NCBI GenBank assembly: GCA_947307055.1 | Contig: CAMZHX010000004.1 | Coordinates: forward strand, 1 to 64,000 | Reading direction: 5' to 3' | Length of the DNA stretch: 64,000 bases | From: an uncultured Selenomonadales bacterium | Lineage (GTDB): Bacteria > Bacillota > Negativicutes > Selenomonadales > Selenomonadaceae | In this document: piece by piece, positions 1 to 64,000 of the stretch | Position numbering within the stretch: the first letter of the stretch is position 1 | Layout of the letters: the number at the start of each line of letters is the position of its first letter | Translations under genes and position numbers: made by a program | Notes under the pieces: generated by a model | The model's database searches: none | What the model was told of the DNA's origin: nothing | Seen by the model: only the letters and a program-made list of their open reading frames with translations

Positions 1-364
1 AGATTATGTGCATGGAAGTTATCAGCGAAAACGCCAGCGCGAATGAAATTGTATGACCTAAAGTTTCGCCGACGCCTAATGAATGAATCAGCGGTGAAAT
101 CAATTCCGCGACGAACGGCTCGCCGACCCAACCGAGTCCGAGCGATGACAAAGTTATTCCGAGTTGCGTGACGCTCAACGCCTCGTCGAGTTCGTCGACT
201 AATTTTTTAGCGTACTTTGCTCGCGTGTTGCCCTCTTGAATCAGCGTTTCGAGGCGCGACGGACGGATTTTAACGCAACAAAATTCCGCCGCTACGAAGA
301 AGCCATTCATTGCAATCAGGAACAGCACTAAAAATGTTTGCAGTAATATGGGCACGATGTCCAA
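1..364 (-). CDS. CNNM/DUF21 transporter-family protein (hemolysin C/CorB-like), 3' part beyond window
   Basis: About 121 residues are visible; the gene runs off the left edge. The reading frame gives a hydrophobic N-terminus followed by a stretch with NGFFVAAEF and then TQLGITLSSLGLGWVGEP, which is the hallmark of the CNNM (DUF21) membrane domain of CorB/CorC/TlyC-type proteins, normally followed by CBS and CorC_HlyC domains that are outside the window. Family members are linked to Mg2+ or other cation export. I chose a TTG start at 362-364 because AGGAGG lies about 10 nt upstream (375-380 on this strand) and no ATG fits. A heptamer repeat block separates it from metA. Family call is firm; substrate is unknown. 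Confidence 0.75.
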   Translation of the reverse strand, partial: MDIVPILLQTFLVLFLIAMNGFFVAAEFCCVKIRPSRLETLIQEGNTRAKYAKKLVDELDEALSVTQLGITLSSLGLGWVGEPFVAELISPLIHSLGVGETLGHTISFALAFSLITSMHII

Positions 365-381
365 AATGAAAAAACCTCCTA

Positions 382-461
382 AAGGAAAAGGGAAAAGGGA
401 AATGGGAGAAGGGAGAAGTAGGGATAAGACTTTTCCCTTCTCCTTTTTCCCTTCTCCCTTA
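382..461. repeat. Purine/pyrimidine heptamer repeat block (type A), inverted arms
   Basis: GGGAAAA/GGGAAAT/GGGAGAA-type 7-mers on the left arm and CCCTTCT/CCTTTTT-type 7-mers on the right arm face each other around a short AGTAGGGATAAGACTTTT centre, so the transcript could fold into a long hairpin. The right end supplies the TAA stop of metA. It sits between metA and the CNNM gene. Confidence 0.8.
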
Positions 462-1391
462 ATAAAACGACTTACTGCTGATGGATTCGAGCTCGTAGGG
501 CGTCTCTTGATAAACGTAATAGTTCAACCAGTTGGCAAAAAGTAAGTGAGCTACCGACCGCCACTTCACGACGGGCTCCTTAGTCGGGTCGTCATTTGGA
601 AAATAATTCTTCGGGATATTGGGATTGAGTTCGGCTCGCAAGTCGCGCTCGTACTCGTTCTTCAAAGTGTTTGGGTCGTACTCAGCATGTCCCGTGATGA
701 AAAATAATCGCTTGTCCAAATCCGCAACGGCATAAACGCCCGCCTCGTCCGAATCGGATAAAAGCGTCAGTGCGGGAACTTTTTTTATATCCTCGCGCCG
801 AGTTCCTGTATACCTTGAGTGCGGCACAAAAAATTCATCGTCGAAGCCGCGCATAAGTTTTTCATGCTTGACGCAAAGTTTGTGGAGATAGACGCCCGAC
901 ATTTTTTCAGGCAAAAGATATTTCGGCACGCCGTAGAAATGATACAAGCCCGCCTGCGCTCCCCAACAAATGTAGAACGACGACCAAGCATGCGACCTGC
1001 TCCAATCCATAATTTCGACAAGCTCTTGCCAATAAGTAACGTCTTCAAACTCCACAAGCTCAAGCGGCGCGCCCGTCATGATGAAGCCGTCGTAATTTTT
1101 ATTTTTTACGTCGTCGAACGTCCCGTAAAATTCGGTGAGATAATCTTTTGATGTGTGAGTTGGCATATAAGTTCGCGTGTAAATGAAATCGACTTCGACC
1201 TGCAACGGCGTATTGCCCAAAAGCCGCAGGAGTTGCGTTTCTGTCACGGATTTTATCGGCATTAGGTTGAGGATTAAAATTTTCAGCGGGCGAATGTCTT
1301 GCGAGTAAGCGCGGTCGGCGTCCATGACAAATATATTTTCGCCTTCAAGGATATGCGTTGCGGGCAAATTGTTCGGTATTTTTATCGGCAT
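459..1391 (-). CDS. metA: Homoserine O-acyltransferase MetA/MetAS (predicted acetyl-CoA specific)
   Basis: 310 residues, full length for the MetA family (class I glutamine amidotransferase-like fold). It transfers an acyl group to homoserine, the first committed step of methionine synthesis. Visible active-site elements are Cys142 in ICWGAQA, His235 and Glu237 in TGHAEYD. Residue 111 is Glu (GAPLELVEF); in characterised MetA proteins Glu111 favours acetyl-CoA while Gly111 favours succinyl-CoA, so the enzyme is probably a homoserine O-acetyltransferase despite its MetA fold. The ATG at 1391 has a good AAAGGAGG ribosome site. Heptamer repeat blocks flank both ends, and the stop codon lies in one. 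No SAM riboswitch was seen upstream. Confidence 0.93.
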
Positions 1392-1407
1392 AAAGTTTCC
1401 TCCTTTG

Positions 1408-1565
1408 TAAGGGAAAAGGGAAATGGGAAATGGGAAAAGTCTAAAAACTTATCCCTACCCTTTTCCCTTCTCCCTTACCCCTTCTCCCTTAATAGAAAAG
1501 GGAAATGGGAAAAGTCTAAAAACTTATCCCACCCTTTTCCCTTCTCCTTTTTCCCTTCTCCCTTA
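1408..1565. repeat. Two adjacent type A heptamer repeat blocks
   Basis: Two consecutive GGGAAAN arms, each followed by AGTCTAAAAACTTATCCC and a CCCTTCT-type arm. The two centres are nearly identical, suggesting local duplication. The right end provides the TAA stop of the upstream gene. The block separates the secreted-protein gene from metA on the minus strand. Confidence 0.8.
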
Positions 1566-2435
1566 GTCCAGCGAATATCGGCTGACCCAGCGCGAATTAT
1601 TTTTCACATAGGCGCGCAGTCGCACCAAACCTTTATAATCAGGCTCATCGCTCGCAATCATATGATAAGCCCCGTCGTATTCGTCCTTGAGCTCCTGCCA
1701 CGAATTATTTGGCGTCCAAATCTGCCCGTCCTTAATCGACTCGGTGCCTTGCGTCAAGTTGATTGCCTTTTTCATGAATCTAATCTCGGCAGTCTTCCCG
1801 CTCGAATCCTTTTTAACCTGCCACTCCCATAAAACTAAATTCGAACCCTTAAGCCGCATAGTTGTCGTGTCGGCACTTAAAGTTGTCGTCGCGCCGGAGT
1901 TGTCGGTATAAGTCCATAAATCAATCCAACGTTCTTCAGTCGGTGCGCGTTTACGGTCGCGCTCGCCCATCTGAAAAACTTCGTCGACAATCGCGCAATA
2001 AAATTCCTCGTCGAATGAGCGCGTATTTATTTCCTTGACGCGCCCTTCCGCCTTCGACCAGACAACTTGGTCTTTGTCGTTGTAAAAATCTTCGCGGACG
2101 TATTGGAGCGTGCGATTTTGCGGATTCACCCTCAGCAACGCCAAACTGTAGGCTAAATTTTTCGGGTCGGGCAAAATGTTCGCTATGCCGTAATTTTTAA
2201 TGGTTTCGGCCGCGCCCTCGTAGGTGAATGTCGTTTTCGTCCACGCTTCAATCTCAATGGCGATTTCCCTGCCGTCGCTGGTTACGACTTTCTTTTTGAC
2301 GGTCACGGAATCGGGCTCGAAATATTTGCTGTACTTGTCGTTTGAATCGAGCCAAAACCATTCGACCGCCGCGCAAGTTTCAAACGGAATAAAAATCGTC
2401 GCCGCGATTAGCATAGCCAAAAATATTTTCTTCAT
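1563..2435 (-). CDS. Secreted protein of unknown function
   Basis: 290 residues with a clear signal peptide (MKKIFLAMLIAATIFIPF, cleavage expected near CAA-VEW, residue 23). The mature part has many aromatic residues and alternates short beta-like strands; no catalytic motif was recognised. A WFWLDSNDKYSKYFEPDSV segment near the mature N-terminus resembles surface proteins of Negativicutes that describe a measured state of the cell surface, but this is only an impression. It follows the HydF-like GTPase gene by 16 nt, and that spacer is a type B heptamer repeat that also provides the only purine-rich stretch in front of the ATG. Function unknown. Confidence 0.75.
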   Translation of the reverse strand: MKKIFLAMLIAATIFIPFETCAAVEWFWLDSNDKYSKYFEPDSVTVKKKVVTSDGREIAIEIEAWTKTTFTYEGAAETIKNYGIANILPDPKNLAYSLALLRVNPQNRTLQYVREDFYNDKDQVVWSKAEGRVKEINTRSFDEEFYCAIVDEVFQMGERDRKRAPTEERWIDLWTYTDNSGATTTLSADTTTMRLKGSNLVLWEWQVKKDSSGKTAEIRFMKKAINLTQGTESIKDGQIWTPNNSWQELKDEYDGAYHMIASDEPDYKGLVRLRAYVKNNSRWVSRYSLD

Positions 2436-2436
2436 A

Positions 2437-2469
2437 TCTAATCCCCAGTCCCTAATCCCTACTCCCTAA
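2437..2469. repeat. Type B heptamer repeat (TAGGGAN/TGGGGAT)
   Basis: On the minus strand the sequence reads TAGGGAG-TAGGGAT-TAGGGAC-TGGGGAT, four 7-mers. It encodes the last residues (GSRD) and TAG stop of the GTPase gene and lies directly before the next ATG at 2435. Confidence 0.8.
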
Positions 2470-2898
2470 AAGCCGATTGATTTCCTCGTCCAATTCCTCG
2501 ACGCCCTCACCAGTCTGCGCACTCACGCAAATTGTCTGCAATCCTGAAACTTCTTTGACTGCCGCCGCTAAAGCCTTGCCGCCGTCGGGGAATTTATCTG
2601 CCTGACTTATTACGACGATGACTTCCGAGCCGTTCTTTTTAAGTTTGCTTATCCAACCCAGCTCCAACTCAAATGAATCGTCCGTGATTAACATCAGCGA
2701 CACTTCGACGCTTTGCGCGGATTGTTCTGCGGTCGAATCGTCTTCAACGTCTACGCCGACCGTGTCGACCAACATGACTTTTGTCACCGAGCCGATTTCC
2801 ATTGCTCTGAACGTCACTTTGATTTTATGTTTCGTCAGCGCGTACATCAACGCAGATTTCCCGCTTTTGCGCTTACCGAATATTCCTACTTGTCTCAT
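2452..2898 (-). CDS. Stand-alone HydF-like small GTPase domain
   Basis: 148 residues, one G domain. G1 P-loop GKRKSGKS is at residues 8-15, the G3 motif DTVG at 45-48, a G4-like SQADK at 98-102 (variant of NKxD), and a G5-like SAQTGEG near 125. The segment RAMEIG...VMLVDTVGVD is reminiscent of the N-terminal GTPase of HydF, the [FeFe]-hydrogenase maturase scaffold. However, the dimerisation and Fe-S binding domains of HydF (about 400 residues in total) are absent. The start has AAAGGAGG upstream. The C-terminal GSRD and stop come from a heptamer repeat, so the original C-terminus may have been different. It could be a Ras-like regulator or a HydF relic. Family placement is moderate; role unknown. 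Confidence 0.7.
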   Translation of the reverse strand: MRQVGIFGKRKSGKSALMYALTKHKIKVTFRAMEIGSVTKVMLVDTVGVDVEDDSTAEQSAQSVEVSLMLITDDSFELELGWISKLKKNGSEVIVVISQADKFPDGGKALAAAVKEVSGLQTICVSAQTGEGVEELDEEINRLLGSRD

Positions 2899-2938
2899 GA
2901 AGTTGCGCCTCCTTTTTAGGGCGATTATAACAAAGTTT

Positions 2939-3787
2939 CTAAATCAAGTCGACAAGGGAGCGGCGTCTTTTCTCGAAGTGCGCAATTTTTTTATAGCCGA
3001 AATTTTTAACATAGATGATAGCTTCCTCGTAGAACTTGCCGCAATCTTCGGGCTGATGCGCGTCGCTGGTAATGACAATCGGCAAGTCGTAAGCCGCCGC
3101 AATTTTCATGAAGTCGGCGTAGGGTGAAATTTCTTTGACGGGGTATCGGTAAAGCGTGCCGGTGTTCACGTCGACGACCATATCAGCTTTTTGCAGCGCG
3201 GCGGCTACTCGTTCAAGATAATTTGTCGCGTCGAAGTCGGGGAAGAAGTTAAACAGCCTGATATTGAACGGGTGCCCCAAAATGTCGTAATTGCCACTTG
3301 AGGCTAGCAACTCAACCTGCGCGGCGTATTCCTCGTAAATGTCGTGCAAGTCGTGATTCTTCCACTCGTCGATAATTTTAGAGGCGTCATAACCCCAACC
3401 CCAAAGGAAATGCACAGAGCCAATCCGATAATCAAAATCCCACGCGTCGAGAATTTTTTTGACGGCGTCTTGGTCGCGGAAATTGCAAACCTCAATCCCA
3501 ATCCTGACCGCATGATTTTTCTGGAGCAATCCCACAAAGTCAAAATAATCTTTGAGCGTGTGTTTAAACTTGTTCGTCTTGAGCCAAACTTTTTGGAACT
3601 CCCCGACCAGCGAATCATTCAAAATCAAATCGTCGTAATAAAATTTTTCAAACTCCGGGAAGGTATGAGTATGCTCGCTGATTCCGATTTCGTCCAGCCC
3701 GTGACTTTTCGCCGCCTCGAAAAATCCTTCCGCCCAAGCCGCGTCATAGTCGCCGTACTCAAAGTGCATGTGGTAATCAAATCTCAT
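2939..3787 (-). CDS. PHP-family phosphatase, histidinol-phosphatase-like (HisJ/HisK type)
   Basis: 282 residues, matching the length of PHP-type histidinol phosphatases. Metal-binding motifs characteristic of the polymerase-and-histidinol-phosphatase fold are visible: DYHMHFE at the N-terminus, SEHTHTFPEF near residue 40, GHPFNI in the middle and TSDAHQPEDCG near the C-terminus. The likely reaction is hydrolysis of a phosphate monoester such as L-histidinol phosphate in histidine synthesis, but no other his gene is nearby, so the substrate is inferred from family only. It is part of a long minus-strand run from pcrA to metA, 37 nt after the TPR gene. Confidence 0.82.
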   Translation of the reverse strand: MRFDYHMHFEYGDYDAAWAEGFFEAAKSHGLDEIGISEHTHTFPEFEKFYYDDLILNDSLVGEFQKVWLKTNKFKHTLKDYFDFVGLLQKNHAVRIGIEVCNFRDQDAVKKILDAWDFDYRIGSVHFLWGWGYDASKIIDEWKNHDLHDIYEEYAAQVELLASSGNYDILGHPFNIRLFNFFPDFDATNYLERVAAALQKADMVVDVNTGTLYRYPVKEISPYADFMKIAAAYDLPIVITSDAHQPEDCGKFYEEAIIYVKNFGYKKIAHFEKRRRSLVDLI

Positions 3788-3824
3788 GTCGCCACCTCGT
3801 TACAAATTATGTTCTTCATTTTTA

Positions 3825-4640
3825 TTAGAGCCAGCTTATACGAGTTAACGAGCCATCAGGAAGCCTTACCCAATCCGACTCAGATTCCATTTCTTGATCT
3901 TGGGGCTTTTCGAGCTCCTGTTTATTGAATTCATCCAATTTACACGCTTCGGCGCATTTATTGCGAGCTTCTGTATAATCTGGCTTGAACTTGATAGCGT
4001 TGTTGAAATGCTTAATCGCCTGGTTGTAGTTCTGTTTATTTAAGTAATAATCCGCTTTGTTAAAGTAATCAAGTCCGCGCTTGTAGTAAAGTTCGACGCA
4101 TTTGTCACGATAATACGGTTCAAACTCGATAGCTTTGTTGAAATTATCATTCGCTTGCTTATAATCCTGTTTATTGAAGTAAATACACCCAAGATTGTAA
4201 TAAGCTTCGGCATAATCTGGCTTGAACTTGATAGCGTTGTTGAAATGCTCAATCGCCTTGTTGTAGTTCTGTTCATTTAAGTAATAATCCGCTTTATTAA
4301 AGTAATCAAGTCCGCGCTTGTAGTAAAGTTCGACGCATTTGTCACGATAATACGGTTCAAACTTGATAGCTTTGTTGAAATTATCATTCGCTTGTTTATA
4401 ATCCTGTTTATTGAAGTAACTACGCCCAAGATTATAATATGCTTCGGCATAATCTGGCTTGAGCGCGATAGCTTTTTGGAAATGCTCAATTGCTTCGTAA
4501 TACTCCTTCCGTTTAGAGTAAACGAGTCCGAGTTTGTTATAAGGTTCCGGATTTTCTGGATTTTTGCGGATCTCACCTCGGTATGCTAAAATCGCCTTGA
4601 GATAATCTCCTCGCGAGAAAAAATAGTCGCCCTTAGACAT
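3825..4640 (-). CDS. Tetratricopeptide-repeat protein
   Basis: 271 residues made almost entirely of TPR units (AEAYYNLGxxYFNKxDYxxAxxxFNKAI pattern), predicted to be an all-helical binding scaffold. No signal peptide is visible. Two 79-residue modules are almost identical because the DNA contains a 237-bp tandem duplication, and a third more diverged copy begins upstream. The ATG at 4640 lies 3 nt after the ligA stop with GGAGG inside the ligA end, so the genes are probably translated together. Partner unknown. Confidence 0.85.
   Translation of the reverse strand: MSKGDYFFSRGDYLKAILAYRGEIRKNPENPEPYNKLGLVYSKRKEYYEAIEHFQKAIALKPDYAEAYYNLGRSYFNKQDYKQANDNFNKAIKFEPYYRDKCVELYYKRGLDYFNKADYYLNEQNYNKAIEHFNNAIKFKPDYAEAYYNLGCIYFNKQDYKQANDNFNKAIEFEPYYRDKCVELYYKRGLDYFNKADYYLNKQNYNQAIKHFNNAIKFKPDYTEARNKCAEACKLDEFNKQELEKPQDQEMESESDWVRLPDGSLTRISWL
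3975..4448. repeat. 237-bp tandem duplication inside the TPR gene
   Basis: The segment starting near 3975 recurs near 4212 with an offset of 237 bp (79 codons, so frame is kept) and only a few base differences, for example the shared TAAGTAATAATCCGCTTT at 4041 and 4278. A partial, more diverged unit continues past 4450. Confidence 0.85.
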
Positions 4641-4642
4641 TT

Positions 4643-6670
<2,028 letters not shown>

Positions 6671-8890
6671 CTAGACTTTGTTAATCGGCGCGTACTTGAG
6701 CGAAAGCATTTTCGTGCCGACTTCAGGATTTGAGAAAGAAATTATAATCCTGTCGCCGCTGACCGACGTAACTAGACCGAGCCCCCATTTTCTATGATTT
6801 ATCACGTCGCCGGCGTGATAGCCCGTTGAAGACGCAGATTTTTTAGACGGCGATTTGACTTGCGCGGGGCGATGAGCGGTCGGCGGTCTGTAGGTCGAGC
6901 GCAGGATAGATTTTCTTTGTGGCGGCTTAGCCTTAGTCCCGACGCTCTCAATGCATTCGTCCGGGATTTCCTCGATAAAGCGCGAAATTTTTTTCTGGTG
7001 CATTTCCGTGCCCGTCCCCGTGAAAGACATTCGATTATCAGCCGCCGTTATGTAAAGTTTTTTCTTGGCGCGAGTGATTGCGACATAACAAGCGCGCCGC
7101 TCCTCTTCCAATTCGGCACTACTTCCGAATGACATGACGTGCGGGAAAATTCCGTCTTCCATGCCCACGACGAATACCACTGGGAATTCCAAACCCTTCG
7201 CCGCGTGAACCGTCATCAATTTTACGCGCGATTCGTTTTCGTCCATCGCGTCGAGGTCGGTTATCAGCGCGATATGATTCAAAAATTCTTGCAAGGTGCC
7301 GGTAGGATTCAGTTCTAAAAATTCCTTCGCGCTGTCGACGAACGTCCCTAAATTTTCTTCGCGCGAAACGTTTTCTTCCTTAGGGGTCTTGCTATCGCGC
7401 AACATTCGCATATAGCCCGATTCGTCAAGGACTGTGATTATCAACTTGTCGACGGAGAGATTTTTAGCCGACTCGGTGAAACTCATCATCATAGCCGCGA
7501 AACTTTGGAGACTTGCGCGGAATTTCGGCTGTAATTTGTTCAAAAGTTTTTTATCGGTAATGAATTCCATAATTGATAACTCGTTAGCGGTCGCCAATTC
7601 GGTCAGCCGATTTAAATTTGCGGCACCGAGTCCACGTCGTGGCGTGTTGATAATTCGCATAAGGTGCAAGTCGTCATGCGGATTGGCGATAACGTGCAAA
7701 TAGGCGAGAATGTCTTTAATTTCCTTGCGGTCGTAGAACTTCAGCCCGCCAACTATGAGATAGGGAATTTCCAACTGCATGAATTTTTCCTCGAACAGGC
7801 GCGACTGAGCATTAGTGCGATAGAGCAGGGCAATATCGTTGTAGGAAAAATTTTCTTGAGTGACGAGCCGTTTAATTTCCTGTGCAACTGCGACCGTTTC
7901 TAACCTGTCGGTCTCGCAAGTGCAGAATTTAATTTTCTCGCCGACTTCGTTATCGGTGCGGAGATTTTTGGGTATGCGCTCGAAATTATTTTGAATGACG
8001 GCGTTAGCGGCTTCCAAAATGGTTTTAGTCGAGCGGTAATTTTGTTCCAATGTGATAACTTTTGCGTCGGGATAATCGCGCTTGAAGTTCAAAATATTTT
8101 TCATATCAGCACCGCGCCAACCGTAAATCGATTGGTCAGCGTCGCCGACCACGCACAAATTTTTATACTTCACGGCGAGTAAATTGGTCAAGACGTACTG
8201 CGCAACGTTCGTGTCCTGGTACTCGTCAATTAAAATGTATTGGAATCGCTCCTGATATTTATCCAAAATGTCGGGGTGGTCGCGGAAAATTTGCACGGTC
8301 TTAAAAATCAAGTCGTCGAAGTCGAGCGCGTTATTTGCCTGCAACTTTTTCTGATAAAGTTCGTAAATCGTCGCGACGTTTATATCATTAGAGCCGTCGC
8401 CGTAAAGAATTTCTTCCCTGTATTTTTCCGGCGTAATCAACTTATTTTTCAGCTTGGAAATTTTGGACTGGACGCCGTCATAAACTTTTTCGCCGAAGCC
8501 GAGTTCCTTGACGCATTTTTTAACGAGGTTTCGGGAGTCTCCGGCGTCGTAGATTGCAAAGCTACTGGTGAATTGATTAGTGATTTTGATTTCGCGGCGC
8601 AGAAGTCTGGCGCAGAAGGAATGGAAGGTACTAAGTATGACATTTTTAGCGGGCTCGCCGATGAGTTTTTCAGCGCGAGTTTTCATTTCGTTAGCGGCCT
8701 TGTTGGTGAAAGTTATCGCCAAAATGTTGAACGGCGAAATTCCTTGCGCGATAAGATTTGCAATGCGGTAGGTCAGGACGCGAGTTTTGCCGGAACCCGC
8801 GCCCGCCATAACCAATAATGGACCGTCGAGGCAATCAACTGCCTTTTGCTGTTCGGGATTTAGATTTTCAAAAAAAAATTGCTCGGTCAA
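6671..8890 (-). CDS. pcrA: ATP-dependent DNA helicase PcrA/UvrD
   Basis: About 739 residues, superfamily 1A 3'-5' helicase acting in nucleotide excision repair and replication-conflict resolution. Visible motifs: Q-motif LNPEQQKAV, Walker A AGAGSGKTR, motif II DEYQDTN, motif III GDADQSIYGWRGA, motif IV QNYRST, motif V VKLMTVHAAKGLEFP and motif VI VAITRAKKKL. The C-terminal tail contains the Tudor-like HRKWGLG segment that binds RNA polymerase in PcrA. I chose TTG at 8890 because AAAGGGGG lies about 9 nt upstream; the longer frame to 8944 adds residues unlike the family. Divergent from pfkA. Confidence 0.95.
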   Translation of the reverse strand: MTEQFFFENLNPEQQKAVDCLDGPLLVMAGAGSGKTRVLTYRIANLIAQGISPFNILAITFTNKAANEMKTRAEKLIGEPAKNVILSTFHSFCARLLRREIKITNQFTSSFAIYDAGDSRNLVKKCVKELGFGEKVYDGVQSKISKLKNKLITPEKYREEILYGDGSNDINVATIYELYQKKLQANNALDFDDLIFKTVQIFRDHPDILDKYQERFQYILIDEYQDTNVAQYVLTNLLAVKYKNLCVVGDADQSIYGWRGADMKNILNFKRDYPDAKVITLEQNYRSTKTILEAANAVIQNNFERIPKNLRTDNEVGEKIKFCTCETDRLETVAVAQEIKRLVTQENFSYNDIALLYRTNAQSRLFEEKFMQLEIPYLIVGGLKFYDRKEIKDILAYLHVIANPHDDLHLMRIINTPRRGLGAANLNRLTELATANELSIMEFITDKKLLNKLQPKFRASLQSFAAMMMSFTESAKNLSVDKLIITVLDESGYMRMLRDSKTPKEENVSREENLGTFVDSAKEFLELNPTGTLQEFLNHIALITDLDAMDENESRVKLMTVHAAKGLEFPVVFVVGMEDGIFPHVMSFGSSAELEEERRACYVAITRAKKKLYITAADNRMSFTGTGTEMHQKKISRFIEEIPDECIESVGTKAKPPQRKSILRSTYRPPTAHRPAQVKSPSKKSASSTGYHAGDVINHRKWGLGLVTSVSGDRIIISFSNPEVGTKMLSLKYAPINKV

Positions 8891-9066
8891 AAGAGCATTC
8901 CCCCTTTCGATAGCAATTATATTTTTATAGCGAAAATTTTTCAAGCGGTGTTGCCTTTATTGTCGAAAGTTCCCAAGCAATTTTTTCTTTCGACTCGGCA
9001 GGAAAAAATAATCATGGCGGCGAAGTTTCGAGCAAATCTTTTTCCAGTTTGAAAGGAGCAATTTAA

Positions 9067-10338
9067 ATGGTTGGTGTCAGAAAAGTTGTAGCGATAGTTT
9101 GCGGCGGCGGCCCTGCGCCCGGTATCAATGCAGTTATCAACGCGGTCACGAACACGGCGAATCGTCATGGCTGGGACGTTTTGGGAATGTATGACGGCTT
9201 TAGTCATCTCGGACGCGGCGAGAAAAGTTATATTCGTCTCGACAGCGCGGCGGTCAATAGAATTCATTTGACGGGCGGTTGCATTTTGCGCATGTCGCGT
9301 TTCAACCCGACTAAAAAGGAATCCGATTTGCGCACGGTTGTCGACACGTTGACTGAACTCGGCGTCGGCTACCTCGTGACGATTGGCGGCGACGATACCG
9401 CTTTTAGTTCGTCGGCTGTCAGCGAATACGCTCGCAAACTTGGCAGGACAATTAATGTTGTCCACGTCCCGAAGACTATCGATAACGATTTGCCGTTGCC
9501 CGAAGGCATTCCGACATTTGGCTTTGAGACCGCGCGCGCATTCGGCACGACTGAAATTCAAAACCTCATGGAAGACGCGCACACCTCGAACAATCGCTGG
9601 TATTTCACAATAGCTATGGGCAGGACTGCCGGACATCTCGCGCTCGGTATGGGCAGGAGTGCTGGCGCGGCCGTCACGATTATCCCCGAAGAATTCCCGC
9701 AGGAAAAAATTCGCCTGCAACAAGTCGTCGACATTATCACCGGCTCGATTGTCAAACGCTATCTGATTGGCAAAAATTACGGCGTGGCGGTCGTGGCTGA
9801 GGGCGTCATTGAGAAAATCGCGGACGAAGACTTCCAAGAGCTCGGCAACGTTCAACTCGACGAGCACGGGCACATTCGTTACGCAGAACTCGACTTTGGC
9901 GAAATCCTCAAGCAAAAAGTTTTGGCAGAACTCAAACGCATTGGCATTAAAATTTCAATCGTCGACAAGGAAATTGGCTACGAACTCCGTTGCACGGCTC
10001 CGATTGCTTACGACATTGACTACGCGCGCAATCTCGGCTACGAGGCGATGCAATTCCTTATGCGCGGCGAAAGTGGCGCACTCATCACGATTCAGGACAA
10101 TAAAGCTGTGCCGCTTCGTTTCGAGGACATTCGCGACCCCGAAACCGGCAAAACTTATGTCCGCAAAGTCAATATCAACTCCGTGCACTACAGAATTGCT
10201 CGCGGCTTCATGACTCGTCTTGAGCGCGGCGACCTCGACGATGCCGGCGTTGCCAATGCCTTCCGCATGACGCCCGAAGAATTCAAGAATCGTTATGCTT
10301 ATCTCTTCGACGAAGAACCTACCCTTGACAATCAATAA
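9067..10338 (+). CDS. pfp: 6-phosphofructokinase, predicted pyrophosphate-dependent
   Basis: 423 residues, PFK family, catalysing fructose-6-phosphate to fructose-1,6-bisphosphate. Two phosphoryl-donor positions point to pyrophosphate rather than ATP: GGDD at 107-110 (ATP enzymes have GGDG) and PKTIDND at 135-141 (ATP enzymes have PGTIDND). These Asp and Lys replacements are the accepted markers of PPi-PFKs. A GAAAGGAG site precedes the ATG. Transcription ends at a strong terminator at 10388-10414. A PPi enzyme would make the step reversible and save ATP in an anaerobe. Family certain; donor inferred from motifs. Confidence 0.9.
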   Translation: MVGVRKVVAIVCGGGPAPGINAVINAVTNTANRHGWDVLGMYDGFSHLGRGEKSYIRLDSAAVNRIHLTGGCILRMSRFNPTKKESDLRTVVDTLTELGVGYLVTIGGDDTAFSSSAVSEYARKLGRTINVVHVPKTIDNDLPLPEGIPTFGFETARAFGTTEIQNLMEDAHTSNNRWYFTIAMGRTAGHLALGMGRSAGAAVTIIPEEFPQEKIRLQQVVDIITGSIVKRYLIGKNYGVAVVAEGVIEKIADEDFQELGNVQLDEHGHIRYAELDFGEILKQKVLAELKRIGIKISIVDKEIGYELRCTAPIAYDIDYARNLGYEAMQFLMRGESGALITIQDNKAVPLRFEDIRDPETGKTYVRKVNINSVHYRIARGFMTRLERGDLDDAGVANAFRMTPEEFKNRYAYLFDEEPTLDNQ

Positions 10339-10369
10339 GCTTTATTTTGGCTAACGCCCTAACTGTTCC

Positions 10370-10414
10370 GCCGCTTTTAAAGCGGCTCCCCGATTAAACG
10401 TCGGGGATTTTTTT
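10370..10414 (+). terminator. Rho-independent terminator after the phosphofructokinase gene
   Basis: A first hairpin GCCGCTTTTAAAGCGGC (10370-10386) is followed directly by CCCCGA-TTAAACG-TCGGGG (10388-10406) and a run of seven T. Confidence 0.9.
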
Positions 10415-10472
10415 ACGCAACACACTGTTTGGTTACTTTTTAAAAGTAACTTGAAATTCGTTATCAAATAGC

Positions 10473-10501
10473 TTGACAATGCAAATGATTAGAATTATCA
10501 T
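10473..10501 (+). promoter_or_regulatory. Sigma-A promoter of the SLH porin gene
   Basis: TTGACA (10473-10478), a 17-nt spacer and TATCAT (10496-10501), 25 nt before the start codon at 10526. The -35 is a perfect consensus. Confidence 0.8.
10486..10500 (+). promoter_or_regulatory. Fur-box-like 7-1-7 operator overlapping the porin -10
   Basis: TGATTAGAATTATCA matches 12 of 14 positions of the Bacillus Fur consensus TGATAATnATTATCA, with a perfect right half. It covers most of the -10 hexamer, the classic place for repression. A related Fur-family member (PerR, Zur) is possible. Confidence 0.55.
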
Positions 10502-10525
10502 TGCGACTGTAAGGAGGCTTTTGAA

Positions 10526-11860
10526 ATGAATAAAACAATAGCAACAGCATTGACAGCCGCATTTGTCGCCGGAGTGAGTTCGACAACATTTGCGGCGGCG
10601 AATCCTTTCAGCGATATTCCTGCAGGTCACTGGGCCTTGAGGTCGGTTGAGAAACTTGCGGCGGAAGGCGTCGTGGAAGGTTACGGCGACGGCACCTATC
10701 GCGGCGACCGCAACATCACCCGTTACGAAATGGCGCAGATGGTCGCAAAGGCTATGGCGAAAAACCCGACCGGCGCAAGTAAAGCTGAACTTGACCGCCT
10801 CGCGGCTGAATTCCGCGACGAACTCGACGCTTTAGGCGTTCGCGTCTCCGAACTCGAAAAATATTCCGATAAAGTTATTTGGAACGGCAAAATCGAATAC
10901 ACCTACGAAAATGTTCGCACCGACCCTGCAAAGACCGGGCATAAGAAAAAATCGACCAGCAACGGCTACATCTTCCGTTTCGAGCCAAAAGCCGAAGTCA
11001 ATGACCATTGGACGGTCAACGCTCGTATCGACGCGGAAGGCGATATGAAAAACGACGAGACAACTAACTTTGGATTGAAACGAGCTTGGGCTGAAGGTGA
11101 TTACGATAAGTTGAATATCAAAATCGGTAAGTTTGAATTTTATCCTGAAGGCGAGTTCGGTCTCCTCTGGGATAGCGAAATTTCCGGCGCGTCAGTGGAT
11201 TACGGTAGCAAATGGAAATTCAATGTGACGGGCGGACGTATTGCGGCTGACGGCGTAGGCGGCGGCGTTTGGGGCGAAAATCTCTCCGAAGATGACCCTT
11301 CGACGGTTATCGGCGTTAGGGTTGACTACGACCAGGGCGACAAAGGATTTTTCGGCGGCGCAGGTTGGTATAGCATCAAGGACGACGACTTCAAAAATGC
11401 TGTTGTCGAGGACGACGCCGGCGAGGAAGTCACCGTTCCCAACTACTCCTACAGCAAAAACGGCAAGACCGATAAGGCTAACATTTGGACGGTCAATCTC
11501 GGTTACAAATTTACCGAGCTGTTATCCGTGAGGGGCGCGTATGCTCAAAACACTAAGGCTGATTATGAGGACAAGTCTTGGCACGCCGAACTTAGTTATG
11601 GCGATTACGATGACGCTTCCGAGAAAGGGCAGTGGAATGTTTACGCGGGCTATCGCAAGTACGGGACAAACGTATCGTTCTTGCCAACCGAAGATGATAC
11701 TCTGCGCGGGACTCGCGGTTTTGTAGTAGGTGCGGCTTGGGCTCCGTTTAAGAATATCGGCTTCCTTGCAAAATATTTCAACGGCAAATACAATACTGCA
11801 GCCAATGGCGGGCATGGCAAAGCTGAAAAAATCTTCGGGCGCGTCGAATTCTTCTTCTGA
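10526..11860 (+). CDS. SLH-domain outer-membrane porin (OmpM type)
   Basis: 444 residues. A signal peptide (about residues 1-23, ending FAA), then an SLH domain (NPFSDIPAGHWALRSVEKLA... to MAQMVAKAMA, about 26-75) that binds polyaminated peptidoglycan, a short coiled coil (about 87-112, LDRLAAEFRDELDALG), and a C-terminal beta-barrel rich in alternating aromatic strands ending in VEFFF. This architecture is the main outer-membrane tether and general porin of Negativicutes and is the strongest taxonomic marker in the window. It has a strong promoter with a Fur-like box on the -10, suggesting iron-responsive control. Monocistronic or followed by the cyclase gene 33 nt later. Confidence 0.93.
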   Translation: MNKTIATALTAAFVAGVSSTTFAAANPFSDIPAGHWALRSVEKLAAEGVVEGYGDGTYRGDRNITRYEMAQMVAKAMAKNPTGASKAELDRLAAEFRDELDALGVRVSELEKYSDKVIWNGKIEYTYENVRTDPAKTGHKKKSTSNGYIFRFEPKAEVNDHWTVNARIDAEGDMKNDETTNFGLKRAWAEGDYDKLNIKIGKFEFYPEGEFGLLWDSEISGASVDYGSKWKFNVTGGRIAADGVGGGVWGENLSEDDPSTVIGVRVDYDQGDKGFFGGAGWYSIKDDDFKNAVVEDDAGEEVTVPNYSYSKNGKTDKANIWTVNLGYKFTELLSVRGAYAQNTKADYEDKSWHAELSYGDYDDASEKGQWNVYAGYRKYGTNVSFLPTEDDTLRGTRGFVVGAAWAPFKNIGFLAKYFNGKYNTAANGGHGKAEKIFGRVEFFF

Positions 11861-11893
11861 TATTGCGGCAAAAATATTTTGAGGTGATTTGAA

Positions 11894-12658
11894 ATGAGTT
11901 ACAAGCTTTGGGATTTTCTCAAAGAATTGGAAACGAATTATAAATTTGTCGACCTGACGCACCCGCTCGATAATGACAGCCCTTATTGGTCGGGCATCCC
12001 CGAAGGTTCGGTTGAGCTCGGCAAGGTTTGTTTTGATTGGGGCAATCCTATGCTCGAATGTTTAATTCAGACGTTCAAATTTCCGGGGCAATTCGGTACG
12101 CATATCGACTTCCCCGCCCACTTTATAAAAAATGCGCCGCTCAGCGAGAGTTACGGCGCGAAAAATATGATTTATCCGTTATGCGTCATTGACATTTCGG
12201 AAAAAGTTAAAAGCGATGTTCACTACGCGGTGACGGCGGCGGATATTCAAGCTTACGAAAAAAATTTTGGCAATATTCCCGACGGAGCATTTGTCGCGCT
12301 CTACAGCGATTGGGCTAAACATTGGCCGAGCATGAACGCCATATCGGGCATAGCCGCTGACGGTAGCGAAAATTTTCCAGGCTGGAGTCTCGACGCCCTT
12401 AAATACATTTACGAGACGCGCAACGCCGCCGCTAATGGTCACGAAACTCTTGACACTGATGCTTCAATCGAGGCGGCTAAGGCGGGCGACTTGGCTTGCG
12501 AACGTTATCTTTTGTCGAAGGGCAAACTTCAAGTTGAAGTCATGACTAATCTTGATAAAGTTGCTCCGGCGGGCGCGTTGCTATTCGTCGCGTGGCCGAA
12601 CATAAAAGGCGCAACAGGCTTACCTGCGCGGCTCGTCGCTATCACTCCTAAATTTTGA
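11894..12658 (+). CDS. Cyclase-family metal-dependent hydrolase (kynurenine-formamidase-like)
   Basis: 254 residues. The motif FGTHIDFPAHF near residues 75-85 is the metal-binding HxGTHxDxPxH signature of the cyclase/KynB family, which hydrolyses formamides or related amide or lactam bonds. DLTHPLDNDSPYW near residue 20 is also typical of the family. No signal peptide. The start has GAGGTGATTTGAAATG. It lies 33 nt after the porin and shares its direction, so may be cotranscribed. Substrate unknown; no tryptophan degradation genes are nearby. Confidence 0.82.
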   Translation: MSYKLWDFLKELETNYKFVDLTHPLDNDSPYWSGIPEGSVELGKVCFDWGNPMLECLIQTFKFPGQFGTHIDFPAHFIKNAPLSESYGAKNMIYPLCVIDISEKVKSDVHYAVTAADIQAYEKNFGNIPDGAFVALYSDWAKHWPSMNAISGIAADGSENFPGWSLDALKYIYETRNAAANGHETLDTDASIEAAKAGDLACERYLLSKGKLQVEVMTNLDKVAPAGALLFVAWPNIKGATGLPARLVAITPKF

Positions 12659-12678
12659 ACCAAAAGTTTTTCGTAAAT

Positions 12679-13917
12679 TTATCCTAAGCGTGCCTCTTGC
12701 TTAGTCAAAGCTTCTTGCCAAACGGCTTTGAGCGGCACGCAATTTTTTTCGGCAAGGCGGCGGCAATCCTCGTATTCGGGCGTTATCGAAACAATTTTCC
12801 CGTCGTACGCGCTGACTTTGCATTGAACCGAGCCAAAACGCGTCTCGACCTTCGCCATTTTCCTGACAGCCTCGACGCGCCGCGCAATGTCAAGCACACG
12901 CAAGCCTATCGTCGTCGTCTCCTCGAAAATAATTTTAATGCAAGCTTCTTTATGCTCTTTGTCGACCAAAACGCTCAACATCTGCGCGGGACGATTTTTT
13001 TTCATGTAAATGGGCGTCGTCCAAACGTCGAGTGCTCCGGCGTTGAAAAGTCGCTCGTAAAGCCAGCCGTAAATTTGCGGATTCATATCGTCAATGTTCG
13101 CCTCAAGCTTGACCAAATTTCTTTCTGCTTGTCCACCGAACTCACCCAAGTAAATCCTCAAGACGTTGGCAATATCCAAATCCCAAGTGCCCGCGCCGTA
13201 GCCAATTTTCTCCGACGAAAAATCTTCGGGCAAATCCGCACTGTATTGGGCAAGAGCTTTGACAATCGCCGCGCCGGTCGGGGTCGTCAATTCCTTTTCC
13301 GCGCCAAAGTGATAAGTCTTGAAACCCTGCAAAAGTTCGGCAGTCGCGGGAGCAGGAATGGGCATAAGTCCATGAGCGCATTTGACAAAGCCGCTACCCG
13401 TATTGATTCGCGAGACGAAAATTTTTTCAACGTCCAGATAGTCAAGGCAAATCGCGCAGCCGATAATGTCGACAATAGAATCAATCGCGCCGACCTCGTG
13501 GAAAGTTACTTCATCGGATGGGCGTTGATGAACTTTGCCTTCTGCTTGAGCAATCACAGAGAAAATCGCCAGCGCACGAGTTTTAATCGCCGTGCTTAAG
13601 TCCGCCGCGTCGATTATTTTTTTTATGTCGGCAAAAGTTCTGTGGCTGTGATTTTTAATATGCTCGTGACGGTGCAAGTGTCTTACGTTGGGGCGGTCAA
13701 GCTCCGATTCAAAATTTTTCGGAAGTTTAACGTCGACATAAGCCGCACCGATTCCCTTCTTGCTGACGTTAGAAATTTCGATTTCAAAATCACGCGGCAA
13801 GTTGAGCTTATCGAGTTCGCCGCGCAAATATTTTTCGGGCACGCCAAGTTGAAGACACGCGCCTAAAAACATGTTGCCGCTTATGCCCGCCGCGCAGTCG
13901 AGATACATCGCCTTCAT
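12679..13917 (-). CDS. larC: Nickel-pincer cofactor biosynthesis protein LarC, single ORF
   Basis: 412 residues. N-terminus MKAMYLDCAAGISGNMFLGA and the internal His-rich segment HLHRHEHIKNHSHRTF are characteristic of LarC, the CTP-dependent cyclometallase that inserts nickel into the pyridinium dithiocarboxylate cofactor of lactate racemase. In Lactobacillus the gene is split and joined by ribosomal frameshifting; here it is one continuous frame. LarA, LarB and LarE are not in this window. It follows the lipoprotein gene by 17 nt. Confidence 0.9.
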   Translation of the reverse strand: MKAMYLDCAAGISGNMFLGACLQLGVPEKYLRGELDKLNLPRDFEIEISNVSKKGIGAAYVDVKLPKNFESELDRPNVRHLHRHEHIKNHSHRTFADIKKIIDAADLSTAIKTRALAIFSVIAQAEGKVHQRPSDEVTFHEVGAIDSIVDIIGCAICLDYLDVEKIFVSRINTGSGFVKCAHGLMPIPAPATAELLQGFKTYHFGAEKELTTPTGAAIVKALAQYSADLPEDFSSEKIGYGAGTWDLDIANVLRIYLGEFGGQAERNLVKLEANIDDMNPQIYGWLYERLFNAGALDVWTTPIYMKKNRPAQMLSVLVDKEHKEACIKIIFEETTTIGLRVLDIARRVEAVRKMAKVETRFGSVQCKVSAYDGKIVSITPEYEDCRRLAEKNCVPLKAVWQEALTKQEARLG

Positions 13918-13934
13918 AAAAATCCTCCGTTCTT

Positions 13935-14747
13935 CTAATGCATGGAAATAATATCGGCTTCGGTGAACGCGACCGGCATTGACAGCAAATACGCCGCGAT
14001 TAACGCCACCGCCACGAATAGCCCCGCGAAAACGTTGCGCTTGAATCTGAAATCTTTAATAAGACTTTCCGAACTCTCCGCCCGCGCTTTGATTAGGAAA
14101 AATATTGTCGCCGTCAAAAATATCAGTTCGATTGCAAGTGTCAACGCGATTTTGTCTTTGTGCCAAATTTTGAAGCGCGCTTGCATAAATTTTTCTCCGC
14201 CGTGAATTAGGAGCGGTGCCAAATTCCATTTTAGAATTTTTCCGCCGCTCAAAAGTTCATCGGCATTAGTCGTGTCGACTGCGTAGGGCAATTCGATTGT
14301 GCTATTGAAGACGACTTGCGAGAACATAGCTTGATTGACCGTCGCGCCTAAAGGAACGTTCGCGGGCGGATAAGCGACGCAAAAGTCAAAGTCGTACTCG
14401 TCGAAGAACCAGCTTTTATGTCGCGAAATGCCCTTGTTCTTGCCGCGATGCTCGGAATAAAATTCACTCGGCGATTGCGCAAAGCTTTGCATGTCAGGAT
14501 ATTTCAAGCTGAATTCGTAGCCGCGCAGGTCGCCCTCCGTGATTTGTTTTACTCGCAAGTTCGGGAAACGTTTTTCATTTTTGAGCCGCACCGCTTCTAT
14601 CTCTTGAGTGAAAGCCGCCGTCCCCATTACTCGCCAATTTCTATAAACTTCGCCGTCGTCGGTGATTATCAAGTCGAGCTTAGCTTGAAAACACCCCGCG
14701 CAAATCATGCTCCATAAACTTATCGCGATGATTAAAAACTTTTTCAT
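13935..14747 (-). CDS. Lipoprotein with LppM-like domain and C-terminal membrane segments
   Basis: 270 residues from ATG 14747, chosen because it begins MKKFLIIAISLWSMICAGC, a lipoprotein signal with lipobox CAGC, and has GGGAG 6 nt upstream; the longer frame to 14825 has no such signal. The region after the lipid cysteine (LDLIITDDGEVYRNWRVMGT) resembles the LppM/DUF3153 domain. Two hydrophobic segments near the C-terminus (LTLAIELIFLTATIFFLI and FAGLFVAVALIAAYLL) predict membrane anchoring. Role unknown. Likely cotranscribed with larC from the promoter at 14797-14825. Confidence 0.75.
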   Translation of the reverse strand: MKKFLIIAISLWSMICAGCFQAKLDLIITDDGEVYRNWRVMGTAAFTQEIEAVRLKNEKRFPNLRVKQITEGDLRGYEFSLKYPDMQSFAQSPSEFYSEHRGKNKGISRHKSWFFDEYDFDFCVAYPPANVPLGATVNQAMFSQVVFNSTIELPYAVDTTNADELLSGGKILKWNLAPLLIHGGEKFMQARFKIWHKDKIALTLAIELIFLTATIFFLIKARAESSESLIKDFRFKRNVFAGLFVAVALIAAYLLSMPVAFTEADIISMH

Positions 14748-14796
14748 TTGTAACTCCCAATCGGAACCATTGCTAATAAAATCTCTGAACGCTAAA

Positions 14797-14825
14797 ATAA
14801 TATCACGGAAGCCAAATCCTAACAA
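14797..14825 (-). promoter_or_regulatory. Putative sigma-A promoter for the lipoprotein-larC unit
   Basis: On the minus strand TTGTTA, a 17-nt spacer ending TGA (extended -10) and TATTAT. The -35 abuts the stop codon of rnhA. Confidence 0.55.
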
Positions 14826-14826
14826 C

Positions 14827-15351
14827 TCAAAGCTCGAACAAATTGAGCTGAACGGGCTTTGAAAAATTTCTAATCGGCTCGATATGCGGCGCGGGCAGAA
14901 ATTTTTTCCCTATACGCTGAAATTTTTGGGCGGTCGAGTGGGCAAGCTCGTCGCAACGCTCGTTAAAAAAATTCCCCGCGTGACCCTTGACCCAATTAAA
15001 TTTCACTGCGCGATTTGAAATCAATTCGTCCAGCGCAAGCCACAAATCCTTGTTGAGCACAGGACTACCCGTCGCAGTCGTCCAACCTTTGCGCTTCCAA
15101 CTCGCAAGCCAACCATTTGTGAACGCATTCTTTAAATAGCTGCTGTCGGTGAAAAGTTCTGCGCGGTCGCCGGCTCGAATTTTTTCTAGAGCTTTAATCG
15201 CCGCCGTCAGCTCCATGCGATTATTGGTTGTATGCTCCGCGCCGCCGAAAATTTCTTCGCGGTGATTGCTCGCGTCTACGATGACCGCCGCCCAACCGCC
15301 CGCGCCAGGATTCCCTAAGCACGAGCCGTCCGTGTAAATCTTGTAATTCAT
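14827..15351 (-). CDS. rnhA: Ribonuclease HI with C-terminal extension
   Basis: 174 residues from ATG 15351, where GGAGGTAG lies just upstream; the longer frame to 15525 runs into uvrC on the other strand and is not family-like. Catalytic residues are visible as YTDGSCLGNPG (first Asp), NRMELTAAIKALE (Glu), FTDSSYLKNAF (Asp) and the late WVKGHAGNFFNERCDELA (His and Asp). It removes RNA from RNA-DNA hybrids. About 25 extra residues follow the usual end. Divergent from uvrC with a 27-nt gap. Confidence 0.93.
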   Translation of the reverse strand: MNYKIYTDGSCLGNPGAGGWAAVIVDASNHREEIFGGAEHTTNNRMELTAAIKALEKIRAGDRAELFTDSSYLKNAFTNGWLASWKRKGWTTATGSPVLNKDLWLALDELISNRAVKFNWVKGHAGNFFNERCDELAHSTAQKFQRIGKKFLPAPHIEPIRNFSKPVQLNLFEL

Positions 15352-15378
15352 TAAACTACCTCCGAAAGGATTTTCAAT

Positions 15379-17133
15379 GTGAACATTCAGGAAAAATTGA
15401 AAACGTTGCCCGCCTTGCCGGGCGTATACCTCATGAAAGATTCTCGCGGGAAAATTATTTACGTCGGCAAGGCGGTCGTCCTCAAAAATCGCGTCCGGCA
15501 ATATTTTCAATCCAATAAGAATCACAGCGCGAAAGTCAAAGCTATGGTCGCTAAGGTCGCCGACTTCGAGACGATTATAACCGCGACCGAAGTCGAAGCC
15601 CTAATCCTAGAATGCAATCTTATCAAAAAGTACCGCCCGCGCTACAATATCAGCCTCAAGGACGACAAGAGTTATCCCTACCTCAAGTTGACGCTCGCCG
15701 AAGATTTTCCGCGAATTGTTTTGACGCGCCGCGTAATTCATGACGGCTCGCGCTACTTCGGCCCCTACACGAGCGGGCTTGCCGTCAAGGAAACTCTGCA
15801 GCTCTTGAAGAAAATTTTCCCGCTGAGAACTTGCAAGACTTTCGCAAAGCGGCCGTGTCTGGAATTTCATATCAAGCGATGCCTCGCGCCCTGCGCAAAT
15901 AAAGTTTCCCGCGAAGATTATATGCGCTTTGTCAATGCCGCCGAAAAATTTTTAGAAGGTCGCACCACGCAGGTCGAACGCGAACTTTCAAACCAAATGG
16001 CACAGGCGGCAGAGGCTTTGAACTTCGAGCAGGCCGCGCGACTTCGAGACACTTTGCTGGCGGTGAGGAAGGTCACGGAAAAACAAAAAATCGTAACGGA
16101 TTCGGGCGACGTCGACGCGATAGGACTTGCGCGACTGGACGGCGAGACTTGCGCACAAATATTTTTCGTACGCGACGGCAAAGTCACAGGGCGCGAAATT
16201 TTTTTACTGAGCGGCGCGGCTGACGAATCGGACGCGCAAGCCGTCACGGAATTTATCAAGCAGTATTACAGCCGTGCGCAAATTTCAGCGACGGAAATTT
16301 TATTGCCAGTGACTTTGGCTGACGATGACTTGAAAATTTTGAGCGAGTGGCTCGGCGCGAAGTTAATCGAACCAAAGCGCGGCGTCAAACGGTCGTTAGT
16401 CGAAATGGCAACGGAAAATGCGGAGAAATTTTTAAAGGAACTAGGGACTAGGAACTGGGGACTAGGGGTTGAGGAGTTGAAAAATTTTTTGAACCTCCCT
16501 AAGCTCCCGCGCCGTATGGAGTGCTTTGACATTTCGCACATACAAGGCGCGGAGACTGTCGCGTCAATGGTCGTGTTCAAAGACGGTGCGCCCGATAAAA
16601 AAAGTTATCGCCGCTACAAAATCCGCTCGACCGAAGGCAAGCCCGATGATTTCCAATCAATGCGCGAAGTCACAAGCCGACGTTACGAAAAAATTTCGCC
16701 GGAGGATTTGCCCGATTTAATCGTCATCGACGGCGGCATCGGGCAATTAAATTCCGCGCTCGAAATTATTCGCCGCGCAGGTCATAGCGTTCCGGTAGTG
16801 GGGCTAGCTAAACAATTTGAACTGATTTTCGTAGAAGGCTCGCCGACACCAATCGAATTGCCAAAAGATTCCCAAGCCCTTAAGCTAATGCAGCGGATTC
16901 GCGACGAGGCGCACCGCTTTGCCATAACTTATCACAGAAAATTGAGGCGGGCGCGCAATCTGAAATCAGAACTCGACAACGTGGCGGGAATCGGAGCAAA
17001 GCGGCGTTCGGAGCTGTTTAAAAAGTTCGGGACGCTCGCTAAAATAAAATCGGCGACGGTCGAGGAATTAGCCGCCGTGCCGAGTATGAATCGAACTGCC
17101 GCCGAGTCAATCAAAAATTTCTTTGCCCGTTGA
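15379..17133 (+). CDS. uvrC: Excinuclease ABC subunit C
   Basis: 584 residues. N-terminal GIY-YIG nuclease (LPALPGVYLMKD...IIYVGKA), UVR motif (about 200-235), RNase H-like endonuclease (MECFDISHIQGAETVASMV) and C-terminal helix-hairpin-helix (NVAGIGAKRRSELFKKFG). It makes the two incisions in nucleotide excision repair. GTG start at 15379, 8 nt after CGAAAGGA. An in-frame type B heptamer repeat (16440-16470) encodes ELGTRNWGLGV in the linker before the RNase H domain. The 3' end overlaps nagA, on the opposite strand, by 23 nt. Confidence 0.95.
   Translation: MNIQEKLKTLPALPGVYLMKDSRGKIIYVGKAVVLKNRVRQYFQSNKNHSAKVKAMVAKVADFETIITATEVEALILECNLIKKYRPRYNISLKDDKSYPYLKLTLAEDFPRIVLTRRVIHDGSRYFGPYTSGLAVKETLQLLKKIFPLRTCKTFAKRPCLEFHIKRCLAPCANKVSREDYMRFVNAAEKFLEGRTTQVERELSNQMAQAAEALNFEQAARLRDTLLAVRKVTEKQKIVTDSGDVDAIGLARLDGETCAQIFFVRDGKVTGREIFLLSGAADESDAQAVTEFIKQYYSRAQISATEILLPVTLADDDLKILSEWLGAKLIEPKRGVKRSLVEMATENAEKFLKELGTRNWGLGVEELKNFLNLPKLPRRMECFDISHIQGAETVASMVVFKDGAPDKKSYRRYKIRSTEGKPDDFQSMREVTSRRYEKISPEDLPDLIVIDGGIGQLNSALEIIRRAGHSVPVVGLAKQFELIFVEGSPTPIELPKDSQALKLMQRIRDEAHRFAITYHRKLRRARNLKSELDNVAGIGAKRRSELFKKFGTLAKIKSATVEELAAVPSMNRTAAESIKNFFAR
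16440..16470. repeat. Type B heptamer repeat inside uvrC
   Basis: AACTAGG-GACTAGG-AACTGGG-GACTAGG, four 7-mers read through in frame by uvrC. The same motif family occurs between genes at 2437, 20187 and 21823. Confidence 0.85.
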
Positions 17134-18208
17134 CGAAAGTTTTCTTGATATTGAAGTCGTCGTCAAAAATGGTGATGTCCGCCGCCTTGCCGACCTCCAG
17201 ACTGCCCGTCTTGTCGAAAATGCCCAATTCGACGGCGGGATTTTTCGTGACGAGTTCAACGCCCGCCGCAATGTCAAATCCGGTATTCGCGCAGAAATTT
17301 TTCAGAACGCCATTCATAGTCGCGACGCTGCCGGCAATCGTGCCGTCCTCAAGCGTAGCGACATTGCCTTTGACGAAAACTTTTTGCCCGCCGAGTTCGC
17401 TAAGGCCGTCGCCTAAACCGCAAGCCCTAATCGAATCAGTTATCAAAATAATTTCGCGGCGCGGCTTGACTTTGGCGACAAGTCTCTGCGCGGCGGGGTG
17501 CACGTGAACATTATCGGCAATGAGTTCGACAATCGCGCTTGAATCGAGAGCCGCCCCGACTATGCCCGGTTCCCTGTGATGAAATCCGGTCTGCGCGTTG
17601 AATAGGTGCGTTATGTGATTCGCGCCGCTCTCAATCGCCGCCATTGCAATTTCGTAAGTCGCCGCGCTATGGCCGATTGAAAGGGGAAAGGGAAATGGGA
17701 AATGGGAAAAGTTTAAAACTTCGGGGGCAATCGTCATGATTTTAATCACGTCGAAAAAATTTCTGAATAGCTCGAAGTCAGCGGGCAAAATATTTTCTTC
17801 AGCCTGTGCGCCCTTAAACTTCTTGCTGATGAAAGGCCCCTCGACATTCGCGCCCAAAATTTTCGCGCCGGTCGAAAAATTCTTCCCAGCCCTTATCCGC
17901 TCCAATGCCCGATAAATTTTTTCAAGCGGCATAGTCATAGTTGTCGGCAAAAAACTCGTGACGCCCGTCGACGGCATGAACTCCGCAAACTTTTTCAGCG
18001 CGTCAAGGCTCTCGTCCATAGTGTCGACACCCGCCGCGCCGTGTACGTGAATATTTATGAATCCCGCCGACACAAAATTATTTTCCGCGTCGATAATCTC
18101 TGCGCCGTCTTCAGGCTCGCCGATTGAAATAATTTTCTCATCGAATGTCAAACTGCTCGAAAAAATCCCGTCCGGCAAAATCAATCGCCCGTTAATCAAA
18201 GCTTTCAC
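17111..18208 (-). CDS. nagA: N-acetylglucosamine-6-phosphate deacetylase
   Basis: 365 residues, amidohydrolase superfamily; hydrolyses GlcNAc-6-P to glucosamine-6-P and acetate for amino-sugar recycling. Visible metal and substrate motifs are NIHVHGAAGVDT, ANVEGPFIS (Glu ligand), SIGHSAATYE, THLFNAQTGFHHREPG and ITDSI. GTG start at 18208 with AGGAGGTG 6 nt upstream. A type A heptamer arm (17681-17712) is translated in frame as HFPFPFPL just before SIGHS, replacing residues that are normally a helix, so activity might be altered. No nagB in the window. Tail-to-tail overlap with uvrC. Confidence 0.93.
   Translation of the reverse strand: MKALINGRLILPDGIFSSSLTFDEKIISIGEPEDGAEIIDAENNFVSAGFINIHVHGAAGVDTMDESLDALKKFAEFMPSTGVTSFLPTTMTMPLEKIYRALERIRAGKNFSTGAKILGANVEGPFISKKFKGAQAEENILPADFELFRNFFDVIKIMTIAPEVLNFSHFPFPFPLSIGHSAATYEIAMAAIESGANHITHLFNAQTGFHHREPGIVGAALDSSAIVELIADNVHVHPAAQRLVAKVKPRREIILITDSIRACGLGDGLSELGGQKVFVKGNVATLEDGTIAGSVATMNGVLKNFCANTGFDIAAGVELVTKNPAVELGIFDKTGSLEVGKAADITIFDDDFNIKKTFVNGQRNF
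17681..17712. repeat. Type A heptamer arm inside nagA
   Basis: Single purine arm on the plus strand (AAGGGGAAAGGGAAATGGGA and onward) without the facing pyrimidine arm seen in the intergenic copies. Translated in frame by nagA. Confidence 0.85.
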
Positions 18209-18222
18209 AAAGCCACCTCCTG

Positions 18223-18299
18223 TTAAGGGGTAAGGGGTAAGGGAGAAGGGAGAAGTAGTGAAAAGACTTTTCCCATTTCCCTTTCCCCTTGTCCCTTAA
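18223..18299. repeat. Type A heptamer repeat block between nagA and dnaG
   Basis: TAAGGGG/GGGAGAA 7-mers, a centre with AGTGAAAAGACTTTT, and a facing CCCATTT/CCCTTTC arm. It lies in the divergent intergenic region, so could affect either leader. Confidence 0.8.
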
Positions 18300-18350
18300 G
18301 ATTATATCACGCCGCAATAAAAATTCTTAGGCGGCGAAAGGAAATTTAAA

Positions 18351-20195
18351 ATGCGCGGGGAATATAAACGGCAACGGAGGTTGAAAAAATTGGGAAGTGC
18401 GGAGCTTGATGAATTTGTAGAACGCGTCAGCGAACGGACGGATATTTATTCGGTCGTGTCGCGCTACGTGACGCTCAAGCAAAAGGGCGGGCGTTATTGG
18501 GGCTGTTGTCCATTCCACAGCGAAAAAACGCCCTCTTTCACCATCAGCACCGACAAAGGACTTTTTTATTGCTTCGGCTGTCATACCGGCGGCAACGTCT
18601 TCAAATTCCTATCGCTCATTGAAAATATCAGCTACTTCGAGGCAATCAAACTTCAAGCGCAACGATTAGGGATTGACCTGCCCGAAAGAAAAGTTTCTCC
18701 CGAAGAAGAACGCCGACGACGTGAAGAAAAATCTTTGTACAAACTAAACGAATTGGCGCAGGATTTTTATCACGAATGTTTAATTAAAACGGCTCGCGGC
18801 GAAGTCGGCAGGAAATACCTTGAGGCGCGGGGAATAACTGCACAGACGATTGAAACTTTCAAGCTAGGTTGGGCGGCCGACGAATGGGAAAATATTTTGC
18901 CGAATCTTACGCGGCGCGGATATTCTCCCGAACAACTAGAAAAGGTCGGGCTAATCGTCCGGCGCAAAAATTCTCCAGGTTTCTACGATAGATTTCGCGC
19001 CCGCGTCATGATTCCTATCAGCGACGTTTTCGGGCGGATTGTCGGCTTTGGCGGAAGAATTTTGACTGCGACCGACGAAAATAATCCCAAATACCTCAAC
19101 ACGCCAGAGACCAAACTTTTCAACAAGCGCAATTTACTTTTCGGGCTCGACAAGTCAAATCGGGCGATAAGCATGGCGGGCGCAGCTATCGTCGTTGAAG
19201 GCTACATGGACGCAATTTCTCTTTTCAGCGCGGGTGTTAAAAATGTTGTCGCGACGCTCGGAACGGCTTTTACGTCCGAACACGCTAAACTTATCTTGAA
19301 GTACGCTAGGAAAATTATTTTCTGCTACGACAGCGACGAGGCCGGTCAACGCGCTACGCTTCGAGCTTTGTCGATTGTGCAGGCGGTCGGCGCAAATGTT
19401 TTTATCGTCAAGGTGCCCGACGGCAAAGACCCCGATGAATTCATTCGCAAACACGGCAAAGAAGCTTTCGACGAACTTTTAAACAATGCCGAAACGCTGA
19501 TTGATTACCGTATGCATTACGTCCTTGCCCGCGCAGATGTCTCGACGATTCAAGGGAAATTGGCGGCGTTGCGAGAAATTTTGCCGGTTGTCGCGAATGT
19601 CAAAGATAAAATAGCCCGTAGCGAGAATAGGAAAAAAATCGCGGCAGCACTGGCTTTGGACGAACAACTTGTTTACGACGAATTGGCGAAACTTTCTTCG
19701 GCAGGACAAAACAATTCCCGCGCCGTCAAAGTAGAGCCGCAAGATAAACAAGAACGGACAATCAAAGAGGCTTGCGAAACAATTTTGCGAATGCTCTGGC
19801 ACGACGAAGACACGCTTGAATATGTTTTGATGACGGTACCGAGAGAATTTTTTACGGACGTGCAACAAGAAATTCTTAACCGATTTGAAATTTGTTGGAA
19901 AGAAGGTAGGCGGCTCGACCAAATGAGCGTGGCAAAGGAACTTAGCGAAGAGGCAAACGCAGAACTTTCGCGGATATTGATGAGCGGTTCGGGCGACCCG
20001 CGTGATGCTACTGAAGTTAAATTTTTTAGCGATTCGGTCGATGTTTTGAAAAGAGCCATACTCAAGAAAAAATACAAAAATCTTCTTGCGCAAATTGACG
20101 AATACGATATTTCGAGCGACGAAGCTACTTATAAAAAAACAGTCGCGGAGTCACTCAAAGTTAAGTTTGAAATGGATAAATTGAAAAGGAACTAG
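18351..20195 (+). CDS. dnaG: DNA primase
   Basis: 614 residues. CHC2-type zinc finger (CPFHSEKTPSF...FYCFGCHTGG, about residues 44-72), the RNA-polymerase core with TOPRIM motifs VVEGYMDAIS and CYDSDEAG, and a C-terminal helicase-binding region. It synthesises RNA primers for DnaB-driven replication. Start with GGCGAAAGGAAATTTAAAATG. The last residues KRN and the TAG stop fall in a type B heptamer repeat. rpoD follows 53 nt later in the same direction, a classic dnaG-rpoD pair. Confidence 0.95.
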   Translation: MRGEYKRQRRLKKLGSAELDEFVERVSERTDIYSVVSRYVTLKQKGGRYWGCCPFHSEKTPSFTISTDKGLFYCFGCHTGGNVFKFLSLIENISYFEAIKLQAQRLGIDLPERKVSPEEERRRREEKSLYKLNELAQDFYHECLIKTARGEVGRKYLEARGITAQTIETFKLGWAADEWENILPNLTRRGYSPEQLEKVGLIVRRKNSPGFYDRFRARVMIPISDVFGRIVGFGGRILTATDENNPKYLNTPETKLFNKRNLLFGLDKSNRAISMAGAAIVVEGYMDAISLFSAGVKNVVATLGTAFTSEHAKLILKYARKIIFCYDSDEAGQRATLRALSIVQAVGANVFIVKVPDGKDPDEFIRKHGKEAFDELLNNAETLIDYRMHYVLARADVSTIQGKLAALREILPVVANVKDKIARSENRKKIAAALALDEQLVYDELAKLSSAGQNNSRAVKVEPQDKQERTIKEACETILRMLWHDEDTLEYVLMTVPREFFTDVQQEILNRFEICWKEGRRLDQMSVAKELSEEANAELSRILMSGSGDPRDATEVKFFSDSVDVLKRAILKKKYKNLLAQIDEYDISSDEATYKKTVAESLKVKFEMDKLKRN

Positions 20196-20220
20196 GGACT
20201 AGGAACTAGAAACTAACTCC
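20187..20220. repeat. Type B heptamer repeat between dnaG and rpoD
   Basis: GGAACTA-GGGACTA-GGAACTA-GAAACTA followed by ACTCCTAACTG. It supplies the stop codon of dnaG. Confidence 0.8.
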
Positions 20221-20248
20221 TAACTGATTTTAGAAAGGAGGCTACAAA

Positions 20249-21730
20249 ATGACAGAAGAGAATAAAACTGTCGAGCCGAATGAAAGCGACTTGAGCGACA
20301 ATCCGTCATCGAATCAAAAAGAAAACTCCGCTTCAAAAAAAATTACTAAAGGTCGCATGTCAAAAATTATCTCGCTCTTAATGGCAAGGAGTAATCAAAC
20401 TGAAGGAAAAGTGAGTTGGGACGATTTTGAAAAGATTCTTGAAAGTCAAGGCATCTCAACTGACACCGATGACATTAGCGATATTTTAGAAAGCTGTCAA
20501 CGCGAGGAAATAGAAATTTTGCCAAAGACCGTTAAAAGTCGTATGACAAAAATAATCTCGCTCTTAACGGCAAAAAGTAAGCAGACCGGCGGGAAGTTGA
20601 CTTGGGGCGATTTGGATAAAATCTTACAAAATCAAGGCGTCGACGTTGAAAATAATACCGAAGAGATTGATGAAATCCTAAGTATTTGCCAGCGCGAAGG
20701 TATAGATATAGTCGACGAAAGCGACCTCGAAGACGTGGAAGTAAATACGGAAAATGTTGATTTGGCTACTGAAGATTCGCCGCTTGAACAGGACGATACA
20801 CTTGCTGCGATAGAAAATTCCGAAAATCCAAGTGAGGACGAAGTCGAAGTAATTAAACCGGCTGAGATTGAAAACATAACCGATAGCGTATCAATCGATG
20901 ACCCTGTGCGCATGTATTTAAAAGAAATTGGGCGCGTGCCGCTCTTGACCGCAGAAGAAGAAAAAATTTTGGCAATGCGTATGGAATCGAACGACGAAGA
21001 AGAACACGACGAGGCTCAAAAACAACTCGCCGAAGCTAATCTGCGTTTAGTTGTCTCAATCGCCAAAAGATACGTCGGGCGCGGAATGCTCTTCCTAGAT
21101 TTGATTCAGGAAGGCAATCTCGGCTTGATTAAGGCTGTAGAAAAATTCGACTATCGCAAAGGCTATAAATTTTCGACTTACGCGACGTGGTGGATACGTC
21201 AAGCGATAACGCGAGCAATAGCCGACCAAGCACGCACAATCAGAATCCCAGTTCACATGGTCGAGACGATTAACAAATTGATTCGAGTTTCGCGCAACTT
21301 ATTGCAGAAAAATGGTCGCGAGCCTACTGACGAAGAAATAGCCGTTGAATTGGAAGTGCCCGTTGAACGCGTCCGCGAAATTAAGAAAATCGCGCAAGAA
21401 CCCGTATCGCTTGAAACACCCGTCGGCGAAGAAGATGATTCGCATTTGGGCGACTTCATAGAGGATCAAGACGCGCCCGCCCCCGCTGACGCCGCGTCGT
21501 TCATGCTGTTGAAAGAACAACTCGAAGACGTTCTAGGAACTTTGACGCCGCGTGAAAAAAATGTTCTGCGACTTCGCTTCGGACTCGAAGACGGAAGAGC
21601 TAGGACGCTTGAAGAGGTCGGCAAAAGTTTCAATGTCACCCGCGAAAGAATCAGGCAAATTGAGGCCAAAGCGTTGCGCAAACTCCGTCACCCTGCCCGC
21701 TCGAAAAAGTTAAAAGACTTTCTGGATTGA
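20249..21730 (+). CDS. rpoD: Primary RNA polymerase sigma factor (sigma-70/RpoD) with duplicated region 1.1
   Basis: 493 residues. Regions 1.2-4 are complete: [16 protein letters not shown] (1.2), [17 protein letters not shown] and [19 protein letters not shown] (2), [18 protein letters not shown] (2.3-2.4), region 3, and region 4 ending [17 protein letters not shown]. The N-terminus is unusual: residues about 35-92 and 97-155 are two copies of one domain ([11 protein letters not shown]...[12 protein letters not shown]...CQREEIEIL and [11 protein letters not shown]...[12 protein letters not shown]...CQREGIDIV) that corresponds to the single autoinhibitory region 1.1 of other RpoD proteins. 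AGAAAGGAGG precedes the ATG. Second gene of the dnaG-rpoD operon, ended by a terminator. Confidence 0.96.
20350..20716. repeat. Tandem duplication encoding sigma region 1.1 twice
   Basis: Two segments 186 bp apart (62 codons), for example ATGTCAAAAATTATCTCGCT at 20357 and a near match at 20543, still clearly similar at the DNA level. Confidence 0.8.
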
Positions 21731-21736
21731 AATCAC

Positions 21737-21766
21737 AGGAGCCGAAATTTTAACCGGCTCCTTTTT
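21737..21766 (+). terminator. Terminator after rpoD
   Basis: AGGAGCCG-AAATTTTAAC-CGGCTCCT followed by TTTT. Confidence 0.88.
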
Positions 21767-21822
21767 CATTGCCCGCAAAATTTTTCTTAAAAATTTTCTG
21801 CCAATTCGACAGGAAAAATTTC

Positions 21823-21859
21823 GGGAATAGGGAATAGGAAATAAGGATTAGGGAATAGT
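21823..21859. repeat. Type B-like heptamer repeat
   Basis: GGGAATA-GGGAATA-GGAAATA-AGGATTA-GGGAATA, a variant of the type B family, located upstream of the phosphohexomutase start. Confidence 0.7.
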
Positions 21860-21879
21860 TGGAAAGGAGCGCGTGTAAT

Positions 21880-23244
21880 ATGGCAGTAAATACATCGGGG
21901 TTCGGCGCGTACGACATTCGCGGAATTTATCCCGAAAGCATAAATCAGGAGCTGGTCTATCGCGTCGGCAGAATTTTCCCCGAACTCTTCAACGCTAAAA
22001 AAATCGCCGTCGGTCATGACATTCGACTTTCGGGCTCGACGCTTTTTGATTCATTAGCTCGCGGGCTCACCGAAGCAGGTTGCGACGTTTACGACATCGG
22101 GCAATGCGGCACCGAAATGATTTACTTCGCGACCGGCTTTCACGACTTCGACGGCGGCATCATGATTACCGCGTCCCATAACCCAAAGGAATATAACGGT
22201 ATGAAATTTGTCGGCAAAGGCGTTCGCCCTATCGCGCCCAAAACCGGTCTTCTTGCCGTCAAAGCGGCGGTAGAGGACGAAACTCGCGATTGGTCATTCA
22301 GGAAGGCCACCGGCACAATTCATCGCCTCGACATTCAGCCCGATTATATTAAATGCCTCCTGTCCTACGTCGACCTTAAAAACCTAAAGCCGCTAAAAAT
22401 CGTCATCAATACCGGCAACGGCTCGGCAGGCCCCATTATCAACGAGCTTGAAAAATTCTTGCCCTTTGAGATTGTCAAAGTCCATAACAACCCCAACGGT
22501 TACTTCCCAAACGGCGTCCCAAATCCGCTACTGCAAGACGCCCGCGCAGAAACTTCCAAAGCTGTCGTGGAGAGCGGCGCGGCTTGCGGCATTGCTTTCG
22601 ACGGGGATTTTGACCGTTGCTTTTTATTCGACGAGCACGGCAACTTTATCGAAGGTTATTACATGGTCGGTTTTCTTGCCGAAGCTTTTCTGCAGAAGAA
22701 TAGCGGCGAAAAAATTATTTACGACCCGCGCGCCATTTGGAATACCATTGACATTGTCGAGAAACTCGGCGGCACCCCGATTATGTGTCGTTCGGGGCAC
22801 GTCTATATAAAAGAACTTATGCGTGCCGAAAATGCGATTTACGGCGGCGAAATGTCTGCGCACCACTACTTCCGCGACTTTTATCTTTGTGATAGCGGCA
22901 TGATTCCGTGGCTTTTAGTCTTGGAGCTTCTCTGCAAGAGTGGGAAAACTTTATCCGCGCTCATGGCCGATAGAATTGCTAAATATCCCGTCTCCGGCGA
23001 AATTAATACCAAAGTTTCGAGCACCGACAAAGTCAAAGAGATTATGACGAAGATTGAAAAGCTCTACGGCGCGGGCGGCAAAGTCTATCACATCGACGGG
23101 CTTAGCATCGATTTTGACGACTGGCGATTTAATCTGCGCGGCTCGCAAACAGAACCTTTTATCCGGCTCAACGTCGAGGCTCGCGGCGACAAAACTTTAA
23201 TGGAGACTAAACGCGATGAGTTGCTCGCCATTATTCGCGGCTGA
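21880..23244 (+). CDS. manB: Phosphomannomutase/phosphoglucomutase (AlgC/ManB type)
   Basis: 454 residues, alpha-D-phosphohexomutase family; interconverts hexose-6-phosphate and hexose-1-phosphate for nucleotide-sugar synthesis. FGAYDIRGIYPE at the start, the phosphoserine loop TASHNPKEYNG, the Mg loop FDGDFDRC, the sugar-binding GGEMSAHH and the phosphate-binding RGSQTEPFIRLNVE are visible. ATG at 21880 chosen because AAAGGAG precedes it; the TTG frame from 21859 would overlap that ribosome site. First of three hexose-phosphate enzymes in a row. Mannose versus glucose preference cannot be read. Confidence 0.92.
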   Translation: MAVNTSGFGAYDIRGIYPESINQELVYRVGRIFPELFNAKKIAVGHDIRLSGSTLFDSLARGLTEAGCDVYDIGQCGTEMIYFATGFHDFDGGIMITASHNPKEYNGMKFVGKGVRPIAPKTGLLAVKAAVEDETRDWSFRKATGTIHRLDIQPDYIKCLLSYVDLKNLKPLKIVINTGNGSAGPIINELEKFLPFEIVKVHNNPNGYFPNGVPNPLLQDARAETSKAVVESGAACGIAFDGDFDRCFLFDEHGNFIEGYYMVGFLAEAFLQKNSGEKIIYDPRAIWNTIDIVEKLGGTPIMCRSGHVYIKELMRAENAIYGGEMSAHHYFRDFYLCDSGMIPWLLVLELLCKSGKTLSALMADRIAKYPVSGEINTKVSSTDKVKEIMTKIEKLYGAGGKVYHIDGLSIDFDDWRFNLRGSQTEPFIRLNVEARGDKTLMETKRDELLAIIRG

Positions 23245-23313
23245 AATAAAATTTGTCAACTCCGCTCAATCGAGCATGTCAATAAAAATTTTCAATCCAA
23301 AGGAGGACTCTTT

Positions 23314-24927
23314 ATGAGCAAAACTGTTGTCAACCTGCCGTCGTTGATTAGCGACTACTACACCCTCGCGCCCGACCCGGAAAATAAAACTCAGGGCGTC
23401 GCGTTCGGTACATCGGGGCACAGAGGCAGCTCCAAACTCCACAGCTTCAACGAACAACATATCCTCGCAATCGCTCAAGCCGTCTACGAATATCGCACCG
23501 CCGAAAAACTGCAAGGTCCGCTCTATATCGGCGCAGATACTCACGCTTTGTCCGAACCCGCTTTGCGCTCCTGCGTCGAAGTCTTAGCGGCTAATGGCGT
23601 CGATATTGTTCTGCAGGAAGGTTTTAAACCCGTCCCGACCCCCGTCGTCTCGCGCATTATCCTCGCTCATAACTACGAGCGCAAAGAGGCTAAACAAGCT
23701 GACGGCATAGTTATCACCCCGTCCCATAACCCGCCCACTGACGGCGGCATCAAGTACGACCCCACAACCGGCGGCCCCGCTAGCGCAGAAACTACTAAGA
23801 TTATCCAGAACCGCGCTAACGAAATTATCGCTCAAGGCGTCGACAAAGTTGTTAAGCGCGTCCCGTTTGAAAAAGCTATCAAAATGGATAACGTGCACTT
23901 CATGGACTACATGAAACCCTACGTCGATGCACTTAGCCGCGTCATTGATATGGATGCCGTTGTCAATTCCGGCCTCAACGTCGGCGCAGACCCGCTCGGT
24001 GGCTCCGGTATCTTCTACTGGGATTTGATTAACGAAGTCTACAAAATCAAAAATCCTATCAAAGTCGTAAACCCCAACATCGATTATACGTTCAGCTTCA
24101 TGCCGCTTGACCACGACGGCAAAATTCGTATGGACTGCTCGTCGCCTTGGGCTATGGCTAATCTCATCGCGCTCAAAGACAAATACGACATCGCCTTTGG
24201 TAACGACACCGACTACGACCGCCACGGCATCGTTACTCCGCAAGGCTTAATGAATCCGAATCATTATCTTGCAGTCGCGATTAAATATTTGTTCACGCAC
24301 CGCGACGGCTGGAGCAAAGACGCTATGATTGGCAAGACGCTCGTTTCAAGCTCGCTGATTGACAAAGTCGCGGAAGACATCGGGCGCAAACTCTGTGAAG
24401 TTCCTGTCGGCTTTAAGTGGTTCGTTGACGGCCTGTTTGATGGCTCGATGGGCTTTGGCGGCGAAGAGTCTGCGGGCGCGTCGTTCCTCTGCAAAGACGC
24501 TAGCGTTTGGACGACCGATAAAGACGGCATTATTATGGACTTGCTCGCTATCGAAATCACCGCTAAGACCGGCAAGAATCCTTCCGAACATCACAAAGAA
24601 CTCACCGACAAATTCGGCACCTTCTATTATGCCCGCAAAGACACTCCCGCGACGCCCGAACAAAAAGCCGCGCTCGGTAAACTCAGCCCCGAAAACCTCA
24701 AAGCTGATACCCTCGCAGGCGCGAAGATTACCGACAAGTTCACTAAAGCTCCGGGCAATGGCGCATCTATCGGCGGCTTGAAAGTCGTTACGGATCAAGG
24801 TTGGTTCGCGGCTCGTCCTTCCGGCACTGAGGATATGTGCAAAGTCTACGCTGAAAGCTTTGTCAGCGCAGATCACCTCAAGCAAATCCAAAAAGAGGCG
24901 CAAGATATTGTTGCTTCTGTTGTGTAA
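23314..24927 (+). CDS. pgm: Phosphoglucomutase (alpha-D-glucose-phosphate specific)
   Basis: 537 residues, the length of the bacterial Pgm subfamily. Motifs: GTSGHRGSS near residue 30, active-site serine loop [15 protein letters not shown], metal loop [21 protein letters not shown] and [16 protein letters not shown]. Interconverts glucose-1-P and glucose-6-P, linking glycogen or cell-wall precursors to glycolysis. CAAAGGAGG upstream of ATG. It sits between manB and pgi and probably shares their transcript. Confidence 0.95.
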
Positions 24928-24951
24928 TTGATTTCTATTGGAGGTTTTACA

Positions 24952-26406
24952 ATGGCTCTTACTCTTAAATCCGGTTTCAGTTTCGATTATGACAATCTTT
25001 TCGGCGAAGGTAAAGTTTCTCAGTCCGACCTCGACAGCTACAAAGACGCGCTCAAAGCCGCTCACGAGGCTATGAAAGTTATGCGCGAATCCGGCTTCAT
25101 CAAAGCCCACCTCAGCAAAGACGGCGCGCCCGAAAAAGTTTACTTCTCCAAGCTCCCCTACATCACCGAGGAAAATGGCAAACTCAATCTCAATTCGCCC
25201 GCCTCAATCAAACGCCTTCACGACTTCACCGAACGCATTCGCAATAACGTTGATGCGGTTGTCTCGCTCGGTATCGGCGGCTCGTTCTTGGGCAATAAAG
25301 TTCTGTTCGATATTTTCTGCGGAGAATTCTGGAACACCTGGACGACCGAACAACGCAACGGCTTGCCCAAAGTTTATTTCAGCGGCCAGAACATCGACCC
25401 GCGCAGAACCGGCGACATTATAAATCACCTCAAAGCTATGGCGGCTAATAAGGGCGGCAAATATAAAGTTATGCTTATGTGCATGTCAAAGAGCGGCGGC
25501 ACTCTCGACACCATGAGCAACTTTATGGTTATCCTCGACGCCCTCAAGAAAGATTCCAATATCGAAGTCGAATGCGTCGCGGTCACCGACCCCAACATGG
25601 AAAAGAAAACTCTCCTCAAACAAATCGCGGTTGATAACGGTTGGGAATGCTTCGCGGTGCCCGACGGCGTTGGCGGTCGCTTTACTGTTTTCTGCGAAGT
25701 CGGATTGTCTACGGCGGCTGTCATCGGCATGGACATTGAAAAATTCCTCGAAGGCGCACGCGATATGGATAAGGCTTGCCAAAACGACGACCTCTGGCAA
25801 AATCCCGCTATGCTCAATGCTGCGCTAAAAGTCGCCGCTTACAAGAAACACGGCCGCAATATCGAAGTCATGATGCCCTATGGCGATTATCTCAAGTCGC
25901 TGTCCGAATGGTACATTCAACTGTTGGCTGAATCGCTCGGCAAGCAGTTCGACAAGGAAGGCAAAGAAGTTTGCGAAGGTCGCACGCCGCTCGTAGCAGT
26001 CGGCACGACCGATATGCACTCCCAAACCCAACAACATCAGGAAGGCACGCTCGATAAAGTCGTCCAGTTCATCAAGGTTGCAAAGTGGGCTAACGATTTG
26101 ACTATCCCGAATGTTTTCCCGAACGTCAAGAAACTCGCGGACATTTCCGGCGTAACTATGGGCGATGCTCTCGAAGTCGCTCGCCAATCCAATGCCGACG
26201 CGCTCAAATCCAACAGCCGTTTCAATGCTTGCTTCACGCTCCCCGAAGTCAACGAATATCACCTCGGCGAGCTTATGTATCTGCTGGCCATGTCGGTCGC
26301 TTACGAGGGCGAACTCCTCAACGTCGACGCTTTCAACCAACCCGGCGTCGAGGCTTACAAACGCATTATGGGTCCCAAACTTCAAGAACTCAAAGCTAAA
26401 GGCTAA
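24952..26406 (+). CDS. pgi: Glucose-6-phosphate isomerase
   Basis: 484 residues from ATG 24952, with TTGGAGG 7 nt upstream (an in-frame TTG at 24928 overlaps the previous stop region and is rejected). PGI signature elements: VSLGIGGSFLGNKVLFD, SKSGGT (phosphate-binding loop), DGVGGRFTVFCEVGLS, the catalytic Glu region STQ-like MHSQTQQHQEG, and the late Lys region. It converts glucose-6-P to fructose-6-P. Ends at a strong terminator, closing the manB-pgm-pgi block. Confidence 0.94.
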   Translation: MALTLKSGFSFDYDNLFGEGKVSQSDLDSYKDALKAAHEAMKVMRESGFIKAHLSKDGAPEKVYFSKLPYITEENGKLNLNSPASIKRLHDFTERIRNNVDAVVSLGIGGSFLGNKVLFDIFCGEFWNTWTTEQRNGLPKVYFSGQNIDPRRTGDIINHLKAMAANKGGKYKVMLMCMSKSGGTLDTMSNFMVILDALKKDSNIEVECVAVTDPNMEKKTLLKQIAVDNGWECFAVPDGVGGRFTVFCEVGLSTAAVIGMDIEKFLEGARDMDKACQNDDLWQNPAMLNAALKVAAYKKHGRNIEVMMPYGDYLKSLSEWYIQLLAESLGKQFDKEGKEVCEGRTPLVAVGTTDMHSQTQQHQEGTLDKVVQFIKVAKWANDLTIPNVFPNVKKLADISGVTMGDALEVARQSNADALKSNSRFNACFTLPEVNEYHLGELMYLLAMSVAYEGELLNVDAFNQPGVEAYKRIMGPKLQELKAKG

Positions 26407-26430
26407 AATTTTTCCGAGCAAATAAATTTA

Positions 26431-26462
26431 ATCTCTCGTCTAAACAGGCGAGAGATTTTTTT
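26431..26462 (+). terminator. Terminator after pgi
   Basis: ATCTCTCG-TCTAAACAGG-CGAGAGAT followed by seven T. Convergent murB ends just beyond. Confidence 0.9.
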
Positions 26463-26485
26463 ATTATGAATGAGAAAATTTTTAT

Positions 26486-27406
26486 CTATTCTTCACCGAT
26501 GATTCTGACTTCGGGCGAAAGTTCAATGCCGTAAATTTCTTCGACGCGCCGCTCAACTTCCTCAATCAACTTCAAAACGTCTTGAGCTGTCGCGTGGTCG
26601 GCATTCACGACAAAGCCCGCGTGTTTTTCAGAGACCATAGCCCCGCCGATTTTCAAACCCTTTAAGCCCGCCTTGTCAATCAAAGTGCCGGCAAAATTTC
26701 CTTCGGGACGCTTGAAAGTTGAACCTGCGCTGGGGAAATCAAGCGGCTGTTTACTCTCGCGTTGCGTTGTGAACTCCGCCATTTTATTTTTAATCTCGTT
26801 TGGCTCGCCGCGTCGCAACTGCAATTCAACTTCGCAAATCGCGCAATTATTTTCCTGGAAAATGCTGTGGCGATAACCTAAATCTAAATCGCGCTTGTCG
26901 AACTCGATAAAAGCCCCGTCGCGAGTGACAGCTTTGACGTTCGCGATAATATTTTTCATCTCGCTACCGTATGCGCCGGCATTCATGAAAATTGCGCCGC
27001 CTATGCTGCCTGGAATCCCGCAAGCGAATTCCAATCCCGTCAAAGAATTTTCCGCCGCAAATTTCGCAACTGATTTCAATTCGGCTCCCGCGCAGGCAAT
27101 AACCTTTTCCTCGTCGCAATTCATATCGCCGAAAAATTTTTCCGAAAACTTCACGACCGCGCCTCTGATACCCTTGTCGCGAACCAAAACATTCGAGCCG
27201 TTGCCAAGAATCGTACAATCTAAGCTAAACAAATTTATCAGCTTGAAAATTTTCGAAACTTCCTCCGCGCTCGACGGGAATATTAAAACGTCAGCCGCGC
27301 CGCCGATTTTAAACGTTGTATGCTCGCTCATTGGCGCGCTAAAAATAAATTGGTCTTTACTCAAAAACTTTTCGAGCTGCATTCCAAATGATTCTTCCCA
27401 AAACAT
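26486..27406 (-). CDS. murB: UDP-N-acetylenolpyruvoylglucosamine reductase
   Basis: 306 residues, FAD-dependent second step of UDP-MurNAc synthesis. FAD-binding motifs TTFKIGGAADVLIFPSS and ILGNGSNVLVRDKGIRGAV, ACGIPGSIGGAIFMNAGAYG, and catalytic SAGSTFKRPEGNFAG (Ser proton donor), with a C-terminal Glu in SPEVRIIGE. ATG 27406 with AAAGGGGTGAT upstream. It starts 12 nt after ilvD ends, so the two are cotranscribed although pathways differ. Confidence 0.94.
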   Translation of the reverse strand: MFWEESFGMQLEKFLSKDQFIFSAPMSEHTTFKIGGAADVLIFPSSAEEVSKIFKLINLFSLDCTILGNGSNVLVRDKGIRGAVVKFSEKFFGDMNCDEEKVIACAGAELKSVAKFAAENSLTGLEFACGIPGSIGGAIFMNAGAYGSEMKNIIANVKAVTRDGAFIEFDKRDLDLGYRHSIFQENNCAICEVELQLRRGEPNEIKNKMAEFTTQRESKQPLDFPSAGSTFKRPEGNFAGTLIDKAGLKGLKIGGAMVSEKHAGFVVNADHATAQDVLKLIEEVERRVEEIYGIELSPEVRIIGEE

Positions 27407-27418
27407 AGCATCACCCCT

Positions 27419-29074
27419 TTAAACTTTCAAAACAGCTCCTGTAGAGGCGGAAGTTGTAAGTTTGGCGTAGCGAGCAAGGTAACCGGTTTTGATTTTAGGT
27501 TCGGGCTTAGTCCACTCTGCGCGGCGTTTAGAAAGTTCATCGTCGCTGACTTCGAGTTCAAGTTTGCGATTGGGAATGTCAATCGAGATAATGTCGCCGT
27601 CTTTAATTAGAGCAATCGCGCCGCCCTCCATAGCTTCGGGCGAAATGTGACCTATGCACGCGCCCTGACTTGCGCCGCTGAACCTGCCGTCAGTTATCAA
27701 GCCGACTTTCAAACCCGCGCCGGTTATCGCGGCCGTCGGATTCAACATTTCCTGCATACCCGGTCCGCCCTTAGGCCCTTCGTAGCGAATGACTACAACG
27801 TCGCCATTATGAATTTCGCCCGCCATGATAGCGTTAATTGCGGCCTCTTCGCTGTCGAAACATTTCGCCGCGCCCTTGTAAACTAACATATCTTCGCTAA
27901 CTGCCGAAGCCTTGACGACCGCATAATCCGGACAGAGATTGCCTTGCAAAATCGCAATGCCGCCGGTCGTCCTGTAGGGGTTGTCGACCGTGTGAATGAC
28001 ATCGGGGCGCATAATTTTTGCGTCCTTAATCCTGTCACCCAAAGTGCCTGTGACTGTCAGCGCGTCGAGATTGAGCAGATTTTTCTTGGACAGTTCGTTC
28101 ATTACGGCGTTAATGCCGCCCGCCTCGTCGAGGTCTTGCATATGATGACTTCCGGCGGGGCTCAGCTTCGTTATATAAGGCGTCCGCGCAGAAATTTCGT
28201 CGAAGAGCATCGCGGGGATTTTAATTCCGCACTCGTTAGCAATCGCGGTCAAGTGCAGAACCGTATTCGACGAACCGCCAATGCCCATGTCAACAGTTAT
28301 CGCGTTCTCGAAAGCCTTCATAGTCAAAATATCTCGCGGGCAAATATTTTTGTCAAGCAAATCCATGATGACTTTGCCAGCGCGTTTAGCCAAAATGAAT
28401 CTGTCGCCGGTATAAGCCGCAGGAATAGTGCCGTTGCCGGGCAGAGCCATTCCCAAAGCCTCGCTTAGACAATTCATTGTGTTAGCCGTGAAAAGTCCCG
28501 CGCAGGAGCCGCAACTCGGACAAGCATGAGCCTCAAGGTCAGTCATTTCCTCCGCAGACATTTTACCCGCCGCAAATTTGCCAGCCGCCTCGAATGCTTG
28601 ACTGACGCTAATATCTCGCCCATGAAAACGTCCTGCCAACATTGGGCCGCCGCTCACGATTATTGACGGGATATTCAACCGCGCCGCCGCCATTAACATG
28701 CCCGGAACAACTTTATCGCAATTAGGAATGAGAATCAGAGCGTCAAAGCCGCTAGCCATCGCGACCGCCTCTATTGAATCGGCAATAAGTTCGCGGCTCG
28801 CAAGGGAATATTTCATGCCGGTATGACCCATTGCAATGCCGTCGCAAACGCCGATTGCAGGGAATTCAATCGGGGTACCGCCAGCCGCCGCCACGCCTAA
28901 CTTAGCCGCCTCAGTTATCGATTTCAAATGCATATGACCTGGAATAATTTCGTTAAAAGAATTGCAAACGCCAATAAGCGGCCGGCTCAATTCGTCTACG
29001 CCAAAGCCGTTCGCGTGAAATAAACTTCTGTGAGCACAACGCGTCGCGCCCTTCTTAACAATGTCACTTCTCAT
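27419..29074 (-). CDS. ilvD: Dihydroxy-acid dehydratase
   Basis: 551 residues, Fe-S dehydratase of branched-chain amino acid synthesis (also acting toward pantothenate precursors). Cluster cysteines are visible in [10 protein letters not shown] and [17 protein letters not shown]; other family motifs are [25 protein letters not shown] and [14 protein letters not shown] 29074 with AAGGAGATTTTAACAG upstream. No T-box or leader peptide attenuator was recognised in the 247-nt upstream region. First gene of ilvD-murB. No other ilv gene here. Confidence 0.95.
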
Positions 29075-29321
29075 CTGTTAAAATCTCCTTGAAAATATTT
29101 TGAAACGCTCGAACGCGGCTTAAACGTCCGATTTATCGTAACGCCGACCGCGTCAACTGGATGCAACGTCACGTTGCCTTTTTAAAAGTAACAAGGATTT
29201 TACAGCATTTGCCGCCGCCTTGCAATAAAATTTTTACTTGCGCTATTCAGTCAAAAAATAATCCTACAAGGTAAACAACGCATAAAACTTTTCGTGATAA
29301 AATATTCGCGGAGGTGAGGAG

Positions 29322-29702
29322 ATGTCGCAAGAAAATTTGAGGAAGGAAAGTTGCCGCGACGAATTGCAATATATCGGGCTACGCATATCGTATTTTAGGA
29401 AAATGCAGAACATGACGCAGGCGCAACTCGCCGAGAAAGTTCATATCAGCAAAAATTATTTGTCGCACATAGAAAGTGGCTCGTCGAATAAGGCGGTGTC
29501 GTTGCCGCTACTGATAGAAATTTCAAAGGCGTTGGATATTCCGCTTTCGGTGCTCGTCGACCTGGAAGACTTCGACCAATCACGAGATAAAATTCGTCAG
29601 CAATTTGACGAGATAAAAATTATGTTCGAGGAAATGAAACAACTAAACGCCGACTTGGATAAAATGTTGGCGGAAATGGACAAGGCAAATCTTGAGCCGT
29701 GA
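29322..29702 (+). CDS. XRE-family transcriptional regulator
   Basis: 126 residues. A Cro/C1-type helix-turn-helix at about residues 17-70 (LRISYFRKMQNMTQAQLAEK and ISKNYLSHIESGSSNKAVSL) followed by a helical, probably coiled-coil tail (EIKIMFEEMKQLNADLDKML). GGAGGTGAGGAG precedes the ATG. It is monocistronic, divergent from ilvD and ended by a bidirectional terminator. Target genes unknown; ilvD or itself are candidates by position only. Confidence 0.85.
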   Translation: MSQENLRKESCRDELQYIGLRISYFRKMQNMTQAQLAEKVHISKNYLSHIESGSSNKAVSLPLLIEISKALDIPLSVLVDLEDFDQSRDKIRQQFDEIKIMFEEMKQLNADLDKMLAEMDKANLEP

Positions 29703-29711
29703 ATAAAAAAA

Positions 29712-29740
29712 TCCCGCACTGAACGCGGGAATTTATTTTG
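29712..29740. terminator. Bidirectional terminator between the XRE gene and the convergent secreted-protein gene
   Basis: TCCCGC-ACTGAAC-GCGGGA with a T-rich tail to the right (ATTTATTTTG) and an A run to the left that is a T run on the minus strand. Confidence 0.85.
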
Positions 29741-29754
29741 TTGAGCCTTGAAGA

Positions 29755-30363
29755 TTATTTATCGCGATGATGTTTCAAAGGGTGCGGCGTAATTTTTTTC
29801 AAGTCTACGCCAAAAGATTTTGCAACGTCCTCCCAAGTGTTGTTAATTTTGCGCTTGTCGAGGACGTCTTTAATATTTTTGCTCGCCGCGTTTGCAATGT
29901 TCCCGGCAATCATGATGTCGTGCGGGTTGTAGCCGTCCTTGAGCAAGCTCCTAAAAGTTTTAACGTCGGTCTTAGCTTGCGCGGCAAAATTTTCGTCGCG
30001 TTCCTGCTCGAAGAAATTTTTAACCTGCTCGCCGGTGATGCCCAATTTCTCAGCGACTTGCCGCCAATCAACTTTCATAGCCAACACGTCAGAAAAATTT
30101 TTCCCGCTGAGCTTAGCCAGAACTGCCGCGTATTTTACGTCCTCAATGTGCACGCCGTCATTTAATGCCGCTTCGACCTGCGCGGACTCAACGCCGTATT
30201 TTTCGGAAATATATTTAGCCCAGCCGCCGATATGTTCTGCTTCTTTTTCCTGCCAATTTTGTTCTTGGTCGGGCATTTCGGGCGGAGCCGCTAAGGCTTG
30301 CGAGCCCGTCAGGAACAATGCGCCGCTCAAAAGTCCCGCGATGATTTTTTTCTTGATGTTCAT
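29755..30363 (-). CDS. Exported protein of unknown function
   Basis: 202 residues with a signal peptide (MNIKKKIIAGLLSGALFLTG...ALAAPP, cleavage near residue 25). The mature part is helical and contains three similar segments of a helix-turn-helix-like shape: ISEKYGVESAQVEAALN, VAEKLGITGEQVKNFFEQ and VAKSFGVDLKKITP, each with a W or V then a G turn. Such repeats suggest a small helical-bundle binding module rather than an enzyme. Charged C-terminal tail KHHRDK. Convergent with the XRE gene. Function unknown. Confidence 0.72.
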   Translation of the reverse strand: MNIKKKIIAGLLSGALFLTGSQALAAPPEMPDQEQNWQEKEAEHIGGWAKYISEKYGVESAQVEAALNDGVHIEDVKYAAVLAKLSGKNFSDVLAMKVDWRQVAEKLGITGEQVKNFFEQERDENFAAQAKTDVKTFRSLLKDGYNPHDIMIAGNIANAASKNIKDVLDKRKINNTWEDVAKSFGVDLKKITPHPLKHHRDK

Positions 30364-30499
30364 AAGTTTTCACCTCGCTCGAAGTATAAAATAAATCGTC
30401 GGCTTTGTCTTTAGGGCGGGATTAAAATTTTGGAGCGCGGCAGGATTTTTTATCATGGCGCAGAAAATTTTCGGAAAAAGATTTTGGGAGTGACAGCTA

Positions 30500-30766
30500 A
30501 TGGATAAAAAGCAACTTGCGAAAATGGTTGCGGAAAAAATCGAGGCGGCCTTTCAAGCGAGCGACCATCCGAAAAAATTTTTCATCACGGAGAACGGGCG
30601 CGGCGTAGTCGACGGCGGCGACCTTTATAACGCGGTGCTCAAGGACGTTTTAGGCGTCGTGTCGGTTGCACTCGTTGATATTCTCGATGCGCTTATGGTT
30701 CCGGCTCCCGCCGCTACTCCTACTAAGGCCACCGAGAAACCCGCTAAAGCCTCAACAAAGAAATGA
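30500..30766 (+). CDS. Small hypothetical protein
   Basis: 88 residues. First part amphipathic (KKQLAKMVAEKIEAAFQAS) with a KKFFITENGRGVVDGGDLY segment; the C-terminal third is a low-complexity Ala/Pro/Thr/Lys tail (PAPAATPTKATEKPAKASTKK) like a nucleic-acid or surface-binding extension. TGGGAGTGA precedes ATG. A type A heptamer block begins 4 nt after the stop. Not recognised. Confidence 0.6.
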   Translation: MDKKQLAKMVAEKIEAAFQASDHPKKFFITENGRGVVDGGDLYNAVLKDVLGVVSVALVDILDALMVPAPAATPTKATEKPAKASTKK

Positions 30767-30770
30767 TTGC

Positions 30771-30844
30771 TAAGGGGAAAGGGAAATGGGAGAAGGGAAA
30801 AGTAGGGATAAGACTTTTCCCATTTCCCTTTTCCCTTCTCCCTT
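30771..30844. repeat. Type A heptamer repeat block
   Basis: GGGAAAG/GGGAAAT/GGGAGAA arm, AGTAGGGATAAGACTTTT centre (identical to the copy at 382-461) and a CCCATTT/CCCTTCT arm. Confidence 0.82.
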
Positions 30845-30897
30845 GCAAAGGAGGTTCTTCCTTGATTAAAGATTTTGTCGAGAGCACTCAATTTCCT

Positions 30898-30926
30898 TTG
30901 ACTAACTTAAAATTCTCTGCTAGAAT
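30898..30926 (+). promoter_or_regulatory. Sigma-A promoter of lysC
   Basis: TTGACT, 17-nt spacer, TAGAAT, 32 nt before the lysC start. Confidence 0.75.
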
Positions 30927-30958
30927 GATTTTAAACTGAAAGTTAGGAGGATTAAGAG

Positions 30959-32191
30959 ATGGCTCTCATTGTAAAAAAATTCGGCGGCTCTTCGGTTGCC
31001 ACCACCGATAAAATTTTGGCAGTGGCTCAAAGAATCCTCTCCGAAAAAAAACCCGATGATAAAATTGTCGTAGTGGTCTCGGCAATGGGCAAGACGACCG
31101 ACAGCTTAATCGCATTGGCCGGCGGCATCGATACCCAACCTTATAAAGCGGAATACCTGCGCGAACTCGATATGTTAATGACGACCGGCGAACAAGTTTC
31201 AATCGCGCTGTTGGCTATGGCGTTCAAAAAGTTGGGACAGCCTGCAATCTCTCTGACCGGCTCGCAAGTCGGCATGAGAACAAATTCCGTCCACACTAAA
31301 GGCAAAATTTTAGGAATAAAACCTAAGCGCGTTCACGACGAACTCAACAAAGGTCAAGTCGTCGTTGTTGCCGGCTTTCAAGGCGCAGATAAATTCGGCG
31401 ACCCCGTGACTTTAGGGCGCGGCGGTTCCGATACTTCAGCAGTCGCCCTAGCCGGTGCCCTCAAAGCTGACGAGTGCGAAATTTTTACCGACGTCGACGG
31501 CGTCTACTCCGCTGACCCGCGCATCGTCAAAGGCGCAAAAAAAATGAAAGAAATTACCTATTTCGAGATGTTGGAAATGGCTCGGCTCGGCGCAGGGGTT
31601 ATGCAACCGCGCTCGGTCGAAATGGGACAATACTTTAACATTCCGATTCATGTTCGCTCGACTTTTACCAAAGAGAAGGGCACGATTATCAGGGAGGATT
31701 ATACGGTGGAGGAAAAAGATTTTGAGATACGCGGCGTGGCTCACGATATGAAGGTTGCGAAAATTTCAGTTATCGGCGTGCCCAATAGCCCCGGCGTTGC
31801 GCATACGCTCTTCCAAGCTCTCGCCGATGTTAATATTGATGTCGATATGATTGTCCAGAGCATTCGCAATATCGACAGAAATATAAATGACATTGTCTTC
31901 ACGATTAACCTTAATGACCTGGCCGAAGCGAAAAAAATTATCGGCATCGCCAGCGAAAAAATAAATGCCGCGTCGGTTCTCGTAGAAGAGGATATGGCAA
32001 AAGTTTCAATCGTCGGCGCAGGCATGTTAGGCAGTCCGGGTATTGCGGCTCGCATGTTTGGCGCACTCGCTCGCGCTGATGTCAATATCGATATTATCAG
32101 CACGTCTGAAATTAGCGTTTCGTGCCTGGTTAAAGGATCGCAGGTTACGGAGGCAGTCAACAGCATTCATGATGAATTTTTCGCAGATTGA
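30959..32191 (+). CDS. lysC: Aspartate kinase
   Basis: 410 residues. N-terminal kinase domain with IVKKFGGSSVATTDK, the GRGGSDTSAVALAG nucleotide loop and FTDVDGVYSADPRIV, then two C-terminal ACT domains (about 265-405), the site of feedback control by lysine or threonine. It phosphorylates aspartate, the first step toward lysine, methionine, threonine and diaminopimelate. TTAGGAGG precedes the ATG and a good promoter lies at 30898-30926. No lysine riboswitch seen. The 3' end overlaps the next small gene. Confidence 0.95.
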   Translation: MALIVKKFGGSSVATTDKILAVAQRILSEKKPDDKIVVVVSAMGKTTDSLIALAGGIDTQPYKAEYLRELDMLMTTGEQVSIALLAMAFKKLGQPAISLTGSQVGMRTNSVHTKGKILGIKPKRVHDELNKGQVVVVAGFQGADKFGDPVTLGRGGSDTSAVALAGALKADECEIFTDVDGVYSADPRIVKGAKKMKEITYFEMLEMARLGAGVMQPRSVEMGQYFNIPIHVRSTFTKEKGTIIREDYTVEEKDFEIRGVAHDMKVAKISVIGVPNSPGVAHTLFQALADVNIDVDMIVQSIRNIDRNINDIVFTINLNDLAEAKKIIGIASEKINAASVLVEEDMAKVSIVGAGMLGSPGIAARMFGALARADVNIDIISTSEISVSCLVKGSQVTEAVNSIHDEFFAD

Positions 32192-32414
32192 ATCTGACAT
32201 TCGCAAGTTCAAAGATCTCGGCGTACTTCGCGGGCGTGCCGGCAATCGCGATATTGCCGCTTTGCAAAGAGCCTTCGCGCTGTTCGGGATTGAAACGGAA
32301 ATTTGCGGCGGCAACTTCAAATACAAAAATAACGGCGTCGAAGTCAGCGGCGATAATGCTTGGAGTTTGATTCTGAATCAGTACAGAGGCGGCTACCTGC
32401 CAACCACAAACTAA
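32169..32414 (+). CDS. Small hypothetical protein overlapping the lysC end
   Basis: 81 residues starting at one of two adjacent ATG codons (32169, 32172); GGAGG lies about 14 nt upstream inside lysC. It overlaps lysC by 23 nt in another frame, so translation may be coupled. The sequence has SQIESDIRKFKDLGVLRGRAG and ends YRGGYLPTTN; no domain recognised. An upstream extension of the frame to 32043 lies wholly in lysC and is rejected. Confidence 0.6.
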   Translation: MMNFSQIESDIRKFKDLGVLRGRAGNRDIAALQRAFALFGIETEICGGNFKYKNNGVEVSGDNAWSLILNQYRGGYLPTTN

Positions 32415-32438
32415 AATTTTTCGGACAGGTGAATCGTC

Positions 32439-33332
32439 ATGAAGATTTTCGATTGCTTTACATTTTTCAACGAGCTGGAAATTTTAGAACTCCGGCTCGC
32501 TAGTCTTTATGACGTGGTTGATAAATTCGTCATCGTCGAGGCGGATAAAACGCACGCCAACATTCCTAAGCCCTTCAACTTCTACGAACACCTTCGCGAC
32601 TTTGAAAAATATCTTCCGAAGATTCATTACATAATGGATAAATCTGTCGTAGCGTATAAGGGCGTGGGCGATTGGTCGATTGAAAATAATCAGCGCAATT
32701 CAATCATGAAGGGCTTGACCGATGCCGCGCCCGACGATTTGATTATAATTTCCGACGTTGACGAGATTCCGAACCCCGCGACGATTAGGACAATCCGCGA
32801 AAGTTTCACTGACAAAAGCAAGCACGTCGATTTTGTTGCCTTTTACGACACGACGCCTTACACGAAAAATAAATTGGTTGAATTTCATAGCGGCATGAGA
32901 GTGCCTAGCTTTTTAGATTTGAGCCCGCTCGGTTGCCGACAAAAATTTCATAGCTATTATTTTAATTGGGTATGTCGCGAAATTTCTTGGGAAGGTCCGG
33001 TTATCGGGAAGTTCAAACATATGGAGTCGCCGCAAGCTTTCAGGAATGTGCGCAGAAATTTGCCGCAGATTTTGGAAGGCGGTTGGCATTTCTCGAACAT
33101 GGGCGGCGTCGAAAAAGTTTTGGAGAAAATGGCGGCGGCGGTCGAATGCGTTGAGCTTTCCGCCGTCGATAAAAAATATCTCGACAAAAATTTTGTCCTT
33201 GAGGCTATGGCGAACGGGAAATATTTTCATACGCCCGCAAAGTTTGTACCGTGCGATGTCAGCGAAATAACTTTGCCCGCGCTCAACGACTTCCTAAAAA
33301 AATATCCGCACTTTGTCAGGGCGAAAACGTAA
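32439..33332 (+). CDS. Glycosyltransferase family 17-like protein
   Basis: 297 residues. The N-terminus KIFDCFTFFNELEILELRLA and VDKFVIVEADKTH, then IISDVDEIPNPATI with a DxD-like metal motif, are typical of GT17 (beta-1,4-N-acetylglucosaminyltransferase-related) proteins found in bacterial surface-glycan loci. No membrane segment. GGACAGGTGAATCGTC precedes the ATG. It follows the lysC unit in the same direction. Acceptor unknown; donor probably a nucleotide sugar. Confidence 0.82.
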   Translation: MKIFDCFTFFNELEILELRLASLYDVVDKFVIVEADKTHANIPKPFNFYEHLRDFEKYLPKIHYIMDKSVVAYKGVGDWSIENNQRNSIMKGLTDAAPDDLIIISDVDEIPNPATIRTIRESFTDKSKHVDFVAFYDTTPYTKNKLVEFHSGMRVPSFLDLSPLGCRQKFHSYYFNWVCREISWEGPVIGKFKHMESPQAFRNVRRNLPQILEGGWHFSNMGGVEKVLEKMAAAVECVELSAVDKKYLDKNFVLEAMANGKYFHTPAKFVPCDVSEITLPALNDFLKKYPHFVRAKT

Positions 33333-33358
33333 AATATTGTATACTTTCGCGGGCATAG

Positions 33359-33387
33359 TCGACTTTAAAAAGAATTTGTGATAGATT
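33359..33387 (+). promoter_or_regulatory. Possible promoter of the aminotransferase gene
   Basis: TCGACT, 17-nt spacer ending TGA, TAGATT. Weak -35 but extended -10. Confidence 0.35.
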
Positions 33388-33423
33388 GTGCGCGATAAAA
33401 ATCTTAACGGAGGCTTCTTGAAT

Positions 33424-34644
33424 ATGACAGCAACTCACGCGGCGGGCAGGAAATTAAAAGACGCTATCTTTGACGCAAACCAGGCTTGCAACGAGGCAAT
33501 AAAAATTCACGGCAAGGATAAAGTCACTAACGCGACAATCGGCGTAGTTTTGAACGAGGAGGGCAAACTTGCGACGCTCAACACCGTAGAAAAAGTTTTC
33601 CGCGAAATGGATATGTCGGAGCTTGTCGCCTACGCGCCGATTTCCGGACTGCCCGATTATCTCGACGCGGTTACCGATTTGACTTTCGCCGACAACAAGC
33701 CCGCAGGTTACTTCGGAGCGGTCGCGACGGCGGGCGGCACAGGCGCGATTCATCATGCGATTGCTAACTACGCTGAACGCGGTGACGCCGTTTTGACTTC
33801 CGATTGGCGTTGGGGCACCTACGATTTGATTTGCAACGAGACCGGCAAGCATCTTGAGGCGTTCAAACTTTTTGACGACGCGCTGAATTTTAATATAAAC
33901 GATTTCGCGGTTAAGGTCGACGCGCTTTTGAAGAAACAAAACTCTTTGCTCGTGATTATCAATACGCCCGCGCACAATCCGACCGGATACGCGCTCAGCT
34001 CTGAAGAATGGGATAAAGTTATCTCCGTCCTCAACGCGCAAGTTTCGACCGGTAAAAAAATTTCTTTGCTGGTCGACATTGCCTACATAGACTTTGCCGG
34101 CGAAAAAAATTCTACTCGCGCCTTCATGAAAAAATTCTCCGACTTGCCCGAAAACTTTTTCGTGATGATTTCGTTCAGCATGTCGAAGAGTTACACATTT
34201 TACGGGCAGAGGACGGGCGCGCTTATCGGCATTTCGTCGAGTCAAAAAATTATCGACGAGTTCAAAGACGTCAGCAAATATTCTTGCCGCGCTACGTGGT
34301 CGAATATCAATCGCGGGGCGCAAGCGTTGCTTGTCAAACTCAACGCCGATAAAGACCTTGCCGCGCACTACGAGTGGGAGCGCAATGAACTTTATCATAT
34401 GGTTCAACGCCGCGCAGATGTTTTCGTTGACGAGGCTAAGGCTTGCGGCTTGAGGATTGTTCCTTACAAGGGCGGATTTTTCATCGCGATACCTGCCGAC
34501 AATCCCGCCGCCGTCTGTCAGAAACTTCACGACGATTTAATTTTTGCCGTGCCGTTGAAGTTGGGAATAAGAGTTGCGGCTTGTTCGACTTCCTTTGAGA
34601 AAATGCACGGGCTCGCAGAAAAAATCTGTCGCGCCATGAAGTAA
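33424..34644 (+). CDS. PLP-dependent aminotransferase, class I/II
   Basis: 406 residues from ATG 33424 with CGGAGG 9 nt upstream. Fold type I features: GGTGAIHHAIANY (cofactor phosphate region), NTPAHNPTGYALS, LVDIAYIDFAG (Asp-x-x-Tyr) and the Schiff-base lysine in SFSMSKSYTFYGQRTGALIG. The arrangement, especially SKSxTFYGQRTGA, is like aromatic/aspartate-type aminotransferases. It converges on the sigma-54 cluster across a bidirectional terminator, so a metabolic link to that cluster is possible but not shown. Substrate uncertain. Confidence 0.87.
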   Translation: MTATHAAGRKLKDAIFDANQACNEAIKIHGKDKVTNATIGVVLNEEGKLATLNTVEKVFREMDMSELVAYAPISGLPDYLDAVTDLTFADNKPAGYFGAVATAGGTGAIHHAIANYAERGDAVLTSDWRWGTYDLICNETGKHLEAFKLFDDALNFNINDFAVKVDALLKKQNSLLVIINTPAHNPTGYALSSEEWDKVISVLNAQVSTGKKISLLVDIAYIDFAGEKNSTRAFMKKFSDLPENFFVMISFSMSKSYTFYGQRTGALIGISSSQKIIDEFKDVSKYSCRATWSNINRGAQALLVKLNADKDLAAHYEWERNELYHMVQRRADVFVDEAKACGLRIVPYKGGFFIAIPADNPAAVCQKLHDDLIFAVPLKLGIRVAACSTSFEKMHGLAEKICRAMK

Positions 34645-34665
34645 ATCATTAGCACATAAAAAAAT

Positions 34666-34690
34666 GCCCCGTCATGGGGCTAAATTTTTT
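34666..34690. terminator. Bidirectional terminator between the aminotransferase gene and the HpPgdA-like gene
   Basis: GCCCC-GTCAT-GGGGC with TAAATTTTTT on the right and AAAAAAATG on the left (a T run for the minus strand). Confidence 0.87.
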
Positions 34691-34749
34691 AAGGGGATAC
34701 AGGGTGGTTAATATGGATTCAGGATGGAGTTAATGTGGTTGTGGTGAGC

Positions 34750-35634
34750 TTATTTATTTTTCGGGAAGCGTTTGATGAACTCGTCAGCCATTTCGTTGAG
34801 AGTGCACCAGCGGACGCCCTCGAATTTATTGATGTGGTCGATTAGTTTTTGATGACAGCCTAAGCATTTAATTCTGCCGGAAACGTCAGGGTGAATAGTC
34901 ATTGGGAAGACGGCGAAGTCGTAATTTTCATACACGTAATCGAATGAATCAGCCCACATATCGAAAATATCGTGCGGATTGTAGAAGCCGAAGCTATTGG
35001 GCGATTTTTTCATGAACATAAGCGGCGGAATGTCATCTAAATCCCAGTTTGCAGGAATTTCGACAAGGTCAGTCTCCTCGCCGCGAATCAAAGGTTTCAT
35101 CCACGTTGACGCGGGTTTAGAGTAATCGATTTTGCTCCAAGTGTCGCCAATTCGGACGTAATAGGGCATGCAATCGTGGTGCATGAGCGAATGGTCGTAT
35201 TTAATGCCGTATTTCTTGAGGAGCTTATCAGTTACGTTGGAAAACTCCCACCAAGGCGCGACATAACCTGTGGGCGGCTTGCCGGTGAGTTCGGTGATAA
35301 GTTCGATACTTTTGACGAGAATATCTTCTTCCTGCTGAGGCGTCATAGCGAGGGGGTTTTCGTGGGAATAGCCGTGCGCGCCGATTTCGTGCCCGTCTGC
35401 GACAATCATTTTCATTTGTTCGGGGAAAGTCTCGATTGAGTGGCCAGGCGCGAACCAGGTAACTTTGATATTATTTTTCTTGAAGAGTTTGAGCAAGCGG
35501 GGAATGCCAACTTCACCGGCGAAAAGACCGCGAGAAATATCATCGGGGGAATCTTCGCCGCCGTAGGAGCCGAGCCAACCCGCGACAGCGTCAATATCGA
35601 CGCCGTAGCCGACCAAAATTTCTTTCTTAGCCAT
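34750..35634 (-). CDS. NodB-fold polysaccharide deacetylase/imidase-family hydrolase (HpPgdA-like)
   Basis: 294 residues, cytoplasmic (no signal peptide). The sequence matches, as I recall it, the Helicobacter PgdA (HP0310) type almost throughout: [63 protein letters not shown]. Metal ligands expected by homology are Asp15, His87 and His91. This subfamily differs from secreted peptidoglycan deacetylases and includes PuuE allantoinase and a Pseudomonas cyclic imidase, so ring-opening amide hydrolysis is plausible. It follows the nitrilase-family gene by 12 nt and shares its sigma-54 promoter. Confidence 0.85.
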
Positions 35635-35646
35635 GTTAATGCCCTC

Positions 35647-36444
35647 CTAAAAGTTTTTGTTATACAATTTCCAATTCAGGTCGCGGAGATAGGGTAAAGT
35701 GTTCCGCATTTTTTCAGTCGCGGACAAGTCAATTTCCGCAATAACAATCCGTTCCTCTTCGACGCCCGCCGCCGCTAAAATTGTAGCATCGGGCGCGACG
35801 ATTCTGCTCAAACCGCCGAAAATCGAATCGGAATCCTGTCCGCAACGATTACACGCGATAACGAAGGCTCCATTCTCCAAAGCGCGGCTTTTCGACGCAA
35901 TGTCCCAAGCGTAGTAGCGGGCTTTGCCGAATGCGGAAGGATAAATCAGAATATCCGCGCCCTTTTGAGTTTGAATCCGCGCAGGTTCGGGGAAGCCGAT
36001 TTCGTAGCAGATGAGAAGCCCGACGGTCGCGAAAGGCAATTTGATGACACCGATTGAATTGCCTTTGCCGAAACGGAATTTTTCGCCGTTCCAAAGGTGC
36101 ATTTTGCGCTGACGACCGATTAAACCTTCCGCGCCGACGATTATCGCCGTGTCGTAAATAATTTTATCCTCTCCCTTCTCAAGAATGGCCGCCGCGATGT
36201 AGACGTTAAATTTTTCGGCGAGCCGTTGCAAATGATTAGTAGTTTGTCCTGGAATTTCTTCGGCCAAGTCTCGGTCTTTGAGTTCGACGCGATAACCTGT
36301 GCTGAAGAGTTCGGGCAGGACGATGAGTTTTGCGCCTTGCGACGCGGCTTTGGCAATCAGGCTCGTGGCATGAGCGAGATTTTTTTCCTTATCGTAAGGA
36401 GTGCAGTCCATTTGAACGGACGCTGCGATAAATTTGTTCGCCAT
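35647..36444 (-). CDS. Nitrilase-superfamily amidase (carbon-nitrogen hydrolase)
   Basis: 265 residues from ATG 36444 (AGAGGCG upstream; the frame to 36477 is rejected). The catalytic triad is visible: Glu45 in LPELFSTGY, Lys114 in RKMHLW and Cys146 in LLICYEIGFPEPAR. Members hydrolyse C-N bonds of omega-amides, carbamoyl compounds or amides. First gene after a near-perfect sigma-54 promoter; the HpPgdA-like hydrolase follows. Together they look like a two-step ring-opening and amide-hydrolysis pathway releasing ammonia. Exact substrate unknown. Confidence 0.87.
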   Translation of the reverse strand: MANKFIAASVQMDCTPYDKEKNLAHATSLIAKAASQGAKLIVLPELFSTGYRVELKDRDLAEEIPGQTTNHLQRLAEKFNVYIAAAILEKGEDKIIYDTAIIVGAEGLIGRQRKMHLWNGEKFRFGKGNSIGVIKLPFATVGLLICYEIGFPEPARIQTQKGADILIYPSAFGKARYYAWDIASKSRALENGAFVIACNRCGQDSDSIFGGLSRIVAPDATILAAAGVEEERIVIAEIDLSATEKMRNTLPYLRDLNWKLYNKNF

Positions 36445-36485
36445 TTGATTCGCCTCTTTTCCTTTATGCCTTCGCACTTATAAAA

Positions 36486-36502
36486 AGCAAATCGCGTGCC
36501 AA
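36486..36502 (-). promoter_or_regulatory. Sigma-54 promoter of the amidase-deacetylase operon
   Basis: On the minus strand TTGGCACGCGATTTGCT: the -24 GG and -12 GC are exactly 10 nt apart, matching TTGGCAC-N4-TTGC. Predicted transcription start near 36475, about 30 nt before the amidase start. Confidence 0.88.
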
Positions 36503-36510
36503 GTGTGGTT

Positions 36511-36672
36511 TAAGGGGAAAGGGGAATGGGAAAAGGGAAAAGTATTTTAAACTTTTTCCTACTTCTCCCTTTTCCCTTCTCCCTAAATTAAGGGGAAAGG
36601 GAAACGGGAAATGGGAAAAGTGTTTTAAACTTTTTCCTACTTCTCCCTTTTCCCATCTCCCTTCTCCCTTTT
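36511..36672. repeat. Two type A heptamer blocks between the sigma-54 activator gene and the amidase promoter
   Basis: Two tandem copies, each a GGGAAAN arm, an AGTNTTTTAAACTTTTTCC centre and a CCCTTTT/CCCTTCT arm. They lie just upstream of the -24/-12 promoter, where activator sites would normally be. Confidence 0.82.
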
Positions 36673-36711
36673 TATGCGCAACGCCATATCCGATTATGCG
36701 ACGCCGAATAA

Positions 36712-38394
36712 TTATTTCTTGCTGAGCTTGCGGCTGACCGTGCTTTGATTGACGCCGAGAACTTCAGCTATTGCGGTCGTAGTTTTGTACTTCTTCCGCG
36801 CCATAGCCAAAAGTTTTTCCTCCAAAATTCTCTGCGCGTCTTTGAGCGGAATAATTTCGCTGACGTGAATGACTTCGCCGCGTTCTTTGGCGATGACTTC
36901 GGGCAGGCTCTCAACCTCGATTAGCGATTGCGGCGACAGGACAACCATACGCTCGACGGCGTGTTGAAGTTCGCGGACATTGCCGTCCCAAGAGTAGCGG
37001 AAAAATGCGTCCATAACTTCAGGCGAAAATTTGCAGTCGAGATTGTACTTGCGATTATATTTCTCCAGAAACGCCAGCGATAGCGGCAAAATATCATCGC
37101 GTCTTTCGCGCAATGGCGGAATGCAAATTTGCACGACGTTTAGCCGGTAGTAAAGATCTTTTCGGAAATTGCCGCGCTCAATCTCCTCCAAAAGATTTTT
37201 ATTCGTCGCCGCGATGATTCTAACGTCAAGTTGTTTAGTCTTAGTGCCGCCGACGCGCATAAATTCTTTTTCCTGCAAGACGCGCAAGAACTTTGCTTGC
37301 ATGTTGATTGGGATTTCGCTAATCTCGTCGAGGAAAAGCGTCCCATGATTCGCCAGCTCGAAAAGTCCGGGCTTGCCATTACGCTCGGCACCCGTGAAAG
37401 CTCCGCGCTCATAGCCGAAAAGTTCCGATTCAAAAAGCGTCGGCGGTATCGCGCTGCAATTTATTTTTATGTAAGGCTTATCTGCGCGGCGGCTCTTAGT
37501 CGCGATTAGGTTCGCTAAAACTTCCTTGCCAACGCCCGATTCGCCCGTTATCAAAACGGCAACGTCGGTTTCGCTAACTTTCATAGCGCGTTCAAAAACT
37601 TTTTGCATTTCGGGACTTGCCGCGATGAACGAAGAATTTTCCTTTGCCATGCGACTTAGCGCGAGTTCGCGTTTGTAGCCGTCGAGCAAAAGCCGCGTGT
37701 CTTCCAATTCTTTTGACAAGCCGCTTTCGTTCGGGATTATGCGCGAAGTATTTATGACGCGAATAATTTTGCCCGCCTCGTTTTGAATGGGCGTGCCCAT
37801 GACCAAAAGTTTTTTACCGGTCGCGGTCGTCTGAATCGCTTGCACGCGGCGTTTACTTTCCAAAACCATGCGCGTTATCGACGGATAATAAATTTTCTCG
37901 CGCTCCAAGTCGTAAACGCTCTTACCGACAAGAAATTTCGCGTCGACGCCCCAAATAGAATTCGCCGCTGAACTGACTTCCAAAGTTATGCCGTCGCCGT
38001 CTGAAGCGTAAATCACGTCCCAATTAGTTTCAAAAAGTTTGTGAATATCTTCGGCGATGCTGCTGTAGTTTAACTCCATGTAGCCGCCCGACCCCGCGCC
38101 GTAATTGTGAAATCTCATCTCCAACGCGCCTTTTATGCCGCGCTCGGAAAAAATATTGCTCAAAACGACCAAGTCATCATTCTCGCGGAAAATCAATTTA
38201 GTTTCGGTCGAATAGCTCAAGGCGTTGACGAGCTGTTGAGAGTTGGAAAATTTCCTGACGTCCGCGCCCAAAATTTTATCGGGCGACACCCCTTTAGCCT
38301 CGCAGTATTCGCGATTCGCTTTGATAATTTTGCCCGCCTTGTCGATTACGACCAATTCGCAAGGCAATGCATCCATCAATATTTGCTCCGTCAT
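36712..38394 (-). CDS. Sigma-54-dependent transcriptional activator (PAS-PAS-AAA+-HTH)
   Basis: 560 residues. Two PAS-like sensor domains (about 1-100 and 110-220), then an AAA+ domain with Walker A GESGVGKE (284-291), the sigma-54 contact loop GAFTGA (331-336), Walker B GTLFLDEI (351-358) and the RDLYYRLNV sensor region, then a C-terminal TyrR-like helix-turn-helix (KTTTAIAEVLGVNQSTVSRK, about 538-557). No receiver domain, so it senses a ligand or redox state directly. It lies between the DUF1097 gene and the amidase operon; both have sigma-54 promoters, so it very likely activates them. Confidence 0.93.
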   Translation of the reverse strand: MTEQILMDALPCELVVIDKAGKIIKANREYCEAKGVSPDKILGADVRKFSNSQQLVNALSYSTETKLIFRENDDLVVLSNIFSERGIKGALEMRFHNYGAGSGGYMELNYSSIAEDIHKLFETNWDVIYASDGDGITLEVSSAANSIWGVDAKFLVGKSVYDLEREKIYYPSITRMVLESKRRVQAIQTTATGKKLLVMGTPIQNEAGKIIRVINTSRIIPNESGLSKELEDTRLLLDGYKRELALSRMAKENSSFIAASPEMQKVFERAMKVSETDVAVLITGESGVGKEVLANLIATKSRRADKPYIKINCSAIPPTLFESELFGYERGAFTGAERNGKPGLFELANHGTLFLDEISEIPINMQAKFLRVLQEKEFMRVGGTKTKQLDVRIIAATNKNLLEEIERGNFRKDLYYRLNVVQICIPPLRERRDDILPLSLAFLEKYNRKYNLDCKFSPEVMDAFFRYSWDGNVRELQHAVERMVVLSPQSLIEVESLPEVIAKERGEVIHVSEIIPLKDAQRILEEKLLAMARKKYKTTTAIAEVLGVNQSTVSRKLSKK

Positions 38395-38421
38395 TTTTAA
38401 CCACTCCTTGTGTAAGAAATA

Positions 38422-38877
38422 TTAGGCCTCCTCACCTCTAGTCAGTAGCCGCGCAGATTTATCCGAGATGATTCCCAAAAGAATTCCGCAAGCCAAGCCG
38501 ATTGCTGTAAGTTCAGGCGAGCCGCCGAGAGCGTTGACCGCGTAGAAAGTCGCGTTGCCTATGAAAGTTCCGGGTATAAAGCTCAAAAGTTCGGCGTGCG
38601 CTTGCCAACACATTATCGCCGCGAAAATTATCGTGAAGAAATAATACGGCACGTTCGGGAACATTCCGCAAAGTTTAATCGTCAAAACGCCCCAGATAAC
38701 TCCGCTTAGATTCGAGCACAAACCGAGCCTTACGCCTTTGACGCCGCCGCCCGCCGCAAAATACGTCGCCCAACCCAGAAAGCCCGCGAAACTTATCAGC
38801 CCAAAATTATCCGCCGCGAAACACCATAAGCCCGCCAAAATTCCGACCGTCACGCCGATCGATATTAAATAAGTCAT
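38422..38877 (-). CDS. DUF1097-family membrane protein
   Basis: 151 residues from ATG 38877 (AGGAGG upstream; the frame to 38934 runs through the promoter and is rejected). Five or six hydrophobic segments, including GVTVGILAGLWCFAADNFG and FAGFLGWATYFAAGGGVKG, and a glycine-rich pattern typical of DUF1097 (YcdZ-like) inner-membrane proteins of unknown transport role. It begins right after a sigma-54 promoter and is followed 27 nt later by the activator, so the activator may be autoregulated. It could be the importer or channel for the substrate of the cluster. Confidence 0.78.
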   Translation of the reverse strand: MTYLISIGVTVGILAGLWCFAADNFGLISFAGFLGWATYFAAGGGVKGVRLGLCSNLSGVIWGVLTIKLCGMFPNVPYYFFTIIFAAIMCWQAHAELLSFIPGTFIGNATFYAVNALGGSPELTAIGLACGILLGIISDKSARLLTRGEEA

Positions 38878-38903
38878 AGTTATCGCCTCCTGCCCTTTTA
38901 AAA

Positions 38904-38920
38904 AGCAAGTCGCGTGCCAA
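38904..38920 (-). promoter_or_regulatory. Sigma-54 promoter of the DUF1097-activator unit
   Basis: On the minus strand TTGGCACGCGACTTGCT, GG and GC exactly 10 nt apart; nearly identical to the promoter at 36486-36502 (one base different). Confidence 0.88.
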
Positions 38921-38940
38921 AAATTATCTTGCAAATTTCA

Positions 38941-38969
38941 TTGTCAAAGGGCGCGATTTGTGATTTAAT
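38941..38969 (+). promoter_or_regulatory. Putative sigma-A promoter of the 39003 gene
   Basis: TTGTCA, 17-nt spacer ending TGA (extended -10), TTTAAT. Confidence 0.6.
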
Positions 38970-39002
38970 ATCCGTAGCAAAAATTCCAGAGGAGTGAGCA
39001 CT

Positions 39003-39626
39003 ATGAATTTGAAGGAAGCATTCCAAGCACAAAATAAAATTGAGCGGCTTTTTGACTTCGTGTCGGGCTACCTCGATGACGAAAAAAATTTAATCAGCAC
39101 GACCGAAAAACATCTGCGCTCAAAGGCGGCGGAAGGTCAGCAGGACGAGAAAATTGATATCGTCGTCGACAACAAATTTCCGCCCGATAAGGTTATCGAT
39201 TTTATGTTGATGTTAATTGACGAGCGCGAGAAATTAGCGAAGGCGATTCACAACGCGAAAGCCTCTATGAAATTCGATTTGGATAGCGCGGTCGACGTGA
39301 ATAAAAAACGCCACTCCGCCGCCGAAACGTTTCGCCAACTCCGCAATTTCAAAAGTTCGAGCTTGCTTGATAAAAATGCGGGCGTCGGCTACGTCTTCAA
39401 CAAGGAAGGCAATCAGACAACTTATCGCTACGACATCGAGCGCGTTAAAACTATCGACTACGACCGCAACCGCGTCCGCGAGCTGATTAAAAAAATTCAG
39501 AAGGAAGCTAACAAAGTTTCAAACGAGATTGACGCCGCGCTTATCACGACGACCGTTAAATATAAATTGCCCTTCGACATGAACGCCAGCAATCTCGAAA
39601 TCATTGAAGAATTCGTAAGCAAGTAA
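39003..39626 (+). CDS. Hypothetical helical protein
   Basis: 207 residues from ATG 39003 (AGAGGAG 8 nt upstream). Highly charged and mostly helical: NLKEAFQAQNKIERLFDFVSGYL at the start, then long heptad-like stretches (ERVKTIDYDRNRVRELIKKI and QKEANKVSNEIDAAL). No signal peptide or membrane segment. Not recognised; it could be a cytoplasmic structural or phage-defence-like protein, but nothing specific supports that. It has its own promoter and is followed by the CATTACG-bounded element. Confidence 0.7.
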   Translation: MNLKEAFQAQNKIERLFDFVSGYLDDEKNLISTTEKHLRSKAAEGQQDEKIDIVVDNKFPPDKVIDFMLMLIDEREKLAKAIHNAKASMKFDLDSAVDVNKKRHSAAETFRQLRNFKSSSLLDKNAGVGYVFNKEGNQTTYRYDIERVKTIDYDRNRVRELIKKIQKEANKVSNEIDAALITTTVKYKLPFDMNASNLEIIEEFVSK

Positions 39627-39635
39627 GATTAACTA

Positions 39636-39664
39636 CGCATTGCGCATTACGCATTACGCATTGA
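39636..39664. repeat. CATTACG heptamer repeat (type C), left arm
   Basis: CGCATTGCGCATTACGCATTACGCATTG, four 7-mers. Inverted partner at 39937-39966. Confidence 0.85.
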
Positions 39665-39936
39665 TTAGGCGGCGTCGGTTCAGGTGCAGATGAACTGAGA
39701 GGCTGCACATTTTGAAAACCGCTTTCTGCAAAAGAGCGACCATTAAGACGGGTCGCAGAATGTCACCGCATTTTCGACCGGGTAAATATCGTTAACACTA
39801 ATACTCCAGTTCGACAATCGCAAAGTCTTCAACTCGTCAACGCGCCCTTTCAAAAAATCTAAAACACACCTCCACAGGGAATTGAAAAATCCTTGTTCGT
39901 TGAGTCGCCTTCGGGCGGCGAATAGACAAAGCCTTT
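39665..39936 (+). other. Gene-free structured element bounded by inverted type C repeats
   Basis: No convincing gene lies between 39627 and 39997. Inside are GTTCA (39678-39682) pairing TGAAC (39691-39695), whose loop carries GTGCAG (39684-39689) that can pair with CTGCAC (39703-39708), an H-type pseudoknot; a GCGACC/GGTCGC stem (39736-39756) extended by TTCT/AGAA; and C-UUCG-G hairpin CGCCTTCGGGCG (39906-39917). The flanking repeats could form a closing stem. It could be an RNA gene or a small non-autonomous element; it does not match an RNA family I recognise. Confidence 0.35.
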
Positions 39937-39966
39937 TTAATGCGTAATGCGTAGTGCGTGATGCGG
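39937..39966. repeat. CATTACG heptamer repeat (type C), right arm, inverted
   Basis: TTAATGCGTAATGCGTAGTGCGTGATGCGG, complementary to the left arm. Confidence 0.85.
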
Positions 39967-39997
39967 AATAAAATTTTTAAAGACAGGAAGTGATTTC

Positions 39998-41365
39998 ATG
40001 GACGCACTAATTTTATCGCGCTTGCAATTTGCAATAACTACAATTTATCATTTTTTATTCGTGCCCGTGACGTTGGGCTTATCAATTTTCGTCGCGCTGC
40101 TTGAGACGTGGTACGTCACGAGCGGCAGTTACGAAGAGCGCGTTAAGCTCAAAAAGCTCGTTAAATTTTTCGGGACAATCTTCCTGATAAATTTCGCAAT
40201 GGGCGTCGTGACCGGCATCGTGCAAGAATTCCATTTCGGAATGAACTGGTCGGAGTACGCGCGATTTATGGGCGATATTTTTGGCGCACCGCTCGCGCTT
40301 GAGGCTCTGACTGCATTTTTTATCGAGTCGACATTTATTGGGCTGTGGATTTTCGGCTGGGATAAGCTAAGCGAAAAACTTCACTGCCTTTGCATTTGGA
40401 TTGTCGCTTTCGGCAGTAATCTTTCGGCGTTTTGGATTTTGGTCGCGAACTCGTTCATGCAACACCCTGTCGGCTACGCGATTGAAAATGGTCGAGCCGT
40501 TATGACAGATTTTGTCGAGCTCGTTACAAATCCCTATGTCGCTGGCGAATATTCGCACGCATTATTTGCGGGCATAACAACGGGTGGCTTTTTAGTCATC
40601 GTGGTGAGCGCGTGGAAAATTGCTACTGATGACGAGTCGTGCGAAATGTTCGTCAGGACTTTACGCCGCGCAGTTTTGTACACGATGCTTGGCGTTTTAG
40701 GCGTAATGGGTTCGGGGCATATGCACGCGCAATATCTCGCCGAAGCTAATCCGATGAAGTTGGCGTCATTCGAGGCGTTATGGGAGACGGAAGACCCTGC
40801 GCCGTTCGCAGTCGTCGCCGATATAAATCAGGAAATGCGGCGCAATGATTCAGAAATTTTAATCCCGAAAATGTTCAGTTTTATGGTTCACAACTCGTTT
40901 AGCGGCGAGGTCAAAGGCATTAACGATTTGCAAAAAGAAGCGGTCGAGAAATACGGCAGCGGCTATTACATTCCAAACGATGTGCGCGGCATGTTCTGGA
41001 GTTTCCGCGCTATGGTCGGGACGGGCGGCTTGCTACTGTTTATCGTTTTCGTGACGGGTTGCCTAGCATTTTTCTGCCGCGACAAAATTAGGGATTGCCG
41101 TTGCTGTTTGAAACTAATGCCGCTTTTGTTGCCGTTGCCATTTATCGCGAACTCGGCGGGCTGGTACATAGCGGAGGCAGGGCGGCAACCGTGGATAGTC
41201 GTCGGCTTGCAGAAAACAGCGGTCGCAGTCAGCCCGAATCTATCGGCGGGCGAAGTTTGGATAACTTTAATCGGGTTCACGGCAATTTATTTATTCTTAG
41301 CGGTCTGTGCGGTCTTCGCGGCGGTCATGTTCATTCGGAGGACAAAAATCACTGCTGAGGAGTGA
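39998..41365 (+). CDS. cydA: Cytochrome bd ubiquinol oxidase subunit I
   Basis: 455 residues, shorter than the Escherichia protein, as in short-Q-loop forms. Haem ligand His18 in TTIYHFLFVP, a second axial His in EYSHALFAGIT, and the GRQPW motif near 395 are visible, with about nine membrane segments. It oxidises quinol and reduces O2 without proton pumping; in an anaerobe this protects against oxygen. The ATG has GACAGGAAG upstream. First gene of cydA-orf-cydB-cydD. Confidence 0.95.
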   Translation: MDALILSRLQFAITTIYHFLFVPVTLGLSIFVALLETWYVTSGSYEERVKLKKLVKFFGTIFLINFAMGVVTGIVQEFHFGMNWSEYARFMGDIFGAPLALEALTAFFIESTFIGLWIFGWDKLSEKLHCLCIWIVAFGSNLSAFWILVANSFMQHPVGYAIENGRAVMTDFVELVTNPYVAGEYSHALFAGITTGGFLVIVVSAWKIATDDESCEMFVRTLRRAVLYTMLGVLGVMGSGHMHAQYLAEANPMKLASFEALWETEDPAPFAVVADINQEMRRNDSEILIPKMFSFMVHNSFSGEVKGINDLQKEAVEKYGSGYYIPNDVRGMFWSFRAMVGTGGLLLFIVFVTGCLAFFCRDKIRDCRCCLKLMPLLLPLPFIANSAGWYIAEAGRQPWIVVGLQKTAVAVSPNLSAGEVWITLIGFTAIYLFLAVCAVFAAVMFIRRTKITAEE

Positions 41366-41370
41366 TTACA

Positions 41371-41706
41371 ATGACTGAAGACGAAAAACGAATTATCAAC
41401 GTTGAATCGCGCGTTGATAATCTCGAAACGACATTCAAAATGTTTATTCAAGAGATGCGCGACTTCAAAACCGAAATGCGTCAGCAAAATCAAATGCGCG
41501 CTGAAGAAATTCGCGAACTTCGGCAAGATATGAAAGCTATGCAAGTTAATCTTGACGCAAAAATTGCCAATCTCGACACAAAGATTGACGGCATTGGCAA
41601 ACACGTTCAAAATTTGACAGTCGCGGCAATGGTCGGTATGGGCGCAACGGTTATCGGCGTCGCAATGATTGCTGTAACCGTCGTTTACTCGATTTTGACG
41701 CATTGA
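41371..41706 (+). CDS. Small coiled-coil protein with C-terminal membrane anchor, inside the cyd operon
   Basis: 111 residues from ATG 41371 (GAGGAG upstream). Residues about 5-80 are a continuous coiled coil (heptads such as VESRVDNLETTFKMFIQEM and DAKIANLDTKIDGIGKHV), followed by one hydrophobic segment (AAMVGMGATVIGVAMIAVTV, about 86-106). This is the shape of DUF1640/CydX-unrelated tail-anchored coiled-coil proteins. It lies between cydA (6 nt) and cydB (15 nt), so is cotranscribed and could assist assembly of the oxidase. No known cyd subunit resembles it. Confidence 0.75.
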   Translation: MTEDEKRIINVESRVDNLETTFKMFIQEMRDFKTEMRQQNQMRAEEIRELRQDMKAMQVNLDAKIANLDTKIDGIGKHVQNLTVAAMVGMGATVIGVAMIAVTVVYSILTH

Positions 41707-41721
41707 AAGGGAGTGAGGATT

Positions 41722-42726
41722 ATGGACTTAAATATCATTTGGTTTATCTTGATAACGGTGCTTTTCATGGGCTTTTTTATCCTTGAGGGCTTTGATTACG
41801 GCGTCGGCATGATGATGCTTAGCCGCTCGAAGAATGAACGCTCGCAATTTGTCCGCGCAATCGGTCCTGTGTGGGATGGCAATGAAGTTTGGATGATAAC
41901 TGCGGGCGGCGCGACTTTTGCGGCATTCCCGCACGTTTACGCGACAATGTTTAGCACATTTTATCTTGCGCTATTTTTAATGCTCCTCGCGCTGATTATG
42001 CGCGGCGTTGCCTTTGAACTGCGCGGCAAACTCAAATATTCCGACTGGATTAACTTCTGGGACTTCGGAATTATGTTCGGGAGTTTTGTCCCCGCGCTTT
42101 TATGGGGCGTCGCGGTCGTAAATCTCCTGCGCGGCCTCCCAATCAATTACGAAATGCATTATGTCGGCAGTTTTCTCGATTTGCTTAATCCGTGCGCAAT
42201 TTTGGGCGGAATTTTCTTTGTAATGCTGTTCGCATTTCACGGCGCGAACTTTTTGGCACTAAAAATCGCCGATAAAGCCCTTGTCGAGGACTTACAGCGC
42301 AAAAGTTTCCGTCTCGGACTGTTTTCCTTGCTTTTCTACGTTTTATTTGCCGCTTCTGCCGCTCACGACACTGATATTTTGGCAAAACTCGGTACAGTCG
42401 TATTTTTAGGGCTTTCAATCGCCGCAATTATCGCCGGTTGCGCAGGATCTTACGCCGGAAAGGCTTGCAAGGCTTTTATTTCCTCCACGCTCGCTATTGC
42501 CTGCCTCACTATCGCATTTTTTAACGCGCTTTTCCCAAGAATCATGGTTTCGAGCATTTCGCCCGATTTCAGCCTGAATATTTACAATTCCGCCTCCACG
42601 CCCCATACTTTGTTCCTAATGACGGTTGCCGCCGTGATTTTTGTTCCGATTGTGCTGATTTATCAAGCTTGGACATATAAAATTTTCAAAGAACGCGTGA
42701 CGCCTGCCGATGTTCACTATCACTGA
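41722..42726 (+). CDS. cydB: Cytochrome bd ubiquinol oxidase subunit II
   Basis: 334 residues from ATG 41722 (AAAGGGAG upstream). About eight membrane segments; family motifs FFILEGFDYGVGMM at the start, IGPVWDGNEVWMITAGGATFAAFP and MRGVAFELRGK are all visible. Forms the oxidase with CydA. Overlaps the next gene by 17 nt. Confidence 0.95.
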   Translation: MDLNIIWFILITVLFMGFFILEGFDYGVGMMMLSRSKNERSQFVRAIGPVWDGNEVWMITAGGATFAAFPHVYATMFSTFYLALFLMLLALIMRGVAFELRGKLKYSDWINFWDFGIMFGSFVPALLWGVAVVNLLRGLPINYEMHYVGSFLDLLNPCAILGGIFFVMLFAFHGANFLALKIADKALVEDLQRKSFRLGLFSLLFYVLFAASAAHDTDILAKLGTVVFLGLSIAAIIAGCAGSYAGKACKAFISSTLAIACLTIAFFNALFPRIMVSSISPDFSLNIYNSASTPHTLFLMTVAAVIFVPIVLIYQAWTYKIFKERVTPADVHYH

Positions 42727-44239
42727 ATTTTTTAAAGCAAATAAGAAAATCTTCGCCGAAATTGCACTTTACAAGCTCGTCGAAGGCTTTTTTATTTTAA
42801 TCGGCGCAAATTTCTTAGTCAAATTTATAATTTCTCCCTCCGAAATGACTTTGTTAGCAACTTTCGCACTTTTCGCAGGGAGATTTTTTATTTCCGCGCT
42901 CGCTGATAAATTTTTCGCCCGACTATCGCAAAAAATCCAATTTTCCTTCCGAAAATCAATCCACGAGCAAATTTTTAAGCGAAAAACTCAAAGCGGCGAA
43001 CTTTTAACGCTGATTTTCGACACTTTACAAGCTCTGGACGATTTTTTTATCAAAGTCGCGCCCCAAATCGCTTCCGCAATAATCTTCCTGCCAATTTTCC
43101 TAATCTGCGCGGTTTTCACAGATTTTTTAACCGCTGCAATTTTATTCGTGACTTTTCCAATCGCGCCGCTACTTTTATGGCTCATCGGCAAGGTTACGGC
43201 TGAAAAAAACGCTCGCGCTTGGGCTCAACTCCAAAAATTAAACTCAAATTTCAAAGAATTACTCTCCGCAATCACTACTCTTAAAATTTTCGGCAAAATC
43301 GACGCCGGAGCAGAAAAAATCCACCAAACTTCCCAAAAATCATCGCAATCAACGCTCGAAGTGCTGAAATTTGCGTTCATATCGTCGTTCGCGCTCGAAT
43401 TGATGACAACTTTATCAATCGCGCTAGTCGCAGTGACTTTGGGACTGCGTTTAATCTCCGGCAACGTCGAATTTTACGCGGCGTTATTTTTATTGCTACT
43501 CGCGCCCGAATTTTTCTTGCCGATAAGGCGTTTTGGCGTCGCTTTCCACGTAATAATCTCTGCAAAATCATCTTTGGAGCGTTTAAGCAAATTTTTAGCC
43601 GTTTCGGAAGAAAAAATCGGCTCGATAGAGAAAATTTTAATGCCACCGACAATTTCAGTCAAAAATTTGAGCTTCGGCTACCAAAAAGCGCAGATATTCA
43701 GCGATTTGAACTTAAAATTCCGCGCAGGTAAGATAACGGCGGTAATCGGCGAATCGGGAGCGGGGAAATCAACTTTGCTGAAACTTTTAGCAGGAATTTT
43801 GACTCCGACGGCGGGCGAAATCTTTTTCAACGAGTTTTCCGCCGCAAAAATTGAGAAAAAGTCATTGCAATCCAAAATTTCATACGTTCCGCAAGCTCCG
43901 CACCTATTCGAGGCGACTTTGCAAGAAAATTTGACGATATTTGACGAATTGAGCGGCGCAGAGCTGAAAAAATTCCTATCTGCGCTGAATTTATCAACTT
44001 TGGAATTAAAATCGCGGCAAAAAGTAAGTCGCGGGCAACTTCAACGGCTCGGATTGATTCGCGCACTGCTAAAAGACGCGCCGATAATGATTTTGGACGA
44101 ACCGACCGCAGGTTTGGACGAAATTTCGGAAAAAAAGGTGCTTGAGCTGATAAAATCGGTGTCGATACGCAAAACAATCATAATAGCGACGCATCGAGCG
44201 GCAGTAATCGGAATCGCGAACGAAATTTTAAAACTCTAA
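42710..44239 (+). CDS. cydD: ABC exporter, CydD type (needed for cytochrome bd assembly)
   Basis: 509 residues. N-terminal exporter membrane domain (about six segments, 1-300), then an ATPase domain with Walker A GESGAGKST, signature SRGQLQRLG and Walker B PIMILDEPT. CydDC exports glutathione/cysteine or haem-related molecules and is required for cytochrome bd maturation. Starts inside cydB (17-nt overlap). Only one half-transporter gene is present; CydC is not adjacent, so it may act as a homodimer or pair with a distant gene. Ends 2 nt before convergent mutS2. Confidence 0.85.
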   Translation: MFTITEFFKANKKIFAEIALYKLVEGFFILIGANFLVKFIISPSEMTLLATFALFAGRFFISALADKFFARLSQKIQFSFRKSIHEQIFKRKTQSGELLTLIFDTLQALDDFFIKVAPQIASAIIFLPIFLICAVFTDFLTAAILFVTFPIAPLLLWLIGKVTAEKNARAWAQLQKLNSNFKELLSAITTLKIFGKIDAGAEKIHQTSQKSSQSTLEVLKFAFISSFALELMTTLSIALVAVTLGLRLISGNVEFYAALFLLLLAPEFFLPIRRFGVAFHVIISAKSSLERLSKFLAVSEEKIGSIEKILMPPTISVKNLSFGYQKAQIFSDLNLKFRAGKITAVIGESGAGKSTLLKLLAGILTPTAGEIFFNEFSAAKIEKKSLQSKISYVPQAPHLFEATLQENLTIFDELSGAELKKFLSALNLSTLELKSRQKVSRGQLQRLGLIRALLKDAPIMILDEPTAGLDEISEKKVLELIKSVSIRKTIIIATHRAAVIGIANEILKL

Positions 44240-44241
44240 CT

Positions 44242-46608
44242 CTATTTTATGGTGACGAGCGTCGCGCCGGTGCCGCCTTCGTCCTGGTCGGCGAATTGGA
44301 AATTGGCAACGGAATTATTGCCGCGCAGGAAATTATGAACGCCGATTCTCAACGCGCCGGTGCCCTTGCCGTGAATTATCAAAACCTGCTTGAGACCGGA
44401 AAGTTGCGCGTCGTCAATAAATTTGCCGCAAATTTGCTCAGCTTCGTCGACGGTCATGCCGCGAATATCCAAACTGCGCGTGGCGGTCGAAGTTTTCTGC
44501 AAAAGTCCGAGCGAACCGCGATTTTGATTGGCGGGCGGTGAAAAATTTTCTTGAGAATTGTGACTGACGAATCGGCAAGCGGAAATTTTAACGGTGGTGC
44601 GCATCGCGCCGATTTGCACGCTCAAAGAATCGTCGTCGATAGCAAGGACGGTGCCTTTTTGGTCGAGCGGCTTGATATAAACAGTGTCGCCGACGGCGAG
44701 ATTTTCTATTTTAATGCGGGTGCCGACGAATTTATCAGCGATAATTCCAGTAGCGGAATCGATTTCGGACTGGCGGATTTTGTCGCGGGATTGCTGAATT
44801 ACTTGCTGGCGGCGTTTAATGCCCGCGTCGTTGAATTGTTCTTTGAGCGCGGCGATAATTTCTTCTGCCTCGCGCTTAGTCTCGCGAATCATGGCGGCGG
44901 ATTTTTCCTTAGCCTTGCGAATAATTTCGCCCTTATTTTTAGCGATTTCGTCGCGCATTTCGGCTATTTTCTTTTCATTTTTAGCGATTTGGAGTTGTTT
45001 TTCAGTGATTTCGGCGTTTTTTTGTTCAAAAATCATGCGTTGGGCTTCGAGTTCGGAAATAATCTTTTCAAAATTGGCGTGGTCAGCGGTTATGAGCTGT
45101 TTAGCGCGAAGAATCAGACTTTGAGGCAAACCGAGCCTTTGACTTATGGAAAAAGCGTTACTTGCGCCTGGAATGCCGATTAAAAGGCGATAAGTGGGGC
45201 GCAGAGTGTCGGAATTGAATTCGACGCAAGCATTTTCGATTTTTTCGGTCGAGTAAGCGAAAGTTTTCAGCTCGGAATAGTGAGTAGTGGCGATAGTCGC
45301 CGCGCCGATTTGCAAAAGTCGTTCGAGAATGGACATAGCTAGGGCTGCGCCTTCGTCAGGGTCGGTACCTGCGCCGATTTCGTCGAGCAAAACCAAATCA
45401 TTTGGGGTTACTTCGTCCAAAATCGCGACAATTTTCTTCATATGGGCGGAAAAAGTCGATAAACTCTGCTCGATTGACTGTTCGTCGCCAATATCGGCAA
45501 AAATATTGGTAAAAACGGCGATTTTGGAGCCGAAAGCGGCAGGAATATACAATCCGGACTGCGTCATAAGGGCTAAAAGCCCCAAAGTTTTCATGGAAAC
45601 GGTTTTTCCGCCGGTATTTGGGCCGGTGACGAGCAACATAGAAAAATTTTCGCCGATTTTAATATCAATGGGGATAACGGCGTTAGAATCGATTAGCGGG
45701 TGTCGCGCGGCTTTTAAATCGGTAAATTTATCTAAAATTGGCTCTGTAGCGTTCAAATCGCGAGCAAATTTGGCTTTTGCGAAGACTAAATCAATTTCTG
45801 CGAGAATTTTTACGTTATTTGATAGGGAATCGAGATTTTTACGGACGGAATCGCTTAAAAAGCGCAAAATCCTAGCGATTTCGTGACGTTCGGCGGCTTC
45901 AAGCTCTTTGACGGTGTTATTTAAGTTCACAACTGACATTGGCTCTATAAAAACGGTGGCACCGGTGGCGGATTGGTCGTGAACAATGCCTGCGAATTGC
46001 GATTTATACTCCAATTTGACGGGCAAAACGTATCTATCGCCGCGCATGGTAACGATAGCGTCTTGAAAGAATTTTTGCTTGCTAGAATCGTGCAGGATGT
46101 TAAAAATTTCGGTTTTGATACGATTTTGGGCGGATTTTAGGTCGCGACGGATATTTTTTAGCTCTTGAGAGGCGGAATCGCGAATATTTCCGTGTTCATC
46201 GACGGAATTATCGAGTAAACGTTCGAGATTGCCTAAAATTTCGAGTTGAGAGGCTTGAAATTTCAATTTAGGCGCGTCGATTTGAATTTCCTTGAAAAAA
46301 GCTTTAACTTGGCGCATGGTATACATAGTGGAGAGGATATTTAAGAAATCTTCGGCATCGGCGACGCTTCCGAGCTTAATTTTCCTAAAAACGTCGCGAA
46401 CGTCGCGAAAACCGCCTAAAGGAGGCGAATTTAGAGCAAAAATCTTAACAGCTTCGGTTGTGAGGGAAATATTTTCTTTAACGGCGTCGAAATCGCTACT
46501 TGGCTCGATTTTTTCGGCTAATTCCTTTCCGAAATTGCTTGTGGCGCAATTTTTTAAGCGCGAAAGAATTTTATCGAACTCAAGCGTTTTAAAAGAGTTT
46601 TTTAGCAT
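44242..46608 (-). CDS. mutS2: Endonuclease MutS2
   Basis: 788 residues. MutS-type ATPase core with Walker A GPNTGGKTVSMKT, Walker B LVLLDEIGAGTDPDEG and the ATIATTHYSELK switch, a long coiled coil (about 520-610) and a C-terminal Smr nuclease domain (SLDIRGMTVDEAEQ to HGKGTGALRIG). It suppresses recombination and acts on stalled ribosomes in Firmicutes. AAAGGGTGATTCA precedes the ATG. Convergent with the cyd operon with no terminator between. Confidence 0.94.
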   Translation of the reverse strand: MLKNSFKTLEFDKILSRLKNCATSNFGKELAEKIEPSSDFDAVKENISLTTEAVKIFALNSPPLGGFRDVRDVFRKIKLGSVADAEDFLNILSTMYTMRQVKAFFKEIQIDAPKLKFQASQLEILGNLERLLDNSVDEHGNIRDSASQELKNIRRDLKSAQNRIKTEIFNILHDSSKQKFFQDAIVTMRGDRYVLPVKLEYKSQFAGIVHDQSATGATVFIEPMSVVNLNNTVKELEAAERHEIARILRFLSDSVRKNLDSLSNNVKILAEIDLVFAKAKFARDLNATEPILDKFTDLKAARHPLIDSNAVIPIDIKIGENFSMLLVTGPNTGGKTVSMKTLGLLALMTQSGLYIPAAFGSKIAVFTNIFADIGDEQSIEQSLSTFSAHMKKIVAILDEVTPNDLVLLDEIGAGTDPDEGAALAMSILERLLQIGAATIATTHYSELKTFAYSTEKIENACVEFNSDTLRPTYRLLIGIPGASNAFSISQRLGLPQSLILRAKQLITADHANFEKIISELEAQRMIFEQKNAEITEKQLQIAKNEKKIAEMRDEIAKNKGEIIRKAKEKSAAMIRETKREAEEIIAALKEQFNDAGIKRRQQVIQQSRDKIRQSEIDSATGIIADKFVGTRIKIENLAVGDTVYIKPLDQKGTVLAIDDDSLSVQIGAMRTTVKISACRFVSHNSQENFSPPANQNRGSLGLLQKTSTATRSLDIRGMTVDEAEQICGKFIDDAQLSGLKQVLIIHGKGTGALRIGVHNFLRGNNSVANFQFADQDEGGTGATLVTIK

Positions 46609-46752
46609 TGAATCACCCTTTCGAGGAGTTTTTTCCGATTTTAATTGACTTTAGGCGGCGCGTCAAATATATTGACGAAAATGACTTTACGGGGCTTTAT
46701 GCTTTAAACTTCGCAAAAATTTTATCTGTAATTAAGTGCGGCAGATTTTTTG

Positions 46753-46761
46753 TGCTATAAT
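46753..46761 (+). promoter_or_regulatory. Extended -10 promoter of the first GGDEF gene
   Basis: TGTGC-TATAAT with a perfect -10 at 46756-46761 and TG two bases upstream of it; no clear -35. Confidence 0.55.
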
Positions 46762-46793
46762 CTGAAGAAAATTTGATTAAGGAAGCGCGTAGG

Positions 46794-48743
46794 GTGACAA
46801 TCGGGAAATTTATTTTGATTTGTATTGCGGCTTTGCTTTTGAACTTAATCGGCGCGTCAATCGTGGAAATTTTCAACTTGCCGTTGTACTTGGACACGAG
46901 CGGAACAATTTTTATCGCCGCGCTTGGGGGGTATGTGCCTGGAATTGCGGTTGGGTTCTTCACGAATCTTTTCAAAGCAATTTTCGATTCGTCGGAAATG
47001 TATTATTGCACGGTCAGCATAATGATTGCGATTTTTGCGGCGTACTTTGCGCGGAAAAATTTTTTCAATCATATCGGCAAAGTTTTGATTCTGATACCGT
47101 TCTTGACGCTTTTATCGGGGACATTCGACCTGCTGATAGAAAATTTTTTGCACGCGACGGATTTTATCAAAGCGATGACGGAATTTGAATTGAGCTTCTC
47201 GGAAAATTTGCGTAATGAACTAATCGACAAAACATTTTCAATCTTGCTGGCGTTTTTTATGTTGAAGTTGACGCCGACAAAAATAAAACGTACCATAAAA
47301 TTAGTCGGGCGCAGTCAAGCACCGCTATCAGACGAAATGAAACGCGCTATGAACGAGAAAAATTATTTATCGTCGTCATTGCGCACCAAAATGCTTTTGA
47401 TATTGATGATGAGTTCGCTTTTGGTATCGTTCTCAATCGCGCTGATAAGTTATCTACTTTTCAAGGACACGGCAACCGAAGACCGGATAAAAACTGTCGA
47501 CGGCATGGTTACAGTTGTCGTGGGCATGATTGACCCTGCGCGGGTCGACGACTACATAAAATACGGGCGCGAGGCTCAAGGCTACAAAGAGACCGAGGAA
47601 AAACTTTACACGATTAAAAATAGCGCGGTCGATGCGAAATATCTTTACGTTTACAGGATTATGGCGGACGGCTACCACGTTGTTTTTGATTTGAATACGG
47701 CAATGTTCGAGGGCGATAGAGCTGGCGAGATTGTCCCGTTCGATGAAAGCATTTTGAAATATCGCGACGATTTGATTGCGGGCAGACCGATTCCGCCGAT
47801 AATTTCCGACGACGAATACGGCTACCTTCTGACGATGTACAAGCCGATTTACGACGCGGCGGGCAAATGTCAATGTTATGCGGCGGTTGATTTTTCTATG
47901 GACGCGCTACCCGAATATACCAGAATTTTTATTATCAAGTTACTGATACTATTCGCGGGCTGTTTCATATTTATTTTGGCGGTGGGCTTGGCATTCGTCG
48001 AGAACAATATAATTTTGCCGGTCAACACAATGGCTTACTGCGCGAAAAATTTTGCTTACGACAGCGAGGCGGCTCGCGAAAAGAACATTGAGAGCATAAA
48101 AAGTTTGAGAATCAAGACCGGCGACGAAATAGAAAATTTATACGCCGCGCTGATTCGGACGACCGAAAATCTTTTGAACTACCTAAAATATTTGCAACGC
48201 GCGAAAGGTCAAGTCGCTGACATGCAGGTAAAATTTTTGGCTATGGACGAGATTGCGCACAAGGACGCTATGACCGGCGTAAAAAATAAAACTGCCTACG
48301 AAGAGGCAACCGATTTGCTCGACAAGAAAATTTTATCGGGGCACGCGCAATTTTGCATTGTCATGGTCGACGTGAACTTTCTAAAGCGCGTCAACGATAC
48401 CTACGGGCACGAGCGCGGCAACGAATATCTTATCAACGCTTGCAAATTGACTTGCGGCGTCTTCGGCAAGGAAAATGTTTATCGGGTTGGCGGTGATGAA
48501 TTCGTCGTGATAATCGAGGGCGAAAAGGTTTCCCTATGCAAATATTTTGTCGCGCAGTTCAAAGCGGAAATGGAGCTTAAATCTTCCAGCCTGTCGCTTA
48601 AGCCTTGGGAAAAAATTTCTGCGGCAATCGGCATGGCGATTTACAATCCCGTTCACGATAAAAATTCCGACGAAGTTTTCAAGCGCGCCGATTCCGATAT
48701 GTACGCCAATAAACTTGCAATGAAAGCCGCAAGGACTGATTGA
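46794..48743 (+). CDS. Membrane diguanylate cyclase (GGDEF) with ECF-S-like N-terminus
   Basis: 649 residues from GTG 46794 (AAGGAAG upstream; TTG 46773 is less likely). An N-terminal block of about five membrane segments with LPLYLDTSGTIFIAALGGY resembles ECF-transporter S components or a MASE sensor; then a periplasmic sensor segment between two more membrane segments (about 205-380); a HAMP-like linker and a GGDEF domain with the intact signature at about 566-570 (VGGDEFVVI). No RxxD inhibitory site is seen before it. It makes c-di-GMP from GTP. Followed by a paralog 1 nt later. Confidence 0.9.
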   Translation: MTIGKFILICIAALLLNLIGASIVEIFNLPLYLDTSGTIFIAALGGYVPGIAVGFFTNLFKAIFDSSEMYYCTVSIMIAIFAAYFARKNFFNHIGKVLILIPFLTLLSGTFDLLIENFLHATDFIKAMTEFELSFSENLRNELIDKTFSILLAFFMLKLTPTKIKRTIKLVGRSQAPLSDEMKRAMNEKNYLSSSLRTKMLLILMMSSLLVSFSIALISYLLFKDTATEDRIKTVDGMVTVVVGMIDPARVDDYIKYGREAQGYKETEEKLYTIKNSAVDAKYLYVYRIMADGYHVVFDLNTAMFEGDRAGEIVPFDESILKYRDDLIAGRPIPPIISDDEYGYLLTMYKPIYDAAGKCQCYAAVDFSMDALPEYTRIFIIKLLILFAGCFIFILAVGLAFVENNIILPVNTMAYCAKNFAYDSEAAREKNIESIKSLRIKTGDEIENLYAALIRTTENLLNYLKYLQRAKGQVADMQVKFLAMDEIAHKDAMTGVKNKTAYEEATDLLDKKILSGHAQFCIVMVDVNFLKRVNDTYGHERGNEYLINACKLTCGVFGKENVYRVGGDEFVVIIEGEKVSLCKYFVAQFKAEMELKSSSLSLKPWEKISAAIGMAIYNPVHDKNSDEVFKRADSDMYANKLAMKAARTD

Positions 48744-48744
48744 A

Positions 48745-50517
48745 ATGATAAAAGGCAAACCGTCACCAATTTTTATATGCGTCGCGGCAATCGCTTTGAA
48801 CTTGTGCGGGGCATTCGTCGCGAGAAGTTTTGAGTTGCCGCTGTTCCTTGATACGGTCGGGACAATTTTTATCGCGATGATGAGCGGCTACGTACCGGGC
48901 GTAGTCGTCGGCTTCACGACGCATTTTCTAACATCATTCGTCGACGAAGAGGAAATGTATTATTGCTCGGTGAGTATCTTTATCGCGATAGCCACGACAT
49001 TTTTAGCGCGGCGCGGCTGGTTCCGGAAATTTTTTAAGGCGTTAGCGGTAATCCCTGCGCTTGCGTTGATAGCGACGATTTTAAGCGAAGTTATCGGGAA
49101 ATTTTTATTCTGCACGGGCGTCGTCCAAGCGTTGAGCGAAATTCAAATACACTTCGCGATAAATTTCCTGCAAGAACTCGCCGACAAAGGGTTGAGCGTA
49201 ATTGCGGCATTTCTCCTGGTGAAGTTCGTTCCGGCGTCGATAAAAGATACCTTCAGCATTTTTGGGAAAAGACAAGCTCCGCTGACCGCCGAACTGCGTA
49301 GCGCGGTTTACGAGCGCAAATGCCCAAAGTCATCGCTACGAACGAGAATCCTTTTGATATTGATGTTGAGTTCGCTATTTATTGCGGCGTCGATTGCGTC
49401 AATCAGCTACAGGATTTTCGAGCAGGCCGCAACGAATGTTCAAATCAAAATCGCGGACGGCTTAGCAACGATTGCCGCGAATCAAATTGCCGACAATTTC
49501 AATGACGTTGATAAAAAATTCGCCGCCATTAAGGATAGCAACTCCGACGTTAAAAATTTGCGCGTCGAAAAATTTCTGCCCGACAATGTGATTGCTGACA
49601 CGGCGATAATTTCCGGCGACTTGTTGACGCTGTACAAACCTGTTCGCGACCGCGCAGGTCAAATTCAATATTACGTCGCGATTGAACTGAGCATGGATTT
49701 GATTTCGGATTACGGCAGGACTTTTACAGCTAAGGTGCTTGCGCTATTTTCGGGTTGCTTTGTATTCGTTTTCGTTATCGGGTTGCGTTTCGTCGAGAAC
49801 AATATTGTTTTGCCGGTGAACACGATGGACTATTGCACGCGGAATTTTGTTTACGACAGCGAAGAATTTTGCGCGCAAAGTTTGGAGAAGCTCAAGCGGT
49901 TGAAGATTCACACGGGCGACGAGATAGAAAATTTATATCACGCGCTGTTGAAGACGACGCAAGATGCCATAGATTATTTTGAAAAGTTGCGGCGGGCGAA
50001 AAAGCAAGTCGCTAAAATGAACGAGTTGGCGCATAAAGATTCGTTGACCGGTCTAAAAAATAAAGCCGCCTACGACGAGACGACCGCTAAGCTTGACAAG
50101 AAAATTTCCTACGACGACGCGCAATTTTGTATCGTGATGATTGACGTGAACTTTTTAAAGCGCGTCAATGATACTTACGGGCACGAGCGCGGTAATAATT
50201 ATCTCGTGAACGCCGCTAAGTTGATTTGCTCGGTTTTCGGCGAGGAGCATGTTTACAGGATTGGCGGCGATGAATTCGTCGTGGTGATTGAGGGCGAGAA
50301 GGTCTCTTTGTGCAAATATTTCGTTGAGCAATTCAGAGCGGAGATGGCGCGGAAGAATGCTAACAACTTGCTTGAGCCGTGGGAAAAGATTTCTGCGGCG
50401 GCGGGCATAGCATTTTACAAAGCGGGCGTCGACAAAACTTCCGACGAAGTTTTCAAACGCGCCGATAAGGAAATGTACGCCAATAAAATTGCTATGAAGG
50501 CAAACCGAACCGCTTAA
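48745..50517 (+). CDS. Membrane diguanylate cyclase (GGDEF), tandem paralog
   Basis: 590 residues. Same layout as its upstream neighbour: LPLFLDTVGTIFIAMMSGY in the membrane block, a shorter extracytoplasmic sensor segment (about 60 residues fewer), and a GGDEF domain with the signature at about 507-511 (IGGDEFVVV). No RxxD inhibitory site. ATG begins 1 nt after the previous stop, so the pair is translated from one message. Two enzymes with divergent sensor segments suggest detection of different signals feeding one c-di-GMP pool; the flagellar genes nearby are a possible target. Confidence 0.9.
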   Translation: MIKGKPSPIFICVAAIALNLCGAFVARSFELPLFLDTVGTIFIAMMSGYVPGVVVGFTTHFLTSFVDEEEMYYCSVSIFIAIATTFLARRGWFRKFFKALAVIPALALIATILSEVIGKFLFCTGVVQALSEIQIHFAINFLQELADKGLSVIAAFLLVKFVPASIKDTFSIFGKRQAPLTAELRSAVYERKCPKSSLRTRILLILMLSSLFIAASIASISYRIFEQAATNVQIKIADGLATIAANQIADNFNDVDKKFAAIKDSNSDVKNLRVEKFLPDNVIADTAIISGDLLTLYKPVRDRAGQIQYYVAIELSMDLISDYGRTFTAKVLALFSGCFVFVFVIGLRFVENNIVLPVNTMDYCTRNFVYDSEEFCAQSLEKLKRLKIHTGDEIENLYHALLKTTQDAIDYFEKLRRAKKQVAKMNELAHKDSLTGLKNKAAYDETTAKLDKKISYDDAQFCIVMIDVNFLKRVNDTYGHERGNNYLVNAAKLICSVFGEEHVYRIGGDEFVVVIEGEKVSLCKYFVEQFRAEMARKNANNLLEPWEKISAAAGIAFYKAGVDKTSDEVFKRADKEMYANKIAMKANRTA

Positions 50518-50522
50518 AATTT

Positions 50523-52510
<1,988 letters not shown>

Positions 52511-52514
<4 letters not shown>

Positions 52515-53281
52515 TCCGCTGAAATGATTTTGGTGCCGAGCTTTTCTGCGGCAGTCGTGAGGGCGTCGGGAAGTTTCGTTTCGGTTACAATTCCGTCGAC
52601 CTTATCGAGCGTCGCGAAACTATATGTGCTTTCGACGCCGATTTTGCGCGACTCGGCTATTATAAAATTTTTCTTGCTGATGTCAATCATATGCGCCTTG
52701 TGAATGCCGCCGGCAGTATCTCGCGACGTTAGCGAATTTCTTTTGATTTCCACGCCGAACGCGCCGATAAATGAAACGTCCGGGCGGAACCTCAAAATGA
52801 ATTCCAAATTGAGCGCGTCCGAAAAACCGTCGCGGCTCTGATTGATTTGCCCGCCCGCGAAGAATAAATTTATCTTCGGGTTGCGAGCCAACATAACTAG
52901 TACGTCAACCATATTCGTTAGGATTTTGTAGGGCGTCTCGGATTTTTCCAGAATCTGCGCAATGGCAATGCTTATCGTGGAGATGTCGAGGAAAATTAAA
53001 TCTTGTGGTTGCATGAGGCGGACGGCGGTCGCCGCGATTTTGCGTTTTGCTTCCACGTCAGAAATCCTGCGCCTATTGGCTTCTGTCATCTGCAATTTCT
53101 CTTCTATCGTCACTGCTCCGCCGTAAGTCCTTTTCAACTTCCCGTCCAATTCCAGCGAGCTCAAATCTTTGCGAATTGAATCTTCCGTCACACCGAAAAT
53201 TTCTGCTAGTTCTTTTACTAAAACTTTTCCGTCGCGCTCCAACATTTCCAAAATCTTTGCTTGTCTCTCTTCCATAAACAT
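52511..53281 (-). CDS. DeoR-family transcriptional regulator
   Basis: 256 residues. N-terminal DeoR helix-turn-helix ([25 protein letters not shown], about 18-43, then LKRTYGGAV) and a C-terminal sugar-phosphate-sensing domain (SEDPV-like region here reading [17 protein letters not shown]). AGGAAGTGA precedes the start; ATG at 53281 or the in-frame ATG at 53275 are both possible. It normally controls sugar uptake or catabolism genes, but here it is coupled to uvrB. The actual target is unknown. Confidence 0.88.
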
Positions 53282-53369
53282 TTTCGGTCACTTCCTTTTT
53301 TAGTTATTATTTGTAGATTGATATTTTACAACAAAGCCGCTACGTTAGACAAGAAATTTTCTTTAAGCC

Positions 53370-53398
53370 CTGAAATCGATTTTGGAATATGCTATAAT
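53370..53398 (+). promoter_or_regulatory. Sigma-A promoter of the cupin gene
   Basis: CTGAAA, 17-nt spacer, perfect TATAAT (53393-53398). Confidence 0.7.
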
Positions 53399-53443
53399 GA
53401 AAACATGTCAAAGGAATCTTAAGCTTCGAAAGGAGTATTGGAA

Positions 53444-53851
53444 ATGGAAATTAAAAATCCTAGTGTGTTTGAGGTCGGCAAGCCGTTGCCCGAACAGTTC
53501 AGCAAATATTTTATCGGGCAAGCGTATTTGAATCCGCTGACGAAAATTGGCGGCGCAATCGCTAACGTGACGTTCTCGCCCGGTTGCAGAAATAATTGGC
53601 ACATACATCACGCGGGCGGACAAATTTTGCTCGTGACGGGCGGGAGCGGTTGGTATCAGGAATGGGGCAAAGCTCCGCAAGCTCTCAAGCCCGGCGATGT
53701 CGTCAACATTGCGCCCGAAGTCAAGCATTGGCATGGTGCGGCGGCTGATTCTTGGTTTTCGCATCTCGCGGTTGAAATCCCCGCCGAAAATGCTTCCAAT
53801 GAGTGGCTCGAACCCGTCGACGATGAACAGTATTCCAAACTAAAACCTTGA
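53444..53851 (+). CDS. Cupin-domain protein
   Basis: 135 residues from ATG 53444 (AAAGGAG 8 nt upstream). A single cupin barrel with metal motif WHIHHAGGQILLVTGGSGW (His-x-His then Glu/Gln region) and the second motif LKPGDVVNIAPEVKHWHGA. Such small cupins (related to the carboxymuconolactone-decarboxylase-associated type) often sit in detoxification or sugar-modifying loci. Has its own promoter at 53370-53398. Substrate unknown. Confidence 0.85.
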   Translation: MEIKNPSVFEVGKPLPEQFSKYFIGQAYLNPLTKIGGAIANVTFSPGCRNNWHIHHAGGQILLVTGGSGWYQEWGKAPQALKPGDVVNIAPEVKHWHGAAADSWFSHLAVEIPAENASNEWLEPVDDEQYSKLKP

Positions 53852-53945
53852 CTTTTCAAGAGCGATAAGCCTTGCAGGAAATATCAATCGCCTGTCTAAT
53901 AAATACAGTTACTTTCGCTACAAAATTTTTAGGAGGTGCAACTGC

Positions 53946-54638
53946 ATGGCGGAAACAAATAAACTTGGCAAATTGATTGTAATCGAAGGCTCCGATGGTT
54001 CAGGCAAAGCGACGCAGACCAAAAAACTTTTTGACCGACTAAGCGACTTGGAAGGCAACAAAGTTAGGCGGCTCAGCTTCCCCAATTACGAGTCCGAATC
54101 GTCCGCGATTATCAGAATGTATCTGCGCGGCGACTTCGGCGGCACAGCGGAGGAAGTTAATCCCTATGCGGCGGCGACCTTCTACGCTATCGACAGATTC
54201 GCTAGCTACTTCGAGTGGAAAGATTTTTATCAGAGAGGCGGCATTGTCTTGAGCGACCGCTACGTTGAATCGAATATGGTTTATCAGGCGGCGAAGTTGG
54301 CTAAAAAGGGCGAGCGCACCAAATTTTTGACGTGGATTGAAGATTTGGAATATAATCGCTATGGCTTGCCGCGCTCCGACTTGACGATTTTTTTGGATAT
54401 GCCGCCGGAAGTTTCAGCGATTCTTCGCAAGGAACGCGGCCGCGCAGATATTCACGAGAACGACGCCGCTTACATGACTAAAATTTACGCCACTTACAAA
54501 GACCTCGCTAAAAAATTCGGTTGGAAGGTCGTCGATTGCGCCAATGGAATTCAGCCGCGCAGCACCACCGATATTCACGAAGACATTTTGCGCTTAGTTG
54601 AAAATTTGCTGATTCAAGGAGAGGACGTTATTGCTTAA
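53946..54638 (+). CDS. tmk: Thymidylate kinase
   Basis: 230 residues. P-loop EGSDGSGKATQTKKL near residue 15, a DRY-like motif (LSDRYVESNMVYQ) and LID region (RKERGRADIHEND). Phosphorylates dTMP to dTDP. AGGAGG precedes ATG. It overlaps rnmV by 8 nt. The sequence is of the longer Firmicute form with the FPNYES start of the second strand. Confidence 0.93.
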   Translation: MAETNKLGKLIVIEGSDGSGKATQTKKLFDRLSDLEGNKVRRLSFPNYESESSAIIRMYLRGDFGGTAEEVNPYAAATFYAIDRFASYFEWKDFYQRGGIVLSDRYVESNMVYQAAKLAKKGERTKFLTWIEDLEYNRYGLPRSDLTIFLDMPPEVSAILRKERGRADIHENDAAYMTKIYATYKDLAKKFGWKVVDCANGIQPRSTTDIHEDILRLVENLLIQGEDVIA

Positions 54639-55161
54639 AGAAGTTTTGATAGTCGAAGGGAAATCCGACACAGCCGCCGTTAAACGTGCAGTCGATGCCG
54701 AATGCATAGAGACGGGCGGCTTTCATTTTACTAGGAAGACTTTATCGAACATTGCGGCGGCTTACAAAAAGCGCGGGATAATCATTTTGACTGACCCCGA
54801 CTCGGCGGGCGAAAACATCAGAAATTTTTTGTCGAAGAAATTCCCGCTCGCTAAGCACGCCTACATACCCCGCGACGAGGCGACCGCTAATGACGACATA
54901 GGAGTTGAACAGGCCTCGCCCGAATCAATCAGAAAAGCTCTTAGCAAGGTCCGTACGCTCGAAATAAATCCCCGCGAAGAATTCACAGCGGCGGAAATGG
55001 TCGCGTTCAATTTGGCGGGCGGCACTGACAGTTCCAAACGACGCGACAAAATCGGCGCGGCTCTGGGCATCGGCTACGGCAACGTCAAAACTTTTGTTCG
55101 ACGGCTCAACCATTACGGCGTAACTCGCGAAGAATTTCTGAAAGCAATCGTCAATCTTTAA
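54631..55161 (+). CDS. rnmV: Ribonuclease M5 (5S rRNA maturation)
   Basis: 176 residues. TOPRIM domain with VEGKSDTAAVKRAVD (Glu) and ILTDPDSAGENIRNFL (DxD), followed by the M5-type C-terminal helical domain (GYGNVKTFVRRLNHYG). It matures 5S rRNA precursors in Firmicutes. TTG start at 54631 with AGGAGAGG upstream, overlapping tmk. Also fits a short TOPRIM nuclease, but the C-terminus supports M5. Confidence 0.88.
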   Translation: MLKEVLIVEGKSDTAAVKRAVDAECIETGGFHFTRKTLSNIAAAYKKRGIIILTDPDSAGENIRNFLSKKFPLAKHAYIPRDEATANDDIGVEQASPESIRKALSKVRTLEINPREEFTAAEMVAFNLAGGTDSSKRRDKIGAALGIGYGNVKTFVRRLNHYGVTREEFLKAIVNL

Positions 55162-55181
55162 TTCAACTATAATTTATGGTA

Positions 55182-55210
55182 TTGAAATCTCCGATATGTT
55201 GTATTAAAAT
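55182..55210 (+). promoter_or_regulatory. Sigma-A promoter of the TadG-like gene
   Basis: TTGAAA, 17-nt spacer, TAAAAT, about 48 nt before the start. Confidence 0.7.
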
Positions 55211-55257
55211 CATAAAACAACTTACTAAGAAATTTTGTATGAAAGGAGCTGGGTAAC

Positions 55258-57168
55258 ATGTTTGAAAAAATTACTAAACAACGCGGGCAAGTATCGATTC
55301 TTTTTGCGTTGCTCATGCCAATATTTTTATTGTTTGTTGGAGTGGGGCTAGACTTGGGCTGGTACTATCTTAATGTGTCGCGGCTCCAAAACGCAGCAGA
55401 CTCGGCCGCCGTCGCCGGTGCCCAAACCCTCATCAACAACGAAAGCTTTTCCGATTACAAAAGCGTCACGCTCACCAGCAAATATCCCGGCAAAGTCAGC
55501 GAACAATACAGAACCGCCGAGACCGCTAAACTAGAAGCTATCGACGAAAGTCGCGACGCTGCCAAAGAATACGTCGCTAAAAATTTGTCCAGCAACGAAG
55601 ACAACATAATCAATTCCTGGACACACGAAAAAGTCGAAGCCGAAACGCCTACGCTTTACGAAAAGGATGACAATCTTTATTTCGTCGTTCAGCTCCGCGA
55701 GGAAGTTAGGCATTTCTTTTTGCCGGGTTGGTTCGATGATATGACTGCGCCCGTTACTGCCGTCGCCCTGCTCACGAAAAAAAATTCCAACACGCCGTCA
55801 ACGCCCGATATGCCTTCTAAGCCCGAAGACCCTTCCGCGCCCGATATGCCCACAAAACCAGCTGTATTGAGTGAGACCGCCGACGAAGAATTGATTAAAA
55901 ATTTGACAACGCTTAGAAATGATAACGTCGTTGTCGGCAACTGGGAAGTTCAAAATGAATACAGACAGAATAAAAAATATGCTGATGTAGACGAAACTGG
56001 TAATCCTATTACAGGGAAAGTAGCTTTTAAAGCTCTTTTAGGTCATGATTTGTACGGTATAAACGGCGAGAAATGGAATTACTATAGTGATTTCTATGAG
56101 AATGAAAATCGGAGTAAGAAGAGCCACTATACGTCGGGCGAACACCGCCGAACAGAAACCGTATACATTGAACCAAACAATAGCGGTGGCAATAGTCGTA
56201 GTAGTTTTAAAACAGACGTGAACGGAGGTAAAATTTACAAAGAATCGGAAGTTGATTCGCTGGACATAGATTTTAAATGGGAAGTCCAATTCAACCCAAA
56301 AAGCCAATACGTTACCAAAGCAAAAGATTGGGATTTCACTTTGGACAATGCTTATGCCGATGTTAACTATATGCCAAATATCGACTATGGCAATGATATT
56401 AAATTTAATAAAGACGAACTTAATCCTGCATTTTTTATGCGAATACATGCGACGCTTAATTTTGATGAGCCGCATAAAGCGCGTGTCGGTTACCAATACG
56501 ATGACCCCGATATTTTGTGGGTGAGAATAGAAAGCGAGCCGATGTACAGCGAGCCGGATCTCTATCGCGAAGACGACGACACCAAGCAAAAACAAAATGG
56601 AAAATCTTACGTAGATGAGGCAAAAGGGAGTAATAAGCTTGCGGTGTTCAATTCCCCGCGCCAAATAATTCTCAACTTCAACCAATCGAATTACGACACG
56701 ACCGCGCAGAAATATCGCCCCGTTGTCATTTTCTACAGCGGCCCCGAAAGATACGACACCTCCGACCCTCTGCGCGAATCAAGACCTATTATCGTGAATC
56801 TTAACGACGACTTTCGCGGGATTTTGTACGTGCCCAATAGCCCCGTCGTTTTCAACGGCAACGGCAAAAATTTCAACGGCTTTATCGTCGCGAAAAAATA
56901 TTTGAAACTCAAAACCGATTTTTTCAAAGATACGGACGACAGATATTATGAAAGTTCTGCTGATAAGACGACGGAATATTTTAAAATCACTGATGATCAT
57001 GGAAACGTTATGTTTATCGACGAGCACGGCGAAGTTCAATACGAGGAGTTGGAAACGCCGTTTTTGAAGTACGGGACGTATGACACCTTCAATAGGACGG
57101 AGCTTTCATCGGCGAATTATGATATCGCGCCCAATTTGGCTTACAACATGCTTTTGAGCGGGAAATAA
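55258..57168 (+). CDS. TadE/TadG-like Flp-pilus assembly family protein
   Basis: 636 residues. N-terminal motif GQVSILFALLMPIFLLFVGV followed by LNVSRLQNAADSAAVAGAQ is the classic TadG-like signal (a prepilin-like N-terminal membrane helix with AADSAAVAGA). The long remainder is predicted extracytoplasmic and includes a low-complexity Pro/Lys/Asp linker (PSTPDMPSKPEDPSAPDMP, about 181-200) and then a large domain of unknown type, with no clear von Willebrand motif seen. GAAAGGAGC precedes ATG and it has its own promoter. No other tad/flp gene is in the window, so it is an orphan here. Confidence 0.82.
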   Translation: MFEKITKQRGQVSILFALLMPIFLLFVGVGLDLGWYYLNVSRLQNAADSAAVAGAQTLINNESFSDYKSVTLTSKYPGKVSEQYRTAETAKLEAIDESRDAAKEYVAKNLSSNEDNIINSWTHEKVEAETPTLYEKDDNLYFVVQLREEVRHFFLPGWFDDMTAPVTAVALLTKKNSNTPSTPDMPSKPEDPSAPDMPTKPAVLSETADEELIKNLTTLRNDNVVVGNWEVQNEYRQNKKYADVDETGNPITGKVAFKALLGHDLYGINGEKWNYYSDFYENENRSKKSHYTSGEHRRTETVYIEPNNSGGNSRSSFKTDVNGGKIYKESEVDSLDIDFKWEVQFNPKSQYVTKAKDWDFTLDNAYADVNYMPNIDYGNDIKFNKDELNPAFFMRIHATLNFDEPHKARVGYQYDDPDILWVRIESEPMYSEPDLYREDDDTKQKQNGKSYVDEAKGSNKLAVFNSPRQIILNFNQSNYDTTAQKYRPVVIFYSGPERYDTSDPLRESRPIIVNLNDDFRGILYVPNSPVVFNGNGKNFNGFIVAKKYLKLKTDFFKDTDDRYYESSADKTTEYFKITDDHGNVMFIDEHGEVQYEELETPFLKYGTYDTFNRTELSSANYDIAPNLAYNMLLSGK

Positions 57169-57191
57169 AATTTATTGGCGAAAGATTTTAC

Positions 57192-57217
57192 GGCGACCAA
57201 ATCGGTCGTCATTTTTT
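57192..57217 (+). terminator. Terminator after the TadG-like gene
   Basis: GGCGACC-AAATC-GGTCGTC followed by ATTTTTT. The T run extends into the 3' end of the convergent GT2 gene. Confidence 0.8.
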
Positions 57218-58207
57218 ATTTAGAGCTTGCGTCGCGTAAAGGTAAGCAGCGACAAGATTTTTCCCGATTGGATTGAGTTCGGGATTTTGCAACTCGTCAT
57301 AAAAAATTTCTTGTACCTCGTGCGGCTCCAAACCTTGGAAGAGATTTTTAATCATGTCGAAGTGAATCTCAATGCAAAACTTAAAAACGTCGCGGCAAAT
57401 TTCGGACTTCAAATCAATTCCGCGCATAAATTCATTAAGAATCGCGACGTTTGCCAATAAAATTTTCAGCCAAAGCCGGACGCCGTCTTGAGAATCGATA
57501 ATCATTTTGCCTGTCGAGTTTTTAAGTTCGCGACGGATATTGGTTATGTGCGGAATGCGGACGTAATTTTTCGCCAGACACAGACATTTGAAATTGAAAG
57601 TCAAATCTTCGGAGAATCTCATTTGCGGGAAGTCGATTTTGTTTTCGAGCAAAAAATCACGCCGATAAAGTTTGCTCCACGGCAAATAAAAAAATTGTTC
57701 CGATATAGAATGACTAATTCTCTCGCGCAAATCATTTGATTCGAGGGTCGGGGCTTCAACTAAATTTTCAAGCGAACCAAAGAAACGGACTTTCAAATTT
57801 TCTCCTGCAAGTTTTTCTCCGTCGTTTAGTATAAAATGTTTTTCGGCGTAAACGACATCTGCGTTATAAAATTCGGCGACATCAAAGAAATTTTCAAGGG
57901 CGGTCGGCAAAATCATATCGTCGTTGTCGATGAAGGTAACGTATTTACCCGCCGCATTTTTTATTCCGACATTTCTTGGAATGCCCGCGCCGCCCGAATT
58001 TTTTTCGGTGGAAAGGAGTTTCAAACGCCCGCCAAAGTGCGACTGAATTTTTTCGACTTCGGCGACGCTGTTATCAGTGGAGCAATCGTCGACGACAAGA
58101 ACTTCGTAGTCTTTGAACTTTGACGACAGCACACTGATTAAACATTGGCGGATAAATTTTTCGGCGTTATACATTGGGATTATAACAGAAATTTTCGGTT
58201 CGTTCAT
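57209..58207 (-). CDS. Glycosyltransferase family 2
   Basis: 332 residues. N-terminal GT-A fold with SVIIPMYNAEKFIRQCL, VVDDCSTDNS and the metal motif TFIDNDDMI near residue 97. The C-terminal part (about 230-330) is helical. The donor is expected to be a nucleotide sugar and the product a surface glycan or glycosylated flagellin/pilus protein, given the neighbours, but this is only context. AAAGGAGATTATCTT precedes the ATG. Convergent with the TadG-like gene. Confidence 0.87.
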   Translation of the reverse strand: MNEPKISVIIPMYNAEKFIRQCLISVLSSKFKDYEVLVVDDCSTDNSVAEVEKIQSHFGGRLKLLSTEKNSGGAGIPRNVGIKNAAGKYVTFIDNDDMILPTALENFFDVAEFYNADVVYAEKHFILNDGEKLAGENLKVRFFGSLENLVEAPTLESNDLRERISHSISEQFFYLPWSKLYRRDFLLENKIDFPQMRFSEDLTFNFKCLCLAKNYVRIPHITNIRRELKNSTGKMIIDSQDGVRLWLKILLANVAILNEFMRGIDLKSEICRDVFKFCIEIHFDMIKNLFQGLEPHEVQEIFYDELQNPELNPIGKNLVAAYLYATQALNKK

Positions 58208-58221
58208 AAGATAATCTCCTT

Positions 58222-58254
58222 TGCAAAAAAATTTCCGCTCGCGTAACGGAGCGG
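58222..58254 (-). terminator. Terminator of the flagellar/chemotaxis operon end
   Basis: On the minus strand CCGCTC-CGTTACGC-GAGCGG followed by AAATTTTTTTG, just after the SwrB-like gene. Confidence 0.85.
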
Positions 58255-58257
58255 CTT

Positions 58258-59427
58258 TTATTTTCTGTTTAGTTGTCGCCTTGTCATTTCCTGAATCAAT
58301 TCTATTGCGCCTCTGCCCAATCCGGTTTCGCGCGAAATTTCTTCGATTGACATGCCCGCCAATAACATTTCCTTAATTATCGCTGAATCGGTCGTTTCCA
58401 GTTTGAGTTCGCGACGTTCGGGCGGCGAATCTTTTTTGACGGGCGGAGCTTTTTTAGGTTCGGCGGGTTTTGATTTAGGTTGCTCGCTTTGTTGCTCGAC
58501 GGCTTTTATTGCCTCGATTGCTTCCTTTCTCACGTCGCGTTTTGTTCGTGAAGTCTTCTTAGGTTGTTTTTTAGGCGGTTCGACTTCGGGGACATCTTCG
58601 GGCGGGTGAGCTGCCATTTCCGCTGATGCTTCGGTTAATCTTTTGCGTGTCGCCTCGATTTTTACGGGGTCGGCCTCGATGACTTTGACGGGCTTTTTAT
58701 TTTCGGGCGACAGGACGATTGATTCTCTTGGCGGCGGCTCTTCGACTTTAGGCGGTTCGGCTAGCGATTCTTCTAAGATTTTGTCGAAGGCCTTATCGGG
58801 TTCGAGTGGTCGCGTGATTTGCGGCACTTTGATTGGGCCAAGAGGATTCATCGGCGGGGCGGGCGGAGTTGTCGTGATTTGTGGCGGCGGCGTGATTGGC
58901 GGTTTCGGGACGGGCGGCGTTATCGGCGAGGTTATTGGCGTTGTCATTAGCGGGTTGATTATTGGCGGCGTCATTTGCGGGATTGTGACGGGCTGTTGAA
59001 TCGGCTGTTGAACGGGGAGCGGCGTTGACATTACGACATTTAGCCTTCGTTCGAGGTTTGCCATTTTGCGTTGCATTGTATCGACTTCCGCGCCTGAATC
59101 CTCTAACCTCGCGAGCAAGTCTTTGATTTCGCCCGATTGCCCTTCCGCCTTCTTGAGGACTTTTTTGAGTTCAGCGACGCGCCCTTCCAGTTGTACGCGA
59201 TTGCGTTCCGATTCGTCTAGCATTGTTTCTAGGTGCGTGACGTGTTTTTCCATGCGCCCGATGATTTCGGTTGCTGTGCGTTCCAATTCTTGTTTGAGTT
59301 TACCTGTTGAGGCTTCGACCTCTCTGCGCTCTAGGGCGTCTTGCCTACGTCTGCGCGAGTTCGACCACGCGACAAATACTATGCCCGCGCCGACCACTAT
59401 CAGCATTAACATCAATTCGATAATCAT
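58258..59427 (-). CDS. SwrB/DUF6115-like protein: membrane anchor, coiled coil, proline-rich linker, C-terminal HTH
   Basis: 389 residues. One N-terminal membrane segment (about 1-22), a coiled coil (about 30-135), a long Pro/Thr-rich linker (about 140-220), a charged linker and a C-terminal domain with ELKLETTDSAIIKEMLLAGM and EEISRETGLGRGAIELIQ, a small helix-turn-helix-like end. This layout resembles SwrB/DUF6115 and DUF2802 proteins encoded near sigma-28 in Firmicutes, which influence flagellar export. It is the last gene of the operon here. Family link is by architecture, not detailed similarity. Confidence 0.72.
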   Translation of the reverse strand: MIIELMLMLIVVGAGIVFVAWSNSRRRRQDALERREVEASTGKLKQELERTATEIIGRMEKHVTHLETMLDESERNRVQLEGRVAELKKVLKKAEGQSGEIKDLLARLEDSGAEVDTMQRKMANLERRLNVVMSTPLPVQQPIQQPVTIPQMTPPIINPLMTTPITSPITPPVPKPPITPPPQITTTPPAPPMNPLGPIKVPQITRPLEPDKAFDKILEESLAEPPKVEEPPPRESIVLSPENKKPVKVIEADPVKIEATRKRLTEASAEMAAHPPEDVPEVEPPKKQPKKTSRTKRDVRKEAIEAIKAVEQQSEQPKSKPAEPKKAPPVKKDSPPERRELKLETTDSAIIKEMLLAGMSIEEISRETGLGRGAIELIQEMTRRQLNRK

Positions 59428-59441
59428 TGCATCACCACTTC

Positions 59442-59540
59442 AGGGAAAAGGGAAATGGGAAATGGGATAAGCGAGTTTGAAAGGAAAAAGTTTTTGGACT
59501 TGTCCCTACTTCTCCCATTTCCCTTTTCCCCTCTCCCTTA
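59442..59540. repeat. Type A heptamer repeat block between the SwrB-like and small flagellar-locus genes
   Basis: GGGAAAA/GGGAAAT arm, an interrupted centre (GCGAGTTTGAAAGGAAAAAG) and a CCCATTT/CCCTTTT arm. Lies inside the presumed operon. Confidence 0.8.
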
Positions 59541-59867
59541 TCAAAGCGAAATATCCAAGAAATGTCCGCGTCTTGGGTCGACTGCATAAGTATCATCTTC
59601 GTCTTCAAATTCGGGCGGCTCCCTTCGGCTTCTAGCATAATAACCGCCGCCATTGCGACGATTTCTTTCGGGGTCGTCTTTTATTCTGCCGTCTTCGGCT
59701 TCGTCCTTATTGCGGACTTGTTTTTGTTTAAGTTCGGCGTCATTTTTCTCGCGCACGGCTTGAAAATCTTGCTGCAACGCCGAAGCTTGATTTAAATTGT
59801 GCTGGACTTGCGCCGCATTGCTCGCGTTGGCGTAAGTCATTTGCACTCCAACCGGTGCCATTTCCAT
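59541..59867 (-). CDS. Small hypothetical protein of the flagellar locus
   Basis: 108 residues. Helical first half (ANASNAAQVQHNLNQASALQ and DFQAVREKNDAELKQKQV) and a strongly charged, Arg/Asp/Glu-rich second half ending DPRRGHFLDISL. No signal or membrane segment. It sits between the FapA-domain gene (57 nt) and the SwrB-like gene. Conservation of such a short charged protein next to FapA and sigma-28 genes is expected in Negativicutes from my recollection, but I could not check it. Confidence 0.65.
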   Translation of the reverse strand: MEMAPVGVQMTYANASNAAQVQHNLNQASALQQDFQAVREKNDAELKQKQVRNKDEAEDGRIKDDPERNRRNGGGYYARSRREPPEFEDEDDTYAVDPRRGHFLDISL

Positions 59868-59889
59868 AGCTAATCCCTCATTCCAAATT

Positions 59890-59914
59890 CATTACGCATT
59901 ACGCATTGCGCATT
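59890..59914. repeat. CATTACG heptamer repeat, single arm
   Basis: CATTACG-CATTACG-CATTGCG-CATT, between the small gene and the FapA-domain gene; no inverted partner nearby. Confidence 0.75.
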
Positions 59915-59924
59915 CCTAATTGCC

Positions 59925-61586
59925 TTAGTACGCTCCGACTTCGACTTCGCCATTTGGATTCAAAAAGATTGTGCAGCGTTTATACTCCGACTGAATATTT
60001 TTCAGAATGTTATTGACTGAAAGGCGCGTGCCCGGATAAATCGTGTCGCTGACTTTGATTCGCCCGTTGCGCATGTTCGCGAGCAAGTCTTCTATCTCCA
60101 AAATTCTTTTCTCATCGCGCTTCATTTGCCCTGCAATCGGGAATTGCGAGCGCGTCAACTTATTTATCATATCGACGCGTTCCGGCGGCAATTTATTAAC
60201 GTCAATCTTCGACAGCGTGTTGAGCGTTTGAGTTACCTGCGTCAAACGGCGTTTCGCGTCCTTGTAGGATTTTTTCAAGTCTTGATATTCCTTTTGTAAA
60301 GTCGGGTCGACGCCGACAGAAACTCTCGTGACGACAAAGGCCGAGTTGCCGATAACTTTGACGCTAATCTCCTCGCCGGCTATGACGTGGCCGCCGGTTA
60401 TCTGTCCGTGCTTATCCTCCATGATGATTCGCTTGCCGGCTCTGATTTGCGAATGGTACGCAATGTCGGAAATATAAACGTCGTTGCCGGCCTCAATCAG
60501 CGCATTTTCGGCAAAGGCGGTACGGACATCGCGTTCGGCGAAAACTTTTACACGTTCCGCGCCCGTGACGCCGCCGCTTATATAGACATTGCGTCCGGTG
60601 ACTTCCGCGCCGTTAATCGAGCCTTTTATTTCAATATCGCCGGTCGCCTTGATTTTGAAACCTGGCTCGACGTTGCCGCCGATTTGGACTGTGCCGTCAA
60701 ACTCAACATCGCCCGTCGACACCCCGACCGAACCTTTTATCACCAAGCGCGGGTCAACGCTGATTCGCGAGCCTTTGTCGACAATCTGCCCGTTGACAGT
60801 CGCAATCAACCTGTGCTCGCCGACAACTTTAGTATTTTTACCTTCGGGCATTGGGATTGGGCGACCGTTCTGCGCGGGAACATTTTCGCCTAAAACATTT
60901 CTGCCGTTAGTGCCCTTTGTCTGCGGAATGCGGATTGCCAACGTTTGATTCTCTTTGGCGAGCACGAACAGATTTAAATCTTTGTAGTCGACCTTGTCAT
61001 ACTCGTCGACGACCGGACGACCTTTGACGCCCAAATCAAATTTCCTATCGATGTAGGCGTTTTCGCCATTGACGGGCGGGAGGCCTTCAGCGACAACAAA
61101 AGGCGTCAAACTCTCTACGCCGCGTTCAATCGCCTCCTCGTCAATGCCGTAAGTTACGCCAGCCTCCTCCAATGCCGCCATAATCATTTCCTTAGTCGGG
61201 AGGCGCGCGCCGTTCCGCGTGTCGTATCTTATAGTTGCCTTCATTTTGTCGCGGCTTAGTTCGACGATAATTCGGGCGTAGGGTTCTAGCTCCTCTTTGA
61301 ATTCATCAAGACTTTCGCCGCCCGCTATCAATTCGAGTTCGCGCTCGGTGATTTCTACGGGCTCCGAAATTTTTTGCGGGCGACCATTTGCCTCGCGCAT
61401 TGTCCGCGATAAAATTCCAACGTCATAATCTAAAATTTTACAATCGCGCAGAATCTGGCGCATATCGGACAGCTCAAAGAGACGTTCGCCCTCAACCGCA
61501 GGATAAATTGTCAGATAAACGCCGTCCTTTTTGAACTCGTATTTATAACCGGCCTGCGGACCGCCCAAGGTAAGATTTTGGCTCAT
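59925..61586 (-). CDS. FapA-domain (DUF342) protein
   Basis: 553 residues. An N-terminal helical part, then the FapA/DUF342 beta-helix region (GKNTKVVGEHRLIATVNGQI, then VDPRLVIKGSVGVSTGDVEF and GNVEPGFKIKATGDIEIKGS with repeating GxI/V strands), and a C-terminal coiled coil (YQDLKKSYKDAKRRLTQV). DUF342 proteins are common next to flagellar/chemotaxis genes in Firmicutes; related proteins help polar localisation. AAAGGAG precedes the ATG. Molecular role unknown. Confidence 0.85.
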   Translation of the reverse strand: MSQNLTLGGPQAGYKYEFKKDGVYLTIYPAVEGERLFELSDMRQILRDCKILDYDVGILSRTMREANGRPQKISEPVEITERELELIAGGESLDEFKEELEPYARIIVELSRDKMKATIRYDTRNGARLPTKEMIMAALEEAGVTYGIDEEAIERGVESLTPFVVAEGLPPVNGENAYIDRKFDLGVKGRPVVDEYDKVDYKDLNLFVLAKENQTLAIRIPQTKGTNGRNVLGENVPAQNGRPIPMPEGKNTKVVGEHRLIATVNGQIVDKGSRISVDPRLVIKGSVGVSTGDVEFDGTVQIGGNVEPGFKIKATGDIEIKGSINGAEVTGRNVYISGGVTGAERVKVFAERDVRTAFAENALIEAGNDVYISDIAYHSQIRAGKRIIMEDKHGQITGGHVIAGEEISVKVIGNSAFVVTRVSVGVDPTLQKEYQDLKKSYKDAKRRLTQVTQTLNTLSKIDVNKLPPERVDMINKLTRSQFPIAGQMKRDEKRILEIEDLLANMRNGRIKVSDTIYPGTRLSVNNILKNIQSEYKRCTIFLNPNGEVEVGAY

Positions 61587-61626
61587 CCGGCGTAACTCCT
61601 TTCCTTAAACTAAATCCTTTCGTGCG

Positions 61627-61639
61627 CCATTGCGCATTA
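61627..61639. repeat. Short CATTGCG-type repeat remnant
   Basis: GCCATTGCGCATT, under two units, in the fapA-sigma-28 spacer; weak. Confidence 0.4.
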
Positions 61640-62386
61640 AAATAAATCGTCTTTGCTCTGGGCGAGGTAACTGCGCATTCTGAAAATTGCTTTCGTGTGC
61701 AACTGCGATATTCGCGCCTCGCTCAATTTCAAAATCAACGCGATTTCTTTCAGCGTCAACTCTTCGTAATAGTAAAGCGATATGACCGTCCGTTCCTTTT
61801 CGGGCAGCCGCTCTATCGCCTTCGCTAGCGTTTCTTTCAGCTCGAAAAATTCCGTTGAGTTCGCGGGGTTTGTGTCGATTGCTTCGTTGACGTCCGTTTT
61901 GAGATATTCTTCAAGCGGGATAATTGTTGCCGAATTGGATTGCCCGATTAGCGTTTGCAATTCATCAACCGAAATTTCCAATGCATCCGCGATTTCCTTA
62001 TCGGTCGCGGTTCGTCCTAATTCGTTTTCAAGTCTGGTGACGGTTTGTTCATACTTGCGAATTTTCTGGCGCATCGTGACCGGTATCCAATCTTTCGAGC
62101 GCAAATAATCCAAAATCGCGCCGCGAATCCTCACGCCCGCATACGTCTCGAATTTTATATTTCGCGTCACGTCGAAACGGTCAATCGCGTCGAGCAACCC
62201 GAAAAACCCGCTACTCAACAAGTCATCTCTATCCAAATGCGGCGGAAGACTTATCGCCAACCGCCCGCACACTATCTTGACCAGTTGCAGATAATGTTCG
62301 GCAATCTCGTTGCGCAAGTCAATAGATTTCGTCTCGCGATACTTTAGCCATAACGGCGTTAAATCTTTATTCGCGTCACTTTCCAT
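61637..62386 (-). CDS. sigD: RNA polymerase sigma-28 factor (FliA/SigD)
   Basis: 249 residues from ATG 62386 (a TTG at 62392 is also possible). Region 2 DLLSSGFFGLLDAIDRFD and KFETYAGVRIRGAILDYLRS, region 3 and region 4 ending LILKLSEARISQLHTKAI, all typical of flagellar sigma-28. It transcribes late flagellar and chemotaxis genes. It lies in the order cheC-cheD-orf-sigD-FapA, typical of Firmicute flagellar operons. A GGTGA-type ribosome site precedes. No FlgM is in the window. Confidence 0.93.
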   Translation of the reverse strand: MESDANKDLTPLWLKYRETKSIDLRNEIAEHYLQLVKIVCGRLAISLPPHLDRDDLLSSGFFGLLDAIDRFDVTRNIKFETYAGVRIRGAILDYLRSKDWIPVTMRQKIRKYEQTVTRLENELGRTATDKEIADALEISVDELQTLIGQSNSATIIPLEEYLKTDVNEAIDTNPANSTEFFELKETLAKAIERLPEKERTVISLYYYEELTLKEIALILKLSEARISQLHTKAIFRMRSYLAQSKDDLF

Positions 62387-62419
62387 AGTCAATCACCGTC
62401 CCTCGCCAGCGCGAAATTT

Positions 62420-62821
62420 TTAATTCTGATTCGAGAAGTTCATCGGCTGAAAATTATCGTCCACGTCAATTTCAATCAAAGGTTCATTCGCCTCTGAAAT
62501 GTCGTCGTCCTCGTGAAGATATTCTTCCGGGTCGAATTCTTCGTCGGTCTCCTCAATCTCCGCGTCGTCAATCAAATGTTCAAGTTCGTTATCGGTTTTG
62601 AAAATCGCGTATTCCTCGCCGAGCATCATCAATATGAAACTCGCCAGGCATGTATAAGAAAAGGCCGAAAAGGCTCGTGACGCGATTGTTTCCGAGCGCA
62701 CGAAATCGCTTGTCAGCCCCGAAATAAGTACGATAAGTAATGCGATTATGCCGACCGCCAGCGCGATTAAAACTCTTTTGATTGGCATGATTTCTTCAAG
62801 GTAATTGTAAAGGTCTGTCAC
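62420..62821 (-). CDS. Membrane protein of the flagellar operon
   Basis: About 133 residues from GTG 62821 (TCAGGTG upstream), chosen because the longer frame to 62944 runs back through cheD. Two hydrophobic segments (VLIALAVGIIALLIVLISGL and FSYTCLASFILMMLGEEY) followed by an extremely acidic C-terminus (EETDEEFDPEEYLHEDDD). An ATG at 62788 is another possible start. Not recognised; its position between cheD and sigD suggests a role in flagellar or chemotactic assembly. Confidence 0.65.
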   Translation of the reverse strand: MTDLYNYLEEIMPIKRVLIALAVGIIALLIVLISGLTSDFVRSETIASRAFSAFSYTCLASFILMMLGEEYAIFKTDNELEHLIDDAEIEETDEEFDPEEYLHEDDDISEANEPLIEIDVDDNFQPMNFSNQN

Positions 62822-62837
62822 AGCTTCAACACCTGAC

Positions 62838-63323
62838 TTAAATACTTTTCTCGCCGCGGTCAATAGTTTTAATTTTGTAAGAGCCCGTCGCCAAGTCGAT
62901 TGAAACTGTGCGCCCGTAAGTGCCGCCCGTATCCTCCGCGACAATTTTAATGCCGTTGCGTCTCAAAATCTGCTTGCAAGTTTCAGCGTTGCGCGTCCCG
63001 ACTTTCATAATGTCAGTTGCATTGGAGAAAGCAAACATTTGCGCGCCGCCCGCAAGTTTCGCGACGAGCCGATTTTTACTCGCGCCGAGCGCAACTACAT
63101 CGTTAATCATGAGCGGGATTCCTGTATCAGCAAATTTTGCGGGATTATCGCTGGCGCGGGCTTGCGTGCTGTCAGGTAACATGATATGCAACAGCCCGCC
63201 AATTTTCCTAATCGGGTCGTAGAGTGAAACGCCAATACACGAGCCCAAGCCGTAACTGATAAGGGTAGACGGACTGCGCCCGACCTTGTAATCAGCCATA
63301 CCTACTTTAACGAGGTTTGCCAT
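62838..63323 (-). CDS. cheD: Chemoreceptor glutamine deamidase CheD
   Basis: 161 residues. Active-site Cys in SYGLGSCIGVSLYDP and His in LLHIMLP, then GGAQMF and the late NAETCKQILRRNGIKI segment, all typical of CheD. It deamidates receptor glutamines and binds CheC, which tunes its activity. Starts 2 nt after cheC ends. Confidence 0.93.
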   Translation of the reverse strand: MANLVKVGMADYKVGRSPSTLISYGLGSCIGVSLYDPIRKIGGLLHIMLPDSTQARASDNPAKFADTGIPLMINDVVALGASKNRLVAKLAGGAQMFAFSNATDIMKVGTRNAETCKQILRRNGIKIVAEDTGGTYGRTVSIDLATGSYKIKTIDRGEKSI

Positions 63324-63325
63324 AA

Positions 63326-63940
63326 TTATTCAACTCCCACTGCCTTGACAATCGTGCCCAGCGAACCGGGGTCGGGAACTAGGAAAAAGTGTCCGTTGAT
63401 GCTGTCATCTTCTGCTATGAATTTTGTTTCGATAACCATTGCGCGGTCTCCCATTTGTCCGAGTTGAAGGAGCACAATATTTAAGATTGCGCCTGCCATG
63501 TCCATTGCCAAAGACGGGATTGACGGCAACATAGAAATATTTGTAAAGTGCGAGAACGCGCCGAGATACGAGCCGGAAAGGATATTGCCGACTTCCTTTA
63601 TTGCCGAGACGCTCATTTCGTCAAGTTCTTGGGTAGTGCCATGCGGTCTGCCCATTAAATCATCGGCGAGGAAGAAGGCATTTTCTTTGGGCATAAGGAA
63701 AAGGATACTGCCAGGAGCTTTGCCGTAGACGCGCAGGAATACCGCCACGATAAGTGAATCGGGGCCGCCGACGAGTTCGGGGACTTCTTCAATCGGGATA
63801 ATTGAGACTTTGGGGACGTTCATATCGATTTTTTTGTTGACGATTTGCGAAAGAGCGGTAGCTGAATTGCCCGCGCCGATATTGCCAATTTCGCGCATTG
63901 CGTCGAGTTGAGCCGGAGTTAAATCAAATTCATCAATCAT
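63326..63940 (-). CDS. cheC: CheY-phosphate phosphatase CheC
   Basis: 204 residues from ATG 63940 (GAGGTG upstream; the frame to 63955 is five codons longer and less likely). Both CheC-family phosphatase motifs are present: AMREIGNIGAGNSATALSQ and AIKEVGNILSGSYLGAFSH (Glu and Asn). It dephosphorylates CheY-P and is modulated by CheD. First gene of the visible flagellar/chemotaxis unit; upstream genes and promoter are beyond the right edge. Confidence 0.93.
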   Translation of the reverse strand: MIDEFDLTPAQLDAMREIGNIGAGNSATALSQIVNKKIDMNVPKVSIIPIEEVPELVGGPDSLIVAVFLRVYGKAPGSILFLMPKENAFFLADDLMGRPHGTTQELDEMSVSAIKEVGNILSGSYLGAFSHFTNISMLPSIPSLAMDMAGAILNIVLLQLGQMGDRAMVIETKFIAEDDSINGHFFLVPDPGSLGTIVKAVGVE

Positions 63941-63960
63941 TTCATAACACCTCATTTGTT

Positions 63961-64000
63961 TAGGGAAAAGGGGGATGGGAGAAGGGAAAAGTAGGGATTA
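63961..64000. repeat. Type A heptamer repeat block, cut by the window edge
   Basis: TAGGGAAAAGGGGGATGGGAG and onward with AGTAGGGATTA at the edge; the facing arm, if any, is outside. Confidence 0.75.

Follow-up and report, generated by a model that had tools for sequence, protein, structure and literature searches.

The window, by which we mean the whole stretch of 64,000 nucleotides analysed here (contig CAMZHX010000004.1 of an uncultured Selenomonadales bacterium of the gut), harbors a cluster of four minus-strand genes with the following features:

34750..35634, minus strand: polysaccharide-deacetylase-fold hydrolase of the HpPgdA / cyclic imide hydrolase family (PDB 3qbu/4ly4, E 7e-157)
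35647..36444, minus strand: nitrilase-superfamily amidase, proposed half-amidase (PF00795, E 4.8e-64, run on 35647-36441, without the first Met)
36486..36502, minus strand: predicted -24/-12 promoter before the nitrilase-deacetylase pair, TTGGCACGCGATTTGCT
36510..36662, no strand assigned: purine-rich foldback repeat in two 75-nt copies, 93% alike, lying between the upstream repeat and the promoter
36673..36710, minus strand: putative upstream activator sequence consisting of the 16-bp inverted repeats TATTCGGCGTCGCATA and TATGGCGTTGCGCATA, whose starts are 22 bp apart
36712..38394, minus strand: PAS-AAA+ sigma-54 activator (PF00158, E 2.1e-70; GAFTGA, Walker A), the only one found in the assembly
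38422..38877, minus strand: DUF1097 membrane protein, possible permease (PF06496, E 2.8e-29)
38904..38920, minus strand: predicted -24/-12 promoter before DUF1097 and the activator, TTGGCACGCGACTTGCT

The gene identities given in the original prediction held up, with matches to CN_hydrolase, Polysacc_deac_1, Sigma54_activat and DUF1097. The activator indeed possesses an intact GAFTGA loop, a Pfam PAS domain at 116-214 and a weaker PAS_4 match at 8-49; its C-terminal HTH_50 match (E 3e-4, 20.8 bits) lies under the cut-off of 27. Its best NCBIfam match is PrdR (NF041552), an assignment we rejected because 403 bits are far under the 795-bit equivalog cut-off, and, unlike with PrdR, no proline reductase gene is found among the four window genes. 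Relatives with 68-100% identity occur in 8 of 380 genomes of the class, after which the next best drops to 46%, so that orthologues elsewhere in the class were rejected.

The sigma-54 promoter consensus is YTGGCACG-N4-TTGCW, with GG and GC 10 nt apart. As predicted, the two 17-mers lie on the minus strand at the positions listed above, differ by one base, have their GG and GC 10 nt apart and stand directly 5' of genes, namely 41 nt from the nitrilase ATG (36444) and 26 nt from that of DUF1097 (38877). Both conform to the consensus and each scores 15.2 of 15.2, the next site in the window reaching 13.2. Perfect matches to TGGCA-N6-TTGC on either strand of the window are these two sites only, and the 15 further matches with one mismatch do not exceed chance (17 in total against 16.5 expected). 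Up to three mismatches to the 17-mer, a loose setting, gave 2 matches in the window against 0.69 expected, a number reached by 20 of 100 shuffles. Throughout the 2.46 Mb assembly, exact TGGCAC-N5-TTGCT occurs twice, both times as the window sites; the reversed control pattern likewise yields 2 matches, and 24 of 60 rpoN-less genomes of the genus contain at least one exact match, so the bare count is not above chance. Exact-pattern counts alone also fail to separate rpoN-positive from rpoN-negative genomes of the genus. With up to three mismatches, the whole genome has 21 matches and the reversed control 8. The existence of further sigma-54 promoters elsewhere in the genome was rejected, as none of the 18 other weak matches examined (of 19) was intergenic with the GG/GC pair: 16 fall within predicted ORFs and 2 are intergenic and lack it. 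What lifts the two sites beyond chance is their placement before genes and their conservation; judged from sequence, both predicted sites are real.

Conservation was assessed on the best 80 of at least 586 loci, with L028, L029, L030 and L027 treated as copies of G086, G165, G146 and G180 and each counted once. A site of at least 13.7 of 15.2 precedes the operon in all 14 counted GAFTGA-intact loci, the window included, standing before the nitrilase gene in 13 of them (again including the window) and before a permease gene in the fourteenth, the related Aneurinibacillus cluster L062, which contains a Transp_cyt_pur permease. In contrast, none of five loci with a decayed, GAFTGA-less loop has such a site before the operon, the best score before their nitrilase or hydrolase genes being 11.5 (association p 9e-5, kinship ignored). 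Only 0.8% of random 350-bp windows from the fetched loci reach 13.5, real sites included. Two loci were excluded from this count, namely L074, with a GAFTGA-bearing paralogue and no nearby site, and L040, with a PAS-only match; the L074 paralogue (GAFTGA intact, 40% identity) lies ~4.4 kb past the hydrolase gene with no site of at least 13.2 near it, and would turn the count into 14 of 15. Elsewhere, sites of 14.2 and 13.5 occur in L057, within a downstream ORF, and in L056, 2-3 kb beyond the cluster, respectively. The site before DUF1097 recurs in G148, G086, G165, G146, L034 and L041, and is absent before DUF1097 in L038, which has no activator match. Thus, the expectation that the -24/-12 sites would be conserved before orthologous genes in related loci was confirmed, and the four genes also stay together in other Selenomonadaceae and in one Lachnospiraceae (L034) and one Synergistaceae (L041) locus.

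Just behind the activator gene, the putative upstream activator sequence follows the motif TATGCR-N4-YGCATA and scores higher than any other tandem match in the window (21 of 24 against 18 for the next), a value reached by none of 400 shuffles of the gap. The repeat is found in 14 of 14 gaps of GAFTGA-intact loci (p no higher than 0.022), and all five GAFTGA-less loci keep a single repeat matching in full (12/12), the motif having been read by eye from the same loci on which it was later tested. The 75-nt foldback copies between repeat and promoter were probably inserted, and the region 36510-36670 has a single-strand folding z of -6.0. Inverted repeats had been anticipated upstream of both promoters; they are present before the nitrilase promoter, but those before the DUF1097 promoter are not convincing in the six regions compared (tandem p 0.995, 0.028, 0.92, 0.96, 0.07 and 0.30). 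Furthermore, six loci without the DUF1097 promoter before the activator have no -24/-12 site 5' of the activator (best 9.5-11.5 of 15.2). Of the claim that the four genes form one autoregulated unit, sigma-54 control by the local activator and the gene grouping therefore stand: the sites track GAFTGA, the upstream repeat is conserved, rpoN is present and the assembly holds no other activator. The case for autoregulation is weak, the DUF1097 promoter having no well-supported repeat upstream of it.

The assembly encodes one rpoN, with AID, CBD and DBD domains, and one sigma-54 activator, that of the window; a second candidate (L023, C8:82164) was discarded as a Lon-type protease on reading its sequence. 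With the window activator the only one detected, rpoN seems to be retained solely for this operon. Among 66 genomes of the genus, rpoN (over cut-off), the activator and the deacetylase-like hydrolase occur in exactly the same six, the window genome and five close relatives, and the remaining 60 have none of them (Fisher p 1.1e-8, kinship ignored), so relatives examined that lack the operon also lack the whole sigma-54 system. Completeness of 90% with 5% contamination is passed by 14 of the 66, one of them positive. In four of the six positive genomes (G086, G165, G146 and G180) rpoN lies beside the operon, whereas in 7 of the 25 rpoN-less genomes examined the flanking PBP2 and MNLKEAF and/or cydA genes are near neighbours, an empty site indicating that the rpoN-operon block is missing as a unit. 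By this comparison, rpoN, activator and operon form an island that genomes of the genus either have or lack as a whole.

The nitrilase translation displays PELF, RKMHL and ICYE, which we take to be the E-K-C triad, and its PDB relatives include nitrilase, beta-ureidopropionase, Nit2 and N-carbamoylputrescine amidohydrolase entries. Plasmid carriage of the gene was rejected, as every one of 1264 matching plasmid records has <60% identity. DUF1097 gave a poor AlphaFold model (mean pLDDT 52) with six helices. The hydrolase shares its family with HpPgdA (HP0310), whose metal and active-site residues are given as D12, D14, H86, H90, H247, W127 and W128 in the part of PMC3084791 available to us; these are conserved as D13, D15, H87, H91, H248, W128 and W129, invariant in seven aligned sequences, an alignment that excludes HpPgdA itself, the numbering being shifted by one by reading. 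Two cyclic imide hydrolases, HxnM and the YZ-26 imidase of P. putida, are tied to the same family, with an amide hydrolase as the next step (PMC9304392, partial text). Like that imidase and A. nidulans HxnM/HxnN, the window would thus combine an HpPgdA-related imidase with a following amide hydrolase, yet, set apart by the description in that partial text, its operon lacks ring-modifying enzymes. A two-step cyclic-imide pathway is the best fit to the sequences of both enzymes, and the operon probably breaks down cyclic nitrogen compounds.

We therefore propose, with a probability of roughly 0.7, that the four genes and their promoters make up the regulon of the sole sigma-54 activator detected in the genome, an imide-type operon for which rpoN is kept. 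In this model, the PAS-AAA+ protein would bind the tandem inverted repeat just behind its own gene and loop to RNA polymerase-sigma-54 held at 36486-36502, where its GAFTGA loop would open the promoter of the nitrilase-deacetylase pair. The trigger may be a small molecule sensed by the PAS region, probably the substrate or its half-amide. The second sigma-54 promoter would drive DUF1097 and, with it, the activator. The hydrolase would then act as a metal-dependent enzyme opening a cyclic-imide (or ureide) ring, the amidase would release ammonia from the half-amide, and DUF1097 may serve as a permease. More speculatively, and at somewhat less than even odds, rpoN could be a dedicated, operon-specific sigma factor, and a self-contained sigma-54 cassette, comprising the sigma factor with one activator, two promoters and one pathway, would be gained and lost as a unit, the linkage of rpoN to the operon having arisen in several gut lineages that lost nearly all other activators, with RpoN, freed from other clients, evolving fast while the activator is conserved.

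Could this instead be an ordinary sigma-54 catabolic operon, the single activator being an effect of incomplete assembly? At 88% completeness, the assembly of the window genome (G000) may have missed further activators, and the genus is represented mostly by draft MAGs; however, each of the six positives has one activator, including G086 at 94% completeness, the 60 rpoN-less genomes have none at E <= 1e-25, and the island with its empty site is independent of the activator count, making this account highly improbable. That the rpoN-operon linkage is a coincidence and the genus pattern the inheritance of a few clades seems unlikely, to a lesser degree. The six positives may reflect few events. 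Three MAGs with one or two activators, one from Lachnospiraceae and two from Synergistaceae, likewise have rpoN near the operon; in L032, two other ORFs intervene. The RpoN proteins of L032, L041 and L042 are just 30-32% identical to that of the window genome, arguing against recent co-transfer and leaving room for coincidence. Against coincidence, the linkage spans Selenomonadaceae, Lachnospiraceae and Synergistaceae, among the genomes counted only with one or two activators, and a PBP2 tree (5 of 6 positives and 25 negatives, 30 of 61 genomes with a PBP2 match) appears to place the positives in two separate groups among negatives; this and the RpoN tree were quick FastTree runs with midpoint roots.

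Regarding the substrate, a cell-wall role, in which the hydrolase would deacetylate peptidoglycan, the function first described for HP0310, and the amidase would act on a wall-derived amide, draws on the Polysacc_deac_1 match and on a report that HP0310 combines peptidoglycan deacetylase with acetylesterase and acetylxylan esterase activities (PMC3688963, in part). The available part of PMC3084791 also cites deacetylase activity on crude peptidoglycan and, in some genomes, HpPgdA gene neighbours including D-Ala-D-Ala peptidases besides polyamine importers. According to the same text, however, HpPgdA lacks a signal peptide and an accessible groove for polysaccharides, showed no activity towards typical polysaccharides and probably binds a small molecule. 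Given further that the family contains the cyclic imide hydrolases and that the genes alongside in the loci read encode an amidase, a permease and a CobW-type GTPase, we consider a wall function improbable. A ureide ring of the hydantoin, dihydrouracil or allantoin type, with the amidase as an N-carbamoyl hydrolase, is a less remote alternative, though still a minority one: the ureidopropionase and carbamoylputrescine relatives of the nitrilase, the distant kinship of the hydrolase to PuuE allantoinase and the L062 permease would fit, but the nearest characterised enzymes named in the partial text of PMC9304392 are imidases, and both equivalogs were rejected on scores far under their cut-offs (74 of 425 bits for PuuE, TIGR03212; 132 of 410 for AguB, TIGR03381). 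The compounds tried with HP0310 in PMC3084791 included allantoin.

The imide-type regulon favoured here recalls other systems in which one activator serves sigma-54. The sections of PMC3162934 available to us report near-perfect co-occurrence of sigma-54 and activators across genomes, and single-activator systems in Lactobacillus plantarum, Chlamydia and Borrelia. In contrast to those, as far as these sections describe them, rpoN here shares one island with activator and target in 4 of 6 genomes, 60 of 66 genus genomes lack rpoN, activator and hydrolase alike, and the target looks like nitrogen-ring catabolism. In the open-access literature, seen mostly as titles and starts of abstracts, we recognised no description of this operon or of the rpoN linkage, and the accessible text of PMC6615313 makes no mention of nitrilase, deacetylase, DUF1097, Negativicutes or a single EBP.

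The window system thus represents a minimal natural sigma-54 system of one sigma factor, one activator and two promoters. The disputed PgdA family, whose member HpPgdA has been published as a peptidoglycan deacetylase, is found here beside an amidase in a sigma-54 operon, in what looks like a small-molecule nitrogen pathway. Close relatives lack everything, and more distant ones have lost the GAFTGA of the activator and kept the repeat; these contrasts make both the coupling of activator, sigma factor and promoter and the shedding of an alternative sigma factor directly testable.

The four-gene operon is a real, well-conserved sigma-54 unit, and its two -24/-12 sites lie exactly where the original prediction had placed them:

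36486-36502, minus strand: -24/-12 site before the nitrilase gene
38904-38920, minus strand: -24/-12 site before the DUF1097 gene

Scored in a simple way against the general sigma-54 consensus, both reach the maximum of 15.2; no other site in the window exceeds 13.2, and no other perfect TGGCA-N6-TTGC occurs there. Exact TGGCAC-N5-TTGCT is likewise confined to these two sites in the 2,455,699-base assembly, a bare number not above chance, as the reversed control also gave 2 in this genome; at least one exact match occurs in 24 of the 60 rpoN-less genomes of the genus. Allowing up to three mismatches to the 17-mer gave 21 matches across the assembly versus 8 for the reversed pattern, and among the 18 of the other 19 that were inspected there was no intergenic site with GG and GC retained.

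The best 80 of at least 586 related loci were kept, 17 of them with an activator hit. Fourteen loci whose activator beside the operon retains GAFTGA were counted (G000, the window assembly; genomes G148, G086, G165, G146, G180, G120 and G019; L032 and L034 of Lachnospiraceae; L041 and L042 of Synergistaceae; L062 of Aneurinibacillus; and L064), the GAFTGA-bearing paralogue L074 being omitted. All 14 carry a site scoring at least 13.7. In 13 of them it precedes the nitrilase; L062 yielded no nitrilase and has its site before a permease. Five same-cluster homologues have lost the GAFTGA loop (L050, L056, L057, L061, L063), and before their nitrilase or hydrolase no site reaches 13.7 (best 11.5); elsewhere, L057 has a 14.2 site within a downstream ORF and L056 a 13.5 site beyond the cluster. 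These five loci have likely switched from sigma-54 to another mode of control. A score of 13.5 was reached in 2 of the 62 loci lacking an activator hit in which a 350-bp window was read (L038, L094), the rate in random windows being 0.8%. L094, from an Alcaligenaceae MAG with no activator hit in the fetched stretch, has CTGGCACGGGCGTTGCC at 638-654 shortly before the hydrolase gene, a site that may be under control of another activator.

The gap between activator and nitrilase (permease in L062) holds two 16-bp inverted repeats, TATGCR-N4-YGCATA, in 14/14 GAFTGA loci, with starts spaced 21-23 bp and tandem p-values from 0 of 400 shuffles up to 0.022, for a motif derived by eye from the same loci on which it was tested. 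In the window, the putative upstream repeat at 36673-36710 is the best tandem match across 64 kb. The five GAFTGA-less loci all retain a full 12/12 single repeat, the tandem form in L057 not being significant (p 0.107). Before the DUF1097 promoters the repeat was unconvincing (six regions, p 0.028 to 0.995), activators lacking a DUF1097 promoter in front had no -24/-12 site of their own in the six loci read, and nothing scored above 12.5 before rpoN (five genomes) or PBP2 (two genomes). Of the autoregulation originally proposed, the promoter before DUF1097 thus stands as the sole footing. Between the window's upstream repeat and nitrilase promoter lie two 75-nt purine-rich foldback repeat copies (36510-36662), in a gap longer than in G148 and G086; a search of the window found no more copies of their core.

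The encoded proteins carry Polysacc_deac_1, CN_hydrolase, PAS plus Sigma54_activat, and DUF1097 domains. PrdR was the activator's best NCBIfam match, yet at 403 bits against a cut-off of 795, and the activator was therefore not filed as such. Further genes in the Bacillota clusters encode a permease (assigned by Pfam Transp_cyt_pur in L062 and by likeness of the sequence start in the remaining loci), a small protein and a GTPase-like product, identified as Pfam cobW in the G086 copy. Helicobacter loci L036 and L106 gave no activator hit; they contain the nitrilase and hydrolase genes together with those for the small protein and a GTPase-like product, and the H. pylori genome presumably has the same gene order. 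With no Pfam match, a conserved 110-115 aa protein (MCVLCGE...HWTDQ; L147:8219-8566, L064:4437-4775) is encoded in several lineages next to a GTPase-like gene, on the downstream side of the hydrolase; in the window genome no such gene adjoins the operon. The window's hydrolase has HpPgdA (3qbu/4ly4) as a match at E 7e-157 and retains the metal and active-site residues. HpPgdA is reported (PMC3084791) not to act on typical polysaccharides in vitro and to lack an accessible polysaccharide groove and a signal peptide, deacetylase activity on crude peptidoglycan also being cited there. PMC3688963 reports acetylesterase and acetylxylan esterase activity for HP0310, and PMC9304392 links the HpPgdA family to the cyclic imide hydrolases of P. 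putida YZ-26 and HxnM, after which an amide hydrolase (HxnN) acts.

In G165 and G086, PBP2-rpoN is followed, facing rpoN, by genes for a CobW GTPase, then a 115-aa protein, the hydrolase, nitrilase, activator and DUF1097; next in G165 come a homologue of MNLKEAF and cydA, and in G086 DUF1097 ends the contig. MNLKEAF, named for its first residues, is a 210-aa protein without Pfam match (window 38994-39626) that stands beside cydA in several genus genomes; before cydA, window 39640-39990 contains short repeated ATTACGCATT-like stretches, possibly a dispersed repeat. In G146 and G180, too, rpoN shares a contig with the operon, at a distance of 1.4-1.5 kb to the hydrolase gene. The block is divided in G000 and G148, rpoN lying with PBP2 (C25, C4) and the operon with MNLKEAF and cydA. 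PBP2 is present in 61/66 genus genomes, and its neighbourhood was compared in 30 (5 rpoN-positive, 25 rpoN-negative). All five positives have rpoN after PBP2. In seven of the 25 negatives (G108, G158, G187, G131, G154, G151, G134), PBP2 is followed on the same strand, at no more than 1.5 kb, by MNLKEAF and/or cydA, a small other gene intervening in G154, G151 and G134, and here the rpoN-operon block is missing as one unit; the remaining 18 show neither gene within the fetched stretch. Since negatives split the rpoN-positives into two groups in the PBP2 tree, this phylogeny suggests repeated loss.

RpoN itself has changed in sequence: between G000 and G086 it is 60% identical, against 91.5% for the adjoining PBP2, 89% for the activator and 94% for the hydrolase, and between G120 and G019 the activator is 88.6% and RpoN 82.9% identical. 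The RpoN sequences of the six positives group together, are shorter (414-440 aa versus 457-476 in four family sequences inspected) and sit on longer branches, with root-to-tip distances of 0.90-0.95 versus a median of 0.62 for 30 family sequences. Farther afield, rpoN directly adjoins the operon, divergently, in L041 and L042, and in L032 it is separated from the activator by 2.1 kb and two other ORFs; all three RpoN Pfam domains were found in L032 and L042, and CBD plus DBD in the L041 piece searched. No rpoN was seen in the fetched stretches of L034, L038, L062, L064, G120 and G019, that of G120 being about 20 kb from the operon. Activators (PF00158) number one each for L032 and L042 and two for L041 among the rpoN-linked loci, and elsewhere four for L034, 14 for L064, 31 for L062, two for G120 and three for G019. 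Because RpoN of L032, L041 and L042 is only 30-32% identical to that of the window genome, the sigma-54 cassette was not recently co-transferred.

The window assembly has one rpoN (on C25, encoding 414 aa with the full set of three Pfam domains) and one sigma-54 activator, the window's own; the best of the weaker hits, L023, reads as a Lon-type protease. Across the genus, rpoN hits above the family cut-off, activator hits at E <= 1e-25 and hydrolase hits at E <= 1e-20 occur in the same 6/66 genomes (G000, G148, G086, G165, G180, G146), and at these thresholds none of the three was found in the other 60, with the caveat that 14 of the 66, including a single positive, passed 90% completeness and 5% contamination. 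Two weak matches to the rpoN profile, one in G179 and a second one in G180, fell under the cut-off and were left uncounted. Each of the six positives has one activator by PF00158 at E <= 1e-20; G165 has an additional C-terminal activator fragment, L146 (G165:C59:5533-5784), directly behind the activator gene. Sigma-54 genomes with a single activator are an already known kind, described in PMC3162934, and the window genome likewise has one activator found. Steps of the mechanism that go beyond the sequence we infer. Because the operon seems to make up the entire sigma-54 regulon of its genome, and is present or absent together with rpoN, it is more notable than could be seen from the window alone.
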